Positions 1-64,000 of a DNA stretch of 64,000 nucleotides are shown piece by piece. Under the pieces are notes generated by a model. The model did no database searches. It saw only the letters and a list, made by a program, of their open reading frames with translations, and was not told where the DNA came from. Positions within the stretch are counted from its first letter, which is position 1. Each line of letters opens with the position of its first letter. This DNA is from Candidatus Ozemibacter sibiricus (lineage in GTDB: Bacteria > Muiribacteriota > Ozemobacteria > Ozemobacterales > Ozemobacteraceae), in assembly GCA_003327425.1 (NCBI GenBank), contig QOQW01000001.1, positions 248,001-312,000 on the forward strand, given 5' to 3'. A program made the translations under genes and the position numbers.

Positions 1-5
1 GGTTC

Positions 6-1019
6 ATGGTCTCGGTCCTGGTGTTCCAAAGCCGGGTCGAGGGCGGAATGCGCTGGGGTGGTCTGGCCGCCAGCCTGCTGCTGACCTTCGGGTGCGCCCT
101 GGCCATGCCTCTGGGGCGCTATCTCTTCCTGATGGTCGGCGACCTGGTCGGGTGGAAGGGGAGCCGGCTTCTGGCCGCGCCCACCGCCGGGAATGGCACC
201 ATCGGCTTCACGGATGCCAAGATCATGGAGACCACCATTCTCCAACATCTCGACCTCGACGAGTTCGATGAGGCGATCGCCCTGGGGCGCAAGCTCCTGG
301 CCGGGACCGATCGGAAAGGATTCCCGGTCGCCTGGTTGGCGGTGATCCGGGCGCTGATCGAGCGTGAAGACTACGTGGAAGCCAATCAGAGCCTGGGCGA
401 ATTTCTCCAGACCTTCCAGGGGTCTTCGGTGTCGATCTCCGGGCAATTGCTGTCTGCCTACTACAAAAGTCTGACGAGCGACCATGCGGGGGCGCTGGGG
501 ATCATCCAGAAGCTGCCGCCCGAGCGGATGCAGGGGCTGTCGACCAATGAAGCCGCTCTGTCGTTCCTGGTGCTGGGGCGATGCAATCTCGCGTTCGAGC
601 AGCCGGTCCAGGCCAACCTGGACCTGACCAAGGGCTTGTCGCTGGCCAAGAACCCGCTCACCGCTGCGAAGATCCTCTGCGAGCTGGTCGAACTCGAGGT
701 TTCCATGGAGCGATTGGAGCCGGCCCTGAAATGGTTTGGCCAGGCTCAGTCCCTCAAGGGGGGCAAAAAGACCAGCGGGTTGGTCAAGACGATCGAATCG
801 ATGGTGGTGCTCCTGCAAGGGAAGCCGGAGGTCGCCCTCGCTCTGGCCCAGGACGCCTGCCGGACCTTCCCCAAAACCAGCCGTTCCTGGGCCTGGCTGG
901 GCCATCTGCTGTGCCTGCGCCAGCAGTTCGACGAGGCGGAAAAGCTTCTCGAAAAGATGGCTCCGGGCAGTTCTGATGCCGAGAAACTGATGGGGGAAAT
1001 CACTCGCAAGGGGCGCTGA
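6..1019 (+). CDS. membrane-anchored TPR-like protein, 5' end at window edge
   Basis: The product (337 aa from the first ATG) has a hydrophobic stretch at about residues 18-45, then a soluble helical region to the end. That region shows loose tetratricopeptide-like periodicity: helical pairs ending in patterns such as DEAIALGRKLL and DEAEKLLEKM. TPR repeats usually serve as protein-protein scaffolds, and no catalytic motif is visible. The frame is open to the window edge, so the true start may lie upstream; the ATG at residue 15 (position 48), just before the membrane segment, is another candidate. The gene is followed by a 234-base gap and then the cyclase gene on the same strand. The partner is unknown. 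The TPR assignment rests on pattern only. Confidence 0.6.
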   Translation: MVSVLVFQSRVEGGMRWGGLAASLLLTFGCALAMPLGRYLFLMVGDLVGWKGSRLLAAPTAGNGTIGFTDAKIMETTILQHLDLDEFDEAIALGRKLLAGTDRKGFPVAWLAVIRALIEREDYVEANQSLGEFLQTFQGSSVSISGQLLSAYYKSLTSDHAGALGIIQKLPPERMQGLSTNEAALSFLVLGRCNLAFEQPVQANLDLTKGLSLAKNPLTAAKILCELVELEVSMERLEPALKWFGQAQSLKGGKKTSGLVKTIESMVVLLQGKPEVALALAQDACRTFPKTSRSWAWLGHLLCLRQQFDEAEKLLEKMAPGSSDAEKLMGEITRKGR

Positions 1020-1191
1020 CGCCTCTCGCCGCGATGCGCGGGCCTCTGGCCGGGGAGAGGCGGTCGGGGGGCGCGTTGCCAGGAAGTTGGCCGGTTGGCC
1101 ATGGGGTGGATCAGGCCGAGCGGGAAGTCGCCGGGCGAGTCGCGCGAAATCATTCCCGTGGCAGGCCGATGGCGGTAGGGGTCGGCCGCGG

Positions 1192-1220
1192 TTGCCGTTC
1201 GCCGCCGGATCGGCTAATGT
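1192..1220 (+). promoter_or_regulatory. possible sigma70-type promoter of the cyclase gene
   Basis: TTGCCG (1192-1197) and TAATGT (1215-1220) are separated by 17 bases and lie 33 bases upstream of the cyclase ATG. Each hexamer matches consensus only partly. The rest of the 1020-1253 gap holds only a GC-rich inverted repeat (1021-1027 with 1055-1061) without a T tract. Confidence 0.35.
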
Positions 1221-1253
1221 TAAAGAGGGAAGCATACGATTCCTCTCAGAGCC

Positions 1254-3332
1254 ATGGCTGAAGAACAAGAAGCCAAAAAAGGCCTCAAGGCCATTCTGCC
1301 CGACCTCCTGGGCGTGCTCGGGACGGTAGCGGTCGGCGGCGTGGCCTATCTCGTCTTCACCAACAAACTGCCGCAGACCTTCTGGAAGGCCTACAACTAT
1401 TTCTACATCCTGACCATCGTCGGGATCTTCGGCCTCCTCGGCGAAAAGATCGCCATCACGCTGTCGGTCTTCATCGTTCCCCTCCTCCTTGGCGGAGGAG
1501 CGATCATGATGCGCTTGAAGCCTGAGACCTACCCTATCGAGGAATGGTGGGAGGTGTATTCGCTCCTGGTGATCTTCTCCGCCGGGTTGCTGGTATTTCT
1601 CTTCCTCCGATGGGAGCAGACGAAAAAAGCCAAAGCCCTGGAAGCCGAGAGCGGCCAGTTGAAAGCCCGCATCGATCCTGCGGCGGCGGCTCGCTACCGG
1701 CAGGCGCAGGCCGAGAAAGAGAAAGGGGCCGAGATCAAGCTCGAGGGGCTGACCGGGGGCAAACCCGAGAAGAAGCTGAAGAAGAAAGAAGAGCCGGCCC
1801 CTGAGCCGGTCGATCCCAATGAGACCCCCGAACAGCGCATGGAGCGAGAGATGCGCCAGTTGAAAGACGAGTTCAGCAAGAAGTCGATGAAGCTGTCGAC
1901 CACCTTGCTGCGCATGAAGAACCTGACCAAGAGCCTCGATCGCGACGAGATCTTCGCGACGGTCGTCGAGATCATCGCCAAGGGGCTCGACGCCGATCGG
2001 GTGCAGCTCCTGCTGAACGATGAGAAGGAAGGGAAGCTGCGCATCGTGCATGCCGAGGGCATGCCGGCCAAAGAGTATCGCGACATCGTCATCAACCATG
2101 AGGAAAACTGCATCATCACCTTCCTGGCCAAACGGAACACCCGGGAAGAGATCGGGGCAGGCGGTGCCATGGGCATCAAGGAGTGCGAGGTCGACCCCAA
2201 GACTCGCGGTCTGATCGGCCAGGGCACGATCAAAACGATTCTCGCCGCTCCCATCTATGTCGAGGGCAAGGTGTTCGGCGTGGTCAACGTCGAGCGGATG
2301 CGCAATCCCGACTATACCCGCGATGATCAGAACCTGGTCGCCACGTGCGCCGACATCGCCGGTCTGGTCATGAAAAACGCCAAATTGTACTCGGCGACGA
2401 TGGAAGACCTCATTTCGACCAAGAAGCTGAGCGAAGAGCAACTGCGGAAGAACGAAGAGCTGAAGGGCAGCCTGTCGCGCATCGTGTCGCCGAGCGTGGC
2501 CGAAATGATCATGGCCAACCCCGAAGGTCTCAAGCTCGGTGGCAACAAGTGCGAAGTCACCATGTTCTTCTCCGACATCCGCGGGTTCACGAAGATGTCC
2601 GAATCGATGGACCCCTCCGACATCGTCGCCCAGCTCAACGTCTATTTCACGCGCATGACCGACATCCTGATGGAAATGGATGGCACGCTCGACAAATACG
2701 TCGGCGACGAGTTGATGGCCCTGTTCGGGGCGCCGGTGTCGCGGCCCGATGATCCCATTCGCGCCGTGCTGACGGGCGTCAAGATGCTGGAAGCCCTGCG
2801 TGAGCTGCAGGAGATGTGGAAGAAGGAAGGCAAACCGGTCATCCAGATCGGCATCGGCATCAATACCGGCATCGTCACCGCCGGCTACATGGGCTCGGAG
2901 AAGCAGCTCTCCTACACGGTCATCGGCGACAATGTCAACCTGGCCGCCCGCGTCATGGCCAATGCCAAGCCCATGCAGCTGCTGATCACGAAATCGACCT
3001 ACGAGCGCGTGGCCGACTATTTCGACGTCACCCCGCTCGAGCCGATCATGGTCAAGGGCAAATCGATGCCCATCGAGATCTTCCTGGTCAATGGCGTCAA
3101 AGCGGGGGTCGACATCGGGGCGGTGATCGGCAAGAACGTCGGCACCTTCACCACGGTCGGCTCCAGCGGTTCGACCCAGGCCGTGGGTCTGCCGTCCAAC
3201 CTCACCGAAGACCAGAAGAAGGTCAACATCAAGCTCGACGACAAGCCGAAGGTCATCGAGTGCGGCAACTGCGGCACCGAGAACGACAGCCAGACCAAGT
3301 TCTGTCGCAAGTGCGGCATGCCGATCTTCTGA
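1254..3332 (+). CDS. membrane-bound adenylate/guanylate cyclase with GAF domain and C-terminal zinc ribbon
   Basis: The 692-residue protein has three hydrophobic segments in roughly the first 115 residues. A Lys/Glu-rich charged linker follows (about 120-210), then a GAF-like sensor domain (about 210-375), a short coiled coil and a class III nucleotide cyclase domain (about 430-605). The two metal-binding aspartates are present in FFSDIRGFT and KYVGDELMALFG, so it should be active. Lys in LDKYVGDE fits ATP as substrate, which is an inference. The C terminus is a zinc ribbon with CxxC pairs at C670/C673 and C684/C687. Such proteins make cAMP (or cGMP) in response to a ligand bound by GAF or a membrane cue. 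The downstream butyrate kinase gene has its own promoter, so it is probably a separate unit. Confidence 0.9.
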   Translation: MAEEQEAKKGLKAILPDLLGVLGTVAVGGVAYLVFTNKLPQTFWKAYNYFYILTIVGIFGLLGEKIAITLSVFIVPLLLGGGAIMMRLKPETYPIEEWWEVYSLLVIFSAGLLVFLFLRWEQTKKAKALEAESGQLKARIDPAAAARYRQAQAEKEKGAEIKLEGLTGGKPEKKLKKKEEPAPEPVDPNETPEQRMEREMRQLKDEFSKKSMKLSTTLLRMKNLTKSLDRDEIFATVVEIIAKGLDADRVQLLLNDEKEGKLRIVHAEGMPAKEYRDIVINHEENCIITFLAKRNTREEIGAGGAMGIKECEVDPKTRGLIGQGTIKTILAAPIYVEGKVFGVVNVERMRNPDYTRDDQNLVATCADIAGLVMKNAKLYSATMEDLISTKKLSEEQLRKNEELKGSLSRIVSPSVAEMIMANPEGLKLGGNKCEVTMFFSDIRGFTKMSESMDPSDIVAQLNVYFTRMTDILMEMDGTLDKYVGDELMALFGAPVSRPDDPIRAVLTGVKMLEALRELQEMWKKEGKPVIQIGIGINTGIVTAGYMGSEKQLSYTVIGDNVNLAARVMANAKPMQLLITKSTYERVADYFDVTPLEPIMVKGKSMPIEIFLVNGVKAGVDIGAVIGKNVGTFTTVGSSGSTQAVGLPSNLTEDQKKVNIKLDDKPKVIECGNCGTENDSQTKFCRKCGMPIF

Positions 3333-3427
3333 TTTCATTCCAGCTTCTGCGCTTTGAGGCCGGTGGCCTCTGCACCCCGCGCCCCGCGTCCGTCGGAGGA
3401 TCGTCCGCCGCAGAATGAAGGGAACGT

Positions 3428-3457
3428 TTGGCCATTCGCCGGCGGTCGTGGTATATT
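3428..3457 (+). promoter_or_regulatory. probable sigma70-type promoter of the buk-ptb cassette
   Basis: TTGGCC (3428-3433), an 18-base spacer and TATATT (3452-3457) lie 58 bases upstream of the buk ATG. The -10 matches consensus at 5 of 6 positions. It also argues against the longer frame that opens at 3354, because transcription would begin inside it. Confidence 0.5.
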
Positions 3458-3515
3458 GCCGAAGGCCATTCCCGGCCTCTGGCAGAAATTTTCCCCTTCT
3501 CTGAAAGGCGTTCGC

Positions 3516-4682
3516 ATGCCGACGGTCGATAGCATTCTGGTCATCAACACCGGCTCGACCAGCACCAAATGCTCCTTGCATGATGTGGCAGGAGAGAAGC
3601 TGACGCAGGCCTGGTCGCACCAGGTCGATCATCCCGATGATCTGTTCCTGCGGTATCCCAGCATCTCCGATCAGGTCGATGAGCGGGAAGCCAATGTCAG
3701 GCAGGCGCTGCCGACCGCGCTGCTGAACGAGCGGCGGCTGATCGCGGTCGGGGCCATCGGGGGCATGCTGCCGCCGGTGCCGAGCGGGGTGATCCGGGTC
3801 AATGAGGCGCTCGAGACGTTCAGCCTGAAAACGCCGGTCTACCAGCACGCCTCGAATCTCGGGGCCCCCCTGGCCGCCCGGATGGCCCGCACCTATGGCA
3901 CCGAAGCGTTCGTGGTCGACCCGGTGGGGGTCGATGAAATGGCGCCCATCGCCCGGATCTCCGGGTGTCCTGAACTGCCGCGGTTCAGTTTCGTGCATGC
4001 GCTCAACATCCGGGCCACGGTGCGGGCGCTGGCCGAGCGGCTGGGCAAGCCGTTCCAGGCCATGCGCTGCGTGGTCGCCCACCTGGGAGGCGGGTTCTCC
4101 ATCGCGCCGTTCGACCGGGGCCGGATCGTCGACAGCGACAACCGCATGGAATCGGCGCCGTTCACGCCCGAGCGGGCCGGGGGCGTGCCGCCCATTCCGC
4201 TGCTGAAGCTGGCCTTTTCCGGGAAATACACGGAGAAAGAGCTGCACAAGAAGCTGTACGGGGCGGGCGGGCTGTACGCCTACCTGGGTACCAAGGACAT
4301 CCGTGAAGTCAAACGCCGCATCGAGGCGGGAGACGGCTTCGCTAAGTTCATCTACGACGCGATGATCTATCAGATCGCCAAGGAGATCGGGGCGATGGCG
4401 TCGGTGCTCGAGTTCGATCTGGATGGCATCATCATCACCGGCGGGGTCGCGCATGAACCCTATCTGGTGGCCGAATTGACCCGGAAGGTCAGCCGGATCG
4501 CCCCGGTCACGGTCTTCCCGGGGGGCAACGAGAACGAAGCCATCGCGCTCAGCATCTGGCTAATGCTGACGGGCCGCGAGCCCTGCCTGACCTGGCCCGA
4601 CTGCCGCCTGCCCGAGGACGTGATCGACCCGCTGCGGCAATGGCGGCGTGAGCAGACGCCGGTCGAGGAGAAACACGCATGA
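3516..4682 (+). CDS. buk: butyrate kinase
   Basis: This acetokinase-family enzyme (388 aa) interconverts butyryl phosphate (or branched acyl phosphates) plus ADP with the acid plus ATP. The N-terminal phosphate-binding motif INTGSTSTK follows the start directly. Later family signatures are visible: the AHLGGGFS segment, and ITGGVAHE with FPGGNENEA near the C terminus. The ATG at 3516 is preferred over the in-frame ATG at 3354: the family begins here, and the extra 54 residues are low-complexity and lie over the promoter. The stop overlaps the start of ptb (ATGA), which indicates translational coupling. With ptb and the 2-oxoacid oxidoreductase downstream, the likely role is substrate-level phosphorylation from acyl-CoA made from amino acids. 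Confidence 0.93.
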   Translation: MPTVDSILVINTGSTSTKCSLHDVAGEKLTQAWSHQVDHPDDLFLRYPSISDQVDEREANVRQALPTALLNERRLIAVGAIGGMLPPVPSGVIRVNEALETFSLKTPVYQHASNLGAPLAARMARTYGTEAFVVDPVGVDEMAPIARISGCPELPRFSFVHALNIRATVRALAERLGKPFQAMRCVVAHLGGGFSIAPFDRGRIVDSDNRMESAPFTPERAGGVPPIPLLKLAFSGKYTEKELHKKLYGAGGLYAYLGTKDIREVKRRIEAGDGFAKFIYDAMIYQIAKEIGAMASVLEFDLDGIIITGGVAHEPYLVAELTRKVSRIAPVTVFPGGNENEAIALSIWLMLTGREPCLTWPDCRLPEDVIDPLRQWRREQTPVEEKHA

Positions 4683-5599
4683 GCATTGCCACGTTCGCTG
4701 CCCTGGAACAGAAGGTCCGTGGTCTGCCCCCGGTCGGAGTCGCGGTGGCGGCGGCGGCCGATGCCGAGGTGATCGACAGCCTCAAGGCCGCGCGCGCCCT
4801 GGGATTCATCGGTCGGGTCTTCCTGACCGGCGACGAAGCGGCCATCCGCCGCACCATCGCCGAGGTCGGCGATGAGGCTCATCGCTACGACATCATCAGC
4901 GCCGCCGATGAGGCCAATGCCGCGCGGGCCGCGGTGGCCAAGGTGCGGGAAGGCGCGGCGGGCATCCTGGTGAAAGGGTCCCTCAAGACCGAGGCCTATT
5001 TGAAGGCCATTCTCGATCGGGAGGCCGGCTTGCGGGGTTCGGGGGTGCTGTCGAACATTTCGGTCTTCGAGATGGCCTCCTACCACAAGTTGCTGGGGGT
5101 GACCGACAACGCTGTCATCGTCCAGCCCACCCTCGAGGAGAAGAAGGTGCTCATCGAGAACACCCGGCCCGTCTGGCGGGCCCTGGAGATCGAGCGACCC
5201 AAGGTGGCGGTGCTGGCCGCGGTCGAGACGGTCTCGCCCAAGATGCCGGCGACGCTCGAGGCGGCGGCGCTGGTCGTCATGAGCCAACGGGGCCAGATCA
5301 AAGGGTTCGTCGTCGATGGCCCGCTCGGGTATGACGCTGCCATCAACCGGGCGGCCGCCGAACACAAGGGGCTGGGTGGGTCGCCGGTGGCGGGCGACCC
5401 CGATCTCATTCTCTGCCCGAATCTGGAAACGGCCAACTCGCTCGGCAAAAGCTTCAAATTCCATGGCCAGGCCACCTGGGGCGGGTTGGTCCTGGGGGCG
5501 GCGGTACCGGCCGTCTTGAATTCGCGGTCCGATGACCGGCAGAACCGGTTGAACTCCCTGTGTCTGGCCCGCGCCATGTGCCCCGGCCCGGATCGTTGA
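4679..5599 (+). CDS. ptb: phosphate butyryltransferase (phosphate acyltransferase family)
   Basis: The enzyme transfers the acyl group of butyryl-CoA, or of branched-chain acyl-CoA, to phosphate, supplying the substrate of Buk. The 306-residue length is typical of Ptb. The fold signature is visible as AVAAAADAEVIDSLKAA near the start and GPLGYDAAINRAAAEHKG, then a C-terminal NLETANSLGKSF segment shared with phosphate acetyl/butyryltransferases. It starts in a 4-nt overlap with buk, with GAGGAG a few bases upstream. The order buk-ptb followed by an oxoacid oxidoreductase resembles the ptb/buk genes of bkd-type branched-chain 2-oxoacid clusters. Substrate chain length cannot be read from the sequence. 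Confidence 0.92.
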   Translation: MSIATFAALEQKVRGLPPVGVAVAAAADAEVIDSLKAARALGFIGRVFLTGDEAAIRRTIAEVGDEAHRYDIISAADEANAARAAVAKVREGAAGILVKGSLKTEAYLKAILDREAGLRGSGVLSNISVFEMASYHKLLGVTDNAVIVQPTLEEKKVLIENTRPVWRALEIERPKVAVLAAVETVSPKMPATLEAAALVVMSQRGQIKGFVVDGPLGYDAAINRAAAEHKGLGGSPVAGDPDLILCPNLETANSLGKSFKFHGQATWGGLVLGAAVPAVLNSRSDDRQNRLNSLCLARAMCPGPDR

Positions 5600-5703
5600 C
5601 CCTCGTTCTTCCTCATCCCTCCATTTCTCTGTCCGTTTCAGCAACCAGTCACTTTTGAGCCACTCCTTCATTCACACTTCATTTCACCGCAAGAGGAACC
5701 GCT

Positions 5704-6819
5704 ATGACACACTCCCCTCGGGTCGCTCTCATCGATGGATCGCGGCTCATCATCGAGGCCCTCGTTCAGAGCGGGGCCGACACGTTCATCGGGTATCCCA
5801 TCACGCCGTCCAACCTGCTGTTCCAGTATGCGAGCGAGCGCTTCCCCCGGATGCTGGGGGCGCCTGACGAGATCACCACCCTGCAATGGATGAGCGGGGC
5901 CGCCGCCACCGGGTTGCTGACCGTGACGGCCACCTCTTTTCCTGGGTTCGCCTTGATGGTCGAATCGATCAACATGGCGTTCATGATGGAACTGCCCATG
6001 GTCATCATCCTGGCGCAGCGGCTGGGGCCGGCGACCGGTACGGCCACCACGGGCGCGCAAGGCGATCTGGCCCTGGTCCGGGGGATGATCTCGGGCGGCT
6101 TTCCGGTGCCGACCCTCTGCATTTCGAGCCTGCCAGACTGCTGGGATCTGTCGCACGAAGCCTTGCGGGTGGCCGTCTCGCTGCGGACGCCGGTGATCCT
6201 GCTGACGTCGAAGGAAATGATCATGACCATGCAGGATTTCGATCTGGCGACCTTGAAACCCCTTTCTCCCATCAAGATTCCCTTGTACAAAGGGGAAGGG
6301 CCGTATCTCCCCTATGCCCCCGATGAGCGGGGCGTGCCGCCGTTCCTGCCGTTGGGCAACCCGCACCACCAGGTGCGCATGACGGCCTCCACCCACGATG
6401 CCACGGGGTTGATCCAGGCCGGGACGCCCGAAGCGCTGGGCAATTCGACCCGGCTGCATCGCAAGATCGTCCGCAATCTGCCGGATTACACCTGGCTGGA
6501 ACTCGACGAGCAACCGGACGCCCGCCGCCTCGTCGTGGCCTACGACGTCACGGCGGGCGCCGCCCGGGAAGCGGTTCGGCGGTTGCGCGAGCAAGGCCAT
6601 CGGGTTTCGCTCCTGGTCGTCAAAACGCTGTTCCCCACGCCGCCGCAGATCTTCGAGGTCATCGACCGCTACGAGCGGGTGGTGTTCCCGGAAGAGAACC
6701 TGACCGGGCAGTTCGTCGAACACCTGTTCGGACAGCGGATTCCGAGCCGAATCCGGTCGGTGCATTCGTTCGGGGCCATGATTCCGCCCGCGGCCATCAT
6801 GCAGGAGGTGATCGCATGA
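5704..6819 (+). CDS. 2-oxoacid:ferredoxin oxidoreductase, alpha subunit
   Basis: The 371-residue protein belongs to the pyruvate/2-oxoacid:ferredoxin oxidoreductase alpha family (KorA/VorA-like). Its N-terminal half carries the pyrimidine-binding module (FIGYPITPSNLLFQY, then TTLQWMSGAAATGLLTVTATSFPG). A C-terminal transketolase-C-like module ends in VVFPEENLTGQF. It should pair with the next product to oxidise a 2-oxoacid with CoA to acyl-CoA, CO2 and reduced ferredoxin. AAGAGGAA lies 5 bases before the ATG, and the stop overlaps the next start (ATGA). Neighbouring ptb and buk point to branched-chain or 2-oxobutyrate-type substrates rather than pyruvate, which is inference. The 104-base gap before it is pyrimidine-rich, with no clear terminator or promoter. 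Confidence 0.88.
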   Translation: MTHSPRVALIDGSRLIIEALVQSGADTFIGYPITPSNLLFQYASERFPRMLGAPDEITTLQWMSGAAATGLLTVTATSFPGFALMVESINMAFMMELPMVIILAQRLGPATGTATTGAQGDLALVRGMISGGFPVPTLCISSLPDCWDLSHEALRVAVSLRTPVILLTSKEMIMTMQDFDLATLKPLSPIKIPLYKGEGPYLPYAPDERGVPPFLPLGNPHHQVRMTASTHDATGLIQAGTPEALGNSTRLHRKIVRNLPDYTWLELDEQPDARRLVVAYDVTAGAAREAVRRLREQGHRVSLLVVKTLFPTPPQIFEVIDRYERVVFPEENLTGQFVEHLFGQRIPSRIRSVHSFGAMIPPAAIMQEVIA

Positions 6820-8138
6820 GCACTCCCGATACCGTCGTCCAAGCCCCTCCCGCCTCCGATACTGCGCCTGCCTTCCTGCGCACCGACCATCTGCCTTTCT
6901 GCAAGGGCTGCGGTCACAACATCGTGGCCATCAATACGGAAAAGGCGTTGCACAAAGTGGCCGGCCTGTCGCCGCTCGATGTGGTGGTGGTGAGCGATAT
7001 CGGGTGTATCGGCATCATCGATCAGCAGTACGCATCGCACACCATCCATGGCCTGCATGGCCGTTCGACCGCGCTGGGCGTCGGCGTTTCCCTGGGCGTT
7101 CACCCTCCCGGCAAGAAGATCCTCGTCTACATCGGCGATGGCGGGGCGACCATCGGTCTGCCGCACATTCTCGAGGCAGCTGACCGGAACGTCGACATGA
7201 CGGTTCTGGTGCACAACAACATGCTGTATGGCATGACCGGCGGGCAGCCCAGCGGCCTGACGCCCGTCGGCTTCAAGACGGCCTCGACCCCTGACGGCAA
7301 GATCACGCCGGGCTTCGATCTGTGCCGGCTGGCGCATGTGGCCGGGGCCATCCGGGTGCAGCGCCTGATCGGGATCGGCGATTTCTCGGATGACCTGGCC
7401 GAAGCCTTCCGTACCCCCGGGTTCTCTCTGGTGGAGATCATCGAGATCTGTCCATCCTATGGGGTGAAGTACAACCCGGGTCGCAAACCGGCTGATATCG
7501 CCCGGGAAAACGGGTTCGAACCGGTGGTCCTCACCAATCCGCCGCGCCCGATCCACTCGCGGCCCGCCCGCCTCGATCGCCCCTCCCTCCTGAATGACGA
7601 TCTGGTCGTCCCCCATCGGGATGTATCGAACCTGCCGCGGAAATACTCCATCATCCTGGCAGGATCGGCCGGCGAAGGCGTCCAGGCGGCGGGCGAACTG
7701 CTGGCCGAGGCGGGCATCGCCTGCGGCTTGTCGGTGACGAAGAAGGGCAGCTATCCCGTGACGGTCGGGGTCGGCTTCTCGCTGATCGAGGTCAACCTCA
7801 AGAACCGTCCGATCAACTACACGGGCATCGAAACCCCTGACGCCATCGTCATCACCTCGCTGGATGGACTGCGCAAGGTCGAATCCCAGATCCGGACCAT
7901 GCAATCGGGCGTCCTGCTCATCGATGCCAGCCTGCCCAAACCGGCCAGCCCGGGCGTGGTCGTCATCTCGGCCGATCTCCGCACGCCGATGGGGACCCGG
8001 AATGTCTCCCTCTACAGTCTGGGGTTGCTGCTGGCCAAGACCTCGTTGTTGCCCCTGTCGGCCTACCTCGATGCCATCCGGCACCGGTTCGGCGACAAGG
8101 TCGACCTGGCCAGGCTGCAGGCCCTGCTGACCACCTGA
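6816..8138 (+). CDS. 2-oxoacid:ferredoxin oxidoreductase, fused beta-gamma subunit
   Basis: Residues 1 to about 255 are the thiamine-diphosphate-binding beta subunit. The motif FCKGCGH (C29, C32), a third cysteine in SDIGC and a fourth in EICPSYG match the four ligands of the proximal [4Fe-4S] cluster. The ThDP motif runs from GDGGATIG to NNMLYGMTGG. Residues from about 280 (YSIILAGSAGEGVQAAG) to the end form the gamma domain. The linker between them is Pro/Arg-rich. Beta-gamma fusions exist but are less common than separate subunits. No ferredoxin-like delta subunit is encoded nearby, so a free ferredoxin probably accepts the electrons. The gene overlaps alpha by 4 bases and has GGAGGTG before the ATG. 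Confidence 0.88.
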   Translation: MSTPDTVVQAPPASDTAPAFLRTDHLPFCKGCGHNIVAINTEKALHKVAGLSPLDVVVVSDIGCIGIIDQQYASHTIHGLHGRSTALGVGVSLGVHPPGKKILVYIGDGGATIGLPHILEAADRNVDMTVLVHNNMLYGMTGGQPSGLTPVGFKTASTPDGKITPGFDLCRLAHVAGAIRVQRLIGIGDFSDDLAEAFRTPGFSLVEIIEICPSYGVKYNPGRKPADIARENGFEPVVLTNPPRPIHSRPARLDRPSLLNDDLVVPHRDVSNLPRKYSIILAGSAGEGVQAAGELLAEAGIACGLSVTKKGSYPVTVGVGFSLIEVNLKNRPINYTGIETPDAIVITSLDGLRKVESQIRTMQSGVLLIDASLPKPASPGVVVISADLRTPMGTRNVSLYSLGLLLAKTSLLPLSAYLDAIRHRFGDKVDLARLQALLTT

Positions 8139-8161
8139 GACCCGAGAGCAGAGGCGAGCCC

Positions 8162-9460
8162 GTGTCCTTCCTGGATTTCCAGCTCCCGTTCTTGATCACC
8201 ATCGTCGTTCTGGTCGGGGCCAGCCTGCGGTCGGCGCGTGCGGTTAAATCCGAAACCGATTTCGCCGTCGCGGGCCGCGCCCTCGACCGCTGGGGCGTGG
8301 CGTGGGCCATCATCGGCACCCTGGTCGGGGGCGCCTCGACCATCGGTACGGTAGAAATGGCCTACCGCCACGGGTTGGCCGGCTGGTACTTCACGCTGGG
8401 CAGCGGGCTGGCCTGTTTGATCCTGGGGGTGTTGTTCGCGCCGGCGCTGCGGCAGGCCGAAGTGACGACGGTGGCCGAATTCCTCGGCCGCACCTTCGGC
8501 GCGCGGTTCCAGGCCTTCTGCAGCTCGTTGACCGCCCTGGGCATGTTCGTCCACATCGTCGCCCAGTTCCTGGCGGCCATGGCGATCCTGATCGCCATCT
8601 TCCAGTGCTCGGTCGGCGTGGCCCTGGGCGTGACGTTCCTGTTCCTGTTCCTGCTGGTGGCGGCGGGAGGCATGGTCGGGGCCTCCTGGATCGGCCGGGC
8701 CAAGTTCCTGTTCCTGTGCCTGGTCATGGGCTGGTCGGCCTGGCTGGCCGTCGGCCGGCTGGGGGGCCTGGGCGGGGCCTGGAGCTGGTACCAGGCGAAC
8801 CCTGATACCATGGGCCTGTTCAGTTACGGGTTCCGCAAGGGGTTCCTGGAGATCCTGTCGGTGGTGATCGGGGTGCTGTCGACGCAGACCTACCTGCAGG
8901 CGCTGTTTTCGGCCCGAGATGTCGGGCAGGCGCGGCAGGGGGCCCTGCTCAGCGCGGTGTTGATTCCGCCCATCGGCATCCTGGGCATCCTGGTCGGGAT
9001 GGCGTTGAAGCAGAGCGGCACCGTGATCGCCGGTTCCACCGCCCAGGCGTTCCCGCTGTTCTTGCGGGAAGCCTTTCCCGCTCCCCTGGCGGCCGCCTTC
9101 ATGGGGTGCCTGTTCTTCATCGTGCTGGGCACCGGGGCGGGGCTGGCGCTGGGCGTGACCACCAACCTGTCGGTCGACTTCCTCGAGAAGATCGCCTGGG
9201 TGGGCCGCCTGGGCAGCCCGCTGCTGCGGCTGCGGGCGCTGGGCGGTCTGGTGCTGGCGGCGGCGGCGGCGATCGTCCTGGTCGGGCTCGACACCTCGAT
9301 TCTGTTGTGGAGCTATCTCTCGATGGGGTTGCGGGGCAGCTCGATCCTGCCGGGACTGCTGCTGGTGGTGCTGCTGCCCCGCCTGGCCCAAAGCTCGTGG
9401 GTGGTCGCCGTGCTGGTCGCCCTCCCCCTGCTGTACCTGGCTTCCGTCGTCTTGCTGTGA
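8162..9460 (+). CDS. sodium:solute symporter family protein
   Basis: This is a 432-residue polytopic membrane protein with about 12 hydrophobic helices. It has the sodium/solute symporter layout, including ALDRWGVAWAIIGTLVGGAS near the N terminus and NLSVDFLEKI in the second half. It should import a small solute with Na+; family members carry sugars, amino acids, carboxylates or vitamins, and the substrate cannot be told from sequence. The start is GTG at 8162, with GAGGCG upstream and 23 bases after the oxidoreductase stop, so it is probably the last gene of the buk-ptb transcript. This suggests uptake of the fermented substrate or exchange of a carboxylate. It converges on the large minus-strand operon. 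Confidence 0.82.
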   Translation: MSFLDFQLPFLITIVVLVGASLRSARAVKSETDFAVAGRALDRWGVAWAIIGTLVGGASTIGTVEMAYRHGLAGWYFTLGSGLACLILGVLFAPALRQAEVTTVAEFLGRTFGARFQAFCSSLTALGMFVHIVAQFLAAMAILIAIFQCSVGVALGVTFLFLFLLVAAGGMVGASWIGRAKFLFLCLVMGWSAWLAVGRLGGLGGAWSWYQANPDTMGLFSYGFRKGFLEILSVVIGVLSTQTYLQALFSARDVGQARQGALLSAVLIPPIGILGILVGMALKQSGTVIAGSTAQAFPLFLREAFPAPLAAAFMGCLFFIVLGTGAGLALGVTTNLSVDFLEKIAWVGRLGSPLLRLRALGGLVLAAAAAIVLVGLDTSILLWSYLSMGLRGSSILPGLLLVVLLPRLAQSSWVVAVLVALPLLYLASVVLL

Positions 9461-9535
9461 ACCGGCCGGGCGCCGGCCGGCTGGCCAGCACGCTGGCACG
9501 CTCCAGGCCAGGGGGCGGCCGGATCGCCGGGCGGG

Positions 9536-10111
9536 TCAGGCGATCTCGATGCGGATGCGGGTGGTGCCGTCCTGGGTCGATTCGCTGACCGAGACGATGT
9601 TGCCCATGGCCCGGGCTTTCTCTTGCAGCGCTTCCCGGTAGACTTCCTGCAGGGCGGCGGTCAAGGCCTGGCGAGCCTGCATGGCTTCCGCCACCAACCG
9701 ATCCTTCTCTCCGGTTTCGAGATGCTGGAGGGCGACCTCGATCGAGGTGCGGACGGTCGCGGGCAGTTGTTCGACCGATACCTTGACGGGCCCGCTGTCG
9801 TCGTAGATGCCGAGCCGCGAGGAATCGATGGCGATGTCCTGGGCGAGTTGCGGCGAGATGTCGATCGCGAGGACGCGCGAGCCGGTGTCGATCTGCCAGA
9901 TGGCCTGGTTGGCCGAGGGGCGGGCCCACTTCCCGTCGGGAGTCCTGGTCCAGCCGCGACGAGCCAGCACCTGGTCGAGGAGTTCGGTCATCCGCTCGGG
10001 TTCGAGGATCCCGAGCAGGTCGAAGGACAGGTCCAGGCGGCCCCGGCGCGCCAGCTGGTCAGAGGTCAGAAACATGGCGAGAGGGAGTTTGATCTGGTAG
10101 CTCCTGCTCAT
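9536..10111 (-). CDS. unknown protein, last gene of the FtsH/MoxR/vWA operon
   Basis: This is a 191-residue soluble protein with no family I can name. A mixed N-terminal region (SRSYQIKLPLAMFLTSDQ) is followed by a beta-rich stretch, a long charged helix at about 125-165 (EKDRLVAEAMQARQALTAAL) and a final strand RIRIEIA. The ATG at 10111 is chosen over an in-frame upstream ATG because GGAGG lies six bases before it; this makes it overlap the preceding gene by 53 bases. Its place as ninth gene suggests a small accessory of the FtsH-type system. It could be one of the uncharacterised X-type domains described for FtsH ternary systems, but I cannot assign one. Confidence 0.72.
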   Translation of the reverse strand: MSRSYQIKLPLAMFLTSDQLARRGRLDLSFDLLGILEPERMTELLDQVLARRGWTRTPDGKWARPSANQAIWQIDTGSRVLAIDISPQLAQDIAIDSSRLGIYDDSGPVKVSVEQLPATVRTSIEVALQHLETGEKDRLVAEAMQARQALTAALQEVYREALQEKARAMGNIVSVSESTQDGTTRIRIEIA

Positions 10112-11030
10112 GGATGCCTCCGGATTGGCAGATGTCGGTGAGTGCACGGCACTCGCGATGGAACGCGTCGATGTGGCGGAAGAGGCCATACTGCTCGATG
10201 GCTCCCTCGAGGAAGCGGGCGTCGTCGAACCCCAGGGCGGCGGGGCCTGTCCAGGCAGCCACGGCGGTGCGGATGGCTCCCGTCGCGAAGGGGTCGCCGC
10301 TGGCGAGCCGCAGCACGTCGGCGGCATGCTCGAAGAAGAACCTGATGCGTCGCTGCGCGGGCTTGGGAAGAGAGGTCGGGCGATCGGTCTCGGCCTGGCC
10401 GAAGCGATGGATGGCGTAGGCCAACGCCTGGAAGAAGGTCGCCGTGTGTTCGATCAGCAGCTCGCGCAGGGGCAGGGGGACCGGGTCAGGGCGCTCCAGG
10501 TAGACCTTCCAGGGGAGGGTGGCGGGGTTGTAGAACTGCCAGAGGTGCAAGAACATGGCGACGACCAGCCAGGGGGCGTCATTGGCATGGAGCCAGGCGA
10601 AATCGAATCGATCGACGAGTCGACGGTCGAGCAGGGCCAGAAACAAGGCGTCGGCCGGGGTGACCGTCTGCCAGACCGGTGGCTTGCCCTGGCGGCGACC
10701 GACCAGATCTTCCCAGAGGCGGCGGGGAGCGCGATCGGAAAAGGCCAGGGTGGTCTGGCGCCAGAACAGCTCGTCAAGAGCACTGGCACGGACCACTTGA
10801 TCATTTTCGAGGAAGAGGAAGGGGCGGAACTGGAAGGTGATGGCCACCTCGCGCCCCACCAGGGCGCCGACGGTGCGGCGCCAGCGGGTCAGGAATTCTT
10901 CGGACAGTTCGATCTCGAGGGGCAGCTTGTCGAAGTGCTTCCGATGAGGCAACTCCTGATCGGGATAGCCGCTCAAGCAGTTCGCCAGATACTGCCAGAT
11001 GATCTCTTCGGGAATGATCTGGACCTTCAT
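10059..11030 (-). CDS. unknown soluble protein of the FtsH/MoxR/vWA operon
   Basis: The 323-residue product is helix-rich and aromatic-rich, with no signal peptide and no convincing membrane helix. Segments such as WLVVAMFLHLWQFYNPATLPWKVYLE and RIRFFFEHAADVLRLASGDPF look like a buried helical core. I recognise no catalytic motif and no family. The ATG at 11030 has GAGGG just upstream; the longer open frame to 11312 would run over the preceding gene in another frame. A 103-base space separates it from the 101-residue gene, the only sizeable gap in the operon, and it shows no clear promoter. Function is unknown; context implies a partner of the two AAA+ machines. Confidence 0.72.
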   Translation of the reverse strand: MKVQIIPEEIIWQYLANCLSGYPDQELPHRKHFDKLPLEIELSEEFLTRWRRTVGALVGREVAITFQFRPFLFLENDQVVRASALDELFWRQTTLAFSDRAPRRLWEDLVGRRQGKPPVWQTVTPADALFLALLDRRLVDRFDFAWLHANDAPWLVVAMFLHLWQFYNPATLPWKVYLERPDPVPLPLRELLIEHTATFFQALAYAIHRFGQAETDRPTSLPKPAQRRIRFFFEHAADVLRLASGDPFATGAIRTAVAAWTGPAALGFDDARFLEGAIEQYGLFRHIDAFHRECRALTDICQSGGIHEQELPDQTPSRHVSDL

Positions 11031-11133
11031 GGAAACCCTCGGATGGGCAGGGGGTCTGCGGCAAGCGAAGCGCAGGAAAGCCCTGGCGGCGGGGTGGCGT
11101 GGAGCCGCCTGGATGGGTGGGCGGGCTGGAGCA

Positions 11134-11439
11134 TCACTGGGTCTGGTCCTGGCGTCGTGGAGCCGCTTCCGTCTGCGACTGCGCCACCGCCGTGGGCTGC
11201 TCGCGCAGCTCGGGGTGGTGGTCGAGGCAGACGAGCGGAATCCGGCCGTCGCGCAGCCGACCGGCGACGTCGTCGCCGAACATCCGGCCGGCCAGGGCGA
11301 TGACCTCGTCACGGATCTCCCCTGAACGGATGGCCTCGTTCAGTTCGAGAGTCGACAATTCAGGATCTTCATAATCGACGACGATCTTGGTCTCGCCGGT
11401 GCGCTGATCGAACGAGAAGTCGAGGATGATCTTCTTCAC
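11134..11439 (-). CDS. small unknown protein next to the radical-SAM gene
   Basis: The product is an acidic protein of 101 residues. An N-terminal beta strand pair (KKIILDFSFDQRTGETKIVVDYED) is followed by two helices and a Gln/Thr-rich tail. The start is GTG at 11439, sharing GTGA with the stop of the radical-SAM gene and preceded by AGGAGG, so the two are translationally coupled. The MKKIxLxF...G.T.I.VD pattern recalls small DUF2997-like domains, a weak match made by eye. It could be a substrate or carrier of the radical-SAM enzyme, or a small adaptor. It contains one cysteine (in PLVCLDHH). Confidence 0.7.
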   Translation of the reverse strand: MKKIILDFSFDQRTGETKIVVDYEDPELSTLELNEAIRSGEIRDEVIALAGRMFGDDVAGRLRDGRIPLVCLDHHPELREQPTAVAQSQTEAAPRRQDQTQ

Positions 11440-12074
11440 GGGGACCTCCTGAGGGGTAGGGTGGGGGAGAGAACGGGCCGCCGCGGCGCGGGGGCTGGCG
11501 GCTCGAGGGGGTGAGGGCCGGGCCAAGGGGTGTCGGGCAAGGGGGTGCCATTGATGACAATGGCATCGCCGCGCAGGTGGATCTCGATCTCGCGGCGGGC
11601 CGCGGGCCAAGCGGCTGCCAGGTTTCGGTAGCGGTCGGTCAGGGCATGGATCGTCTGATTGGTGGAGCCGATCCAGCGCCGGGGGTCGGGATGGTGGGCG
11701 GCCTCGAAGGGACCGGCTTTGACCAGGTCGCAGCAGTCAAGGATCTGGGGAAACCTGGTGCGGACGATGTTCCAGGGGTAGCCGGTGAACAGGATGACGC
11801 CGAAATCGCCTCGGGCCCGCAGGCGGCGCAGCAGGATCTCGAGTTCGGCGGCCTGATCGAGGGGTTCCCCGCCGAGCAGGGTCAGGCCTTCGACGGGGAG
11901 TGCGGCCAGCTCGTCGGCCAGCGCGAGGGGGTCGCGGTCCTGCCCGCCGTGCGGGTCGAGGAATTCGGGATTGCAGCAGCCCGGGCAGCGGATCGAGCAG
12001 CCCTGCAACCAGAGGGCGGCTCGCCGGCCGGGGCCTTCCACTTCGGTCAGCTTGATCAATTCAGCGATCCGCAT
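11436..12074 (-). CDS. radical SAM activating-enzyme-like protein (4Fe-4S)
   Basis: The cluster motif CSIRCPGC (C26, C30, C33; CxxxCxxC) sits after LWLQG as in NrdG/PflA-type activases. LTLLGGEPLDQ supplies the SAM-contacting GGEP motif, and GVILFTGYPW follows as in the same subfamily. The protein has 212 residues, with a Pro-rich tail that may be disordered. NrdG-type enzymes make glycyl radicals, while related short rSAM enzymes modify peptides. No glycyl-radical enzyme is encoded in the window. The gene overlaps the vWA-like gene by 14 bases and the next gene by 4, so it is firmly part of this operon. The substrate is unknown; the neighbouring small proteins are candidates. Confidence 0.85.
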   Translation of the reverse strand: MRIAELIKLTEVEGPGRRAALWLQGCSIRCPGCCNPEFLDPHGGQDRDPLALADELAALPVEGLTLLGGEPLDQAAELEILLRRLRARGDFGVILFTGYPWNIVRTRFPQILDCCDLVKAGPFEAAHHPDPRRWIGSTNQTIHALTDRYRNLAAAWPAARREIEIHLRGDAIVINGTPLPDTPWPGPHPLEPPAPAPRRPVLSPTLPLRRSP

Positions 12075-13365
12075 GGCCGATCATCTGCTTCAGGATCTGG
12101 ACGATGCTGAGGCCGAGTTCCTGCTCCTGTTCGCGCGGGTCGGCGGCGGCGAAGGCATCGGTCTGGGGAAAGGAGAACGGAATGTGTTTGACGCGGGGGT
12201 CGGGGGGGCCGCCCAGCTTCCAGCCCTGGGTGCGGGGCGATTGGAAGTCGGCGGGCGGGTCGCCGTGCGCGGACAGGAAGATGCGTTTGAAGATGCCCTT
12301 CTCTTCGAGGAAGAAGCGGAAGAAGGCGCAGGCTTCGCGAAAAGCCGAGGGCATGAAGCCGCGGAACTGGAAGAAGAGGCGCACGGCGTCTTTGACGAAG
12401 GTCTCCATCAGGCGGTCGGCCAGCACGAAGCACCAGGCGAACAGCAGGCCGAGGTGGCGCTCGTGCTCGAAGAACGGCGTCAGTTCGAGGTCGACGGTGA
12501 TGTCGCGGCGGATGCGGAAGACGGCGCCTTCTTCCCGTTTGAAATAGAGCAGTTGGTTCTCGCAGTATTTGAGATCGAACAGATCGACTTCCATCTCTTC
12601 GTCGATGAACCCCAGCTCGGAGGAGAGCAACGAGCTGATGTCCCCCTTGGTCGTCAGCGAATCGTAGCCGCCCAGGGGCAGGATCTGCGGTTCGCCGAAC
12701 TGGGCGACCACGGTGGCCGATTCCTCCTTCAGGGTGAAGACGCCGGTGGCCCAGTGGGCGAGGCCGTTGACCGCCGCCATCATGCGGCGGTAGAAGGTGC
12801 GATCGGCCGGCGAGCGGAACAGGTGCGGGTGGCCGATCTCGAACAGGTCGGTCGGGGTCAGGGTCAGGGGGGCGGCGGCGAGCCGGCTCAGCGCATCCTG
12901 GTAGATGGTCTGCAGATGTCGGGTGGCGGGGAAGGCCGGATCGGGAGCGGTGGGGTGGTCGAGGACGTGCTCGAGATCGAGGCTGGCCATTTGGACGACC
13001 GCATGATGGAAGCCCGGCAGGCGATCGATCACCTGGGCCAGCACCCCGGCGATGAAGTCTTCCGAGGGGCGGGCGCCGCGCAGGATGAACAGGCCCTCCA
13101 GGTGTTCGAAGCCGGGGAGGCGGGTCAGCCGGGTCAGCAGTTCGTCTTCGGCGGGCAGACCGGTCCGTTCCCGATGAGGGCCGGCCGTCTTGTGGGTGAG
13201 GCGCTCCCAGAGCAGGCCGAAGAACCCGGGGGGCAGGGCGTTCTTCCCGGCCCGCACCGCCTCCTTCCAGATGCGTAACGGAAGCGGTTCGAGCTGGCGA
13301 AAGCCCGAAGCCTCGAGGGAGGCGTTCAGCCAGGCGGCGATCTCGGGGCGGCTCAGCAGCGCCAT
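12061..13365 (-). CDS. divergent von Willebrand factor A-like protein paired with MoxR
   Basis: The 434-residue product has a novel helical N-terminal half, then a segment with the strand-helix order of a vWA domain. A strand VFRIRRDITVDLEL lies at about 282-295, followed by a helix LGLLFAWCFVLADRLME, a strand RLFFQFRGF, the helix AFREACAFFRFFLEE and the strand KRIFLSAHGDPP (360-371), which mimics the usual LLTDGEP. The MIDAS motif DxSxS is not evident, so metal binding is probably lost. vWA proteins encoded beside MoxR ATPases act as substrate or adaptor partners. The gene lies 18 bases after the moxR stop. The vWA call is a pattern-level inference; a structure prediction would settle it. 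Confidence 0.62.
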   Translation of the reverse strand: MALLSRPEIAAWLNASLEASGFRQLEPLPLRIWKEAVRAGKNALPPGFFGLLWERLTHKTAGPHRERTGLPAEDELLTRLTRLPGFEHLEGLFILRGARPSEDFIAGVLAQVIDRLPGFHHAVVQMASLDLEHVLDHPTAPDPAFPATRHLQTIYQDALSRLAAAPLTLTPTDLFEIGHPHLFRSPADRTFYRRMMAAVNGLAHWATGVFTLKEESATVVAQFGEPQILPLGGYDSLTTKGDISSLLSSELGFIDEEMEVDLFDLKYCENQLLYFKREEGAVFRIRRDITVDLELTPFFEHERHLGLLFAWCFVLADRLMETFVKDAVRLFFQFRGFMPSAFREACAFFRFFLEEKGIFKRIFLSAHGDPPADFQSPRTQGWKLGGPPDPRVKHIPFSFPQTDAFAAADPREQEQELGLSIVQILKQMIGHADR

Positions 13366-13383
13366 GGTCCGTTCGCGCCCTGC

Positions 13384-14367
13384 CTATTCCATGCTGTCCA
13401 GCCGTTCTTCGATGAAGGCTTTGATCTTCTGCACGTCGGCGAAGTTGTTGCCGCAGTAGCGCAGGATCTTCAGCTCTTCGCGGGTGACGCGGCCGCCGTT
13501 GAACAGGAAGGCCTGGGTGACGATCAGCTTGTACAACTTGATCAGTTTGCGATCGGTGATCTCGACCTTCAGCTCGTCGGCCAGCACGGCGATCAGCGTC
13601 TTGAAGGCCTTGGTCATCCGTTCATCGCCGAGCAGTTCGGCGTCGGGCTGCTCGATCATGCGCGGGAGCACTTCGTTGAGCACGTAGCGATGGATGAGCA
13701 GAAAATCGTCGAGCGTACAATCCGAGGCCCAGGGGCGTTCCTTGGCGAAGGCCCGCGTCTCGAACCGGACCCCGAAGCGGATCAGCTCGTAGAAGTGGGT
13801 GGCGCGCACCGGCAGGGTCTCGACCTTCAGGATGAAGCGGTCTTTGAGGGCGTCGAACTCGCCGAAGTCGGGGATCTCGTTGCTGGCGGCGAACATGCAG
13901 ACGAGCGGCACCGGCAGGGGCACCCCCTCCTGGTAGTATTTGCGTTCGTTGATGACGGTCAGCAGCATGTTGAGGATGGCCGAGTTGGCTTTGAAGATCT
14001 CGTCGAGGAAGGCGATGCGCGCCTCGGGCAGATGCCCTTTGACCTTGCGGACGTACTGGCCGGCCTTCAGCTTCTGGATGTCGACGGGGCCCATGATCTC
14101 GCTGGGTTCGGTGAACTTGGTCAGCATGTACTCGAAGTAATCGCCCTCGGCCAGGCCGATGGCCTGGCAGAAGACCGAGACCAGCAGCGATTTGGCGGTG
14201 CCGGGGCGCCCGATGAAGAGCATCGGCTCCTGGGCGGCGACGGCGGTCACCATCAGCTTGAGCATTTCGTCGCGGGCCAGGAAGAACTCGCACAGGCGGT
14301 TGTGCAGGGCGGTGATGCGCTCGCGCGCGGCATTGATCTCGTCGGTGGCAGGAAGGTCGATGGCCAT
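13384..14367 (-). CDS. MoxR-family AAA+ ATPase
   Basis: This 327-residue AAA+ protein has Walker A GRPGTAKS (53-60), Walker B RIAFLDEIFK (117-126), sensor 1 in CMFAASNEIP and the MoxR-type sequence FTEPSEIMGPVDI. The C-terminal helical lid follows. MoxR ATPases act as chaperones that load cofactors or remodel partners together with vWA proteins; the next gene supplies such a candidate. The ATG at 14367 is preferred to the in-frame ATG at 14472, which lies inside the upstream coding region. GAGGAA precedes the start and 11 bases separate it from the upstream stop. The second AAA+ machine of the operon is the FtsH-like protease at its head. Confidence 0.93.
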   Translation of the reverse strand: MAIDLPATDEINAARERITALHNRLCEFFLARDEMLKLMVTAVAAQEPMLFIGRPGTAKSLLVSVFCQAIGLAEGDYFEYMLTKFTEPSEIMGPVDIQKLKAGQYVRKVKGHLPEARIAFLDEIFKANSAILNMLLTVINERKYYQEGVPLPVPLVCMFAASNEIPDFGEFDALKDRFILKVETLPVRATHFYELIRFGVRFETRAFAKERPWASDCTLDDFLLIHRYVLNEVLPRMIEQPDAELLGDERMTKAFKTLIAVLADELKVEITDRKLIKLYKLIVTQAFLFNGGRVTREELKILRYCGNNFADVQKIKAFIEERLDSME

Positions 14368-14378
14368 GGTGTTCCTCG

Positions 14379-16253
14379 TCAGATGGGCTTGAAATGGGGA
14401 GAGCGGTCGATCTGCTGCAGCCAGTCCTGGAAGCCGTTGGGGGTGGCGAAGCGGCGGGCGTGGTCCATCCACAGGGTGCGGCGGCGTTCCTGGAACTGGT
14501 GCTGCTCGATGTTCTCGGGGACGAGGTCGGCCAGGGTGCCGACCTCCAGGAAGCTCAACAGGGTCAGGATCTCGTCGACCATGGTTTCATCCTGGACGAC
14601 CTGGAGCGCCTGGTCGAGCCAGCGCATGGTGCGTTCCAGCATGCGGTCGAGCTGGAAGCGGCGCACCTGCGAGCCATTCAGGAACAGGCACAGGATGAAG
14701 TGTTCGGCGGCGTCGCGGAAATCCGACCAGCCATGCGGGGGCTCGGGCAGCCGGGCGAGCAGGGCGTTGAACAGCCGCTGTTCGTCGACTTTGCGGCGGA
14801 AGGCCAGCGACAAGCGGTAGATGTCGCAGTAGAGGGTGAGGTTGTACAGATCCCAGGGGGATTGGCGGCCGAGATCGATGACCAGAGGCTCGATCAGCGG
14901 TTCGAAATCCTTCTGGGGGCCGAACCGCGTGACCATCAGCAGCAGGAGGCGTTGGGCCCGGGCCTTGTGATGGAGGGTGGCCCCTCGGCCGAGCGCCAGC
15001 CGGAAATAGGCCGACCAGTCGCTGGCGCGGGCCAGGTAGCGGCGGTAGATGGCCTCGGCCAGCGGCTTGCCGTCGCTGACCGGCGGGAACTCGGTGTCCG
15101 GGAGGGCCGTCATCCAGGAGATGGACCGCAGCTCGGCGGCGAATTCGGGGTCGGCGCGGGTGAACAGGAAGGTCGGGCGGTAGAGGGCGCCGGTGAACAT
15201 GTCGTCGAGCGAGATCTCGCGGATCTTCTCCATGGTGAGGGTGTCGAACCAGCGGCGGGTGGCGGCGGTGCGGCGTTCGCTCTCGGGCAGATGGGGCCAG
15301 TGGTCGAGATCGGCCTTCTTGCGGGCGACCAGGGAGCCGGGAGCGGGGGTCACCGCGATGGGGGAAACCAACTTGTTGGCCAGTTCGGGCGTGAGGTGGG
15401 CGGACAGCAGGATCCGGAACTGCTGGCGGACGAGGGCGACGGGCTGAATCGAGGCGCAGCCCATGCGGAGCAGGAAGTTGTTGACGTTCATGCGGATGCG
15501 GGGTTCGTCGGCGGGCGTCATCAACCCGATGCGGTTGGCGCCCTCGGGGCGCGTGCCCGAGATCACCTGCCCGTCGCGGAAGGCATGGAAGGTGCGCTCC
15601 GAGCCGGCGTAGCCGGTGCGCATGGCGTCGATGGCCTGGCGGAAGATATCGGCGTCGCGGAACCGCCAGGCGAAGGCCAGGTGGAGCAGGTAATGGAACT
15701 CGGCGTCGAGATGGACGTTGCGGATGGAGGCCAGCAGGGCGCCGCGCTTGAGCGAGGTCAGGTTGGGGGTCAGCAGCGAGCGGAAGCGAGGATCGGTCTC
15801 GGCGAACTGCATGGTCGTGTTCAGCAATTCGCCCTCGTCGTGGTCGAGGATGGCGGCGGTGCCGGCCCCCACCAGCGCCGAAGAAACCGCTTTGAGCCCG
15901 GCGCTGAGGGCGGCGCGGCGCCGCCAGGCGGCGGTGTCATCGATGTGGGCGAGCAGATGCCGGTCGAGCTTGCGCAGCTCATCGCGGGCGGAGGTGGCCT
16001 CGGTCTCGCTGAAGGTGGGGGCGCCGGTCAGGTTGACCTTGCCGCGGGCCGGCTTCTGATGACGTTGGAAGCTCGGCGCGGCGGCGGCGCGCCAGCCGCC
16101 GCCCCCCCCTTCATTGGCCTCGCCGCCGAAGAAGGCGGCCACTTTGCGCAGCACCCCCGCCAGGAGGCCTTCTGGTTCTTCCTCAGCCCCAGTTCGGGGT
16201 TTCGCCGCGGGATGGTGGGGATCGGCCTCGTCGAGGGTCAGCTCGACGATCAT
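14379..16253 (-). CDS. large unknown protein of the FtsH/MoxR/vWA operon
   Basis: The product has 624 residues. The first 100 or so are low-complexity and charged, probably disordered; the rest is soluble and mostly helical, with many Arg/Leu pairs, and resembles helical-repeat scaffolds without a motif I can name. No Walker, protease or nuclease motif is seen. The ATG at 16253 overlaps the stop of the upstream gene (ATGA). The same reading frame is open upstream as far as 17363, and an A9 tract directly before the ATG could let ribosomes or RNA polymerase shift from the upstream gene into it, making a fused protein of about 1030 residues. Function is unknown; it may be the scaffold or effector subunit. 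Confidence 0.75.
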   Translation of the reverse strand: MIVELTLDEADPHHPAAKPRTGAEEEPEGLLAGVLRKVAAFFGGEANEGGGGGWRAAAAPSFQRHQKPARGKVNLTGAPTFSETEATSARDELRKLDRHLLAHIDDTAAWRRRAALSAGLKAVSSALVGAGTAAILDHDEGELLNTTMQFAETDPRFRSLLTPNLTSLKRGALLASIRNVHLDAEFHYLLHLAFAWRFRDADIFRQAIDAMRTGYAGSERTFHAFRDGQVISGTRPEGANRIGLMTPADEPRIRMNVNNFLLRMGCASIQPVALVRQQFRILLSAHLTPELANKLVSPIAVTPAPGSLVARKKADLDHWPHLPESERRTAATRRWFDTLTMEKIREISLDDMFTGALYRPTFLFTRADPEFAAELRSISWMTALPDTEFPPVSDGKPLAEAIYRRYLARASDWSAYFRLALGRGATLHHKARAQRLLLLMVTRFGPQKDFEPLIEPLVIDLGRQSPWDLYNLTLYCDIYRLSLAFRRKVDEQRLFNALLARLPEPPHGWSDFRDAAEHFILCLFLNGSQVRRFQLDRMLERTMRWLDQALQVVQDETMVDEILTLLSFLEVGTLADLVPENIEQHQFQERRRTLWMDHARRFATPNGFQDWLQQIDRSPHFKPI

Positions 16254-16265
16254 GCGTTTTTTTTT
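16250..16265 (-). promoter_or_regulatory. A9 slippery tract A_AAA_AAC at the gene junction, possible -1 frameshift site
   Basis: On the minus strand the end of the upstream gene reads GTA AAA AAA AAC GCA TGA. It contains the canonical heptamer A AAA AAC in the correct phase, six bases before the stop. A -1 slip gives CGC ATG ATC, exactly the frame of the next gene. Nine consecutive A residues are conspicuous in such GC-rich DNA. RNA polymerase slippage on A9 would have the same effect. The overlapping ATGA offers ordinary reinitiation as the simpler explanation. Confidence 0.45.
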
Positions 16266-17473
16266 ACGTCGGGGAAGTCGAAGGTCCAGGCGGAGACGTA
16301 GGGATCGACCCGCGTGAAGGCGATCTCGGCCTGGAAGGCGATGAACTCGTCGAGGGGGCGGGCGCGCCCGGCCGGCAGCAAAATGGCGTGCAGGGCGGCG
16401 TCTTCCCCTTCGATGACCAGATGGTCGCCGGGCGGGCACTGGAAGAGTTCGCACAGCCGGTGCTCGGGCAGACGCGGCAGCAGACGGCGGCCGGCCGGCA
16501 GGAAGACCCGGCCTTCGAGCCGCTGGTAGGCAGGGAAGGCATCGGAGAAGATGGTGGCGAGGCCGCGATCGGCCTGGGCGCTGACGGCCAGGACCCAGAT
16601 CTCGCCCTGGCGGGTGAACCAGGCCGAGAAGCCATGGAAATGGCGGCTGGCCTCGTTGGCGAGGATGGCTTGCAGACGGGCGGGGTCGGCGACCCGCCAC
16701 AGCTCGTGGGGGGCCGGCGCGTCGGTCTGACGCAGTCGCGGCACGATGGTGAGGCGGCCGGTCTCGTTGATCTGGGGCTGGTCGGGGGCGGGGCAGGCGA
16801 CCTCGATGATGGTCGAGGCGTGCTGCCACTGGGGCCGGAAGCTGAGCAGGCCGCCGTCGCCCTGGATCAGCAGGTGGGTGTTCTCGGGCAGTTTGAGCTG
16901 GCTCAGTCGCAGCCCGTTGCGGGGATCGGACAGCACCCAGCCGGCTTCGACGTAGAAGCCCGGCTGGCCCTCGACCTGGTTGAACTGCCGCCAGGTGCCG
17001 TCCTGCGGCAGCCGATCGAGCACCCAGCGCGACGGGCGGTCGATGCGGATGGCGTAGATGGGCGGATCGAAGCGGTAGCAGGCGAATTCGAGGTGTCCTT
17101 GCTGGATCAGGAAATGCTGCCGGACCGTTTCGAAGAGGATGGCCTGTTCGCCGGTCACCAGGATGATCTCGTCGCCGAGGCGGCCGTCGGGGGCCGGGCG
17201 CAGGATGAAGGTGCGCAGCACTTTGACCCAGTTGACCGGCTTCAAGTCGGCGGGCGGGGGCGGCGGTTCGGCGACCTGCGCCGCCAGCTGGTCGAGCCCG
17301 CGCGCCTGGAACAGGCTGAAGGCGGCGGGATCGGCCAGACTGCTGGTCTTGACCTGGAACCACAGGTGCCAGGGCGGCTCGGGCTCCTGGCGGAATTCTC
17401 CCTCGAGCTGGCCGAGTTCGATGAGGTACCGCATGGCGAACATCTCGGCGAGACTGGCCAGACGCAGCAGCAT
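16250..17473 (-). CDS. unknown beta-rich protein, second gene of the FtsH/MoxR/vWA operon
   Basis: The 407-residue soluble protein begins with a short helical region, has a proline run near residue 70, then continues as alternating beta segments. WVKVLRTFILRPAPDGRLGDEIILVTG and RVFLPAGRRLLPRLPEHRLCELF are typical. I recognise no enzyme motif. The ATG at 17473 lies 7 bases after the FtsH stop, with GGAGG upstream. The gene ends in a nine-A run and a TGA overlapping the next ATG. Proteins of this kind next to FtsH/vWA/MoxR genes have been treated in the literature as uncharacterised ternary-system domains, and I cannot say which. A role as substrate-recognition or sensor subunit for the protease is a guess from position. 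Confidence 0.75.
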   Translation of the reverse strand: MLLRLASLAEMFAMRYLIELGQLEGEFRQEPEPPWHLWFQVKTSSLADPAAFSLFQARGLDQLAAQVAEPPPPPADLKPVNWVKVLRTFILRPAPDGRLGDEIILVTGEQAILFETVRQHFLIQQGHLEFACYRFDPPIYAIRIDRPSRWVLDRLPQDGTWRQFNQVEGQPGFYVEAGWVLSDPRNGLRLSQLKLPENTHLLIQGDGGLLSFRPQWQHASTIIEVACPAPDQPQINETGRLTIVPRLRQTDAPAPHELWRVADPARLQAILANEASRHFHGFSAWFTRQGEIWVLAVSAQADRGLATIFSDAFPAYQRLEGRVFLPAGRRLLPRLPEHRLCELFQCPPGDHLVIEGEDAALHAILLPAGRARPLDEFIAFQAEIAFTRVDPYVSAWTFDFPDVKKNA

Positions 17474-17480
17474 GGCGGAC

Positions 17481-19568
17481 TCAGCCTCCGGTGCTGGCGA
17501 AGAAGGCGGCGAGGTCGTCCTGGGTCAGGGTGCGCCGCTCGATGAGCAGCGAGGCCAGCCGTTCGAGCTGGGCCCGCTGGGCTTGCAGGTACTGGGTGGC
17601 CTGGGCGAGGCTTTCGCCCAGCAAAACGTCGATGCGCGCCGAAGCCGGGCCGAGGTGCAGGGCGCCGCGGGCCTCCTGGTCACCGAAGAAGCGGGGGGCG
17701 GTCTGCCCGCCCATCCCGTGGAGAGCGACCATGTCGGTGGCGATGCGGGTGGCGGTCTGCAGATCGGCCGACGCCCCGGTCGAGATCTCGCCGAAGACGA
17801 GCTTCTCGGCCGCGTAGCCGCCGAGGCAGATGGCGATCTCGCCGCGCAGCCGGGATTCGGTGAAGAAGGCATTGGGCCGCCGGGCCTTCGACTCGACCAG
17901 GCCGAGGGTGTTGCCGCCGCCTTCGATGGTGACCTTGCGGATCTCGTCGTGCCGGCCACAGTGGCGGTAGAGCAGGGCGTGGCCGCACTCATGGATGGCG
18001 ATCACTCGCTCTTCCTCGGGGGTGAGGGCGAGGTTGCCCTCGAGCTGCTTGAGCCAGACTTTCAGCGCCTCGCCGGTCAGCGCGGGCAGGCCGCGGTTGA
18101 GCAGGTGCCGCTTGAGATTGCGCACGAGGGCGTTGAGGTGGTCGCCGGTGTAGCGGGTGCCGGTGTCGGTCAGCCGGGAGGTCCAGCCGGCGAGCAGGTC
18201 GAGATCGGCCTCGCCGAGACCGGTGGCGAAGGTGGTGTTGTAGAGGGCGAGGATGGCGCGGCGGTCTTCCCATTCGGGGTAGGGGATCTCGATCTGGTAT
18301 TCGAAGCGCCCGGGCCGCAGGAAGGCCGGGTCGAGGCAGTCGAGGAAGTTGGTGGTGCCGATGACCAGCACGAGCTGTTCTTTGCGGAAGCCGTCCATCT
18401 CGGTGAGGAGCTGGTTGACCATCGAGTGGGCGGCCTGGGTGCCGCCGTCGCTCGTGTGGCCGGTGCGCTGGGCGGCGATCGAGTCGAGTTCGTCGAAGAC
18501 GATGACCGAGGGGGCGGTGGCGCGGGCCCGGGCGAACAGTCGACGGATGTTGGCTTCCCCTTCCCCCACCCATTTCGATTTGAGTTCGGGGCCGCTGACG
18601 ATGTAGATGGCGGCATTGAGGGCTTCGGCGATGCCCTTGGCGAAGAGGGTCTTGCCGGTGCCGGGCGGCCCGTAGAAGATCAGGCCCTTGGGGATGATCG
18701 CCTCGAGCTGGCGCACCTCCTGTTCGTCGGAGGTCTGGTTGGCGCGCTGCAGCAGGTTCAGAATGTTCTCGCGGATCTGCTGCTTGACCTGCGGGTAGCC
18801 GGCGATGTCGCGGTCGAGCTGGATGTGCGACAGGGCGGCGCCAGCGCAGGCCGTGTAGCCGCGCAGCTCCTGCAGGTAGTTGGGCAGCATGTCGGGGATC
18901 TTGGGGTCGAGATCGGCCTTGCGGGCGAAGATGCCCATGATCTCGCGGAACCGCACCGGATTGAGCCCCGAGACATACTTGTACAAAGTCATCAGATTGA
19001 TCGAGTCGGCCGCGGTGAACTTGCGCGCCTCCTCGGCGGTGATCAGTTTCGCCATCTTGCTGCGCGGCAGGCCGATCATCTCGGCGCGGGCGGGGAAGGC
19101 CTGGGCGATGAGGTCGGGAATGGGGAAGTCGGGGTCTTCGAAGGTGGCCAGCACCAGCAGCGGGTTCTCATGGATGATCGTCATGATCTCCTTGGCTTCT
19201 TGCGAGAGCCCGCCCATGGCGGTCGAGGTCAGGATGTCGAGGTACGACAGGAAGAAGACCTTGTTGGGCTCGGTGTTGTTGACCAGCGAGCGGAGCTGGT
19301 TGACCATGCCGGTGACCCGCGGCACCTGCTCGGTGCTGCCGGCGGGCGGGCGGCCGTCGATGAAGGCGACGCTCTTGCCATCGCTCGTCAACCGCTTCTT
19401 CAAGATGCCCTGCAGGTAGGGGATGATCTGCTTCTCGCACCGCACCATCGTCGAGACGCCCTCGCGCAGGCGCGACCAGACGAAGCGGATCGGCTCGAGG
19501 TAGCAGTTCTCGACCGCCTCGAACATGGTCAGCTTCCTGGGCAGATCGGCGAGTTTCACTTCCAGCAC
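17481..19568 (-). CDS. FtsH-like AAA+ zinc metalloprotease without membrane anchor, with degenerate N-terminal AAA-like domain
   Basis: The 695-residue protein has Walker A GPPGTGKT (300-307), Walker B VIVFDELD (355-362), sensor 1 VIGTTN and the second region of homology FLRPGRFE. An M41 peptidase domain follows, with zinc motif HECGH (526-530) and the third ligand D602 in SADLQTAT, so both activities look intact. FtsH's N-terminal membrane helices are missing; the enzyme should be soluble. Residues about 100-215 resemble a broken AAA core: a Walker-B-like FFLSYLDI, PLLVLATFED and a finger-like FPARAEMIGLPRS, with no P-loop. GTG at 19568 is the start, with GAGG upstream. It is the first gene of a nine-gene operon and probably its degradative output. 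Confidence 0.9.
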   Translation of the reverse strand: MLEVKLADLPRKLTMFEAVENCYLEPIRFVWSRLREGVSTMVRCEKQIIPYLQGILKKRLTSDGKSVAFIDGRPPAGSTEQVPRVTGMVNQLRSLVNNTEPNKVFFLSYLDILTSTAMGGLSQEAKEIMTIIHENPLLVLATFEDPDFPIPDLIAQAFPARAEMIGLPRSKMAKLITAEEARKFTAADSINLMTLYKYVSGLNPVRFREIMGIFARKADLDPKIPDMLPNYLQELRGYTACAGAALSHIQLDRDIAGYPQVKQQIRENILNLLQRANQTSDEQEVRQLEAIIPKGLIFYGPPGTGKTLFAKGIAEALNAAIYIVSGPELKSKWVGEGEANIRRLFARARATAPSVIVFDELDSIAAQRTGHTSDGGTQAAHSMVNQLLTEMDGFRKEQLVLVIGTTNFLDCLDPAFLRPGRFEYQIEIPYPEWEDRRAILALYNTTFATGLGEADLDLLAGWTSRLTDTGTRYTGDHLNALVRNLKRHLLNRGLPALTGEALKVWLKQLEGNLALTPEEERVIAIHECGHALLYRHCGRHDEIRKVTIEGGGNTLGLVESKARRPNAFFTESRLRGEIAICLGGYAAEKLVFGEISTGASADLQTATRIATDMVALHGMGGQTAPRFFGDQEARGALHLGPASARIDVLLGESLAQATQYLQAQRAQLERLASLLIERRTLTQDDLAAFFASTGG

Positions 19569-19591
19569 GGCGCAGAACCTCTTCGCTGGTC

Positions 19592-19600
19592 AGTATACCA
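19592..19600 (-). promoter_or_regulatory. possible extended -10 promoter of the nine-gene operon
   Basis: On the minus strand TGGTATACT gives an extended -10 (TGn plus TATACT, 5 of 6), 23 bases before the GTG start of the FtsH-like gene. No good -35 lies 16-18 bases further upstream, as is usual for extended -10 promoters. This places the transcription start very close to the gene, with a short leader. Confidence 0.45.
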
Positions 19601-19701
19601 CGGTCCTTCTGGCCGGTGCGAGAGGCCGGCGCGCCGTGGCGAGAACATCCCATCGCGGGGCGAAGCGCCGCGGGCGAGTGCCGGCGATGGCGGAAAGGAT
19701 T

Positions 19702-19730
19702 TTGCCGCGGGGCGCCATTTGTGGTAGAAC
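19702..19730 (+). promoter_or_regulatory. possible promoter of the receiver-kinase gene
   Basis: TTGCCG (19702-19707), 17 bases, then TAGAAC (19725-19730), each with 4 of 6 consensus matches. It lies 37 bases before the proposed AUC start and diverges from the promoter of the minus-strand operon about 100 bases away. Confidence 0.35.
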
Positions 19731-19753
19731 TGGACAGACGCGTCCCGAGCCCC

Positions 19754-19769
19754 GAGGAGGTGCGCCATC
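19754..19769 (+). promoter_or_regulatory. ribosome binding site and putative AUC start codon
   Basis: GAGGAGG (19754-19760) is followed after six bases by ATC (19767-19769) in the frame of the receiver domain. The in-frame stop upstream is TAG at 19725-19727. No ATG, GTG or TTG occurs in frame between it and the ATG at 19968, which would delete the phospho-acceptor aspartate. An AUC start is therefore the best reading, unless the base is an error. Confidence 0.5.
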
Positions 19770-21278
19770 GAACCGCCGTCGCCCGGCCTTCCCCCGATCG
19801 CCGAAGAACAGGAACGGATCCTGGTCATCGAAGACGACCCCGATTCAGGCAGTCTGCTGGTCGAGACCCTGAGCGTCGAGGGATATGCGGTCAGCCTGCT
19901 GGCTGACGGGGCGCAGGCCCTGGCCGCGGTCAATGACTACCGTCCCGATCTGATTCTGCTCGACATCATGATGCCGACCGTCGATGGCCTCGAATTGTGT
20001 CGGCAATTGCGCCTCCAGGAAGCGACGCGCACGGTGCCGGTCCTCTTCCTGACCGCCAAGGACGACCTGGCCGACAAGATCAAGGGGTTCCAGGCAGGGG
20101 GCGACGACTACATCACCAAGCCCTTCATCATCAGCGAGCTGCTGGCGCGGCTGCAGGCGCATCTGCGCATCCAGCGCCTGAAGCGCGAGCTGGCCCTGTC
20201 CGAGGAGCGCTACCGCCTGCTCATCGAGAATTCCCCCGATGGCATCCTCCTGCTATCGCCCCAGCTCGAACTGCTCTACCACAACAACCGTTTCATCGAG
20301 ATCCTGAAAGGGCAGACCCAGGAACCCCTGACCGGCCGGGTCCTGCAGACCCTGTTCCCGATCTCCGATCTGTTCTGCGAGATCTCCGCCATCGTCGAGC
20401 GCGTGAAGGCGGCCGGCGGGCCGGCCATGAAGGAGGCCCAGATCACGGCGAGCAACCATCGCACCGTCTACCTCGAGGTCCTGGGCATGCCCATCCGGAT
20501 CCGGCCCGATCAGGTGGCGATGTTCCAGGTCGTCTTCCGCGACATCACCCAGCGCAAACGCATGGAAGAAGCCCTGTTGCAGGCCGAGAAGATCAACGCC
20601 CTGGGCATCTTGACGGCCGGCATCGCGCATGAGATCAACAACCCGCTGACCGGCATCAGCAACGCCATCCAGATCCTGCAGCGCGGCAACGTGGCCCGCA
20701 AGCGGCAGGATGAATTGTTCGCCCTCGTGCTCGACCACATCGAGCGGATCGTGCGCATCGTCAAGGATCTGCGCACCTTCTCGCAACCCCATGAATCGAC
20801 GCCGGCCCTGTTCTCGGCCAACGAGGCGGTGGCCGAGATGGTCAGCCTGGCCCGCTACCAGGTGGGGCGGGCCAAGATCGATCTCGAAACCCGACCGTCG
20901 CCCGAGCCGTTGTTCCTGTTCGGCGATCGCCACCAGTTCCAGCAGGTCATCCTGAACCTCGTGGTCAACGCCATCCAGGCCATCAAAGAGACCGGGAAGG
21001 TGACGGTCAGCCTGCAACGGCAGGGCGGCAACGTCCTGATCACCGTCGAAGACACCGGGATGGGCATTCCGGCCAACCAGATGACCCGGATCTTCGACCC
21101 CTTCTTCACGACCAAACGCGACTGGAAGGGCACCGGCCTGGGGCTGGCCGTGGCCTACCGCATCGTGCAACTGTTCAAGGGCACGCTGACCGTGCAGAGC
21201 ACGGTCGGGGTGGGCAGCCGGTTCATGGTCACCCTTCCTCTGCATCCGCCGCCGCCCGGCGGTCAGGGCTCCACCTAG
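19767..21278 (+). CDS. hybrid receiver-PAS-histidine kinase
   Basis: Read from the proposed AUC start the product has 503 residues. An N-terminal response-regulator receiver domain has the acidic pocket IEDDPD, phospho-acceptor D66 in LLDIMMP, FLTAKDD and the conserved lysine in TKPF. A PAS domain follows at about 140-270, then a HisKA box with H288 in AHEINNP, then an HATPase_c domain with N box QVILNLVVNAIQA, DTGMGIP and GTGLGLA. All key residues are present. It lacks membrane segments, so it acts in the cytosol, probably phosphorylated on its receiver by another kinase. It stands divergent from the FtsH operon and may control or sense it; that link is positional only. Its 3' end overlaps the convergent glycosyltransferase gene by 50 bases. 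Confidence 0.88.
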   Translation: MEPPSPGLPPIAEEQERILVIEDDPDSGSLLVETLSVEGYAVSLLADGAQALAAVNDYRPDLILLDIMMPTVDGLELCRQLRLQEATRTVPVLFLTAKDDLADKIKGFQAGGDDYITKPFIISELLARLQAHLRIQRLKRELALSEERYRLLIENSPDGILLLSPQLELLYHNNRFIEILKGQTQEPLTGRVLQTLFPISDLFCEISAIVERVKAAGGPAMKEAQITASNHRTVYLEVLGMPIRIRPDQVAMFQVVFRDITQRKRMEEALLQAEKINALGILTAGIAHEINNPLTGISNAIQILQRGNVARKRQDELFALVLDHIERIVRIVKDLRTFSQPHESTPALFSANEAVAEMVSLARYQVGRAKIDLETRPSPEPLFLFGDRHQFQQVILNLVVNAIQAIKETGKVTVSLQRQGGNVLITVEDTGMGIPANQMTRIFDPFFTTKRDWKGTGLGLAVAYRIVQLFKGTLTVQSTVGVGSRFMVTLPLHPPPPGGQGST

Positions 21279-22917
21279 GGCGGGGAACGCTCGCCAGGCG
21301 ATCGGCCAGGCCGCGGCTGGCTTCCCGCCAGTCGGCGAAGGTCTTCTGGGCCAGCCGTCGGGCCTCGCGGCCCTTGGCGCGGGTGGCGGCGCGGTCGGTG
21401 AACGCCTCGCGCAGGCAGCGGCGCAGGGCGCCGAGGTCGGGTTCTTCCAGCTCGCTCGGCGGGGAACCGGCGAACAGGAAGCCGGCGGGGGCGCTGAACG
21501 GCACGGTGGGAACGAGGAACCCGCTGCGTTCGTCGAGACCGACCAGAGATTGCAGCGGCGCGGGGCCGATGACGGGGCAGCCGCAGGCCATGGCTTCCCG
21601 CACCGTGAGCGCCGTATGGAAGGACCGATGGGCGCACACGTACGCGTCGGCGCGGGCCAGGAGGGCGGCCAGCATCTCGTCGGCGATGGGGTCGTCGACG
21701 ACCAGGACGCGCGCCAGCAGGCGGTTGAGGGCGCCCAGCCGCTGGGCCAGGTCGGGGATCTCGTAGGAGAACCGCTTGCGGGGCTTGGCCGGGTGGGCCA
21801 GCTTGACGATGAGCAGGACGGGCTCGGCCGCTTTGAACTCCTCGAGATAGGCACGGAGCAGGAGATCGAGTCCTTTGCGCTGCAGGGGGCTGGTCACCGT
21901 GACGAAGATGAAGCCGTCTTCTTCGGCGAGAAAGTCGGCCGGGGCCGCTTTGTCGTGGAAGACCCGGGCATTGACGCCGACCGGCGCGAGGGCGAGCTTC
22001 TCGGCGGGGATGCCTCCGGCGATGGCGCGGTCGCGATGCTGCTCGGTGGGCAGGAACACCAATTCGGGGAGGCGCAGGGCGGCCAGCTCGGGCGCGGTGG
22101 GGTGGAACGGATCGAACGTGGTCAGGGCCCAGTAGATGCCGCGATCGACATCGGGCGGCAGGGCGGCGGCGGGGCCGCAGACGAGACGGACGCGGCCGGT
22201 CGGCGGGCGCCGGGCCACCCTGGCCACCAGGGGCGGCAACGGCAGATCGGGGCAGTGACCGTAGGCCGTGGCCGCCTGGATGGCGGTGGGGAACTCCAGG
22301 CCGCGGGCGCCCAGGATCAGCTCGCGCAGGCTGCGGCCGGCCCAGGTGGTGGCGGACGGGTCGCCCACGAAACAGCAACGGGCGAGGGGCGACGGTCCTT
22401 CTTCAGGATCTGGTTCGCCCTCGGGGCCGTTGGTCTCGTGCCCCGTCGCGAACTCGCCGGCGCCGGCTCCGTATGGTCGCCGCCGGCGCGCGTGGCGAGC
22501 ATAGGAGCGGGGGCGGGGGCGATCCCCGGCATCCGCGTCGCCGTGGTCATGCCCCGTCCAGTCCTGATCGGCAGCAGCCTCGTCGCGGCGACGCTCTTCA
22601 AGGTCGAAGGGGGAAAGAGAGGGGGGGCGAGCCGCGTGGTGGCGACGGGCTGAGGGCCGCTGGCGGGGGGGGCGAGCGTCGCCCTCCCGCTGGAATTCGC
22701 GGGCCGAACGAGGGTGGCGGGCGGGCGCGCCTCGGCGCGGCGGACGGTTCTCGATGTCCGCGGCCCGGCGGCGCGGTCGACGTTCGGCGTCTCGCGGCTC
22801 GCGGCGTGGCGGTCGGTCGGCGGTCGCGCGGGGCCGCGGCAGGCGTGACTCGACCTGCCGGGTCGGACGGGGGGCGGGGCGGGGAGCGGAACGTGGGGTG
22901 GGGCGAGAGCGGTCCAT
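21229..22917 (-). CDS. GT-B glycosyltransferase (family 4-like) with Arg-rich N-terminal extension
   Basis: Of the 562 residues, the first 150 or so are extremely Arg/Pro-rich and probably disordered. The rest has the GT-B layout of family 1/4 transferases. A Rossmann-like N-terminal lobe is followed by the C-terminal lobe with FVTVTSPLQRKGLDLLLRAY and the acceptor/donor motif REAMACGCPVIGP containing the usual glutamate. It should transfer a sugar from a nucleotide donor; the acceptor is unknown. The ATG at 22917 follows the PHP gene stop by four bases, so the pair is probably co-transcribed. The basic tail could bind nucleic acid or phospholipid, or may simply reflect drift in GC-rich DNA. 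Its end overlaps the convergent kinase gene. Confidence 0.8.
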   Translation of the reverse strand: MDRSRPTPRSAPRPAPRPTRQVESRLPRPRATADRPPRREPRDAERRPRRRAADIENRPPRRGAPARHPRSAREFQREGDARPPRQRPSARRHHAARPPSLSPFDLEERRRDEAAADQDWTGHDHGDADAGDRPRPRSYARHARRRRPYGAGAGEFATGHETNGPEGEPDPEEGPSPLARCCFVGDPSATTWAGRSLRELILGARGLEFPTAIQAATAYGHCPDLPLPPLVARVARRPPTGRVRLVCGPAAALPPDVDRGIYWALTTFDPFHPTAPELAALRLPELVFLPTEQHRDRAIAGGIPAEKLALAPVGVNARVFHDKAAPADFLAEEDGFIFVTVTSPLQRKGLDLLLRAYLEEFKAAEPVLLIVKLAHPAKPRKRFSYEIPDLAQRLGALNRLLARVLVVDDPIADEMLAALLARADAYVCAHRSFHTALTVREAMACGCPVIGPAPLQSLVGLDERSGFLVPTVPFSAPAGFLFAGSPPSELEEPDLGALRRCLREAFTDRAATRAKGREARRLAQKTFADWREASRGLADRLASVPRPRWSPDRRAAADAEEG

Positions 22918-22921
22918 GCGG

Positions 22922-23791
22922 TCAGTTCCTTTGTCGGTCGAGCCGCCGCTGGGCGGCCCGGCGTTCCAGATCGCGGAAGTGTTCTTCGGCGACGCCGAAC
23001 AAGCCGAAGCGGTTGGCGTGTTTGCCATACTCGCCATGGTAATCGCTTCCTCCTCCGCAGCCGAATCCGTGGTCGCGGGCGAAGCGGGTGAAGAAGTCGA
23101 TCTGTTGGGGCGTGTGTTCGCAGTAGAAGACCTCGATGCCATCCCAGGGGAGGTCTTCGACCCGACTCCAGAGGTCCTTCCAGTGGGGGAGGAAGCCGGG
23201 ATGGGCGATGAGGGCGACGCCCCCCGCCTGGTGGATGGCGGCCACTCCATCGATCGGCAGGACGTGCTCCTTGGGCACGTAGGCCGGCTTGCCGCGGGCG
23301 AGGTAGCGCGTGAAGGCTTCCTGGAATTCCTGGACGTGGCCCTGGGCGTGCAGGAAGCGCGCGACGTGCGGGCGTCCGAGGACGCGGTCGGTCTGGGCCT
23401 CGAATTCCAGGCGCAAGGGGGCGACATCGATCTGCAGCGCTTCCAGCCGGTCGAGGATGCGCAGCGCCCGCACATGCCGCGAGCGGCGCTGGCGATCGAG
23501 GAGATCGACCAGGGCCGGCGCGGTCGGATCGACGAACAGGCCGAGCACATGCAGCGAGACATCGCTGTCCGGCCAGCCGCAAGACAGCTCGATGCCGGGA
23601 ATCAAGGGCAGGCCGAGCTCCTGGCTGGCGGCCAGGCCTTCGGCCACCCCGCGCAGGGTGTCATGATCGGTCAGGCCCAGGGCGGACAGGCCGGCTTCCT
23701 TGGCCCGGACCAGCAGTTCGCGGGGGGAGAGGAGGCCATCGGAGGCGGTGCTGTGGACGTGAAGATCGGCGAAGATGCGTTGATCGGCCAT
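22922..23791 (-). CDS. PHP-domain phosphoesterase (YciV/RNase AM-like)
   Basis: The 289-residue protein has PHP-family metal motifs in order: DLHVHSTASDG (D9, H11, H13), LTDHDTLRG, GIELSC, ALIAHPG and the final GGSDYHGEYG. Relatives hydrolyse 3',5'-nucleoside bisphosphate or trim 5' ends of RNA; some act on other phosphoesters. The ATG at 23791 is chosen because the family begins with (M)xxxDLHxHS and the longer frame is low-complexity. It precedes the glycosyltransferase by 4 bases. The region upstream (23792-24016, toward the divergent secreted-protein gene) is GC-rich, and I find no clear promoter for this strand. Confidence 0.88.
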   Translation of the reverse strand: MADQRIFADLHVHSTASDGLLSPRELLVRAKEAGLSALGLTDHDTLRGVAEGLAASQELGLPLIPGIELSCGWPDSDVSLHVLGLFVDPTAPALVDLLDRQRRSRHVRALRILDRLEALQIDVAPLRLEFEAQTDRVLGRPHVARFLHAQGHVQEFQEAFTRYLARGKPAYVPKEHVLPIDGVAAIHQAGGVALIAHPGFLPHWKDLWSRVEDLPWDGIEVFYCEHTPQQIDFFTRFARDHGFGCGGGSDYHGEYGKHANRFGLFGVAEEHFRDLERRAAQRRLDRQRN

Positions 23792-24016
23792 TCTTCCATG
23801 ATAGCCCAACCAGCGGGGTCCGTCCAGACATCTGGTTGCCTTTCCCGAAGGCTGGGGGCCGTCAGAGCAGGAGGCTGGGCGTGCTGGGCCCGGGACCATC
23901 CGGCCCGGAGCCAGTGGGGGCTGGGTGGCTCCGCCGCCGGGGAACCCGCGGCGACCACACCCTCGCCACCGGTTGCAGGTCGCGGCTGGCGCCTGCCGCT
24001 GGGGTAGGGTCGGACT

Positions 24017-24046
24017 TTGACTTCCCGTGCGGCCTTCGGCTATACT
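24017..24046 (+). promoter_or_regulatory. strong sigma70-type promoter
   Basis: TTGACT (24017-24022), an 18-base spacer and TATACT (24041-24046) each match consensus at 5 of 6 positions. The start of transcription would be near 24053, giving a leader of about 38 bases to the TTG start of the secreted-protein gene. Confidence 0.7.
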
Positions 24047-24090
24047 CGGGCCAGCTCATACCCGGGCTGCGGCCCGGCCAGGAGGTTCCC

Positions 24091-24924
24091 TTGCCACGAA
24101 TCACCTCCTCTTCTTGCGAGGCTGTCCGCGGGTTTCTCGCTCTGAGCCTGTGCGGGCTGCTGTTCGTGCTGCTGGTGCCCCGCGCGCTCTGGGCCGAGAA
24201 GAACCTCTTGCCCCGCCTGCCTGAGGTGGTGATCGAAAAGGGGCATTCCGATTCGTTCGAAGTGGTCGATTGCCAGGCCACGAGTCAGGTGGTGGGCGAG
24301 GAAGCCAGGACCTCGCTGAAGGTCATTCTGAAGAATGTCAGCGCCAGCCCCGTGGCAAGCTCTCTCAAGATCCGCGCCTTGTATCTGCTGGGCGATCATG
24401 GGGCATCGCTCTCGATCAATGGCAAGCCGATGCGCTTCGATCGCCGGAACCCGCGGTTCGCTTTCGCCCTGGAGCCCGGCCAGGAACTGACCGTGGCCCT
24501 GGAGGCCCGCCAGAACATCCTGTACAATCTCGATGCTCTCAAGAAGGAAGAGGAAGAAGATCGGCGCTCCCCTTCGCCCGGCAGGTCGGTGCAGAGCGCG
24601 TTCGACGGCCTGAAACGGTTCTTCGGCAAGGAGAACTTTGGCCGGCGCTACATGGTCGGGCCGCTGGTCTCGAAATGGGGCATCTTCCCTGTTCCCTTCC
24701 GGCGCGTTCGGCTGGAGATCACGGTGCCTCGCGATTTCGAAGGGGTCCTGCCGGCCGATTCCCCCTGGAAGCGCCAGGAACGCGGAGCATCGCAGGTGTT
24801 CACCTTCGAGGGCACCGAAGGATTCAGCGGCGCCGTCTTCCTGCCGCGACAGGATGCGGCGGCCTTCCGCAAGCTCCAGGAAGCCGCCTTTCCCGCTTCT
24901 CCGTCGGCGCGGCTGTGCCGCTGA
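24091..24924 (+). CDS. secreted protein of unknown function
   Basis: The TTG at 24091 is taken as start because AGGAGG lies five bases before it and the promoter lies just upstream; the open frame from 23836 would start before the promoter. The product (277 aa) has a signal peptide, about residues 1-30 (FLALSLCGLLFVLLVPRALWAE). A beta-rich domain follows (SLKVILKNVSASPVASSLKIRALYLL), then a charged Lys/Glu loop with KKEEEEDRRS and a second beta-rich region. It resembles an immunoglobulin-like or adhesion-type periplasmic protein, but I recognise no family. It stands alone on this strand and converges on murJ. Confidence 0.75.
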   Translation: MPRITSSSCEAVRGFLALSLCGLLFVLLVPRALWAEKNLLPRLPEVVIEKGHSDSFEVVDCQATSQVVGEEARTSLKVILKNVSASPVASSLKIRALYLLGDHGASLSINGKPMRFDRRNPRFAFALEPGQELTVALEARQNILYNLDALKKEEEEDRRSPSPGRSVQSAFDGLKRFFGKENFGRRYMVGPLVSKWGIFPVPFRRVRLEITVPRDFEGVLPADSPWKRQERGASQVFTFEGTEGFSGAVFLPRQDAAAFRKLQEAAFPASPSARLCR

Positions 24925-24942
24925 CGGCACGCTGAGCGAGAC

Positions 24943-24961
24943 CCTCGCGGTCGACGCGAGG
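24943..24961. terminator. inverted repeat between convergent genes, possible terminator
   Basis: CCTCGCG (24943-24949) pairs with CGCGAGG (24955-24961) across a five-base loop, 18 bases after the secreted-protein stop. There is no T run, so intrinsic termination is uncertain. The rest of the gap to murJ shows nothing else. Confidence 0.3.
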
Positions 24962-25092
24962 CCGGGACGACAACACACCTCCTTGCCCCGGCGTTGGCCT
25001 GCGGCGGGCGAATGCCGTTGTCATCTCGTTGGCGGTTGAAAGTACCGGCCCCATGGGGCCGAACCCAGGCCGAGGACGGTCGCGCGAGACGA

Positions 25093-26631
25093 TCAGTCCT
25101 GGCTGGGTGGCGCCGGCGAGCTTGGCGGTTCGGAAGCCACCCCCTCGCGGTCCTGGGCCCAGAAGGGCCAGACCAGAAGGGCCGTCGCGCTCTGCAACCC
25201 GCCCCACCACCCGGTCAGCAGGGCCAGGAGCGCCCATTTGTCCGACCAGCCGATCCAGGCGGTCAGGGCGGGAAACGCCGCCGCCTGCGGGCCGGCCGCC
25301 AGCAGACTGACCAGCAGGCCGGCCGCGGCCGGCACCAGCGCTCCGCTCCAGTCGCCGATGCCGCCGCTCCACCACAGCCCCGCGAACAGCAGGAACATCT
25401 GGATGTTGGCGGCCCAGGCCGCTCCCCAGCCCACGCTGGGCGGGCCCCATCGGGGAACCATCCAGGTGTCCAGGCCGATCTGCAGGATGATGGCGGTCAG
25501 GCCGGCCACGAAGGGGAAGCGGAAGCTGCCGCTGGCGAACAGCGCCCGGTTGAGCAGCAGGCAGATCGAGGTCGGCAGCAGCCACCACGCATAGGCCCGG
25601 AAGAAGGCGGCGGTCAGGTCGGTCTCGGCCAGGGCGAATCGCCCGCGCTGGTAGACGGTGGCGACGATGGTCGCGCTGCCCGCCTGGATGGTCAGGAAGA
25701 TCGGCAGCAGCAGGGCGGTCAGCGCCCAGATGCCCCGCCGCAGCAGACGCGGCCGCTCCTCGGGGCGGATCTCGCTGAGATTCGGAAACAGGACCGTGGC
25801 CAGGCTGATCGAGATGATGCCCAGGGGCAGATTCAGCAGCTTCTCGTTGTAGTTGAGGATGGTGACCGAACCGACGGCCTCCGACGATAGCAGATAACGT
25901 TCATAGACCGGTACGATGGGGGTCAGGAACAGCCACAGGGCGACGGGCGCCACCTGTTCGGCGAATTCGCGCATCAGGGGGAACGACAGGTGGCGCCGAT
26001 CGAACGCCTGCGCGAGGCTCACGCCATGCGCCCGAACCAGCCAGCCGAGCCAGGCCATCTGCAGGAGCGCCCCCAGAGTCACCGACAGGGCGATGGCTTC
26101 GAGGTTGCCGCCCCGGGTGCCGAGAATGGCCGCGATGATCGTCAGGTTGACCAACAAGGGGCCCAGGCCCGGCGGGCCGAACACCTGTCGCGCGTTGAGG
26201 AAGGCGGTCATGACCGCAGTCTGGGCCGACAGCAGCACATAGGGGGCGATCAGACGCCACAATCTGGCCAGCGTTCCGAGCCGCTCGGCAGAGAACCCCG
26301 GCACCAGGGCCGCGCATAGTGGTTCGGCCCAGATCGCCAGGATGGCGGTCGCCACCCCCGCTGCCGCCGAGACCGTCCAGAAGATGCTCCAGAAGGTCGT
26401 TCGCTCGCGATCCGGGGCGCCTCGCTGGCGCACGAACAGGGGAATGGCGGCGCTGGCCACCAACCCCTCGCTGAGGAAGCGATACATCAGCTCCGGGACC
26501 AGCAGCGCCGTCAAGAAGACGTCCGATTCCGGGCCTCGTCCGAAGAACGACGCGAAGACGGCCACCCGGATGAAGCCGCTGAACCGCGACAGCAGGGTCA
26601 GGAAGGCCAGCAGGCCGAAGGCTCGTCTCAT
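25093..26631 (-). CDS. murJ: lipid II flippase MurJ (MviN family)
   Basis: The 512-residue polytopic membrane protein has about 14 helices. The family start LTLLSRFSGFIRVAVFASFFG is followed by ESDVFLTALLVPELMYRFLSEG; the Arg and Asp/Glu residues of the central cavity are typical. It moves lipid II across the inner membrane for peptidoglycan synthesis, so the organism makes a murein wall. The gene follows the small Cys-rich peptide gene, separated by a strong hairpin, so it may have its own promoter or rely on readthrough. GGGAG lies some 14 bases before the ATG. The C terminus is Pro/Ser-rich. Confidence 0.93.
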   Translation of the reverse strand: MRRAFGLLAFLTLLSRFSGFIRVAVFASFFGRGPESDVFLTALLVPELMYRFLSEGLVASAAIPLFVRQRGAPDRERTTFWSIFWTVSAAAGVATAILAIWAEPLCAALVPGFSAERLGTLARLWRLIAPYVLLSAQTAVMTAFLNARQVFGPPGLGPLLVNLTIIAAILGTRGGNLEAIALSVTLGALLQMAWLGWLVRAHGVSLAQAFDRRHLSFPLMREFAEQVAPVALWLFLTPIVPVYERYLLSSEAVGSVTILNYNEKLLNLPLGIISISLATVLFPNLSEIRPEERPRLLRRGIWALTALLLPIFLTIQAGSATIVATVYQRGRFALAETDLTAAFFRAYAWWLLPTSICLLLNRALFASGSFRFPFVAGLTAIILQIGLDTWMVPRWGPPSVGWGAAWAANIQMFLLFAGLWWSGGIGDWSGALVPAAAGLLVSLLAAGPQAAAFPALTAWIGWSDKWALLALLTGWWGGLQSATALLVWPFWAQDREGVASEPPSSPAPPSQD

Positions 26632-26663
26632 CGCCGTCGCCCAGAATCTCCCTGAAATGGAAA

Positions 26664-26685
26664 GGCCCCGGCCGAAGCCGGGGCC
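26664..26685 (-). terminator. GC-rich hairpin terminator after the Cys/Gly peptide gene
   Basis: On the minus strand a perfect 9-bp stem GGCCCCGGC/GCCGGGGCC encloses a TTCG tetraloop and is followed by TTTCC. It starts 13 bases after the stop of the small peptide gene and ends before the murJ start. The T run is short, so termination may be partial. Confidence 0.65.
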
Positions 26686-26698
26686 GTCAGTTCAACGT

Positions 26699-26926
26699 TC
26701 AGTGTCCGTTCGGGGGGCACCCGCCACCGCCGCAGCCACCACCGTCGCCACCGCAGCCGTCATCGTTGGGATCGCACTTGTGACCGCCGCAGTCGCCATT
26801 CCCGCAGCCGCCGCCATTGCCGCCGCCGCAGCCATCGCCGCAGCCGTCAGGATCGCAGGCCAACACGGGCGAGGCCACGAAGCCGACCGCCAGAACCAGA
26901 ACCAGAGCAACCATCCAGAGCTTCAT
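26699..26926 (-). CDS. small secreted Cys/Gly-rich peptide
   Basis: The 75-residue product has a clear signal sequence (KLWMVALVLVLAVGFVASPVLA) and a mature part of about 52 residues starting at C24. It contains nine cysteines and is otherwise mostly Gly, Asp and Asn, with the repeat-like units CDPDGCGDGC and CDPNDDGCGG. Cleavage after A23 by signal peptidase I, or lipid attachment at C24, are both possible (VLAC is a weak lipobox). GGAGG lies upstream of the ATG, a promoter lies about 60 bases away and a hairpin follows, so it looks like a real, separately expressed gene. It could be a metal-binding, disulfide-rich or modified peptide; I know no family. Confidence 0.7.
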   Translation of the reverse strand: MKLWMVALVLVLAVGFVASPVLACDPDGCGDGCGGGNGGGCGNGDCGGHKCDPNDDGCGGDGGGCGGGGCPPNGH

Positions 26927-26987
26927 TCTTACATTCCTCCATACTTATTGTGCCCCCCTTGGGGCCTGGGTGGTTGGGACACTTGTA

Positions 26988-27016
26988 CGATAGCATACCG
27001 TTCTTCCAAAGGTCAA
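26988..27016 (-). promoter_or_regulatory. probable promoter of the Cys/Gly peptide gene
   Basis: On the minus strand TTGACC (27016-27011), 17 bases, then TATCGT (26993-26988). The -35 matches consensus at 5 of 6 positions and the -10 at 4. The leader to the ATG at 26926 is about 55 bases, AT-richer than its surroundings. The rest of 27017-27188 shows no gene. Confidence 0.45.
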
Positions 27017-27188
27017 TGCCTGCCAACGACGCCTCGCGAACCCACTTCCCGAACCCCTTGCCCGACCCCTGACGCCCCTTGCCGCTCATCCTGCTTCGAC
27101 CACAGGGAGGAAATGGCCGCAGGGCGGCGCCTCCCTGGCCCGCTCCAGGCGAACGCGGCTGGGGCCTCCTGGTGGCGAAGCCTCTCGA

Positions 27189-27599
27189 TCACCCCCCGCT
27201 GGCACCCATGAGGCTGATCACCAGACGGCGCGTGCGCGGACCATCGAACTCGCACAGGTAGATGCCCTGCCAGGTGCCCAGCACCAGATCGCCGTTGGCG
27301 ACGATGAACGGATGGCAACTGCCGAATAGGCTCGATTTGAGATGGGCGTGGCTGTTGCCCTCGCCATGCTGGTCGGCCGGGTCGTTGGTAGGGAAGGCCG
27401 CTTCCAGGCGGCGCAGCAGGTCGGAGACCACCGACGGGTCGGCGTTCTCATTGACGGTCAGGGCGGCGGTGGTGTGCGGCACCGAGACCAGCACATGGCC
27501 CTCCTTCAGCCCGGCCGCCTTGACCGCCTTGCGCACCAGGGCGGTGACATCGACGAACGCCTGCGGGGCCGGGGTGCGAACGGTTTCTTCCCTCAGCAT
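27189..27599 (-). CDS. YjbQ/UPF0047 family protein
   Basis: The 136-residue protein has the hallmark residues of the YjbQ fold: SVPHTTAALTVNENADPSV, the HGEGNSHAHLKSSLFG segment with its histidines, and the end GTWQGIYLCEFDGPR. Some members have weak thiamine phosphate synthase activity; the physiological role remains unclear. It starts one base after the GH13 gene stop with GGAGG upstream, so it is the last gene of an M28 peptidase-GH13-YjbQ transcript. The conserved His and Glu residues look intact. Confidence 0.92.
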   Translation of the reverse strand: MLREETVRTPAPQAFVDVTALVRKAVKAAGLKEGHVLVSVPHTTAALTVNENADPSVVSDLLRRLEAAFPTNDPADQHGEGNSHAHLKSSLFGSCHPFIVANGDLVLGTWQGIYLCEFDGPRTRRLVISLMGASGG

Positions 27600-27600
27600 C

Positions 27601-29061
27601 TCATTCCTCCGGGGTGAAGAGAATGGCGGCCTGCCCGGGCCCGAGCGCCAGCTCGGGGCCGAAGGTCTTCGGCAGGGGGCCGCGCCGACCGGCCGGGGTC
27701 AGCTCGTAGATCTGCCGGGCCTCCCGCAGGCGCTTGGGGAGCCGGAAAAAGGCCGGCTTCGCGGGGTCGGTGTTGACCGCGACCAGCAGATGCCGCCGGC
27801 CGCTGGTGCGCACGTAGCCGCGGCAGCCGGTCTGGCCGCGCCGCCACTCGCCGAAGGGCAGCAGCACCCCCTCGCTGCAGAACAGCGGGTCGGCGGCCTT
27901 CATCTGCAGCACCCGGGCCATGGTGCCCGGCAGATCGGAATCGATGCCCTTGGCGAAATCGGCCGGCCCCGAGGTCAGCACGTCGACCTTGGCCAGCAGG
28001 CCGCGCTCCGCCCCGGCCACGAACATCAGATCGGTCGATTGGAAGGCCGCCAGGATGAATTCCAGCTCCATCAGTCGCACCACCCGGGCCCGCTCCTCGG
28101 CCGACAGCTGCGCGAGCGAGGTGAGGCCGTCGCGCTCGATCACCTGCCGGTGCAAGGCCTTGTCGGACAGATGGCCCAGGCGGGGCGCCTGCACGGTGGC
28201 CAGCGCCTTCAGCGCCGGCATCAAGGTGTCATGGCTGGCGAAGATGGCGCAGGACGGCTTGCCTCCCGATTGCTTGTGGAAGCGGTAGATGTCCGCGGGA
28301 ATGCCCCGTCCTCCGCTGTACCAGTACATGTTGTGGAAATACCGCTCGGCGCCTGCCGCGATGCCTGACCGCGCCAGGTTGATCAGCTTGTCCATGCCGA
28401 GGTTCTCGGCCAGAAACCAGACGTGGGGATGGCGCGCCTTGGTCTCGCGCACCAGCCGGGCCAGTCCGTTGGGATCGAGGCCCCAGGCGGCGTCGATCCG
28501 GATGGCGTTGACGTGGTACTGACCGACGTGCGGGAAGATGACCCGCTCGAGCCAGTAGTCGATCAAGGCAGGGTTGGCGTTGTCCAGGATGAAGGCGCCC
28601 CAGTTGACCCGGATGCGGTTGCCGTCGGCGTCGACATCGTCGGCGCCCGCTTCCTTCCCGCCGGTGGGCGCTTCGATGAACCACTCGCGGCGCAGGTGCT
28701 CGGCCTGCCAGTCGGCATGGTTGAACGGGATGTCGATCATGCGATCGAGGCCCTGGGCCGCGACGAACCGCATGAACGCGGCGAAGCGCTCCCATGACCC
28801 GAACAGCCGGCAGGGCCGTTCGTAGTCCTTGACGACATATTCCGAAAAGCTCGGCAGGAAGTGCGGCAGCAGCAGCAGCACGTTGACGCCGAGCTGGCGC
28901 AACGTGCCGACATAGGCTTCCAGGTCCTCCGCGGTGGCGAAATACCGGTGCGGCACGTCGGCGTAGATCCGGCCCTGCCGCTCCGGCGGCAGCGGCGTCA
29001 ACGGAACCGGAGCCTGGTCGGCGAGGAACGAAACGAACAGGGGAAGCGGTGTGGTGTTCAT
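27601..29061 (-). CDS. GH13 alpha-amylase-superfamily protein
   Basis: A (beta/alpha)8 barrel of the alpha-amylase clan with the three catalytic acids in place: nucleophile D190 in IRIDAAW, acid/base E219 in FLAENLG and D278 in ASHDT. The N-terminal part has LGVNVLLLLPHFLPSFS and DIPFNHADW, as in the first conserved region. The end is a small beta domain (HLLVAVNTDPAKPAFFRLP). There is no signal peptide, so it acts in the cytosol, probably on maltooligosaccharides or glycogen. It may be a GlgE-like transferase or a hydrolase; the exact activity cannot be told. It overlaps the peptidase gene by 4 bases (ATGA). A glycogen-debranching-like enzyme lies at 40-42 kb. Confidence 0.85.
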   Translation of the reverse strand: MNTTPLPLFVSFLADQAPVPLTPLPPERQGRIYADVPHRYFATAEDLEAYVGTLRQLGVNVLLLLPHFLPSFSEYVVKDYERPCRLFGSWERFAAFMRFVAAQGLDRMIDIPFNHADWQAEHLRREWFIEAPTGGKEAGADDVDADGNRIRVNWGAFILDNANPALIDYWLERVIFPHVGQYHVNAIRIDAAWGLDPNGLARLVRETKARHPHVWFLAENLGMDKLINLARSGIAAGAERYFHNMYWYSGGRGIPADIYRFHKQSGGKPSCAIFASHDTLMPALKALATVQAPRLGHLSDKALHRQVIERDGLTSLAQLSAEERARVVRLMELEFILAAFQSTDLMFVAGAERGLLAKVDVLTSGPADFAKGIDSDLPGTMARVLQMKAADPLFCSEGVLLPFGEWRRGQTGCRGYVRTSGRRHLLVAVNTDPAKPAFFRLPKRLREARQIYELTPAGRRGPLPKTFGPELALGPGQAAILFTPEE

Positions 29062-30452
29062 CGGCGGGGTTCGGCGTTGAGGGTCAGCAGGGTGGCGAGG
29101 TTGGCGCGCGCCACGCGTTCCATGAGAGCGGGGCTGAGGTTGGCCACGGTGTCGGTGACCTTGTGGTAGTGCGGCGACATCTCGGGATAGCCCTCGATGG
29201 TCAGGATGGCCGGCACGCCGATGTTCCAGAACGAGGAATGGTCGGAGTACCAGATGTCAGAATTGTACAAACATTTGCTCTCGAGGCCGGTGTACAGCCT
29301 GGCGACATCCTTGAACACGTCGATCAGCCAGTTGGACCGGGTGTTGCCGATGACGGCGACCTGGTTGTCGTCGCGGTCGGCGATCATGTCGAGGTTGAGG
29401 ACGGCTTTGACCGTCTGGCCGCTGGCGGCGGCCAATTGGCGGGCCAGGGCTTTGCTGCCCACCAGGCCGACCTCTTCGGCGTTGGCGCAGCAGTAGATCA
29501 CCGTATAGGGCAGGGCGAGGGTAGAGGCCACGCTGGCGATGTGCAGCACGCCGGCGGCGCCCGACCCGTTGTCATCGGCGCCCGGGGCCTGCCCGCCGGA
29601 GCTGCTCCAGCCCACCGTCGAATCCAGGTGGCCGATGACCACGAAGACGATCGAGGGATCTTTGACGCCTTTCTGGATGGCCACCACGTTCGACAGCGGT
29701 TTCGTCGAATAGGAGAACGTCGGGGTGGACACCTCGAGGCCCGGCATCTGCTGGAACTGCGCGGCCAGCCACTCGACCGCCTCGGCGTTGCCTTTGGCCC
29801 GCACCTGCCGGCTGACGCAATCTTCCAGGCGTTTCACCGTGGCGGCCATGTCCTCCTTGGTGATGAGGGGAAGCAGCTCGGCGATCTTGGGATCGAGGTC
29901 GATGCGGGGGGATTTGAAGGTCATCGGCGGGGTCTTCAGGGGCAGCAGTTCTTCTTCGACGAGGCTGTAGCGCAGCCCATGGAACTGCAGGTAGTCCTCG
30001 TCCTCGGGGCGGATGCGGATCAGGCGGGTGTGGGAATGCGCGAACAAGGGCTCGAACCGGTCGCGCAGCACCCGGTCTTCGGCCTCGTTGCCGACCCAGA
30101 CCAGATACCAGGCTTCCCTGGCGTCGTCGAGCCGCTTCTTGTCGATGATCCGCACATCGAGTTTGGCTTTCTGCATGCGGTCGAGGCGGGCGTGGTTGAC
30201 GTGGGTCAGATACCCATCGGGGCTGGCGTAGAAATACTTGCCGGCATAGGCGAAGATCTTGGTTTCATTGGCCTTGGACAACGGCAGTTTGACCTCGACG
30301 ACGTAGCCGATGCGGTCGAGGCGCCGGTCTTCGCGCAGCGTGCGGACGAATTCGTCGAACTCCGCCTTGGGTTCGCCGGACAGGGCGAGCCCGGCCAGCG
30401 GCAGGGCCAGGAATCCGATCGCCAGGAGGGATGCAAGCCATCGTCGTGCCAT
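29058..30452 (-). CDS. secreted M28-family zinc aminopeptidase
   Basis: The 464-residue product carries a signal peptide (RWLASLLAIGFLALPLAGLALS), a beta-rich N-terminal domain and an M28 catalytic domain. The zinc ligands appear in order: GHLDS, ADDNGSG, NAEEVG, LNLDMI and SPHYHK. It should release amino acids from peptides outside the cytoplasm. The ATG at 30452 with GGAG upstream is chosen over the frame start at 30608, which would begin upstream of the promoter. First gene of a three-gene unit. Amino acid release fits with the fermentation cassette elsewhere in the window, but no direct link is shown. Confidence 0.9.
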   Translation of the reverse strand: MARRWLASLLAIGFLALPLAGLALSGEPKAEFDEFVRTLREDRRLDRIGYVVEVKLPLSKANETKIFAYAGKYFYASPDGYLTHVNHARLDRMQKAKLDVRIIDKKRLDDAREAWYLVWVGNEAEDRVLRDRFEPLFAHSHTRLIRIRPEDEDYLQFHGLRYSLVEEELLPLKTPPMTFKSPRIDLDPKIAELLPLITKEDMAATVKRLEDCVSRQVRAKGNAEAVEWLAAQFQQMPGLEVSTPTFSYSTKPLSNVVAIQKGVKDPSIVFVVIGHLDSTVGWSSSGGQAPGADDNGSGAAGVLHIASVASTLALPYTVIYCCANAEEVGLVGSKALARQLAAASGQTVKAVLNLDMIADRDDNQVAVIGNTRSNWLIDVFKDVARLYTGLESKCLYNSDIWYSDHSSFWNIGVPAILTIEGYPEMSPHYHKVTDTVANLSPALMERVARANLATLLTLNAEPRR

Positions 30453-30498
30453 GGGGTGTCTCCTTGGAGTGAAGTGTGAGGCCACGAACAACTCCCCC

Positions 30499-30528
30499 AT
30501 TGTACCCCAAACCGGCGCGTGGTGCCAT
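30499..30528 (-). promoter_or_regulatory. possible promoter of the M28 peptidase operon
   Basis: On the minus strand ATGGCA (30528-30523), 18 bases, then TACAAT (30504-30499), with 4 and 5 consensus matches. The leader to the ATG at 30452 is about 40 bases. The remainder of the 289-base gap to the LysM gene is GC-rich without a gene. Confidence 0.45.
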
Positions 30529-30706
30529 GCCCATGCCGCAGCCTGCGACGTGTTCAGGCCCCGCGAGGGGAGGCTGGTTTTGGGAAAGGAAAACCGCAAA
30601 CCGCTCACCGGTGAGGGGGCACGTCTGGCCTTCTGGGAGGGTCTGTCCCTTCAACCCTTTGGTTCCCTGCGGGGTCGACCCGGGGTGTAACCTTCCTCCT
30701 GGCTGG

Positions 30707-30715
30707 TGGTAAAAT
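30707..30715 (+). promoter_or_regulatory. possible extended -10 promoter of the LysM gene
   Basis: TGG TAAAAT (30707-30715) is an extended -10 with a 5 of 6 hexamer, 27 bases before the ATG. No good -35 is seen. GGAGGTGA (30731-30738) is a near-perfect ribosome site. Confidence 0.4.
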
Positions 30716-30741
30716 CGGTTGACCGACTGTGGAGGTGAGAT

Positions 30742-31743
30742 ATGACAGGGAGCCGCATTCTGGCCGTCGTTCTCGTGGTGGTCCTTTCCGGAGGCCTGTG
30801 GGCTGCCAGCATGGATGACATTCTCGATGCCCATGACCCGTCGCAAGAGGCCGGCCCCGTCCCGTCGCCGACGGTGAGCCCTGCCGCGCCGTCCACGCCC
30901 GTTTCGGTCTCGCCGCCCCCCGCCACTGGCCGAACGGCCGATGCCCCGCCGCAGGAAATCTTCGATCTCATCGACAAGATCCTCGACCTGATCGGCGACA
31001 TCACCAAAGTCCTCGAGCAGATCGCGGCGACCACCTCTGCCGGCGAGGAACCCCAGAGGTCGCGGGGCGATCGCACCTACACCGTTCAGCCAGGTGACTG
31101 CCTGTGGACCATCGCGCAGCGCTTCCTGGGCGATGGTTCCCAATACTGGAAGCTGGTCGAAGCGAACAAAGACCGGTATCCCAGCCTCGCCAAGAATCCA
31201 GATCTGATCTACCCTGGCTGGAAGCTCAAAATCCCCGGCGCGGGCGAAGTCGTCTCGGATGGTGGCTCCCGACAACCCCCACCCACGCCCGGGGAACCGC
31301 CGGGCAGTCCGCCGGCCGGCCCGCCCGGCTCGCTGCAGCAGCGGGTGGTGGCCGAAGCCCAGAAACTGGTGGGCATGCGGAACTTCCCCTACGCCCCGGA
31401 GACGGATGGCGGGCGACTGGGCTGCGCCCAGGTGGTCAGCACCGCCCTCAAGAATGCCGGCGTGCTTTCTCGCATCAGCCTCGGAGTGCGCGTGGTGGTC
31501 AGCGACCTGCACGCGCAAGGCTGGCGCGATGTGACCGCCCCTCCCTTCCAGGCCGGCGACGTGATCTGCTGGCGCACCTACGACTTCGACGGCGATGGCC
31601 GCGACGACCCCGACACCCACATCGGCATCGCCATGGCCAGCGGCAACAGCGTCCAGGCCATGAGCAACAGCAGCAGCCAGCGCATGCCTCGCCTCCACTC
31701 CGCCACCTATATGCCGGTCACCCGCGTGCTGCGGAAGGTGTGA
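30742..31743 (+). CDS. secreted LysM protein with NlpC/P60- or CHAP-like C-terminal domain
   Basis: The 333-residue product has a signal peptide, a Pro/Ser/Thr-rich spacer (residues 38-70) and a short helix (EIFDLIDKILDLIGDI). A LysM domain follows at about 113-165 (TYTVQPGDCLWTIAQRFLGDG to LKIPGAG), then a Pro/Gly linker and a C-terminal domain. There a cysteine in GGRLGCAQVVSTAL and a histidine in DTHIGIAMA fit a Cys-His peptidase or amidase of the NlpC/P60 or CHAP type. LysM should bind peptidoglycan; the enzyme domain would cleave or trim it. FDGDGRDDPD looks like a calcium-binding loop. The gene precedes a secreted propeller gene by 29 bases. Confidence 0.82.
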   Translation: MTGSRILAVVLVVVLSGGLWAASMDDILDAHDPSQEAGPVPSPTVSPAAPSTPVSVSPPPATGRTADAPPQEIFDLIDKILDLIGDITKVLEQIAATTSAGEEPQRSRGDRTYTVQPGDCLWTIAQRFLGDGSQYWKLVEANKDRYPSLAKNPDLIYPGWKLKIPGAGEVVSDGGSRQPPPTPGEPPGSPPAGPPGSLQQRVVAEAQKLVGMRNFPYAPETDGGRLGCAQVVSTALKNAGVLSRISLGVRVVVSDLHAQGWRDVTAPPFQAGDVICWRTYDFDGDGRDDPDTHIGIAMASGNSVQAMSNSSSQRMPRLHSATYMPVTRVLRKV

Positions 31744-31772
31744 GCCACCCTACTCGGAAAGGAACCCCGTCC

Positions 31773-32726
31773 ATGTCCAGAAGCCTGTTCGGAGCCTGTG
31801 TCTTCCTGTTCTGCGCGGCGCCTGCGTTGTGGGCCGCGGTGGCCTTGCCCTACGGCGATGAGCCCGGGAAGGTCGCCTTCTTCAACGCGAACAACCACCC
31901 CGAGGCCGAAGAACCGGTCCCGCTGGGCCCCCTCTCTTTTCGCGTGGCGCGGGGCGAATGCTGGGTGGCCGACAGCGTCGCCGGTCGCCTCTACCGCCTG
32001 GACGACCAGGGCAAGCTGCTCAAGACGCTCCCGGTTCCCAAAGAGGGGGAGACCATCCTGATTGAAGACATCGCGCTCATCAAGGGGGCCAACGGGCAGA
32101 TCGAGGGGATCTGGGTGCTCGAAGGCGGGGCCCAGCACGTCATCCGGCTTTCCCCTGAGGGCGAGGTGGTCAAGACCTTCGGGGGGCGTGGCGACCAGCC
32201 GGGTCAGTTCATCCAGATGCATCGCCTCGAAGTCGGCCCCGACGGGCGGTTGTTCATCGCCGACAAAGGGCGGCAGAAGATCCTGATCTTCGCCGCCGAT
32301 GGCACGTTCGAGCGCGAAGTGCCCTGGCAATGGTCGGGGCTGTGTCTCGATGCGGCCGGCAACCTGTGCCGTCTGTGGTTCGACGAAGCGAAGAAAACCA
32401 CCAGCCTGGTCATCGAAACGCCCGACGGCAAACCGGTCAAAACGGTGCGGCTCGCGCTCGGCGATCATTCCGATCCCGAGCTGTGGTGCATGAACGAACG
32501 GGGCGAGGCCTGCCTGACCTACGTGCCGGCCACCGGGTTCGCCGGGGTGTTCAAGTTCGCCGTCTGCGGGCCCGACGGCCAGACGGTGCAGGTGGTCGAT
32601 CTCAAGCCGCCGTTGGCCATGAACCGCTTCCTCGATCGAGGCGAGGGTACGTTCTTCCTGGGAGTCGCCGACTACCGCGCCGCGCCCGCCGGCGAATTCC
32701 GCATCGAACCCTGGACGCCGCACTGA
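31773..32726 (+). CDS. secreted NHL-type beta-propeller protein
   Basis: The 317-residue product has a signal peptide (SRSLFGACVFLFCAAPALWA). Repeating beta-propeller blades follow, in which G-x-x-W/L-V-A-D and D-x-x-G-x-L patterns recur, for example GRLYRLDDQGKLLKTL, FGGRGDQPGQF and GPDGRLFIADKGRQKI. NHL propellers usually serve as binding platforms outside the cell. ATG at 31773 has GGAAAGGAA upstream; the frame from 31104 overlaps the LysM gene out of phase and is rejected. Probably co-transcribed with the LysM gene. The 174-base gap after it, before atpC, contains only a short inverted repeat (32878-32884 with 32890-32896) without a T run. Confidence 0.82.
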   Translation: MSRSLFGACVFLFCAAPALWAAVALPYGDEPGKVAFFNANNHPEAEEPVPLGPLSFRVARGECWVADSVAGRLYRLDDQGKLLKTLPVPKEGETILIEDIALIKGANGQIEGIWVLEGGAQHVIRLSPEGEVVKTFGGRGDQPGQFIQMHRLEVGPDGRLFIADKGRQKILIFAADGTFEREVPWQWSGLCLDAAGNLCRLWFDEAKKTTSLVIETPDGKPVKTVRLALGDHSDPELWCMNERGEACLTYVPATGFAGVFKFAVCGPDGQTVQVVDLKPPLAMNRFLDRGEGTFFLGVADYRAAPAGEFRIEPWTPH

Positions 32727-32900
32727 GGCCCGGTCGTTGATCGGGCGGCAGCCTCTTGCCTCGCCCGCTTGGCCGGGGTTGCGGTCAGCCAGGGGAGAGG
32801 GAGCCCCGCCATGTGGACGGCCCCGGGCTGCAGGCAGGTGATCGCAGCCTGAATCGCGAGGCCAACGACCCCGCGAGGCCATCCATCAGGGATGGCGGGT

Positions 32901-33299
32901 TCAGGACTGGTTGGCCGGTTCGGGATGGAGCTTGCGCCAGAGCATGGCGCGCGCCAGGTCGACCTTCTGCACCTCGCTGGCGAACTCCTGGGGAATGTAC
33001 AGGGGCTTGCCGCGCAGGTGGGCGGGGTGTTCCACCGTCTCGCCGGGAATCAGGGCATCGGCCAGCACGGTGGCCATGTCTTCGATCAGTTCGAAGAACC
33101 CGCCGGTCACCGCGAACCAGTGGTCCTTGCCGCCTTCCTCGACTATATGGATCAGGCCCAGCCCCAGGGTGGTGATCAGGGGTTCTCGGCCGGGCAGGAT
33201 GCCGAAATAGCCGGTGCCGCCCGGCACGGTCAAGGAGCGGGCGCGGAAGATGGCCAGCGGCTGGGACGGGGCGACCAGAGCGACGGTCAGCGGTTTCAC
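32901..33299 (-). CDS. atpC: F1 ATP synthase epsilon subunit
   Basis: The 132-residue subunit has the N-terminal beta sandwich of epsilon (LTVALVAPSQPLAIFRARSLTVPGGTGYFGILPGREPLIT) and a shortened C-terminal helical part. It is part of the central stalk and can inhibit ATP hydrolysis. GTG at 33299 is chosen as start: GGAGGAG lies nine bases upstream and the family begins there; the longer frame overlaps atpD out of phase. It follows the atpD stop by 4 bases and is the last gene of the atp operon. Confidence 0.93.
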   Translation of the reverse strand: MKPLTVALVAPSQPLAIFRARSLTVPGGTGYFGILPGREPLITTLGLGLIHIVEEGGKDHWFAVTGGFFELIEDMATVLADALIPGETVEHPAHLRGKPLYIPQEFASEVQKVDLARAMLWRKLHPEPANQS

Positions 33300-33303
33300 G
33301 AAC

Positions 33304-35612
<2,309 letters not shown>

Positions 35613-35633
35613 CGGCGATGGGTGGGTGGCGGG

Positions 35634-37241
<1,608 letters not shown>

Positions 37242-37252
37242 GGCGAATCCTT

Positions 37253-37834
37253 TCAGGCGCCCGGGGACGAGCGGCCTGTGGTCTCGGGCGCCTCGAACCT
37301 GAGCTTTTGCATGGCCTCGGCCAGCCGGGCGAAGCGGTGACGGACGGTGGTGTCGATGATCTTGTCTTCCATGAAGATCAGCAGCCCGCCTTGCAGCTCA
37401 GGCTTGACTTCGACGTGCAGTTCGATGGGGCCGTGGTGCCAGGTCTCGAGCTTTTTCACCAGGGCGGCTTCTTCGTCGGGATGCAGGGGAACGGCCGATT
37501 GGACCCGTACGCCGAGGATGTTGCGGTGCCGTCGCACCAGGGCTTCCAGATGCTCGGCGATGTCGTCGAGGAACCCCAGGCGGTTGCGACGTACGAGCAG
37601 GTGAAGAAAATCGGCGGTGAAGCAGGGGCCGGGGCCGGTGAAGCTGGCGCGGATCAAATGGACCTTCCGGTCGGTGAGGATGGCCGGATTCAGCAGGAAG
37701 GACCGCAGGTCGGGGGTCGACTGCCAGAGCGCCAGGAAGCTGCGGAAATCGTTGAGATGACGATCGAGGTCGAGCCGGACGATGGCATGGAAGAAGGCCT
37801 CGGCGTACCGACGGGGAATGACCTGGGTTCTCAT
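37253..37834 (-). CDS. atpH: F1 ATP synthase delta subunit
   Basis: The 193-residue subunit has the delta/OSCP start [23 protein letters not shown] and the C-terminal signature [30 protein letters not shown]. It links the peripheral stalk to the top of the alpha3beta3 head. It shares a 4-nt overlap with the end of atpF, so the two are translationally coupled, and is followed by atpA. Family length is about 180, so the size is normal. Confidence 0.95.
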
Positions 37835-38643
37835 GAGGCTTGGCGGTGCTGACCAGAGGCATCGAGCTGGTCGATGGTGCGTCGGATCAGGTCATGGTGC
37901 AGCTTGTCATCGAGGGAGGCCTCGATCACCTTTTCGGCCGCTCGCATGGTCAGATCGACCATCTTTTCTTTGAGGCCGGCCCAGGTCCGTTCGCGCTCGA
38001 GGGCGATCTCGCGGCGCGCCTGCTCTTCGAGGGCGGCGGCGCGCGCCTGGGCTTCGGCGATGATGGTGTCGCGCGCCTTCTGGCCTTCGATGATGGCCGC
38101 CTGCCGGAGTTGGTAGCAGGTCTGTTCGAAGGAAGCGAGTTTGGCCTGGTACTCCTGAGCCAGGGCCTCGGCCTCGGCCCGCCGACGCGCTGCCTGCTCC
38201 AGCTCGCCGGTCACCTTGTCGCGGCGCGCTTCGATGATCTCGCCGATCGGACCGAAGAAGAACCGACGGAGGAGGAACAGCAGGACGAAGAAGTTGATGA
38301 ATTGCGAGACCAGAACCACCGGGTCGAATGAGAACAGCCCCGGTTCTTCGTGCTTGCCTCCACTGTGCTCGGGCTCGGCGGGACCGTGGGTCGCGGGGGC
38401 TTCCCCGCGGGGGTGCTCGGGATCAGACTGGGCGTGGCGTAGCGTGGCCGTCGGAACCGTCACCGCCTCGGGGGCGCCAGTGGCGACAGACGGGCTGCCG
38501 AACGCCGATGCCTCCGCGCTCAGGGAGGCCGGCTTCGGAAAAGCGGCTTCGGCCGGCGAGTCCGCCGCTTCGGCGATCACCGCCGCACTGGTCGTCAGCA
38601 TGAGCATGGCGACCACCAGGACCAGTGCCGTTTTGGATCGCAT
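37831..38643 (-). CDS. atpF: F0 ATP synthase b subunit with signal-like N-terminal extension
   Basis: The b-subunit core is clear: a membrane helix at about 106-127 (FDPVVLVSQFINFFVLLFLLRRFFFGPI) and a long charged helix to the end, forming the peripheral stalk. About 105 extra residues precede it: a hydrophobic, signal-like segment (RSKTALVLVVAMLMLTTSAAVIAEA) and a Pro/Ala/His-rich stretch. b subunits are normally about 160 residues; this one is 270. The ATG at 38643 lacks a clear ribosome site, and the start is uncertain; ATG codons at residues 13 and 15 also exist. If the first segment is cleaved, the linker lies outside the membrane. It starts 23 bases after atpE. Confidence 0.87.
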   Translation of the reverse strand: MRSKTALVLVVAMLMLTTSAAVIAEAADSPAEAAFPKPASLSAEASAFGSPSVATGAPEAVTVPTATLRHAQSDPEHPRGEAPATHGPAEPEHSGGKHEEPGLFSFDPVVLVSQFINFFVLLFLLRRFFFGPIGEIIEARRDKVTGELEQAARRRAEAEALAQEYQAKLASFEQTCYQLRQAAIIEGQKARDTIIAEAQARAAALEEQARREIALERERTWAGLKEKMVDLTMRAAEKVIEASLDDKLHHDLIRRTIDQLDASGQHRQAS

Positions 38644-38666
38644 GGGAGGCGGGAGAGAGGGCCGGC

Positions 38667-38915
38667 CTATTGCCACTTCAAGAGCAGGATGATCAGCGAA
38701 ATCAGCAGACAGTAGATGGCCAGCGATTCGATCATGGCCAGGCCGATGATCATGGTGAAGCGCAGTTCGCTGCTGATTTCGGGCTGACGCCCCATGGTCT
38801 CCATGGTGGTGCAAACGACGCGCGCCTGGGCGAGGGCGGCAAACGAGGCGCCGATCAGCACGGAAAACACAGCAGCCAGCGATTCGACGCTGCGGACGAT
38901 GGTATTGGGATCCAT
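38667..38915 (-). CDS. atpE: F0 ATP synthase c subunit with Na+-type ligand residues
   Basis: The 82-residue hairpin protein has RQPE (43-46) in the polar loop and the ion-binding E63 in helix 2. Counted from RQPE, Q30 falls at the position of Gln32 of the Ilyobacter tartaricus c subunit. E63, S64 and Y68 match Glu65, Ser66 and Tyr70, the residues that bind Na+ there. Val63 is replaced by Met61 and Thr67 by Leu. Helix 1 lacks the usual GxGxGxG run, with Ala/Ser in its place. The pattern favours Na+ coupling, but H+ use cannot be excluded. ATG at 38915 has GGAGGAA upstream. Confidence 0.95.
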   Translation of the reverse strand: MDPNTIVRSVESLAAVFSVLIGASFAALAQARVVCTTMETMGRQPEISSELRFTMIIGLAMIESLAIYCLLISLIILLLKWQ

Positions 38916-38943
38916 GCGGTTTCCTCCAGAGTGAATGATGAGG

Positions 38944-39624
38944 TCAATGGGGATGATCAGAGGGCAGGGCACCGGAAAGATACAGGCCAGCAAGGATGGT
39001 GAAGACCAAGGCCTGCAGAAAACTGGTGAAGATGGCCAGCATCATCATGGGCAGCGGAACCAACAGGGGAAAGAGGCAGACGGTCAGAACCAGAATGACG
39101 ACATCTTCGCCCATGATATTGCCGAACAAGCGCAGGGTCAGGCTGAGGGGGCGCGACAGCTCCCCGATGATATGGATGGGGAACATCAGCGGGCCCAGCC
39201 ACCAGGGTTCTCCCCAGAAGTGCTTGAGATAGCGCAGACCGCCATAATAGAAGCCCATCCCGTGGGTGAGCAGGAACACCGTCAGGGCCAGGCTGACGCA
39301 GTTTGAGAAGACGCTGGTGGGCGATTTCAGGCCAGGGACCAGCCCCAGCAGGTTCTCGCTCAACACCATGACGAAGAGGGTCGCCAGGAAGGGGAGCAGT
39401 TGCCGAGCGTGTTCGGGCCCGGTGATCATCACCACCAGGCTTTCGAGCGATTCGTAGATCCATTCTCCGATATTCTGGCGAGGGCCAGGGATGATCGTGA
39501 GGGACCGGGTGCAGATGATGGCGCCGGTGACCAGCACCAGCGTTACCAGCCAGGGGAGGATGGCTCCCGCCGGAAGGGGGACGAAGTCGAAGGCGTAGAA
39601 GAGCTTTTGTTCAAGAGCGTGCAT
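38944..39624 (-). CDS. atpB: F0 ATP synthase a subunit
   Basis: The 226-residue membrane protein has the essential stator arginine R165 in LSLTLRLFGNIMGE and the paired helices around FPIHIIGELSRPLS. The N-terminal part has WLVTLVLVTGAIICTR and LSENLLGLVPGLKSPT. It forms the ion half-channels next to the c ring. The ATG at 39624 (start of the recognisable family) overlaps the atpI stop by 14 bases; no good ribosome site is seen, so coupling is likely. The longer frame to 39804 is Pro/Arg-rich and rejected. Confidence 0.95.
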   Translation of the reverse strand: MHALEQKLFYAFDFVPLPAGAILPWLVTLVLVTGAIICTRSLTIIPGPRQNIGEWIYESLESLVVMITGPEHARQLLPFLATLFVMVLSENLLGLVPGLKSPTSVFSNCVSLALTVFLLTHGMGFYYGGLRYLKHFWGEPWWLGPLMFPIHIIGELSRPLSLTLRLFGNIMGEDVVILVLTVCLFPLLVPLPMMMLAIFTSFLQALVFTILAGLYLSGALPSDHPH

Positions 39625-40090
39625 CGGGCGGAAGGGACGGCGAAGCAGAAGATGCGGCGGAGCCGCTGGAAGAGGGGGAAGAAGAGCCCGACGAAGCGGC
39701 GGACGAAGACGCCAACGGGGCTGCCACGCCAGTGCAGGCGCCGGCGATGGCCAGCTGGGAAACGAACAGGCCGCCCAGCATTTCGAAGAGATCGACGCCT
39801 GCATACCACAGGCCGACGATCGCGGCCACCAGGAAACCGAACTTGAGCAGCGAGATCACGGCGGCAGCGGCGAAGATCGCTCCGCTCGCTCCGCGCAGGC
39901 GCAGGACGGTGGAGACGAGCAGCTGAAAACTGGCGGCTCCCAGCAGCACACCCGGAAAGATTCCCCAGCAGAGCCGGCGGCGGAGCATGGCGCCCAGCCC
40001 GATGGCCGCCAGCAACAGGGCGCACAGCCATCGTACCACCGATCGTTGCAGATCAGCTACCATCCGGGCGGTTTTGTCCGTCTGCTCCAT
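39611..40090 (-). CDS. atpI: ATP synthase subunit I-like membrane protein
   Basis: The 159-residue protein has about four hydrophobic helices (WLCALLLAAIGLGAML, GIFPGVLLGAASFQLLVSTVL, AVISLLKFGFLVAAIVGLWY, LGGLFVSQLAIAGACTGV). A Ser/Pro/Ala-rich tail of about 35 residues follows. Its position between atpZ and atpB and its topology match AtpI, which helps assemble the c ring and, with AtpZ, may move divalent ions. ATG at 40090 has GGAG nine bases upstream; a GTG at 40105 is an alternative. It overlaps atpZ by 38 bases. Sequence similarity in this family is always weak. Confidence 0.78.
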   Translation of the reverse strand: MEQTDKTARMVADLQRSVVRWLCALLLAAIGLGAMLRRRLCWGIFPGVLLGAASFQLLVSTVLRLRGASGAIFAAAAVISLLKFGFLVAAIVGLWYAGVDLFEMLGGLFVSQLAIAGACTGVAAPLASSSAASSGSSSPSSSGSAASSASPSLPPDARS

Positions 40091-40346
40091 TGATGCGCAC
40101 TCCACTGCTGCGGGCCAGAATCCGCCAGGCTTGCGTCACCGCGGCACCCAGCCCCCAGAGGAGCCCGAGGCCGACACCCCAGGGGGACGTCTCGAACCGG
40201 CCATCGATGGCGACCCCGATACCGATTCCCAGGGCCAGGCAGACTCCCATGGTGAGGCCGAGCGAGAGCACCTCGACCGCCGGCCCCCACCCGCGGAAGG
40301 ATCCGCCGGACCCGGGATTGGCACGTGGTCGCTCTTTATAGCACAT
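40053..40346 (-). CDS. atpZ: AtpZ-like small membrane protein, first gene of the atp operon
   Basis: A small two-helix protein (97 aa if started at the ATG): VLSLGLTMGVCLALGIGIGVAIDGRF and WGVGLGLLWGLGAAVTQAWRILA match the AtpZ/AtpQ layout, with the Asp-Gly turn and Ser-Pro in the loop. A very good promoter overlaps the ATG at 40346: transcription would begin near 40328, after that codon. The true start may therefore be the in-frame GTG at 40271, which leaves a 72-residue protein that still holds both helices. The family helps assemble F0 or supports Mg2+/Ca2+ transport with AtpI. Confidence 0.7.
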   Translation of the reverse strand: MCYKERPRANPGSGGSFRGWGPAVEVLSLGLTMGVCLALGIGIGVAIDGRFETSPWGVGLGLLWGLGAAVTQAWRILARSSGVRINGADGQNRPDGS

Positions 40347-40363
40347 GCCCACCTGCAAGTCAA
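40335..40363 (-). promoter_or_regulatory. strong sigma70-type promoter of the atp operon
   Basis: On the minus strand TTGACT (40363-40358), exactly 17 bases, then TATAAA (40340-40335): 5 of 6 matches in each hexamer with ideal spacing. It is the only good candidate ahead of the atp genes. It lies just after the end of the debranching-enzyme region and overlaps the first possible atpZ start codon. Confidence 0.75.
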
Positions 40364-40370
40364 AAATCGG

Positions 40371-42359
40371 TCAGACCATCAGGGTCGGTCGCTGGCCCTT
40401 GATATCCTCGACGTAGCAGCGCAGCAGTTCGGCCACGCTCCAGGCCTGGGCGAAACACCCTCCGCAAGAATGGGGCGGGTTGCCGTCGAACACCTCGGAC
40501 ACGCTGCCCAGGCAGCCTTCCTGCTCCAGATGGATCTTGAAGGGTTCGATCATGTGCGAGGCCCGCAATTGGGCCTCCATCGAATTCTGATGCACCTTGA
40601 GGAAGGCCGAGATGAAGGGGCCGATGAGGAAGGCCCAGACCGTGCCCTGGTGGTAGGCGCTGTCCCGCTTCATCCGGTTGCCTTCGTAGCGACCGATGAA
40701 CTGGGGATCGTCCGGGGCCAGGCTGCGCAGGCCGTAACTCGTGTAGAGGCGTTCGAACACCTGCGACACGATCTTCTTCTCCTGGGGAGGATCGAGGAGC
40801 GGGAAAGGGAGCGAGACCGCGAAGATCTGGTTGGGGCGGAAGGCGCGGTCCGGCGTGCCGTCGCTGCTCAGGCAGTCGAACAAGTGCCCGGCTTCTTCCC
40901 ACCAGAAGCGGCGTCGGAACGAGGCTTTGACCTGGCGGGCCAGGGCGTTGGTCTCTTGCGAGGGGTCGCCGAATTTGTCCTGCAGCAGTTCCAGCACTTT
41001 CAGGGCGTTGTACCACAGCGCGTTGATCTCGACCGCCTTGCCGTGGCGCGGCGTGATCACCCAGTCGTCGACCTTGGCGTCCATCCAGGTCAGTTGCAGG
41101 CCCTTCTCGCCGGCCGTCACCAACCCGTCATCCGGATCGGCCTGGATGCCGTAGCGCGTGCCGTTCTGGAAGGCCTCGACGATCGAGAGCAGCGGTCGGT
41201 AGAGGTGCTCGCGCACGAAGGTGTAGTCGTCGGTGTATTCGATGAACTTGTAGACCGCCTGGAACAGCCAGAGCGAAGCGTCGACGCTGTTGTAGAGGGC
41301 TTCGGTGCCCTGATCGGCGAAACAGTTGGGGACCAGCCCGTCTCGGATCGAGCGGGCGAAGGTGCTCAAGATCGAGCGCGCATCTTCGAACCGGCCGGTG
41401 ACCAGCGTCAAGCCGGGCAACGCGATGAGCGTGTCGCGGCCCCAGTCGGAGAACCATGGATAGCCGGCCAGCACCGTCTTGCCCCCCGTGCTGCGTCGGG
41501 CCACGATGAACTGGTCGGCGGCCAGCAGCAGACGGCGCAGGAAGGGGTCGTCGGATTTCATCGACGAGGCGATCGCTTCCAATCTGTTCTCTTCGCGCTT
41601 GCGCAGGTCGACCGGGTTGAAGGACCCGATCGGCTGGTCGCTGAAGAGCAGCGAGACCGACCCGGTGGCCGGGGCCAACGTCAGGTAGCCGAGGGTGTAG
41701 TCGTCTTCGCAGGGGTTCAAGCCGCGGTTGGCTTCTTCGGTCAGGTAGATCTCGCGGCACCAGCCGGGGGAGCGCACGAAGGTGCCGCGGTCCCAGGCGA
41801 CGGCCAGCGCCGGCGCGTTGGCGAAAGGCTGGAAGGTGAAGCCGTGCTCGGTCACGACCACGCCCTCATCAGTGAACCCCGGATTCTCGTACATGTTGCC
41901 ATGGAAGTCGCGGAACAGGTAGTAGGGGCGCACCCGCAGTTCCAGGTCGGCGCGGTTGGCCAGCACTTTGTAGGTGACCAGGGTCGAGTTCTGTCCGTAG
42001 ATCATGCACAACGTCTTGATCACCAGCACGTCTTCGATCTGATAGACCCAGGTGGGCAGGGGATCGCGGTCGAACCGTTCGAGATGGATATGGCCGCCCG
42101 GATAGAGGTTCTTGCGGGTGTGGCAGGTGGCGAGCGGGAACTCGCGCTGGCCGATCCGCAGCGTTTCTTCGAGCCGCGAGACCAGCACGAGCCGTTCGAC
42201 GGGGGGCCGCCGGGCGGCCACCAGCACGCCGTGGTAGCGACGGGTGTTCAGCCCGGTGACGGTGGCGGCGGCGTACCCGCCGATCCCGTTGGTGACCAGC
42301 CATTCCAGGCGGCTGGCCCGGGCCAGATTGCCGAGGGTGTCCCGGCCGAGCGATGCCAT
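40371..42359 (-). CDS. glycogen debranching enzyme-like amylo-alpha-1,6-glucosidase
   Basis: The 662-residue protein has an N-terminal glycoside-binding domain (EWLVTNGIGGYAAATVTGLNTRRYHGVLVAA) and a C-terminal (alpha/alpha)6 barrel. Glucosidase signatures in the barrel include GYPWFSDWGRDTLIALPGL, QLTWMDAKVDDWVITPRHGKAVEINALWYNAL and the end GSVSEVFDGNPPHSCGGCFAQAWSVAELLR. It should remove alpha-1,6 branch residues from glycogen in the cytosol. ATG at 42359 has GGAGGTTG upstream; a GTG at 42392 would add 11 residues. It diverges from polA across about 130 bases and runs toward the atp operon, whose promoter lies just beyond its stop. Confidence 0.93.
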   Translation of the reverse strand: MASLGRDTLGNLARASRLEWLVTNGIGGYAAATVTGLNTRRYHGVLVAARRPPVERLVLVSRLEETLRIGQREFPLATCHTRKNLYPGGHIHLERFDRDPLPTWVYQIEDVLVIKTLCMIYGQNSTLVTYKVLANRADLELRVRPYYLFRDFHGNMYENPGFTDEGVVVTEHGFTFQPFANAPALAVAWDRGTFVRSPGWCREIYLTEEANRGLNPCEDDYTLGYLTLAPATGSVSLLFSDQPIGSFNPVDLRKREENRLEAIASSMKSDDPFLRRLLLAADQFIVARRSTGGKTVLAGYPWFSDWGRDTLIALPGLTLVTGRFEDARSILSTFARSIRDGLVPNCFADQGTEALYNSVDASLWLFQAVYKFIEYTDDYTFVREHLYRPLLSIVEAFQNGTRYGIQADPDDGLVTAGEKGLQLTWMDAKVDDWVITPRHGKAVEINALWYNALKVLELLQDKFGDPSQETNALARQVKASFRRRFWWEEAGHLFDCLSSDGTPDRAFRPNQIFAVSLPFPLLDPPQEKKIVSQVFERLYTSYGLRSLAPDDPQFIGRYEGNRMKRDSAYHQGTVWAFLIGPFISAFLKVHQNSMEAQLRASHMIEPFKIHLEQEGCLGSVSEVFDGNPPHSCGGCFAQAWSVAELLRCYVEDIKGQRPTLMV

Positions 42360-42486
42360 GCGGCAACCTCCAAATGGAGCGATGTCGCCCACTTATACCC
42401 TCTTTTCGCACGATTTGCCACTCCCCCGCTGCCGCCGCCGGTATGGTGTATACTTGCCTGCAGACGAAGGAAGGAGCGATCACCCC

Positions 42487-45405
42487 ATGGGCCTGTGCCT
42501 GCTCATCGATGGCAACAATCTGGTCTTTCGGGCGTTCTACGCGCTCGATGGCAAGAACCTCAAGACCCGCTCCGGCCAGCCGACCGGCGCCTTGTTCGGA
42601 TTCACCAAGATGCTGATCAAGCTGCTGAAGGACAAGCAGCCGGCCTTCGCCGCCGCCGCCTTCGACGTTTCGCGGGAGACCTTCCGCAAGCGGCTCTATC
42701 CCGAGTACAAGGCGCAGCGCCGGCCCACCACGCCCGAGCTGCTGGCGCAACTGCCGCTGGCCCATCAAGCGATCGAGGCCATGGGCATCCGTCTGTTGAC
42801 CGACCAGGAGTTCGAGGCCGACGACCTGTTGGGCTCCCTGGCCGCCCGCCTGAAGAAAGAGGGGGGCCACGAGGTGCTCATCCTTACCGGTGATCGCGAT
42901 CTGTTGCAGGTCATCGATGAGGGAGTGCGGGTCGAACTGTGCGTCAAAGGCATCAGCGAGACCAAGGTCATCGATCGCCAGGTCTTCGAAGAGGCCTATG
43001 GATTCCCGCCGGCAGGCATCATCGACCTGAAGGCGCTGCAGGGCGATGCCTCCGACAACATCCCGGGGGTCGACGGCATCGGCGAGAAGAAAGGCCTGGC
43101 GCTGATCCGCCAGTTCGGCTCGCTCGACCGCCTCTACGCCTCGCTCGATCGCATCGAGAACGAGCGCCTGCGGGCCCAGGTCGAGGCGGGCCGGGACTCG
43201 GCCTTCCTGTCGCGCCAGCTCGCCACCATCCGATGCGATGTCGAGCGGTTGCCCCCGCTGGCCGACCTCGCCTGGGATCCGGAACGCCTGCGCACGCCTC
43301 GGTTCCACGATTTTCTGCGAAAATGGGAATTGTACAGCCTGCTGCCCGAGGTCGGTGGCGCGCCCGCCGCGCCCCGGCGGTCTGCAGCGGCTGACGGGGC
43401 GGGGGCGTCCCCGGCCGTGCCCGACGCGGCACCGTCCGCTCCGGCACCCACCGGACCCGCGAGCGAAACCGGCCAGCGAGCATCCTCCGGGTCGCGGCGC
43501 GGGACCGCGGCCGCCGGGACCGCGGCCGAAGGCGCCGCGGCCGCAGAACCGGGTGGTCCCGGTCCCGGCCCCGGCGCCGCGCCGGCCACCGGCGCCTTGC
43601 GGTCGCTGCCGGGCGAGCGGCTGCTGCTCAGCACGCTCGACGATCTGCGGGCCTTCCTGGCCGGGCTCGGCCCCGAAGTGGCCATCGATGTCGAGACCGA
43701 CGGCTTCGATCCGCGCCGGAACCGCATCATCGGCCTGTCGCTGGCCGACTCGGTCGAACGGGCCGCCTACGTGCCCCTGCGGCATGCCTACCTGGGGCTC
43801 GATCCGTCCGATCAGATCCCGCCAGAGCAGGCTTTCCCCGTGCTGGCCGAAGGCCTGGCCGACAAGACCCTGGTCGGCCACAACCTCAAATTCGATCTCG
43901 CCTTCCTGCAGCAGGAAGGCTTCCCGCTGCCGACCCGCTTTTTCGACACCCTGCTGGCCGCCTATGTGCTCGATCCGACCAGCGCCAACGGCCTCAAGGA
44001 TCTGGCCCGCGATCAGCTCGGGTTCGCCGTCCAGACCTATGCCGAGGTGGCGGCCGGCAAGCCCTTCGCCCAGATTTCGCTGTTCGAGGCCAGCCAGTAT
44101 GCCTGCCAGGACGCCTTGCTGACCATGCACCTGCTGCCCCGCTTGCGGGCCGATCTCGAGGCCCATCAGCAATCGGCCCTCTTCCATGAGATCGAGCAGC
44201 CCCTGCTGCCGTTGCTGCTCGAGATGGAGACGATCGGCATCGGCCTGGCCCGCCCCTACCTGCAGGAACTGAGCCGGTGGTTCGCCGATCAGATGAAGCA
44301 GCTCGAGGCCAGCATCCAGCGGCAGGCCGGCCAGGAGTTCAATGTCAATTCCGGCAAGCAGTTGCAGGAGGTGTTGTTCGGCAAGCTCGGTCTGACGCCG
44401 CCCAAGAAGACCAAGACCGGCTTCTCGACCGACAGCGACGTGCTCAAGGAACTGGCGGCCCAGCATCCGATCTGTCGCGACCTGCTTTCCTACCGGGAGA
44501 TCGCCAAGCTCAAGACCACCTACGCCGATGCGCTCGAGGCGCTGGTCGACCCCCGCACTGGTCTGATCCATACCAGTTTCCATCAGACGGTGACGGCCAC
44601 CGGCCGCCTCTCGAGCACCAACCCCAACCTGCAGAACATTCCCATCAAGTCGGAACTGGGCCGTCGGGTTCGGCGGGCGTTCGTGCCGCCTCGGGCCGGC
44701 GACGTCTTCCTGTCGCTCGACTACTCGCAGATCGAGCTGCGGTTGCTGGCCCATCTCTCGGAAGACCCCGACCTCATCGCGGCCTTCCAGCGCCAGCTCG
44801 ATGTCCATGCCATCACCGCCGCCAAGCTGTTCAAGGTGCCGGTCGACGAGGTCACGCCCGAACAGCGCAAGGTCGGCAAGACCGTCAACTTCGGCATCAT
44901 CTACGGCATCTCGGCGCATGGCCTGGCCGCCGGGTTGGGCGTGAGCCGGGCCGAAGCCAAGGCCTACATCGATGGGTTCTTCGCCACCTTCCCGTCGGTG
45001 CAGGCCTATTTCGCCCGCACCCAGGCCGACGCCAAAGCGAAGGGCTACGTCAGCACCATCTTCGGCCGCATTCGGCGGCTGCGCCAGCTCGATTCCTCCA
45101 ATTTCCAGGCCCGGTCGTTCGAAGAGCGGGTGGCCCGCAACACCCCGCTGCAAGGCTCGGCCGCCGACCTGGTCAAGAAGGCCATGCTCGACGTCGATCG
45201 CTATCTGAAGCGCGAAGGGAAACGCACGCGCCTGATCCTGCAGATCCATGACGAACTCGTCTTCACCGCCCCTCGCGACGAGGTCGCCGCGGTCGCTCCC
45301 CATCTCAAGGCGCTCATGGAAACCGTCATCCCGTTGCGCATCCCGCTCGTCTGCGACATGGCGGTCGGCCCCAATCTGGCCGACCTCGAAGAGTACCGTG
45401 GCTGA
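42487..45405 (+). CDS. polA: DNA polymerase I with 5'-3' and 3'-5' exonuclease domains
   Basis: The 972-residue enzyme starts LLIDGNNLVFRAFYAL, the 5'-3' exonuclease domain (to about 290). A Pro/Ala/Gly-rich linker (about 298-375) follows, then a 3'-5' exonuclease domain with active-site motifs IDVETDGF (near 399), VGHNLKFDL and YACQD. The polymerase domain has motif A DYSQIELRLLAHLSEDP (near 745), motif B RKVGKTVNFGIIYG and motif C HDELVF (near 921). Both exonucleases look active, unlike some Pol I proteins. It fills gaps in repair and Okazaki processing. ATG at 42487 has GGAGCG upstream, with a TATACT box at 42449-42454 but no clear -35. Its end overlaps the hydrolase start by 8 bases. Confidence 0.97.
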   Translation: MGLCLLIDGNNLVFRAFYALDGKNLKTRSGQPTGALFGFTKMLIKLLKDKQPAFAAAAFDVSRETFRKRLYPEYKAQRRPTTPELLAQLPLAHQAIEAMGIRLLTDQEFEADDLLGSLAARLKKEGGHEVLILTGDRDLLQVIDEGVRVELCVKGISETKVIDRQVFEEAYGFPPAGIIDLKALQGDASDNIPGVDGIGEKKGLALIRQFGSLDRLYASLDRIENERLRAQVEAGRDSAFLSRQLATIRCDVERLPPLADLAWDPERLRTPRFHDFLRKWELYSLLPEVGGAPAAPRRSAAADGAGASPAVPDAAPSAPAPTGPASETGQRASSGSRRGTAAAGTAAEGAAAAEPGGPGPGPGAAPATGALRSLPGERLLLSTLDDLRAFLAGLGPEVAIDVETDGFDPRRNRIIGLSLADSVERAAYVPLRHAYLGLDPSDQIPPEQAFPVLAEGLADKTLVGHNLKFDLAFLQQEGFPLPTRFFDTLLAAYVLDPTSANGLKDLARDQLGFAVQTYAEVAAGKPFAQISLFEASQYACQDALLTMHLLPRLRADLEAHQQSALFHEIEQPLLPLLLEMETIGIGLARPYLQELSRWFADQMKQLEASIQRQAGQEFNVNSGKQLQEVLFGKLGLTPPKKTKTGFSTDSDVLKELAAQHPICRDLLSYREIAKLKTTYADALEALVDPRTGLIHTSFHQTVTATGRLSSTNPNLQNIPIKSELGRRVRRAFVPPRAGDVFLSLDYSQIELRLLAHLSEDPDLIAAFQRQLDVHAITAAKLFKVPVDEVTPEQRKVGKTVNFGIIYGISAHGLAAGLGVSRAEAKAYIDGFFATFPSVQAYFARTQADAKAKGYVSTIFGRIRRLRQLDSSNFQARSFEERVARNTPLQGSAADLVKKAMLDVDRYLKREGKRTRLILQIHDELVFTAPRDEVAAVAPHLKALMETVIPLRIPLVCDMAVGPNLADLEEYRG

Positions 45406-46378
45406 TCATCCGCCCCTTCTCTTGCTGCATGGCATCAGCAGCCGGGAGGAGGTGTTCTGGCGGCCGCGTCGCCAGTGCCTCGGCGGCTTCCTCGCGCCGG
45501 CCTTCCGGGTGCTGACCGGGCGCCTGCGCCGGGGCCGAGGAAGCGCCGGCGTCTGGCCCGAGCGGCTTGGCGGTACGACCAGAGATGGCACGATCCGAGG
45601 CGGCGCGGCCGGGGGCTCGGCCGCGCGTGACGTCGGCGCCGTCGCTCCCGACGGCTGCGGCTTGCCTCCCGATCCGGTCCGCTGCCCGCCCGGCGAGTGG
45701 GACTTCGATCCCTACCTGACCGAAGATCTGCCGATCATCTGGGCCGAAGCCTGCGCCGTCGCGGGACGACCGCCGATCGTCCTCGGCTACAGCCTGGGCG
45801 GCATGCTCGCCCTGCTGGCCCAGGCCCGGGGTCTGATCGCCGCCCCCGCTCTGGTTCTGGTGGCCACCCCGCTGCTGTTTCCCGCCATCCCGTTCTATCC
45901 CCCGTTGATGCGTCGGGTCTACGCCGTCGCCCGCCGCCTCGGGTGGCCCCGCATTCCGACCCGGTTCCTGGGGCGGCTGCTCATCTGGGTGTTCGCTGGT
46001 GGTCGTCCTTCGCGGCTCGGCCCCGAGCTGCGGTTGTTCCATGCCCAGATCCGGGCGGCCGGGGTCGATGTGCCGCCCGCCCTGCTCGGCCAGGCGGCGG
46101 CCTGGGTCGAGACCGGCCGCTGGAGCGACCGCACCGGCCGGCACGACTATTTCGACGAACTGGCCGGCGTGACCGTGCCCACCCTCTTCATCGCGGGGGG
46201 AAGGGACCGCATCGCCCCGCCGGCCGTCGTCCAGCGCGGCTACGCCGCCGTGGCCGCCTCCCATCGCGCCTACGTGGTCATCCCCGACGGGACCCACCTG
46301 ACGCTGGCCAACGGCCCGCTGGCCGGCGGCGTGGCGGCCGCGGTGACCCGCTGGGTGGCGCAGATGGGGATGGCCTGA
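45398..46378 (+). CDS. alpha/beta hydrolase
   Basis: The 326-residue protein starts with PPLLLLHGISSREEVFW (first strand and oxyanion HG). It has the nucleophile elbow GYSLGGML, an Asp candidate in FIAGGRDRIAP and the catalytic His in IPDGTHLTLANG, so the triad looks complete. A Gly/Arg-rich insert of about 60 residues lies between the second strand and the elbow. No signal peptide is present, so it is cytosolic. Substrate is unknown. GTG at 45398 overlaps the polA stop; GAAGAG lies before it. It is probably co-transcribed with polA and converges on cstA. Confidence 0.83.
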   Translation: MADHPPLLLLHGISSREEVFWRPRRQCLGGFLAPAFRVLTGRLRRGRGSAGVWPERLGGTTRDGTIRGGAAGGSAARDVGAVAPDGCGLPPDPVRCPPGEWDFDPYLTEDLPIIWAEACAVAGRPPIVLGYSLGGMLALLAQARGLIAAPALVLVATPLLFPAIPFYPPLMRRVYAVARRLGWPRIPTRFLGRLLIWVFAGGRPSRLGPELRLFHAQIRAAGVDVPPALLGQAAAWVETGRWSDRTGRHDYFDELAGVTVPTLFIAGGRDRIAPPAVVQRGYAAVAASHRAYVVIPDGTHLTLANGPLAGGVAAAVTRWVAQMGMA

Positions 46379-46405
46379 GCCCTCGCGATCGTCAGGCGGC
46401 CATCG

Positions 46406-48034
46406 TCAGGAGGCGGCCGGGGCGGGCGCTGGCTCGATCTCTTCGTGGATCGAGCGCGACAACGCCTGGCCGAGGCAGATCGCGGCGGCGATCAAGCTGA
46501 GGATCGTGCCCAGCCAGGGCGAGGCGCCGAAACCGGCTTTGGCATCGATCAAAATGTAGCTGGTGACGACCATGGTCATGAAGATGGCCGGGATCATCGT
46601 TACGTAGTGGTTGCGACCGTGGTGGCGCAGGTAGACGGTGCAGGCCCACAGGGTGAAGACCGACAGCGTCTGGTTCATCCAGGCGAAGTAGGTCCAGATG
46701 GTGGCGAAGTTGGTGGTGGTCAGCCACAGCGCGATGCCGAACAACGGCGCCATGATGGCCAGCCGTTTGCCGGCCGATCTCTGATCGATCGCCAGCAGAT
46801 CGGCCAGAATCAGTCGGGCCGATCGGAACGCGGTATCGCCGGTGGTGACCGGCAACGCCACCACGCCGAGGAGGATCAGCACGAACCCGGTCGGCCCCAG
46901 CAGCGCGCCCACCTGCTTGACCACCAGCACGGCTTCGTTCTTGGGGCCGAGGGCCGCTTTCAACAGGGCGGTGTCGCCGTGGAACAGCCCGATGGCCGCC
47001 GCCGCCCAGACCAGGGCGATCAGCGATTCGGTCAGCATGGCCCCGTAGAACACCCGGTCGGCGTAGCCTTCCGATTCGATCGTTCGGGCCATCATCGGCG
47101 ACTGGGTGGCATGGAAGCCGGAAATGGCCCCGCAGGCGACCGTGACCATCATCATCGGCCAGATGGGCGCGCCGGCCGGATGGAGGTTGGCCAGGGTCAG
47201 CTCGGGAATGACCAGCCGGCCGGTGACGATCTCCCAGATGATCATGGCCACCATGACCAGCAGGGAAGCGCCGAAGAAGGGGTAGATCCGGCCGATCAGG
47301 GCATCGATCGGCAGCAGCGTGGCGGCGAAGTAATAGACGAAGATGAGGGCGCCCCAGAAGAGAGCCTGGGTGTAGAAGGGCCTGGCATCGGAGGCGGCGG
47401 TGGCAGGGGCCGGGCTCGCCGCCGGGCTGGCCGCCGAGCCGGCGCCGGGACTCCCGGCCGGGCCAGCGGCAGAGCTGGCCGCCGTCGTGGTGGCGGGGCT
47501 GGCCGAGCCCGCGCCCGGCGTCTCGGCGGCTTCGGGAGTCAGGACGGCCGCTGAGCCCAGATGCCCGGTCGCGCACAGGTCGGCCAGGATGCGGGCGGGG
47601 CCCATGACGAACAGCACTCCGACCATGACCAGGAGCACCAGGGTCAGCACCAGCATCACGCGCAGCACCGGCCGGCCCAGGTATTTTTCGATGATGCCGG
47701 TCAGGCTGAGCCCGCCCTCCCGAATGGATATGCAGGCCGCCACATAGTCGTGGACCGCGCCGGCGAAGATGCCGCCCAGCACGATCCACAGGAAGACCAC
47801 CGGGCCCCACAGCGCGCCCATGATCGCGCCGAAGACCGGGCCCAGGCCGGCGATATTCAGCAACTGGATCAGGTAGACCCGCCACCATGGCAGAGGAACG
47901 AAATCGACACCGTCGAACTTCGTCTGGCAGGGCATGGGGCGGTGCGGGTCGATGCCGAGGACCCGGTCGAGGAAGGAGCCGTACAGGTGGTAGGCTCCGA
48001 GCAGCAGAACCACAGAGACGAAGAAGGTGATCAT
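46406..48034 (-). CDS. cstA: CstA family carbon-starvation/pyruvate-type transporter
   Basis: The 542-residue polytopic membrane protein has the CstA signatures YGSFLDRVLGIDPHRPMPCQTKFDGVDFVP and LNIAGLGPVFGAIMGALWGP, then SGFHATQSPMMARTIESEGY. CstA proteins take up peptides or pyruvate. A long Ala/Ser/Pro/Gly stretch (about residues 166-217) interrupts a loop between helices. ATG at 48034 overlaps the ribF stop (ATGA), so it is coupled to the end of the translation operon, an unusual place for a nutrient transporter. The longer frame to 48298 overlaps ribF out of phase. Confidence 0.92.
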   Translation of the reverse strand: MITFFVSVVLLLGAYHLYGSFLDRVLGIDPHRPMPCQTKFDGVDFVPLPWWRVYLIQLLNIAGLGPVFGAIMGALWGPVVFLWIVLGGIFAGAVHDYVAACISIREGGLSLTGIIEKYLGRPVLRVMLVLTLVLLVMVGVLFVMGPARILADLCATGHLGSAAVLTPEAAETPGAGSASPATTTAASSAAGPAGSPGAGSAASPAASPAPATAASDARPFYTQALFWGALIFVYYFAATLLPIDALIGRIYPFFGASLLVMVAMIIWEIVTGRLVIPELTLANLHPAGAPIWPMMMVTVACGAISGFHATQSPMMARTIESEGYADRVFYGAMLTESLIALVWAAAAIGLFHGDTALLKAALGPKNEAVLVVKQVGALLGPTGFVLILLGVVALPVTTGDTAFRSARLILADLLAIDQRSAGKRLAIMAPLFGIALWLTTTNFATIWTYFAWMNQTLSVFTLWACTVYLRHHGRNHYVTMIPAIFMTMVVTSYILIDAKAGFGASPWLGTILSLIAAAICLGQALSRSIHEEIEPAPAPAAS

Positions 48035-48987
48035 GCGGTGCGCTCCCGTGCTGAACCGATCATGTGGCGGGCCAGGGCGAGATCCTCCTGGATCTGGGCG
48101 ACCAGCGCCTGACTCGAGGGAAAGCGGACCTCGGCGCGCAGCCGCTTCTGGAAACGAACCCGGATCGGCTGGTGATACAGATCGCCGTGGAAATCGAGCA
48201 GGTGGGCTTCGAGGGTCATCCGCTCGCGGCCGAAGGTCGGGCGAATACCGATGTTGACCAGGGCATGATGCGTGCCCTGGGCGGTATCGACCAGGCATAG
48301 GTAGACGCCGCGGGGCGGCAGCACCTTCGAACTGCCCTCCAGGTCGAGGTTGGCGGTGGGGAAGCCCATCTCCCGGCCGCGGTGATCGCCGTGGATGACG
48401 GTGCCGGTGAAGCTGGCCTCGCGGCCGAGAAGCTGCGTGGCCGTTTCGAGCTGTCCAGTCGCGATGGCCTGCCGGATGCGCGAACTGCTGACCGGTTCGC
48501 CGCCGATGATCACCGAGGGGATGACCAGGCAGGCGCAGCCCGCCCCGGCCAGTTCCTGGCAGAGGCTTTCGGAGGTGCCGCGCCGGTCATGGCCGAACTG
48601 GAAGTTGAAGCCGACGCAGACCAGCCGGGCCTGAAGCTGCGCCAGAATGATCCGGTGGATGAAATCCGCGGGCGAGGTGCGCGCGAAGGCGTGATCGAAC
48701 GGACGGAAGACCACCCAATCGACCCCGGTGGCCATCAGCAGCGAGAATTTCTCCTCGGGGGTGGTCAGTTCGCCGGGGAATTCTTCGGGATGCAGAACCC
48801 GGCGGGGAGGGTGGTCGAAACAGAAGACCACGGCGGGCAACCGGTGCTCGCGGGCTTGTCCGATGACCTCGGCCAGCAAGGCCCGGTGCCCCAGGTGCAC
48901 CCCGTCGAAGGTGCCGACCCCCAGCACGCAGGGCCCGATCTCGGGGGGGCCGGACAGCAGATTGACGAGGCGCATCGCCGGCTTCAC
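48031..48987 (-). CDS. ribF: bifunctional riboflavin kinase/FMN adenylyltransferase
   Basis: The 318-residue protein has the N-terminal nucleotidyltransferase motif GTFDGVHLGHRALL and VRFRPFDHAF-like core, and a C-terminal riboflavin kinase domain with HGDHRGREMGFPTANL, GVYLCLVD and NIGIRPTFG. It makes FMN and then FAD. It starts in a GTGA overlap with the truB stop (GTG at 48987); ATG at 48975 is the alternative. truB-ribF pairs are common in bacteria. The stop overlaps cstA. Confidence 0.95.
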   Translation of the reverse strand: MKPAMRLVNLLSGPPEIGPCVLGVGTFDGVHLGHRALLAEVIGQAREHRLPAVVFCFDHPPRRVLHPEEFPGELTTPEEKFSLLMATGVDWVVFRPFDHAFARTSPADFIHRIILAQLQARLVCVGFNFQFGHDRRGTSESLCQELAGAGCACLVIPSVIIGGEPVSSSRIRQAIATGQLETATQLLGREASFTGTVIHGDHRGREMGFPTANLDLEGSSKVLPPRGVYLCLVDTAQGTHHALVNIGIRPTFGRERMTLEAHLLDFHGDLYHQPIRVRFQKRLRAEVRFPSSQALVAQIQEDLALARHMIGSARERTA

Positions 48988-49940
48988 CCCAGGACCCGCA
49001 CCGGAACCAGGCGCAGCGGGCCCTTGCCCCCCTTCGGTTCGCTCCTGCCGTAGAGGGCGAGCAGGTCACCCGACGGCGAGCAGACCTGCAGGATGGTCTC
49101 ATCGGCTGTTCCGGCCGGGGCAGGTTCGATGCGCTCGATGTCGCCGGGTTCCAGCGGGACGCCGCTGGCGACCTTCCGGCAGGCCTTCTCGGCGATGGTC
49201 AACCGCGAGAAGGGAAGGATGCGCGCGAACGGCACGAAGCTGCGCGTGTCGGTGAACGGCTGGCGTTGTCGGATCCGCCAGATGGGGAAGGCATCGGGCA
49301 AGGCCCAGGTGCCCACCCGCTCGCGCAGCAGGTACGACAGGTGCCCGCCGCACCCCAGGAACTGGCCCAGATCGTGGGCGACCGACCGCACATAGGTGCC
49401 GCGCGAGCAATGGATGCGCAGCACGAGATGCCGCACGGGCGGCCCGCCCGCCACGCCCGGGGTCTGGAAATCCCGGACCAGGCGGATCGAGGTGACGTGG
49501 ATCTTGCGGGCGCTCAGCTCGACGTGTTCGCCGGCCCGGGCCAGGGCGTAGGCCCGCTTGCCTTTCACCTTGATGGCCGAGAACACCGGCGGGGTCTGTT
49601 CGTAGGTGCCGACGAACCGGCGCAGGGCGGCCAGGATCTCTTCGCGGGTCACCGTGACCGGGCCAGGATGCTCGGCGACCGTGCGCCCCGTCGAGTCGAA
49701 CGTGTCGGTGGTGCGGCCCAGGGTGACCCGCATCAGGTAGGTCTTGTCGAGATGCTCGGGCGGGATGAACTGCAGAATCTTCAGGGCCTTGCCGACGAAG
49801 ATCAGCAGAACCCCTTGTGCCAACGGGTCGAGCGTGCCGCCGTGACCGGCCTTCACGCCGTAGGCTCGCCGCACCTCGTCGACGACATCGTGCGAGGTGA
49901 GGCCCGAGGCTTTGTTGACCACGAGGCAGCCATCGATCAT
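48984..49940 (-). CDS. truB: tRNA pseudouridine(55) synthase
   Basis: The 318-residue enzyme has GCLVVNKASGLTSHDVVDEVR and the catalytic aspartate in GHGGTLDPLAQGVLLI. GTYVRSVAHDLGQFLG and a C-terminal PUA-like part follow. It makes pseudouridine 55 in the T loop of tRNA. ATG at 49940 is the family start, with a weak ribosome site; it lies 7 bases after the nrnA stop. It is a member of the rimP-nusA-infB-rbfA operon, as in many bacteria. Confidence 0.95.
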   Translation of the reverse strand: MIDGCLVVNKASGLTSHDVVDEVRRAYGVKAGHGGTLDPLAQGVLLIFVGKALKILQFIPPEHLDKTYLMRVTLGRTTDTFDSTGRTVAEHPGPVTVTREEILAALRRFVGTYEQTPPVFSAIKVKGKRAYALARAGEHVELSARKIHVTSIRLVRDFQTPGVAGGPPVRHLVLRIHCSRGTYVRSVAHDLGQFLGCGGHLSYLLRERVGTWALPDAFPIWRIRQRQPFTDTRSFVPFARILPFSRLTIAEKACRKVASGVPLEPGDIERIEPAPAGTADETILQVCSPSGDLLALYGRSEPKGGKGPLRLVPVRVLG

Positions 49941-49947
49941 GGCTTGC

Positions 49948-51087
49948 TCATTCTCCCTCGTCGCGGGCCCCGGGGCCATGACACCCTGGCGGTTCGGCCG
50001 CGGTGGCGCCGGCTGGCCGGCGCGGCCCGTCCGCTGCGCTGCCCGTCTCGGCCGCGGCGAGGGCGGCGGCGACCCGGTCCAGGACTTCCTGGCGGAGGTC
50101 GGCCAGGGAACGCCCGGCGACGTTGGCCGAGGCGGCCAGGGTGTGTCCGCCCCCGCCGTAGGCCTTCGCCAGCGCCTGCACGTCGACCCGGCCGGCCGAG
50201 CGGAAGCTGACCTTCAGACGCCCGTCGGGGAGTTCCCGGAACAGGAGGGCGACCTCCATGCCGACGATCGAGCAGAGGTGGGAGATGCAGCCGTCGGCAT
50301 CGACCTCGGAGGCGCCGATCTCGGCGAAATCGGCGGCGGTCAGCCAGGAATGCACGATCTTGCCGCCGGCCGCCCGCGCGACCCGGGCCATGGCCCGGCC
50401 GTGCATGGCGACCCGCGTGTGGCTGTTGGCCTCATAGACCTTCTTGTAGATGGGCGGCACGCGCAGACCGGCCTCCAGCATCTCGGCCGCGATGCGGTGG
50501 GCGCGCGGCGTGGTGTTGGCATAGCGGAAATTGCCGGTGTCGGTCATGATGCCCAGGTAGAGCGGTTCGAGCACCGTCAGCGGCAGGGGGCGATGATCAT
50601 CTTTCAGGATGTAGTACAAGATTTCGCAGGTCGAGGAGGCGCCTTCATCGATCAGGTTGATCTCGCCCAGCCCTCGCAGCCCGGGGTGATGATCGAGATG
50701 GATACGGGTGCGCGCGCGCGCGAACAGACGGGTCCGTTCCTCGCCGAGGCGCGCGGGGTCGGTGGTTTCCATGAGGAAGAACAGATCGAACGGTTCCCCG
50801 TCGGGCAGGCGGTCGACCAGGGCCGCCGTGCCCGGCAGCCAGGAGATCTGCGGCGGCAGCGGATCGAAGTTCAGGCTGACGCAGTCCTTGCCCTGCCACT
50901 CGGCCCAATGGTGGAGCGCCAGTTGCGAACCGAGGGCATCGCCATCGGAGAAGGGATGGGCGATGCTGACCAGCCGTCGGGCCTGACGCAGGGCGTCCTT
51001 GATCAGGCCGATCTTGCGGTCGTACTCCGCGGTGCCCGCCACCGTCGGATAGGAGCGGGCCAGGGTGGTGAGCGCGTCATCGTGCAT
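49948..51087 (-). CDS. nrnA: DHH/DHHA1 phosphoesterase, NrnA-like oligoribonuclease
   Basis: The 379-residue protein has the DHH-family motifs SIAHPFSDGDALGS, LMETTD, HLDHHPG and GIMTDTGNF, and the DHHA1 substrate-binding motif KAYGGGGHTLAAS at the C terminus. NrnA degrades nanoRNAs and dephosphorylates 3'-phosphoadenosine phosphate; cyclic-dinucleotide hydrolysis is another activity of the family. Start ATG at 51087 has AAGGGA upstream. The C-terminal 30 residues are low-complexity. The rbfA-nrnA-truB order is typical of many bacteria. Confidence 0.92.
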   Translation of the reverse strand: MHDDALTTLARSYPTVAGTAEYDRKIGLIKDALRQARRLVSIAHPFSDGDALGSQLALHHWAEWQGKDCVSLNFDPLPPQISWLPGTAALVDRLPDGEPFDLFFLMETTDPARLGEERTRLFARARTRIHLDHHPGLRGLGEINLIDEGASSTCEILYYILKDDHRPLPLTVLEPLYLGIMTDTGNFRYANTTPRAHRIAAEMLEAGLRVPPIYKKVYEANSHTRVAMHGRAMARVARAAGGKIVHSWLTAADFAEIGASEVDADGCISHLCSIVGMEVALLFRELPDGRLKVSFRSAGRVDVQALAKAYGGGGHTLAASANVAGRSLADLRQEVLDRVAAALAAAETGSAADGPRRPAGATAAEPPGCHGPGARDEGE

Positions 51088-51112
51088 GCGAGCATCCCTT
51101 GCGGGCGGCGGG

Positions 51113-51463
51113 TCACTCGTCTTTGGGGGCGAGGGACCGCAGGAGATCGAGCACGTCGTCGCCCCGCTTGATCGAGGGGTCGTAGAAGAACGCCAGTTCA
51201 GGCAGGATGCGCAGCTTGATCACCTTTTTCAATTCGTTGCGGATGAAGGCCTTGGCATGGTCGAGGCCTTTCTGCAGCGCGTCGAGATCGCGATGGTCGT
51301 AGATGCAGCTGTAGTAGACCCGTGCCAGGTGGAAGTCGGCGCTGATCGAGACGGCGACGATGTTGGCTCCCTCGACCCGGGGATCGGCCACCTTCCGGCT
51401 GATGATGGTGGCGATTTCCTGTTGCAGCAGCGATTCGACGCGTTCGCGACGGTGGTGGGTCAC
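51113..51463 (-). CDS. rbfA: 30S ribosome-binding factor A
   Basis: The 116-residue protein has the RbfA KH-like fold with HHRRERVESLLQQEIATIISRKVADPR at the start and VSISADFHLARVYYS in the core, ending PELAFFYDPSIKRGDDVLDLL. It matures the 5' end of 16S rRNA and the 30S subunit. GTG at 51463 is chosen since it shares GTGA with the stop of the upstream ylxP-like gene; a longer frame exists to 51481. Confidence 0.94.
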   Translation of the reverse strand: MTHHRRERVESLLQQEIATIISRKVADPRVEGANIVAVSISADFHLARVYYSCIYDHRDLDALQKGLDHAKAFIRNELKKVIKLRILPELAFFYDPSIKRGDDVLDLLRSLAPKDE

Positions 51464-51747
51464 AGGTATTCCCACTGACACTCGGTCAAATGGGCCTCCT
51501 CATGGCCGGACAGGATCTCTTCGATCCGTTGGCCGATCTGGTCGAGCAGGGTGCGGTCGTTGCCGACGATGGCCACGCCGACCGTCCCGCGCTGCCACAG
51601 GTCGTGATGCTCGACCTCGGCGATCGAAACGTTGAATTTGGCTTTGACGCGATCCATGACGCAGCGCAGCACCTGACGCTTCTCCTTCAGGGAATGCGCC
51701 ATCGGGAAGTGGAGCTCGAACGTGCCAACCGCTACGGCCATCGCCAT
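51460..51747 (-). CDS. DUF503/YlxP-like protein
   Basis: The 95-residue protein has the DUF503 signature VGTFELHFPMAHSLKEKRQVLRCVMDRVKAKFNVSIAEVEHHDLWQRGTVGVAIVGND. The family sits between infB and rbfA in many bacteria and is thought to be linked to ribosome or RNA function; biochemical role unknown. It starts 30 bases after the infB stop and overlaps rbfA by 4 bases. Confidence 0.93.
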   Translation of the reverse strand: MAMAVAVGTFELHFPMAHSLKEKRQVLRCVMDRVKAKFNVSIAEVEHHDLWQRGTVGVAIVGNDRTLLDQIGQRIEEILSGHEEAHLTECQWEYL

Positions 51748-51777
51748 GGTCTACCTGCTGCCCCGGACCCGGCCGGT

Positions 51778-54387
51778 TCAGCCCTCCGCCTTCAGCTCGC
51801 GCTCGACCTGCTTGAGCCGGAACAGCTCGAGGATGTCGTTCTCCTTCAGGTCGTTGTAGTTGGACACGCCGATGCCGCACTCGTAGCCGGCCTGCACTTC
51901 GCGGATGTCGTCCTTGAAGCGCTTGAGCGAGGAGACCTTGCCTTCGTAGATCTCGACCCCGTCGCGGATGATCCGGACCGAGGCGTCGCGGGTGATCTTC
52001 CCTTCGAGGACGAACGAGCCGGCGATGGTGCCCACGCCGGAGATCTTGAAGACCTTCCGCACCTCGGCGCGGCCGATGATCTCTTCCTCGTAGACGGGCT
52101 CGTACATGCCTTTGAGGGCCGACTTGACCGCGTCGATGGCGTCGTAGATGATGCGGAAGACCTTGATCTCGACGTCCTCGCGGGCCGCGATCTCTTCGAC
52201 GCCGGGGGCCGGTCGCACGTGGAAGCCGATGATGATGGCATTGCTGGCGGCCGCCAGCATGACATCGGATTCGATGATGGCGCCCACGCCGGTGTGGATG
52301 GCGTTGACCTTGACCTCGTTGGTCGACAGCCGCTCGAGGGCGTCTTTCAAGGCGCCGGCCGAGCCCTGCACGTCGGCCTTGATGATGATCGGCAGCTCCT
52401 TGCGCTTGCCGTCGGTGACCTGCTTGAACAGATCCATCAGCTTGGTGCGGTTCTCGCGGGCCAGGCGCTCCTCGCGTTCCTTCTTCTGACGCAGCACGCT
52501 GACATAGCGGGCGAACTTGGCATCTTCCACGACCATCAGCTTGTCGCCCACGCGAGGCACGTCAGACAGGCCGAGGATGGCCACCGGCATGGCCGGCCCG
52601 GCCTCCTTGACCCGGGTGCCGGCGTCGTTGATCAACGCCTTGACCCGGCCGAAGCTGGTGCCGCAGACGATGTTGTCGCCCACCCGGATGGTGCCGTTCT
52701 GGACGAGGACGGTGGCGAGCGGCCCCATGCCGCGGTCGAGCTTGGCTTCGATGATGGTGCCTTTGCCGGGACGATTGGGATTGGCTTTCAGTTCCATCAT
52801 CTCGGCTTGCAGGAGGATCATCTCGAGCAGATCTTCGATGCCGTCGCCACGCTTGGCCGACACCGGGACCATGATGGTCTTGCCGCCCCAATCCTCGGCG
52901 ACGAGGTTGTAGGGCATCAGCATCTGCTTGACCTTGTCGGGGTTGGCTTCGGGTTTGTCGATCTTGTTGATGGCCACGATGATCGGCACTCCGGCCGCCT
53001 GGGCGTGGTGCAGGGCTTCGATGGTCTGCGGCTGCACCCCGTCGTCGGCCGCCACCACCAGGACGGCGATGTCGGTGACCTGGGCGCCCTGGGCGCGCAT
53101 GGCGGTGAAGGCCTCGTGGCCCGGGGTGTCGAGGAAGGTGATGATGCCGTTCTTGGTGGTGACCTGGTAGGCCCCGATGTGCTGGGTGATGCCGCCGATC
53201 TCGCCCTCGGCGACCCGGGACTTGCGGATCTTGTCGAGCAGCGAGGTCTTGCCGTGGTCGACGTGGCCCATGATGGTGACGACCGGCGGCCGCGGCTTCA
53301 GGTCGGCCGGGGCATCGGGGGTTTCTTCGAGGTCGATGACATCCTGGGAGAAGACGATTTCTTTACCGAACTCGCGGCCCACCAACTGGACCTGGGTGGG
53401 TTCCAGGCGCTGGTTCAGGCTGGCGAACACGCCCAGCCCCATCAGTTTCTTGATGATGTCGACGCCCTGGACCTCGAGGTACTTGGCCAGCTCGTTGACG
53501 GTCACCTCCTGGGGGACCACGATGCGTGGCACCCGCTCCTGTTCTGGAACGACGGTCTGTTCGACGGCGAGCTGGTCGGCCGGCACCTCGATAACGTCGG
53601 GAATGACCTCATCGAGCACCGGCTTGGGCTTGCCATGGACCGGCTTGATCGGCTTGATCTTCTTCTTCAGCTTCTTGACCGGGGGTTCCTTTTTCAGGGG
53701 CGCGGTCTTGATGAAGGTGATCTGCTGGTTGACCTCGACCTCATCGCCATGATCGATGCGCGGCGGCTTGGGGCCGCCCTTCTTCTTCTCTTCGACCTTG
53801 GGCACGATGACCGGGCTGGGCCGGAACTCGAAGCGCGGCGGTGTCGGCGGCGGCGTGGGGGCCGGGCGGGTGGCAGGGGTCGGGGAAACGCCGCTGGTGC
53901 CGGTGGCGGCGGTGGAGGTGGGGGTCGCCGGCCGAGCGGTGGCCCCAGGAGCGGGCTGACTCGGGGTGCTGGCGGGGGTGGTGGCAGGGGTCGGCGCAGG
54001 TCGCTGCCCGGTGGCCGGTGGCGGCGCGGCGGTTGTCGGAGTGGCGGGCTTGGGAGCAGGCCCCATGCGGACATCGGGGGTGCGGGAGGAGGACGGGCCG
54101 CCGGAGCGGGCGGACGGCGGGGTGGGAGGCGTCGCTGGGGTGGCCGGCTTGCCTGGGGTGGCGGTGGGGGTCGCCGGGGCCGGGGTGGCGGCCGCGGCCG
54201 GTTTCTTCTCGGGGGCCGGTCTGGCCCCGCCCGCCTTGCTGGCAAAATGCTTCTCGAGGGCGGCCACGACGTCGTCGCCGATGGCGGACAACGGGTTGTT
54301 CTTGCCCGGGAACCCGAGGGTCTCCAGGAGGGCTGACATTTCTTTGTTGGTCAGGTTGTACTTTTTGCTGGCTTCGTGTAGTCGCAT
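51778..54387 (-). CDS. infB: translation initiation factor IF-2
   Basis: The 869-residue GTPase has an N-terminal IF2N domain ([25 protein letters not shown]) and a long Pro/Thr/Ala-rich linker (about 55-190). A second IF2N-like segment follows near 295-345. The G domain has P-loop GHVDHGKT (374-381), DTPGHEAF and NKIDK; domains II, C1 and C2 follow. It brings initiator tRNA to the 30S subunit. The low-complexity linker is typical of GC-rich IF-2 proteins. It lies between nusA and the DUF503 gene. Confidence 0.98.
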
Positions 54388-54412
54388 GTTCTTCCCGTTC
54401 CTCCGCCTTGGT

Positions 54413-55492
54413 TCATTCCGTCTCGGGTTCCTGGGCTGGCGGACCCGCGATGTCCTGGGATTCCTGTTCGGTCTTGATGTCGATCTTGATGCCGGTCAAT
54501 TTGGAGGCCAGTTTGACGTTCTGCCCCTCCTTGCCGATGGCCAGCGAGAGCTGGCTGGGAGCCACGATGGCGAGGGCGCTGCGCCCCTCGTCGCCGACCG
54601 TTACCGAGATCACCTTGGCCGGGCTCAACGCGTTGGTCACGTACACCGCCGGATCGGCGCTCCAGCGGACGATGTCGATCTTCTCGCCGTTCAGCTCATC
54701 GACGATGCCCTTGATGCGGCTGCCTTTGAGCCCCACGCAGGCGCCGACCGGGTCGACTCGGTCTTCCTTGCTGGCCACCGCGATCTTGACGCGCGAGCCG
54801 GGTTCCCGCGACGAGCTCTTGATTTCGACCAGGCCGTCCTTGATCTCGGGGACCGCCTGCTCGAACAGCTTCTCGACGAACTTGGCGCTGGCGCGGCTCA
54901 GCACGATCTGCGGCCCCTTGGGCGTGGCCCGCACCTCCTGCACGTAGCAGCGGATGCGGTCGTTGGTGCGGTACACCTCGCCGGGGATCTGTTCCTTGGG
55001 GGGAAGCACCGCTTCGGCCTTGGCGAACTCGACGTAGATGTGCCCCCGCTCCACGCGCTGCACCTTGCCCGACAGCACCTCGCCGATCCGATCCTGGAAT
55101 TCGCGCAGGATCAGGTTCCGCTCCGCTTCCTTCAACTTCTGGCTGACCACCTGCCGGGCGGTCTGGGCCGCGATGCGTCCGAAGCTGGGCGGGGTGACGT
55201 CTTCTTCGATGATGTCGCCGATCTGGGCGTCGGGTTTGATCTCCCGCGCCTCTTCGAGGGTATACTGCCTGTCGGGGTCATCCAGCGCGTCATCGGCCAC
55301 CACCGTGTGTCGGGAGAAGACCTTGAAGGTGCCGGTCTTCTCGTCGAGGGTGACTTTGACGTCTTCGTCCGCGCCGAAGTTCTTGCGGTAGGCCACCACC
55401 AGCGCTTCTTCAATGGCCTGCACCAGGACCGCCATCGGCAGGTTCTTTTCGCCGACCACTTCCTTGAGGGCATCGAACAGATTCGAACTCAT
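54413..55492 (-). CDS. nusA: transcription termination/antitermination protein NusA
   Basis: The 359-residue protein has the NusA N-terminal RNA-polymerase-binding domain (VLVQAIEEALVVAYRKNFG), an S1 domain with GEVLSGKVQRVERGHIYVEF, and two KH domains with DPVGACVGLKGSRIKGIVDELNGEKIDIV and LAIGKEGQNVKLASKLTG. It lacks the C-terminal acidic repeats found in E. coli. It begins 3 bases after rimP and is followed by infB after 25 bases. Confidence 0.97.
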   Translation of the reverse strand: MSSNLFDALKEVVGEKNLPMAVLVQAIEEALVVAYRKNFGADEDVKVTLDEKTGTFKVFSRHTVVADDALDDPDRQYTLEEAREIKPDAQIGDIIEEDVTPPSFGRIAAQTARQVVSQKLKEAERNLILREFQDRIGEVLSGKVQRVERGHIYVEFAKAEAVLPPKEQIPGEVYRTNDRIRCYVQEVRATPKGPQIVLSRASAKFVEKLFEQAVPEIKDGLVEIKSSSREPGSRVKIAVASKEDRVDPVGACVGLKGSRIKGIVDELNGEKIDIVRWSADPAVYVTNALSPAKVISVTVGDEGRSALAIVAPSQLSLAIGKEGQNVKLASKLTGIKIDIKTEQESQDIAGPPAQEPETE

Positions 55493-55495
55493 GGC

Positions 55496-55996
55496 CTACC
55501 TCCCTTTGTTCCCGCGCGGGGGTTTCGAGGGGAATTCGAAGACCGTGCGGGCTTCCTCGACGCGCGCCAGGGCGAATTCTCGGGGCCCCGACTCGGTCTG
55601 GACCGAGATGCGGTCCGGGGTGAACGCCTCGAGACGGCCACGGAAGGTCTCGCGGGGGTGGTCCCCGTCGGCCTTCAGGACCCAGCGCACCAGTCGCCCG
55701 CGTTGGCGTTCGAAGTCGACGGGACGACGCAGCTCGCGTTCGACCCCGGGCGACGAGACCTCGAGGGTATACTGCCGGTGCATGAGATCATGCTCGTCGA
55801 GGAAGGCTTCGACGGCACGTGAGACTTCCTCGCAGTCCTTGATCCGGATGGGGGTCGGACCATCGAGCAGCAGTTCCAGGACCAGCCGGCGGTTGACCGA
55901 TTTCAGGGTCAGGTCATAGATCTCGAACCGGCCGGCAAAAGCGGTCTCGACAAAAGATCGCACCTTGGCCAGGGCCACCTTCTGCCAGGACTCCAT
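55496..55996 (-). CDS. rimP: ribosome maturation factor RimP
   Basis: The 166-residue protein has the RimP signature KDCEEVSRAVEAFLDEHDLMHRQYTLEVSSPGVERELRRPVDFERQ. It aids 30S maturation. It heads the operon. ATG at 55996 has GGAGAAGC upstream and gives a family-length protein, while the frame to 56065 adds a low-complexity leader. A candidate promoter lies about 100 bases upstream. Confidence 0.93.
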   Translation of the reverse strand: MESWQKVALAKVRSFVETAFAGRFEIYDLTLKSVNRRLVLELLLDGPTPIRIKDCEEVSRAVEAFLDEHDLMHRQYTLEVSSPGVERELRRPVDFERQRGRLVRWVLKADGDHPRETFRGRLEAFTPDRISVQTESGPREFALARVEEARTVFEFPSKPPRGNKGR

Positions 55997-56095
55997 GCTT
56001 GCTTCTCCCGGAAACATTCCCAAGATGAAAACTCGCTGCTGTTGTCCCCGGTTTCGCCCCGGCAACGCAGCAAGTCGGCGCTTTGTTGAGAAGCA

Positions 56096-56124
56096 AGTCT
56101 AGCACGAAGTCCGCTCGAACGCAA
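56096..56124 (-). promoter_or_regulatory. possible promoter of the rimP-nusA-infB operon
   Basis: On the minus strand TTGCGT (56124-56119), 17 bases, then TAGACT (56101-56096). A TTGACT overlaps just upstream but at too great a spacing. The leader to rimP is about 95 bases. Confidence 0.4.
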
Positions 56125-56216
56125 GTCAAACTCGGACGCGATATTTCCGGGGTCGGTGAGGGGAACGAGCCTCGAAGGCACAGCAGAAGCGGGTTGGCGG
56201 CCGACCGCAGGAGGAC

Positions 56217-56236
56217 CAGGGCCGGCCCCGGCCCTG
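56217..56236 (-). terminator. palindromic hairpin after the binding-protein gene
   Basis: CAGGGCCGG (56217-56225) pairs perfectly with CCGGCCCTG (56228-56236); the loop is effectively four bases. It lies 135 bases downstream of the minus-strand binding-protein stop. No T run follows, so its role as a terminator is uncertain. Confidence 0.35.
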
Positions 56237-56370
56237 CGATCGTCATGAGCGAGGCGGCGCCCGGCCTCGTAGGCGGCTCAGGAGAGCTGTGCGGGGCCGA
56301 GGCGCTGGGGGGCGCTCGGCGGCGGTCGTGAACCGTCGACGGAGAGGAGAGGGCGGCCGGCGTGATGGGA

Positions 56371-57678
56371 TCAGTCTTTGATCGGTTGGAATCGACCGCC
56401 CTCGACCCGGGCGAAGATGACCTCGCGGGGATCGTCGTTGTACTCGTTGAAGCTGATCGGCCCGGTCACGCCGGGGAATTCGCGGGTGGCGGCGAGGGCG
56501 TCGCGGATGCGCGCCTTGTTCAATCCGCCGCGCTCGATGGCGCGGGCCATCAGGTAGACGGCGTCGTAGGCATGGGCGGCGAACGAGTCGGGCGGTTTCC
56601 CATACTTCTTCTGGAAGGTTTCGATGAACCGTTTGGTGACGGGGTCGTTCCGGGTGTCGTCGAAGGGGTAGGTGACGATCGTCCCTTCGGCCGCCTCGCC
56701 GGCCAGGCGGATGAATTCGGGCGAGACCAGGCCGTCGGCGCCGTAGATGGGCATCTTCAGGCCGGCGGCGCGGATGGCCCGCACCAGCCCGGCCGCTTCG
56801 GTGTACAACCCCCAGATGATGATCGCATCGGGATTGGCTTGCCGCAGCAGGGCGACCTGTTCGGAGAAATCCTTCTGATCGGTCACGAAGAAATTCTTGA
56901 AGATGAGAGGGGTGCCCCGGTTCTCGGCGATCTGGGCGATGGTCTTGCCGCCCATCTTGCCGTAGCGGTTGCGCTGCTGGAAGAGACCGACCCGTCGGTG
57001 CCCGTGCCTGGCGAAGACGAGATCGGCGATGGCCCTGCCCTGGGAACGATCATCGGCCAGGCAGCGGAACATCCAGGGGCTGCCGATCATCTGCACGGTG
57101 GGATCGGTGCTGACCGTCGTCAGTTGCGGCGTTTCGGCCTTGAGCGTGATCCGGGCCGCGACGTGCGTGCACCCGGAATGGACCGAGCCGATGATCGCCC
57201 AGACCTTGTCCTCGAACAGCAGCCGCACCGTCTGGTGCCCGTTTTCCCCCATATCGTTGCGGTCGTCGCGGTAGATCAGCTCGAGGGGCCGGCCCAGCAC
57301 GCCCCCTCGCCGGTTGATCTCCTCGAGGGCCAGGTCGGCGCCCTCCCGCATGGCCTGGCCGTAGATGGCCCCGCCCCCGGTCAAGGAGGCCAGGATGCCG
57401 ATCCGGATGGTGGGCGGGTTGGTGTCGCCTTCGGTGACTTCCCGGCCGGGGCCGTGATACTCGAAGGGAGCGGTCCATTGATGGTAGGCCTTCACCGGCG
57501 GCGCCCCGGCGGCGGTCGGCGGCGCGCCGGTCGCCGGTGGTGTCACGACCAGGACCAGGGCGAGAACCGTCGCCAGGCTCGTGGTCACGGCCGTCACGAG
57601 CCGGGAAGACTGCCCCGGGGAGGGGCGAGCGGAAGGGGCGAAGCGCGGGGTGACCGGAACGCAGGATAGTTGCCTCAT
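56371..57678 (-). CDS. branched-chain-amino-acid-type ABC substrate-binding protein
   Basis: The 435-residue protein has a hydrophobic signal segment (VTTSLATVLALVLVVTPPATG) and a type I periplasmic binding fold of the LivJ/Peripla_BP_6 family: IRIGILASLTGGGAIYGQAMREGADLALEEINRRGGVLGRPLELIYRDD and SFAAHAYDAVYLMARAIE. It should bind an amino acid or amide outside the membrane. No permease or ATPase genes lie nearby, so it is an orphan component or serves a sensor. It follows the propeller gene by 9 bases on one transcript. Ligand unknown. Confidence 0.88.
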   Translation of the reverse strand: MRQLSCVPVTPRFAPSARPSPGQSSRLVTAVTTSLATVLALVLVVTPPATGAPPTAAGAPPVKAYHQWTAPFEYHGPGREVTEGDTNPPTIRIGILASLTGGGAIYGQAMREGADLALEEINRRGGVLGRPLELIYRDDRNDMGENGHQTVRLLFEDKVWAIIGSVHSGCTHVAARITLKAETPQLTTVSTDPTVQMIGSPWMFRCLADDRSQGRAIADLVFARHGHRRVGLFQQRNRYGKMGGKTIAQIAENRGTPLIFKNFFVTDQKDFSEQVALLRQANPDAIIIWGLYTEAAGLVRAIRAAGLKMPIYGADGLVSPEFIRLAGEAAEGTIVTYPFDDTRNDPVTKRFIETFQKKYGKPPDSFAAHAYDAVYLMARAIERGGLNKARIRDALAATREFPGVTGPISFNEYNDDPREVIFARVEGGRFQPIKD

Positions 57679-57687
57679 GGTTGCCTC

Positions 57688-58761
57688 CTACCAGGCGAAT
57701 TTCGCGGTGTACAGGCCGCTGGCGGTGCCGACCCAGATGCGGTTGCCGACGAATTCCACCGACCAGATGAAATCGCCGGCGGGCGCGTCGGGCACGCTTT
57801 CGGTGCGCCACGTGCCGTTCTGGAAGATGCGCAGCTCGCCGCCAGGGCCGCGCGGATCTTTGTGGTAGGTCACCCAGCGGCCGGCGTCGTGATCATACAG
57901 GCACAGGCCTTTGTCGGTGCCGATGGCCACGACCCGTCCGTCGGGCGACAGTTTGACGGTGTTGATGAAATCGCTGGGCAGGCCCGAATCGGGGTCTTTC
58001 ACCGTCCAGGTGTTCCAGTTCTGGCCGTCGTAGCGGGTGAGCCCGAAGTAGGCGCCCGCGTACACGACATTGCCGTGCATGGTGACCGAGACCTGGATCT
58101 CGTGGAGCGGCCCGTCGTTGCGGACCAGATCGACGTCGAAGATATCGTCGGGATCCTGGAAGACGGTGATCTCGCCATTCTCTTTGACGCGCATCAACCC
58201 GCTGCCCCAGATGGCGAACCAGGTGTCGCCACGTCCGTCGGGCGGAGAGGTGCAGGCGTAGATCCAGACTTCGTTCATCTCGGTGTTGGTGTCGTCGAAG
58301 GTCTTCCATTCGTTGGTCGTGGGATTGAATCGGGAGATGCCATTGGTGGTGGCGATCCAGATGTAGGGGAGGGTGACCGTCACCCCGTAGACCACGTCGT
58401 TGACCAGGCCCGAGTTCTTCGTCGAGAAGGTCTGGAACTTCCCTTCATGGAAGCGGCCGACGCCCCCGAAAGTGCCGAACCAGATGGCCTTGTCGACCGG
58501 ATGGACGGCGATCGAGGTGACCACTTGGTGGGGAAGGCCGTCCTCCGGCCCGTAGATCGTCCAAGTGCGCCCGTCGTAGCGGGCGGCCCCGTTTTCCGTG
58601 CCGATCCAGACATCGTTTTCGGCCAAAGCCTTGATGGCGAAGACCGTGCGATGAGGGATGGTATCGGAGGTGCGGACCGCCCAGGCTGGATATGGGTTCT
58701 GGGCCGGCAGGCAGAAGAACAGCAGGAGAGTGGAGAGGAATCTCGTCGGGGCCAGCTTCAC
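57688..58761 (-). CDS. secreted two-component-regulator-type beta-propeller protein
   Basis: A signal peptide (LAPTRFLSTLLLFFCLPAQ) is followed by repeated blades of the Reg_prop type: NDVWIGTENGAARYDGRTWTIY, YIWIATTNGISRFNPTTNEWKTF and VYAGAYFGLTRYDGQNWNTW. Such blades form sensor domains of hybrid kinases, but here no kinase domain is attached. GTG at 58761 is chosen as start: AGGGAGG lies upstream, and an excellent promoter covers the earlier ATG at 58797, so that codon would not be transcribed as a start. Length then is 357. It is co-transcribed with the binding-protein gene and may form a sensing pair with it. Confidence 0.8.
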   Translation of the reverse strand: MKLAPTRFLSTLLLFFCLPAQNPYPAWAVRTSDTIPHRTVFAIKALAENDVWIGTENGAARYDGRTWTIYGPEDGLPHQVVTSIAVHPVDKAIWFGTFGGVGRFHEGKFQTFSTKNSGLVNDVVYGVTVTLPYIWIATTNGISRFNPTTNEWKTFDDTNTEMNEVWIYACTSPPDGRGDTWFAIWGSGLMRVKENGEITVFQDPDDIFDVDLVRNDGPLHEIQVSVTMHGNVVYAGAYFGLTRYDGQNWNTWTVKDPDSGLPSDFINTVKLSPDGRVVAIGTDKGLCLYDHDAGRWVTYHKDPRGPGGELRIFQNGTWRTESVPDAPAGDFIWSVEFVGNRIWVGTASGLYTAKFAW

Positions 58762-58795
58762 GCGTCGGCATACCTCCCTGGAAGGATCTCGATTC

Positions 58796-58825
58796 ATTCT
58801 AGAATCCCGTCCGAGGCGGTGTCAA
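58796..58825 (-). promoter_or_regulatory. near-consensus sigma70 promoter of the propeller/binding-protein pair
   Basis: On the minus strand TTGACA (58825-58820, 6 of 6), 18 bases, then TAGAAT (58801-58796, 5 of 6). Its -10 overlaps the ATG at 58797-58795, so translation must start further on, at the GTG at 58761. It diverges from a plus-strand promoter less than 20 bases away. Confidence 0.75.
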
Positions 58826-58842
58826 ACTCCACCGCCGACAAG

Positions 58843-58872
58843 TTGTTGGCTCCGGAATCTGCGTGGTAATAT
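58843..58872 (+). promoter_or_regulatory. possible promoter of the peptide-binding lipoprotein gene
   Basis: TTGTTG (58843-58848), 18 bases, then TAATAT (58867-58872). The leader to the ATG at 58919 is about 40 bases and contains GGAGGAAG. It is back to back with the minus-strand promoter at 58796-58825. Confidence 0.45.
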
Positions 58873-58918
58873 GCGTCGGCGGGCGGATCGACCCGACTGC
58901 CATCTGCGGAGGAAGAGC

Positions 58919-60598
58919 ATGGACGAATGGCGCTGGCCGCGCTGGGTCGCATTCCCGATGTTGGTTGGGCTGCTGGTACAGCTCGCCGGCTGCGGAAGCC
59001 CGGCCACCCCGCCCCCGGAGCCCCACCCGAGCGGACCGGTCATCGGCGGGATCTACCGCCGCGCCTTCTCGGATGCCTTCCTGACCCTCGACCCGGCTCA
59101 AGTGGCCGATTCCTATTCGCACGAGGTCTGTCGGCAGATGTTCGACAGCCTGATCGATTTCGACGACGAGGGCAAGGTGGTGCCGGGCATTGCCGAGCGT
59201 TGGGAGATCAGCCCCGATCGTCTGATCTACACGATCCATCTGCGCCCCGACGTGCGCTTCCATGATCGGACCGGCCCTGACGATCACCCCACCGCCAACG
59301 GAGGGCGCTTGGTGACCGCCGACGACGTCTCCTACACCTTCCATCGCGTGCTCGATCCCTCCGCCAGAGATCGCCGAGGCAAGATCTTCAGCGTCATCCA
59401 GGGGGCGGGCGACTACCAGGCCGGGGTGGCCAGCAGCATCGCCGGTCTGCGGGTGCTGGCCTCGACCACGGTCGAATTCCGGCTGGAGCGTCCCTTCGCT
59501 CCCTTCCTGTCGCTGCTGGCGCTCAGCAATGCCTTCCTGGTCCCCCGGGAGGACGTCGAAGCCCTGGGGCCTGCTTTCGCCTCGGCGCCGGTGGGCACCG
59601 GGCCCTTCCGCTGGGCCGGCCGGCAGGGCAACGTCTTCTTCCTGCGCGCCAACCTTCACTATTTTCGGGGGCGCCCCTATCTCGACGGTATCCAATACCC
59701 CATCATCGAGGATGAACGGGAACGGTTCCGGGCGTTCCTGCGCGGGGAACTCGAACAGGTCGACGTCCCCGACCCCGAGTACAAAAATGTCAAGCAGAAC
59801 CCGCGTCTGGCCCCGTATTTCCAGGAAGTCAGCCGCTGGGGGGTGAACTACCTGGGGTTCAACGTTCGCAAGCCCCCTTTCGACAATCTGAAGGTGCGGC
59901 AGGCGATCAACTACGCCATCGATCGGGAAGCCATCGTCAAGCTCATCCTCAACGATCGAGCCCGGGTGGCTCGGGGCATTCTCCCGCCGGGCATCATGGC
60001 CTACAATCCCCAGGTCCGCGGCTATACCTATGATCCCGCTCGCGCGCGGGCCCTCCTGGCCGAAGCCGGCTACCCTGAAGGAAAGGGCTTCCCCGAGATC
60101 ACTTTGCGCTTCAATCGAGAATCGATCCATGCGCGCACGGCCGAGTTCATCCTGGCCAACCTGCGCGACATCGGCATCAACTGCAACGTGCGCGAAGCCG
60201 ACTTCAAGGATCACCTGCGGGCCATCGAGTCAGGCGAGGCCTCTTTCTTCCGCCTGGGCTGGACGGTCGACTATCCCGATCCCGATGATTTCCTCTATTC
60301 GCAGTTCCATTCGCGCAACATCGGCACGGCCGGCAATTTCAGCGGGTATGCCAACCCCAAGGTCGATGAGCTGCTGGAGCGGGCGCGCTTCGAGATCGAT
60401 CCCAAGGCTCGCATCGCGCTGTACCAGCAGGTCGAGCAGATGATCCTGGATGACGCGCCCTGGGTGGTGGTGTTCCACTACACCACCCATGTGCTGGTCC
60501 AGCCGAACGTGCGAGGCGTCAAGCTGATGCCGCTGGGGCCGGCCTTCATTCCCTACCGCCTGATCTGGCTGGCCTCCGCGACCCCTCTGGTGCCCTGA
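58919..60598 (+). CDS. lipoprotein ABC substrate-binding protein, family 5 (peptide type)
   Basis: The 559-residue lipoprotein has a signal and lipobox LVQLAGC, with the cysteine near residue 24. The SBP_bac_5 fold follows: GGIYRRAFSDAFLTLDPAQ, HEVCRQMFDSLIDFDDEGKVVPGIAERWEIS, VTADDVSYTFHRVLDP and VRQAINYAIDREAIV. It should bind oligopeptides or similar solutes at the membrane. No permease or ATPase genes flank it. The ATG at 58919 has GGAGGAA upstream; the long frame to 58658 overlaps the divergent gene and is rejected. The 126-base gap after the stop holds a GC-rich hairpin (60628-60643) without a T run. Confidence 0.9.
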   Translation: MDEWRWPRWVAFPMLVGLLVQLAGCGSPATPPPEPHPSGPVIGGIYRRAFSDAFLTLDPAQVADSYSHEVCRQMFDSLIDFDDEGKVVPGIAERWEISPDRLIYTIHLRPDVRFHDRTGPDDHPTANGGRLVTADDVSYTFHRVLDPSARDRRGKIFSVIQGAGDYQAGVASSIAGLRVLASTTVEFRLERPFAPFLSLLALSNAFLVPREDVEALGPAFASAPVGTGPFRWAGRQGNVFFLRANLHYFRGRPYLDGIQYPIIEDERERFRAFLRGELEQVDVPDPEYKNVKQNPRLAPYFQEVSRWGVNYLGFNVRKPPFDNLKVRQAINYAIDREAIVKLILNDRARVARGILPPGIMAYNPQVRGYTYDPARARALLAEAGYPEGKGFPEITLRFNRESIHARTAEFILANLRDIGINCNVREADFKDHLRAIESGEASFFRLGWTVDYPDPDDFLYSQFHSRNIGTAGNFSGYANPKVDELLERARFEIDPKARIALYQQVEQMILDDAPWVVVFHYTTHVLVQPNVRGVKLMPLGPAFIPYRLIWLASATPLVP

Positions 60599-60724
60599 CG
60601 CGCGGCTAGGCGCCGCGAGATCGCCGCGGGCGCGCGGGCGCCCGGTTGGGCCCGGTCGGCGAGATCCGGTGCGGGCGGGGCCGGCGCCAGGAGCCCGCCC
60701 GGGGCAGGGCTCAGCGCGGTCAGC

Positions 60725-62401
60725 TCACGACAGCGAGAATTTGCGGTAGCGGGCCCGGCGGTTCTCGTAGGCGGCCTGCCCCAGCTTCTTCAAGCGGAGC
60801 CGCTCGTACTCCTCGTAATTGCCCTCGAACCATTGCACGTGGGCTTCGCCTTCGAAGACCAGGAGGTGCGTGCAGACCCGGTTGAGGAAGAACCGGTCAT
60901 GGCTGATCACCATGATGCATCCGCTGAAATCCTGGATGGCGTCTTCCAGCAAGCGCAGCGTGCCGACGTCGAGGTCGTTGGTCGGTTCGTCGAGCAGGAT
61001 CAGGTTGGCGCCCGATTTCAGGATCTTGGCCAGATGCACGCGGTTGCGCTCGCCGCCGGATAGATCCTTTACCAGTTTCTGCTGGTCGGTGCCCCGGAAG
61101 CCGAAGCGGCCGCAGTAGGCGCGCGCCGGGATCTTGTGCTTGCCGAAGGGAATCTCGGCTTTGCCGTCGCTGATCTCGTCGAAAACGGTCTTGTCGTCCG
61201 ACAGCACGTCCCGATGCTGGTCGACCCAGGCCATCTGAACGGTCGGCCCGACCACGATCTCGCCGGCGTCCGGTTTCTCCTGGCCGGCGATCATCTTGAA
61301 CAGGGTGGTCTTGCCGGTGCCGTTGGGGCCGATGATGCCGACCACCGCCCCTTTGGGCAGGTTGAAGGACAGATCCTTGATCAGCACGTTGCCCGCGAAG
61401 CCTTTGGTGAGGCCTCTGGCCTCGACCACCTTGTCGCCGAGGGGCATGGCCGGCGCAATCTGGATGACATTGGCTTCGGGGTTGCTCTCGGCCGTCTCGC
61501 GCGCCACCAGCTGCTCATACTGCTTGATGCGGGCGGCGCTCAATTCGTGCCGGTCGGCCGTGCTCATCCTGATCCACTTCAGTTCGCGTTCGAGCGAGCG
61601 GCGTCGCGCCGATTCCTTCTTCTCGGTCTGGGCCAGGCGTTCGAGCTTCTGGGCCAGCCAGGAGGTGTAATTGCCCTCGAACGGGATGCCATGGCCCTGA
61701 TCGAGCTCGAGAATCCATTTGGTGATGTTGTCGAGGAAGTAGCGGTCATGCGTCGAGATCAGCACCGTGCCCGGATAGTTCTTCAGGTAGTTCTCGAGCC
61801 AGTCGATCGTCTCGGCGTCGAGATGGTTGGTCGGTTCGTCCAGCAGCAGCAGATCGGGTTGTTCGAGGAAGGCCCGGCACAGGGCGACCCGGCGCTTCTC
61901 GCCCCCCGACAGGACATCGACGACCATGTCGTCGGGAGGCAGCACCAGAGCGTTGGCCGCCACCTTCATCTTGGTGTCGAGTTCCCACCCGCCGGCCGCT
62001 TCGATCTTCTCCTGCAGCACCCCCATCCGTTCCATGGCTTTGTCCATGGCCTCGGGGTCCATGTCGGCCATGGCATTCGACAGTTCTTCATATTCGGCGA
62101 CCAGGGCGAGGGTCTCGGCGAACGCCCCCTCCAGGATCTGCTTGACCGTCTTGCCCGATTCCAGCTTCGGCTCCTGCGGGACCATCCCGACCCGGATGCC
62201 TTTGGCCGGTTCGGCGGTACCGATGAAATCCTTGTCGAGGCCGGCCATGATGCGCAAAAGCGTCGATTTGCCGGCGCCGTTCTCCCCGACGATGCCGATC
62301 TTGGCGCCGGGAAAGAAGCAGAGATTGATATCTTTCAGAATATGCCGCTGGCCGTAATACTTGTTCAGGCCCAGCATGGTGAAGATGTACTGTTCTGCCA
62401 T
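60725..62401 (-). CDS. ettA: ABC-F ATPase, EttA-type translational throttle protein
   Basis: The 558-residue protein has two ABC cassettes. Cassette 1 has Walker A GENGAGKS (39-46), signature LSGGEKRRVALCRAFLEQP and Walker B LLLLDEPTNHLD; cassette 2 has GPNGTGKT and LSGGERNRVHLAKIL. The EttA arm and the linker (KESARRRSLERELKWIRMS) are present, and length matches E. coli EttA (about 555). It binds the ribosomal E site and gates elongation by energy state. ATG at 62401 has AGGAGA upstream and a promoter about 50 bases away. Confidence 0.93.
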   Translation of the reverse strand: MAEQYIFTMLGLNKYYGQRHILKDINLCFFPGAKIGIVGENGAGKSTLLRIMAGLDKDFIGTAEPAKGIRVGMVPQEPKLESGKTVKQILEGAFAETLALVAEYEELSNAMADMDPEAMDKAMERMGVLQEKIEAAGGWELDTKMKVAANALVLPPDDMVVDVLSGGEKRRVALCRAFLEQPDLLLLDEPTNHLDAETIDWLENYLKNYPGTVLISTHDRYFLDNITKWILELDQGHGIPFEGNYTSWLAQKLERLAQTEKKESARRRSLERELKWIRMSTADRHELSAARIKQYEQLVARETAESNPEANVIQIAPAMPLGDKVVEARGLTKGFAGNVLIKDLSFNLPKGAVVGIIGPNGTGKTTLFKMIAGQEKPDAGEIVVGPTVQMAWVDQHRDVLSDDKTVFDEISDGKAEIPFGKHKIPARAYCGRFGFRGTDQQKLVKDLSGGERNRVHLAKILKSGANLILLDEPTNDLDVGTLRLLEDAIQDFSGCIMVISHDRFFLNRVCTHLLVFEGEAHVQWFEGNYEEYERLRLKKLGQAAYENRRARYRKFSLS

Positions 62402-62451
62402 GGCGATCTCCTCTGAGGGCGGGCTTGGCCCGGCTACCCGCGGGCGGGGTC

Positions 62452-62480
62452 ATGATACCCCATTCGTCGGCGGGCGACAA
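62452..62480 (-). promoter_or_regulatory. probable promoter of ettA
   Basis: On the minus strand TTGTCG (62480-62475), 17 bases, then TATCAT (62457-62452, 5 of 6). It lies about 50 bases before the ettA ATG and downstream of the thioredoxin-reductase-like gene. Confidence 0.55.
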
Positions 62481-62527
62481 CCGCCGGGCGCGGCGCGGCG
62501 ATCAGCCCGTCTCGGCCGGGTGGCCGG

Positions 62528-63448
62528 TCACCATTGCTGGAGCAGATACCGCTCGGCCGACAGGGCGGCGGTGGCGCCGGCCCCGCAAGCCACGACCAGC
62601 TGGCGGAAGGAGCCGTCGACCACGTCCCCCGCGGCGAACACCCCGGGCAGATCGGTCCGCCCCGCGGCGTCGGCCCGGATGAACCCGCCGGCGGTCAGGT
62701 CGAGACTGCCCTGGAGGAATCCGGTGTTGGGACGCTGGCCGAGGGTGATGAACAGGCCGTCTACCTCCAGGGTGGTGATTTCCTGGTCTTGGCGTAGAGT
62801 GAGCGCGCGCAGGGCGGTGTCACCCATGACGGCCTCGACCTTGACCCCGGGCCAGATCCGGACATTGCTCGCCCGCTTCACCTCGTCGCGCAGGCTGCCG
62901 AAGGCGGTGCCGATCCGTTTGGGCAGCAGGAGATGGGCTTCGGCCGCCAGCCGCGCCAGGATGGTGACCGAGGTGAAGGCGGTGTTACCGCCCCCATAGA
63001 CGGCCACTCGACGGCCGCGGAAGAGTTGTCCGTCGCACCAGGCGCAGAACGAGATGCCCTTGCCCCAGTACCGATCGAGGCCCGGGATGTCCGGTGGCAA
63101 CGGCGACGTGCCGACGGCGATCACCACGGCGGGGGCGGTCCAGCTGGTACCAGTATCATCTTCGATGATTTTGTACCGGTTCTCGACGGTGAACCGGCGG
63201 GCGGTGCGCGCCGCCAGTTCCACCCCCGCGTCCTGGCACTGGCGGGCCAGGGTGGCGAGGAAGTCATGCCCGGCCAGCCGGGGCAGACCGGGATAGTTGT
63301 CGATCTCGGCAGCGCCGGCGATCAGGCTGCCGCCGGCCGGCCCGGTCAGCAGAGCGACCCGCCGCCCGATGCGGGCGGCGAACAAGGCGGCCGTGCCGCC
63401 GGCCGGCCCGGCCCCGAGGACGAGAAGGTCGGGGCGGTCCGGTTTCAT
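62528..63448 (-). CDS. thioredoxin-reductase-like flavoprotein
   Basis: The 306-residue protein has the FAD motif GAGPAGGTAALFAAR (12-26), redox pair C135/C138 in FCAWCDG and the C-terminal FAD motif GVFAAGDVVDGSFRQLVVACGAG. The pair is CAWC instead of the usual CATC. The second Rossmann motif is GGGNTAFTS, and the HRRxxxR element that binds the NADPH phosphate is replaced by LPKRIGTAF. NADPH use is thus doubtful; ferredoxin- or flavin-type donors are known in related clostridial enzymes. It lies between recA and ettA on the same strand. Confidence 0.88.
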   Translation of the reverse strand: MKPDRPDLLVLGAGPAGGTAALFAARIGRRVALLTGPAGGSLIAGAAEIDNYPGLPRLAGHDFLATLARQCQDAGVELAARTARRFTVENRYKIIEDDTGTSWTAPAVVIAVGTSPLPPDIPGLDRYWGKGISFCAWCDGQLFRGRRVAVYGGGNTAFTSVTILARLAAEAHLLLPKRIGTAFGSLRDEVKRASNVRIWPGVKVEAVMGDTALRALTLRQDQEITTLEVDGLFITLGQRPNTGFLQGSLDLTAGGFIRADAAGRTDLPGVFAAGDVVDGSFRQLVVACGAGATAALSAERYLLQQW

Positions 63449-63497
63449 GGCAGGGAACGCGGCATCAGGCTGAGCGGGGCGGCAAGCCCCCCGGCCG

Positions 63498-63531
63498 CCC
63501 GGAGGCCGTGCCGGCAGCGACGGCCTCCGGG
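63498..63531 (-). terminator. long GC-rich hairpin after recA
   Basis: CCCGGAGGCCGT (63498-63509) pairs over 12 bases with ACGGCCTCCGGG (63520-63531), with a ten-base loop. It lies 10 bases downstream of the recA stop. A second short hairpin follows. There is no clear T run, so termination may be partial and allow readthrough into the next gene. Confidence 0.5.
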
Positions 63532-63541
63532 CCGGCCCGGG

Positions 63542-64000
63542 CTAGCGGGCCTTGCCGGCGGCCTTCTCTTTCTCGGCCGGAGCGGCTTTGGCGGGCGGTG
63601 GCTCGTCGGGCTTGATCAGCCCCATCGCTTTCTTGATCTTCAAGACGATCTCGGAGGTGATATCGGGGTTCTTGGCCAGGAAATCCTTGGTGTTCTCGCG
63701 GCCCTGTCCCATGCGGACATCGCCGTAGGAGTACCAGGCGCCGGATTTCTGAATGATCTTGTACTGCTCGGCCAGATCGATGATTTCGCCCTCGCGGGAG
63801 ATGCCTTTGCCGAACATGATGTCGAAGCTGGCGGTGCGGAACGGGGGCGCCACCTTGTTCTTGACCACCTTGACCTGGGTGACATAGCCGATGGGGTTTT
63901 CGCCGTCTTTGATCTGCTCTTTGCGGCGGATGTCGAGACGGATGGAGGCGAAGAACTTGAGCGCTCGCCCGCCGGGGGTGGTTTCGGGGTTGCCGAACAT
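63542..64000 (-). CDS. recA: recombinase RecA, C-terminal part (cut by window end)
   Basis: The 152 residues visible are the RecA C-terminal portion: [23 protein letters not shown], then [41 protein letters not shown], the conserved L2-adjacent and C-terminal core. The last 25 residues are Lys/Ala/Pro-rich, an ordinary RecA tail. The ATPase core lies beyond the window. RecA drives homologous recombination and the SOS response. Confidence 0.97.

Follow-up and report, generated by a model that had tools for sequence, protein, structure and literature searches.

The bacterial metallothioneins SmtA/BmtA/PmtA and MymT are not known to carry a Sec signal and have a Pfam family of their own. The peptide described here shares with them a tiny size, a high cysteine content, His beside Cys and the lack of a hydrophobic core. 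In contrast to them, it bears a Sec-type signal, predicted in 12/12 rows of its family alignment, and has no Pfam match. A metallothionein family was not among the Pfam matches of ten members, and this failure of the profile match, taken with the export signal, places the peptide outside the metallothionein family, although it may perhaps work like one of its members. PmtA is reported at the surface of bacteria in excerpts of one paper (PMC11237414). Among Cys-rich structural proteins linked by disulfides, CdeC, as it appears in excerpts of another paper (PMC12453122), resembles the peptide in being a Cys-rich protein of an anaerobe; CdeC, however, is a protein of C. difficile spores, whereas the peptide is short and exported.

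We analysed a window of 64,000 nucleotides from Candidatus Ozemibacter sibiricus, in which an initial annotation had marked a secreted Cys/Gly/Asp peptide of an unlisted type. That description agrees with the predicted signal, the composition and our searches of family libraries. The window protein matched nothing in Pfam or NCBIfam at E up to 10, the peptide profile had no match in the PDB, and PHROGs gave nothing better than E 0.13. When ten members were compared with Pfam, DUF2946 (PF11162) matched five weakly (best E 0.018), which might reflect the signal peptide alone, the defensin-like PF25052 matched two weakly (best E 0.0064), and two single weak matches made up the rest. By these profile comparisons the family is without an accepted match in Pfam, NCBIfam, PHROGs or PDB. 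Literature searches on Riflebacteria/Ozemobacter, small secreted Cys/Gly-rich proteins, sheath peptides, oxidative folding and secreted or periplasmic metallothioneins brought up no paper whose title or abstract deals with the peptide. It is a small, lineage-restricted and unnamed new family, although the kind of object is itself known.

A conserved gene for a small exported peptide

The open reading frame at 26699-26926 had been annotated without a strand, and we placed it on the minus strand (Table 1). With the window protein alone as query, both other genomes of the genus matched (E 3.3e-20 and 2.1e-23), as did further genera of Ozemobacteraceae. Profile A1, at E up to 1e-3, picked up relatives in 11 of the phylum's 39 genomes, each of them in Ozemobacteraceae; ten of these matches were in the profile, which makes their scores partly circular, and the remaining one, in genome G011 (E 5e-11), was independent. 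G007, at E 0.017, was taken in after its signal and composition had been read, and profile A3, with G007 and G011 added, matched 12/24 family genomes. In G010 the contig end cuts off all but the final 20 codons of a relative, which lie just 5' of murJ and are followed by the same type of terminator. Counting this fragment, relatives are found in 13 of the 24 genomes of Ozemobacteraceae (Ca. Riflebacteria), at one copy per genome, and a profile search found none in the phylum's 15 remaining genomes. Lack of conservation in close relatives is one part of what would, by the initial annotation, have counted against its peptide, and conservation was found.

When 84,980 species genomes were scanned, six loci came up, every one of them in Riflebacteria and already known to us (G001, G002, G005, G016, G021 and G022). 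Among 381 genomes searched, seven outside the family gave matches (E 1.1e-6 to 8.4e-4); on reading, those in G218, G161, G297, G352 and G131 proved to be other proteins, namely proteins with Asp runs, exported proteins rich in His/Lys/Asn or in Gln/Gly, and a lipoprotein, the other two matching genomes being G083 and G349. The surroundings of murJ and/or the PpiD-like gene in those 12 family genomes that lack a full match yielded, apart from the G010 tail, no further small exported Cys-rich member. A first scan of these surroundings had missed the G010 tail, which was cut by the contig end and was found by eye, and its sole frame was an unlikely one of 172 aa in G011; a stricter scan recovered 11/11 known members. 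A viral gene was rejected, there being no relative among IMG/VR contigs.

The peptide gene is a real, conserved protein-coding gene, and purifying selection acts on its product. By the Nei-Gojobori method, dN/dS was 0.09-0.29 in those seven pairs, out of eight, that had a measurable dS, the eighth being saturated for dS, and for the mature part alone it was 0.18-0.33 in six pairs, with two saturated; dN was higher for the mature residues than for those of the signal. Conservation and dN/dS together exclude a chance open reading frame. An overlapping plus-strand frame of 289 aa (26342-27211) is not the gene, since it is broken in several relatives in which the minus-strand frame stays open.

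Table 1. Coordinates of the peptide gene, its predicted signals and its neighbours in the window, and of palindromes in locus L064 of G011
Feature	Position	Strand	Basis
Peptide CDS, 75 aa + stop	26699..26926	minus	ORF listing and purifying selection
Signal peptide, Sec-type, residues 1-23 (predicted)	26858..26926	minus	Conserved residues, AlphaFold helix; cleavage site inferred
Mature peptide, residues 24-75, nine Cys (predicted)	26702..26857	minus	Composition; pLDDT <50 from residue 21
Sigma-70-like promoter TTGACC-18-TATCGT, TG before second hexamer (predicted)	26987..27016	minus	Motif score against shuffles
Leader element ATAAGTATGGAGG, including Shine-Dalgarno GGAGG (26936-26940)	26936..26948	minus	Pattern search
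Intrinsic terminator between peptide gene and murJ (predicted)	26664..26685	minus	Perfect 9-bp all-GC hairpin and T-rich tail
murJ (lipid II flippase), downstream neighbour	25093..26631	minus	PF03023, 201 bits
UPF0047 (YjbQ-like), upstream neighbour	27189..27599	minus	PF01894, 130.7 bits
Palindromes TTAG[AG]N4[TC]CTAA	L064 6845, 6899, 6962, 10673		Pattern search

Cleavage is predicted after ASPVLA, leaving a mature peptide that begins with Cys and has exactly 52 residues and nine cysteines, where about 52 and nine had been annotated. It is 46% Gly and 23% Asp+Asn, has two His and a net charge of about -7, and contains neither aliphatic nor aromatic residues. The Gly/Asp/Asn-rich repeats of the initial annotation hold as a description of composition, but not as a strict repeat unit, the only tandem repeats in the gene being short low-copy Gly/Cys-codon units. 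Throughout the family the signal follows the layout MK-(hydrophobic)-A-x-P-x-x-A/C, where the slash marks the predicted cleavage site, and A18, P20, A23, C24 and C41 are invariant in 12/12 rows of alignment A3. We describe the peptide as exported on the strength of its predicted signal, and it may reside in the periplasm or outside the cell. Another exported protein, at 1060-1659 (minus) of L050 (G017:C23), has a similar signal and a mature start of SGCGSAGCQDG, and is otherwise unrelated.

The 11 complete members have mature parts of 48-57 aa with 0-7 His and 12-33% Asp+Asn. They contain 0-2 aliphatic or aromatic residues in every case, which indicates that there is no hydrophobic core. Their cysteines number 5, 6, 6, 6, 6, 8, 8, 8, 8, 9 and 9, even in eight members, which are not independent of one another, and odd in three; Cys-x-Cys and Cys-x2-Cys pairs are few and the spacing is mostly wider. 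Mature parts are acidic (-4 to -16) in 10/11, the exception being the roughly neutral one of G011 (+1). Members from genera g4 and g8 end in GGC-x3-C-P-I or a near variant of it. AlphaFold2, given 12 sequences, produced a model of mean pLDDT 50.9 with a helix at residues 2-18 and pLDDT <50 at residues 21-75; it thus predicts no separate fold for the mature part.

Transcription signals and genomic surroundings

The initial annotation had also assigned the gene its own promoter, ribosome site and hairpin terminator, and predicted counterparts of all three were identified. One promoter-like site was found against a shuffle mean of 0.0, its score being equalled in 0.5% of 200 shuffles, and for 7/12 members the promoter score was matched by <5% of shuffles. 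The GGAGG lies at -14 relative to the start codon. The pattern ATAAGTN{2,3}GGAGG, searched for in six genomes, occurred as a single copy in G000, G002, G009 and G012, always just 5' of the peptide gene, and was absent from G001 and G017, whose leaders are slightly different. The reversed string, used as control, matched 1 to 6 times per genome. Found solely at this gene, the leader string is thus a property of the peptide gene and not the general ribosome site of the clade. Folding of the 5' leader surpassed 95% of shuffles in just one of nine members (G001), which argues against a conserved leader structure. The score of the terminator was reached in 0/60 shuffles, and a comparable hairpin was present in 10 of the 11 members with readable downstream DNA. 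Taken as predictions, these signals delimit a transcription unit of the peptide gene's own between the UPF0047 gene and murJ. The promoter-like site, the Shine-Dalgarno sequence and the terminator are all strong, which suggests that the gene is highly expressed. An RNA element was rejected: two Rfam matches fell far under their gathering scores, one of them being the terminator hairpin.

In the window, the UPF0047 gene, the peptide gene and murJ share one strand. Eleven of the 13 genomes keep one setting, with murJ and/or a PpiD/SurA-like gene beside the peptide gene. It lies directly 5' of murJ on the same strand in G000, G001, G002, G009, G010 and G016, and is divergent from the PpiD/SurA-like gene, which encodes three rotamase domains, in G005, G009, G012, G016, G017, G021 and G022. 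In G003 and G004 murJ adjoins the PpiD-like gene and the peptide gene is missing, having thus been gained or lost there. The neighbours in G007 are dUTPase and dapB genes. Genus g4 (G005, G012, G017 and G021) has no close copy of the murJ that adjoins the peptide gene in other genera; the search there gave a distant paralogue only (E ~1e-21), and in G012 none at E 1e-20. Two other conserved neighbours in the window, at 27601-29061 (minus) and 24136-24924 (plus), have no Pfam match at E 1e-3, the latter coding for an exported protein and staying close to the peptide gene in genera g1, g4 and g8.

The locus in G011 (L064) has a setting of a different kind. A small secreted ORF (6624-6824), the peptide gene and a gene for a secreted 267-aa protein (5369-6172, minus) follow one another on one strand. 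A divergent gene starting ~530 bp upstream of the peptide encodes a heavy-metal P-type ATPase with an HMA domain and a CPC motif, which scored 531 bits against TIGR01511 (copper-translocating ATPase; cut-off 397). The 267-aa protein has a long His-rich and Cys-rich tail and no accepted family. Like the G011 peptide it is exported, Cys-rich and encoded on the same strand by the adjoining gene; it differs in its length, in the hint of a thioredoxin-like fold in its N-terminal part (PF13848, E 0.057) and in its restriction to G011, as none was found elsewhere in the 24 family genomes searched. The 16-kb stretch also contains four TTAG[AG]N4[TC]CTAA palindromes against 0.11 expected, three in the gap that separates the ATPase gene from the small ORF and the fourth just 5' of DUF3793 and flavodoxin genes. 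The palindrome was absent from two other 4-kb stretches of G011 and from the stretches of 11 other members, the window included. We take palindromes of this type to be associated with DtxR/MntR-type metal regulators, and the four may perhaps be sites of one such putative regulator. The G011 peptide itself is devoid of His and lacks the acidity of the other members.

Proposed metal binding and rival readings

We propose, at somewhat under even chances, that the peptide is an exported metallothionein-like chelator that binds metal outside the cytoplasm. The gene would yield an abundant, Sec-exported and intrinsically disordered peptide that shares no sequence relation with the named metallothioneins, and the side chains of its Cys, His and Asp would hold metal ions beyond the cytoplasm. 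We infer that the gene is highly expressed, that signal peptidase I cleaves the product, that its thiols stay reduced in an anoxic periplasm and that its function is to bind metal. Metals are indicated by the Asp and His beside Cys, by the lack of a core and by the G011 setting, from which one relative copper or a similar soft metal would be our first guess. Against a chelator, a metal neighbourhood occurs in just 1/13 genomes, the palindromes are missing from the stretches of 11 other members, the G011 peptide is without His or acidity, the number of cysteines varies from 5 to 9, and Cys-x-Cys and Cys-x2-Cys pairs are few. The even Cys number in 8/11 members points the other way, to disulfides.

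The disulfide meshwork that the initial annotation had offered as one of three functional guesses draws on that same even number, and is weakened by the enzymes that the genomes lack. DsbB and VKOR are the two standard enzymes feeding disulfide formation. Neither was found in any of the 24 family genomes, whereas the same searches were positive in 6/14 and 3/14 controls, respectively, and this absence argues against a catalysed mesh, although it leaves room for another oxidant. Excerpts of PMC12453122 state that obligate anaerobes tend to keep cysteines out of exported proteins, and that in some anaerobes a small number of disulfide proteins are folded all the same with no regenerating partner, the latter being a caveat to the argument from DsbB and VKOR. 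Given the former tendency and the lack of both enzymes, a Cys share of 10-17% in an exported peptide is unusual, and a use for the thiols themselves would best account for such a content in such an organism. In its fullest form the disulfide reading, which we consider unlikely, would have a structural or adhesive peptide cross-linked after export to form a matrix, a sheath or a layer on the cell surface. The Gly-rich and Cys-rich composition, the strong expression signals and the divergent gene for a PpiD/SurA-like envelope chaperone in seven genomes would all suit such a peptide, but its repeats are not expanded, its length is nearly constant (48-57 aa) and three of the 11 members have an odd Cys count.

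Free thiols might also serve as an extracytoplasmic buffer or oxidant scavenger that guards an anaerobe against oxygen or electrophiles. The Riflebacteria of the peptide family presumably live mostly without oxygen. The many thiols, their unfixed spacing and the lack of a predicted fold are consistent with a buffer, and excerpts of PMC7509429 place Riflebacteria in deep aquifer water. A buffer would have no need of the Asp and His that are retained beside Cys, however, and no redox partner was recognised among the scanned neighbours, so we hold this role to be quite improbable. That C24 is lipidated, tethering a Gly/Asp/Cys tail to the membrane as a surface lipoprotein, is a very unlikely reading: a Cys does stand right after the predicted cleavage site in 12/12 members, but neither a strict lipobox nor the closing part of the PROSITE lipoprotein pattern fits any of the 12, the small residue-x-Ala suits signal peptidase I, and textbook lipoboxes occur elsewhere in the clade (LAGC in L003 and LTGC in L064). 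We give the least credence to a secreted antimicrobial or signalling peptide. Its small size, its export, the faster change of the mature part than of the signal (dN) and the two of ten members that touch PF25052 (best E 0.0064) would agree with one, whereas 10/11 members are acidic and nearly without hydrophobic residues, no immunity, export or maturation gene was seen among the scanned neighbours, and a single copy per genome is held under purifying selection. The modified peptide of the initial annotation found no support, and a RiPP was rejected, since a Sec signal is present and the neighbours scanned in the window and the relatives include no maturation enzyme.

Of the three functional guesses, metal binding is the one that fits best. 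The exported chelator may further stand for a class of its own, confined to this lineage, in which bacteria without DsbB or VKOR would export metallothionein-like, disordered and thiol-rich chelators that stay reduced and keep soft metals in the envelope or beyond the cell, a possibility that we regard as doubtful. Were such a class real, it would do outside the cytoplasm what known metallothioneins do for the most part within cells. The gene is a clean case of a real small gene missing from the searched profile libraries, and such genes are easily lost by composition-biased searches. If the peptide does bind metal, it would show metal handling outside the cytoplasm in an uncultured phylum, by means of free thiols, which would not survive in an oxidising periplasm.
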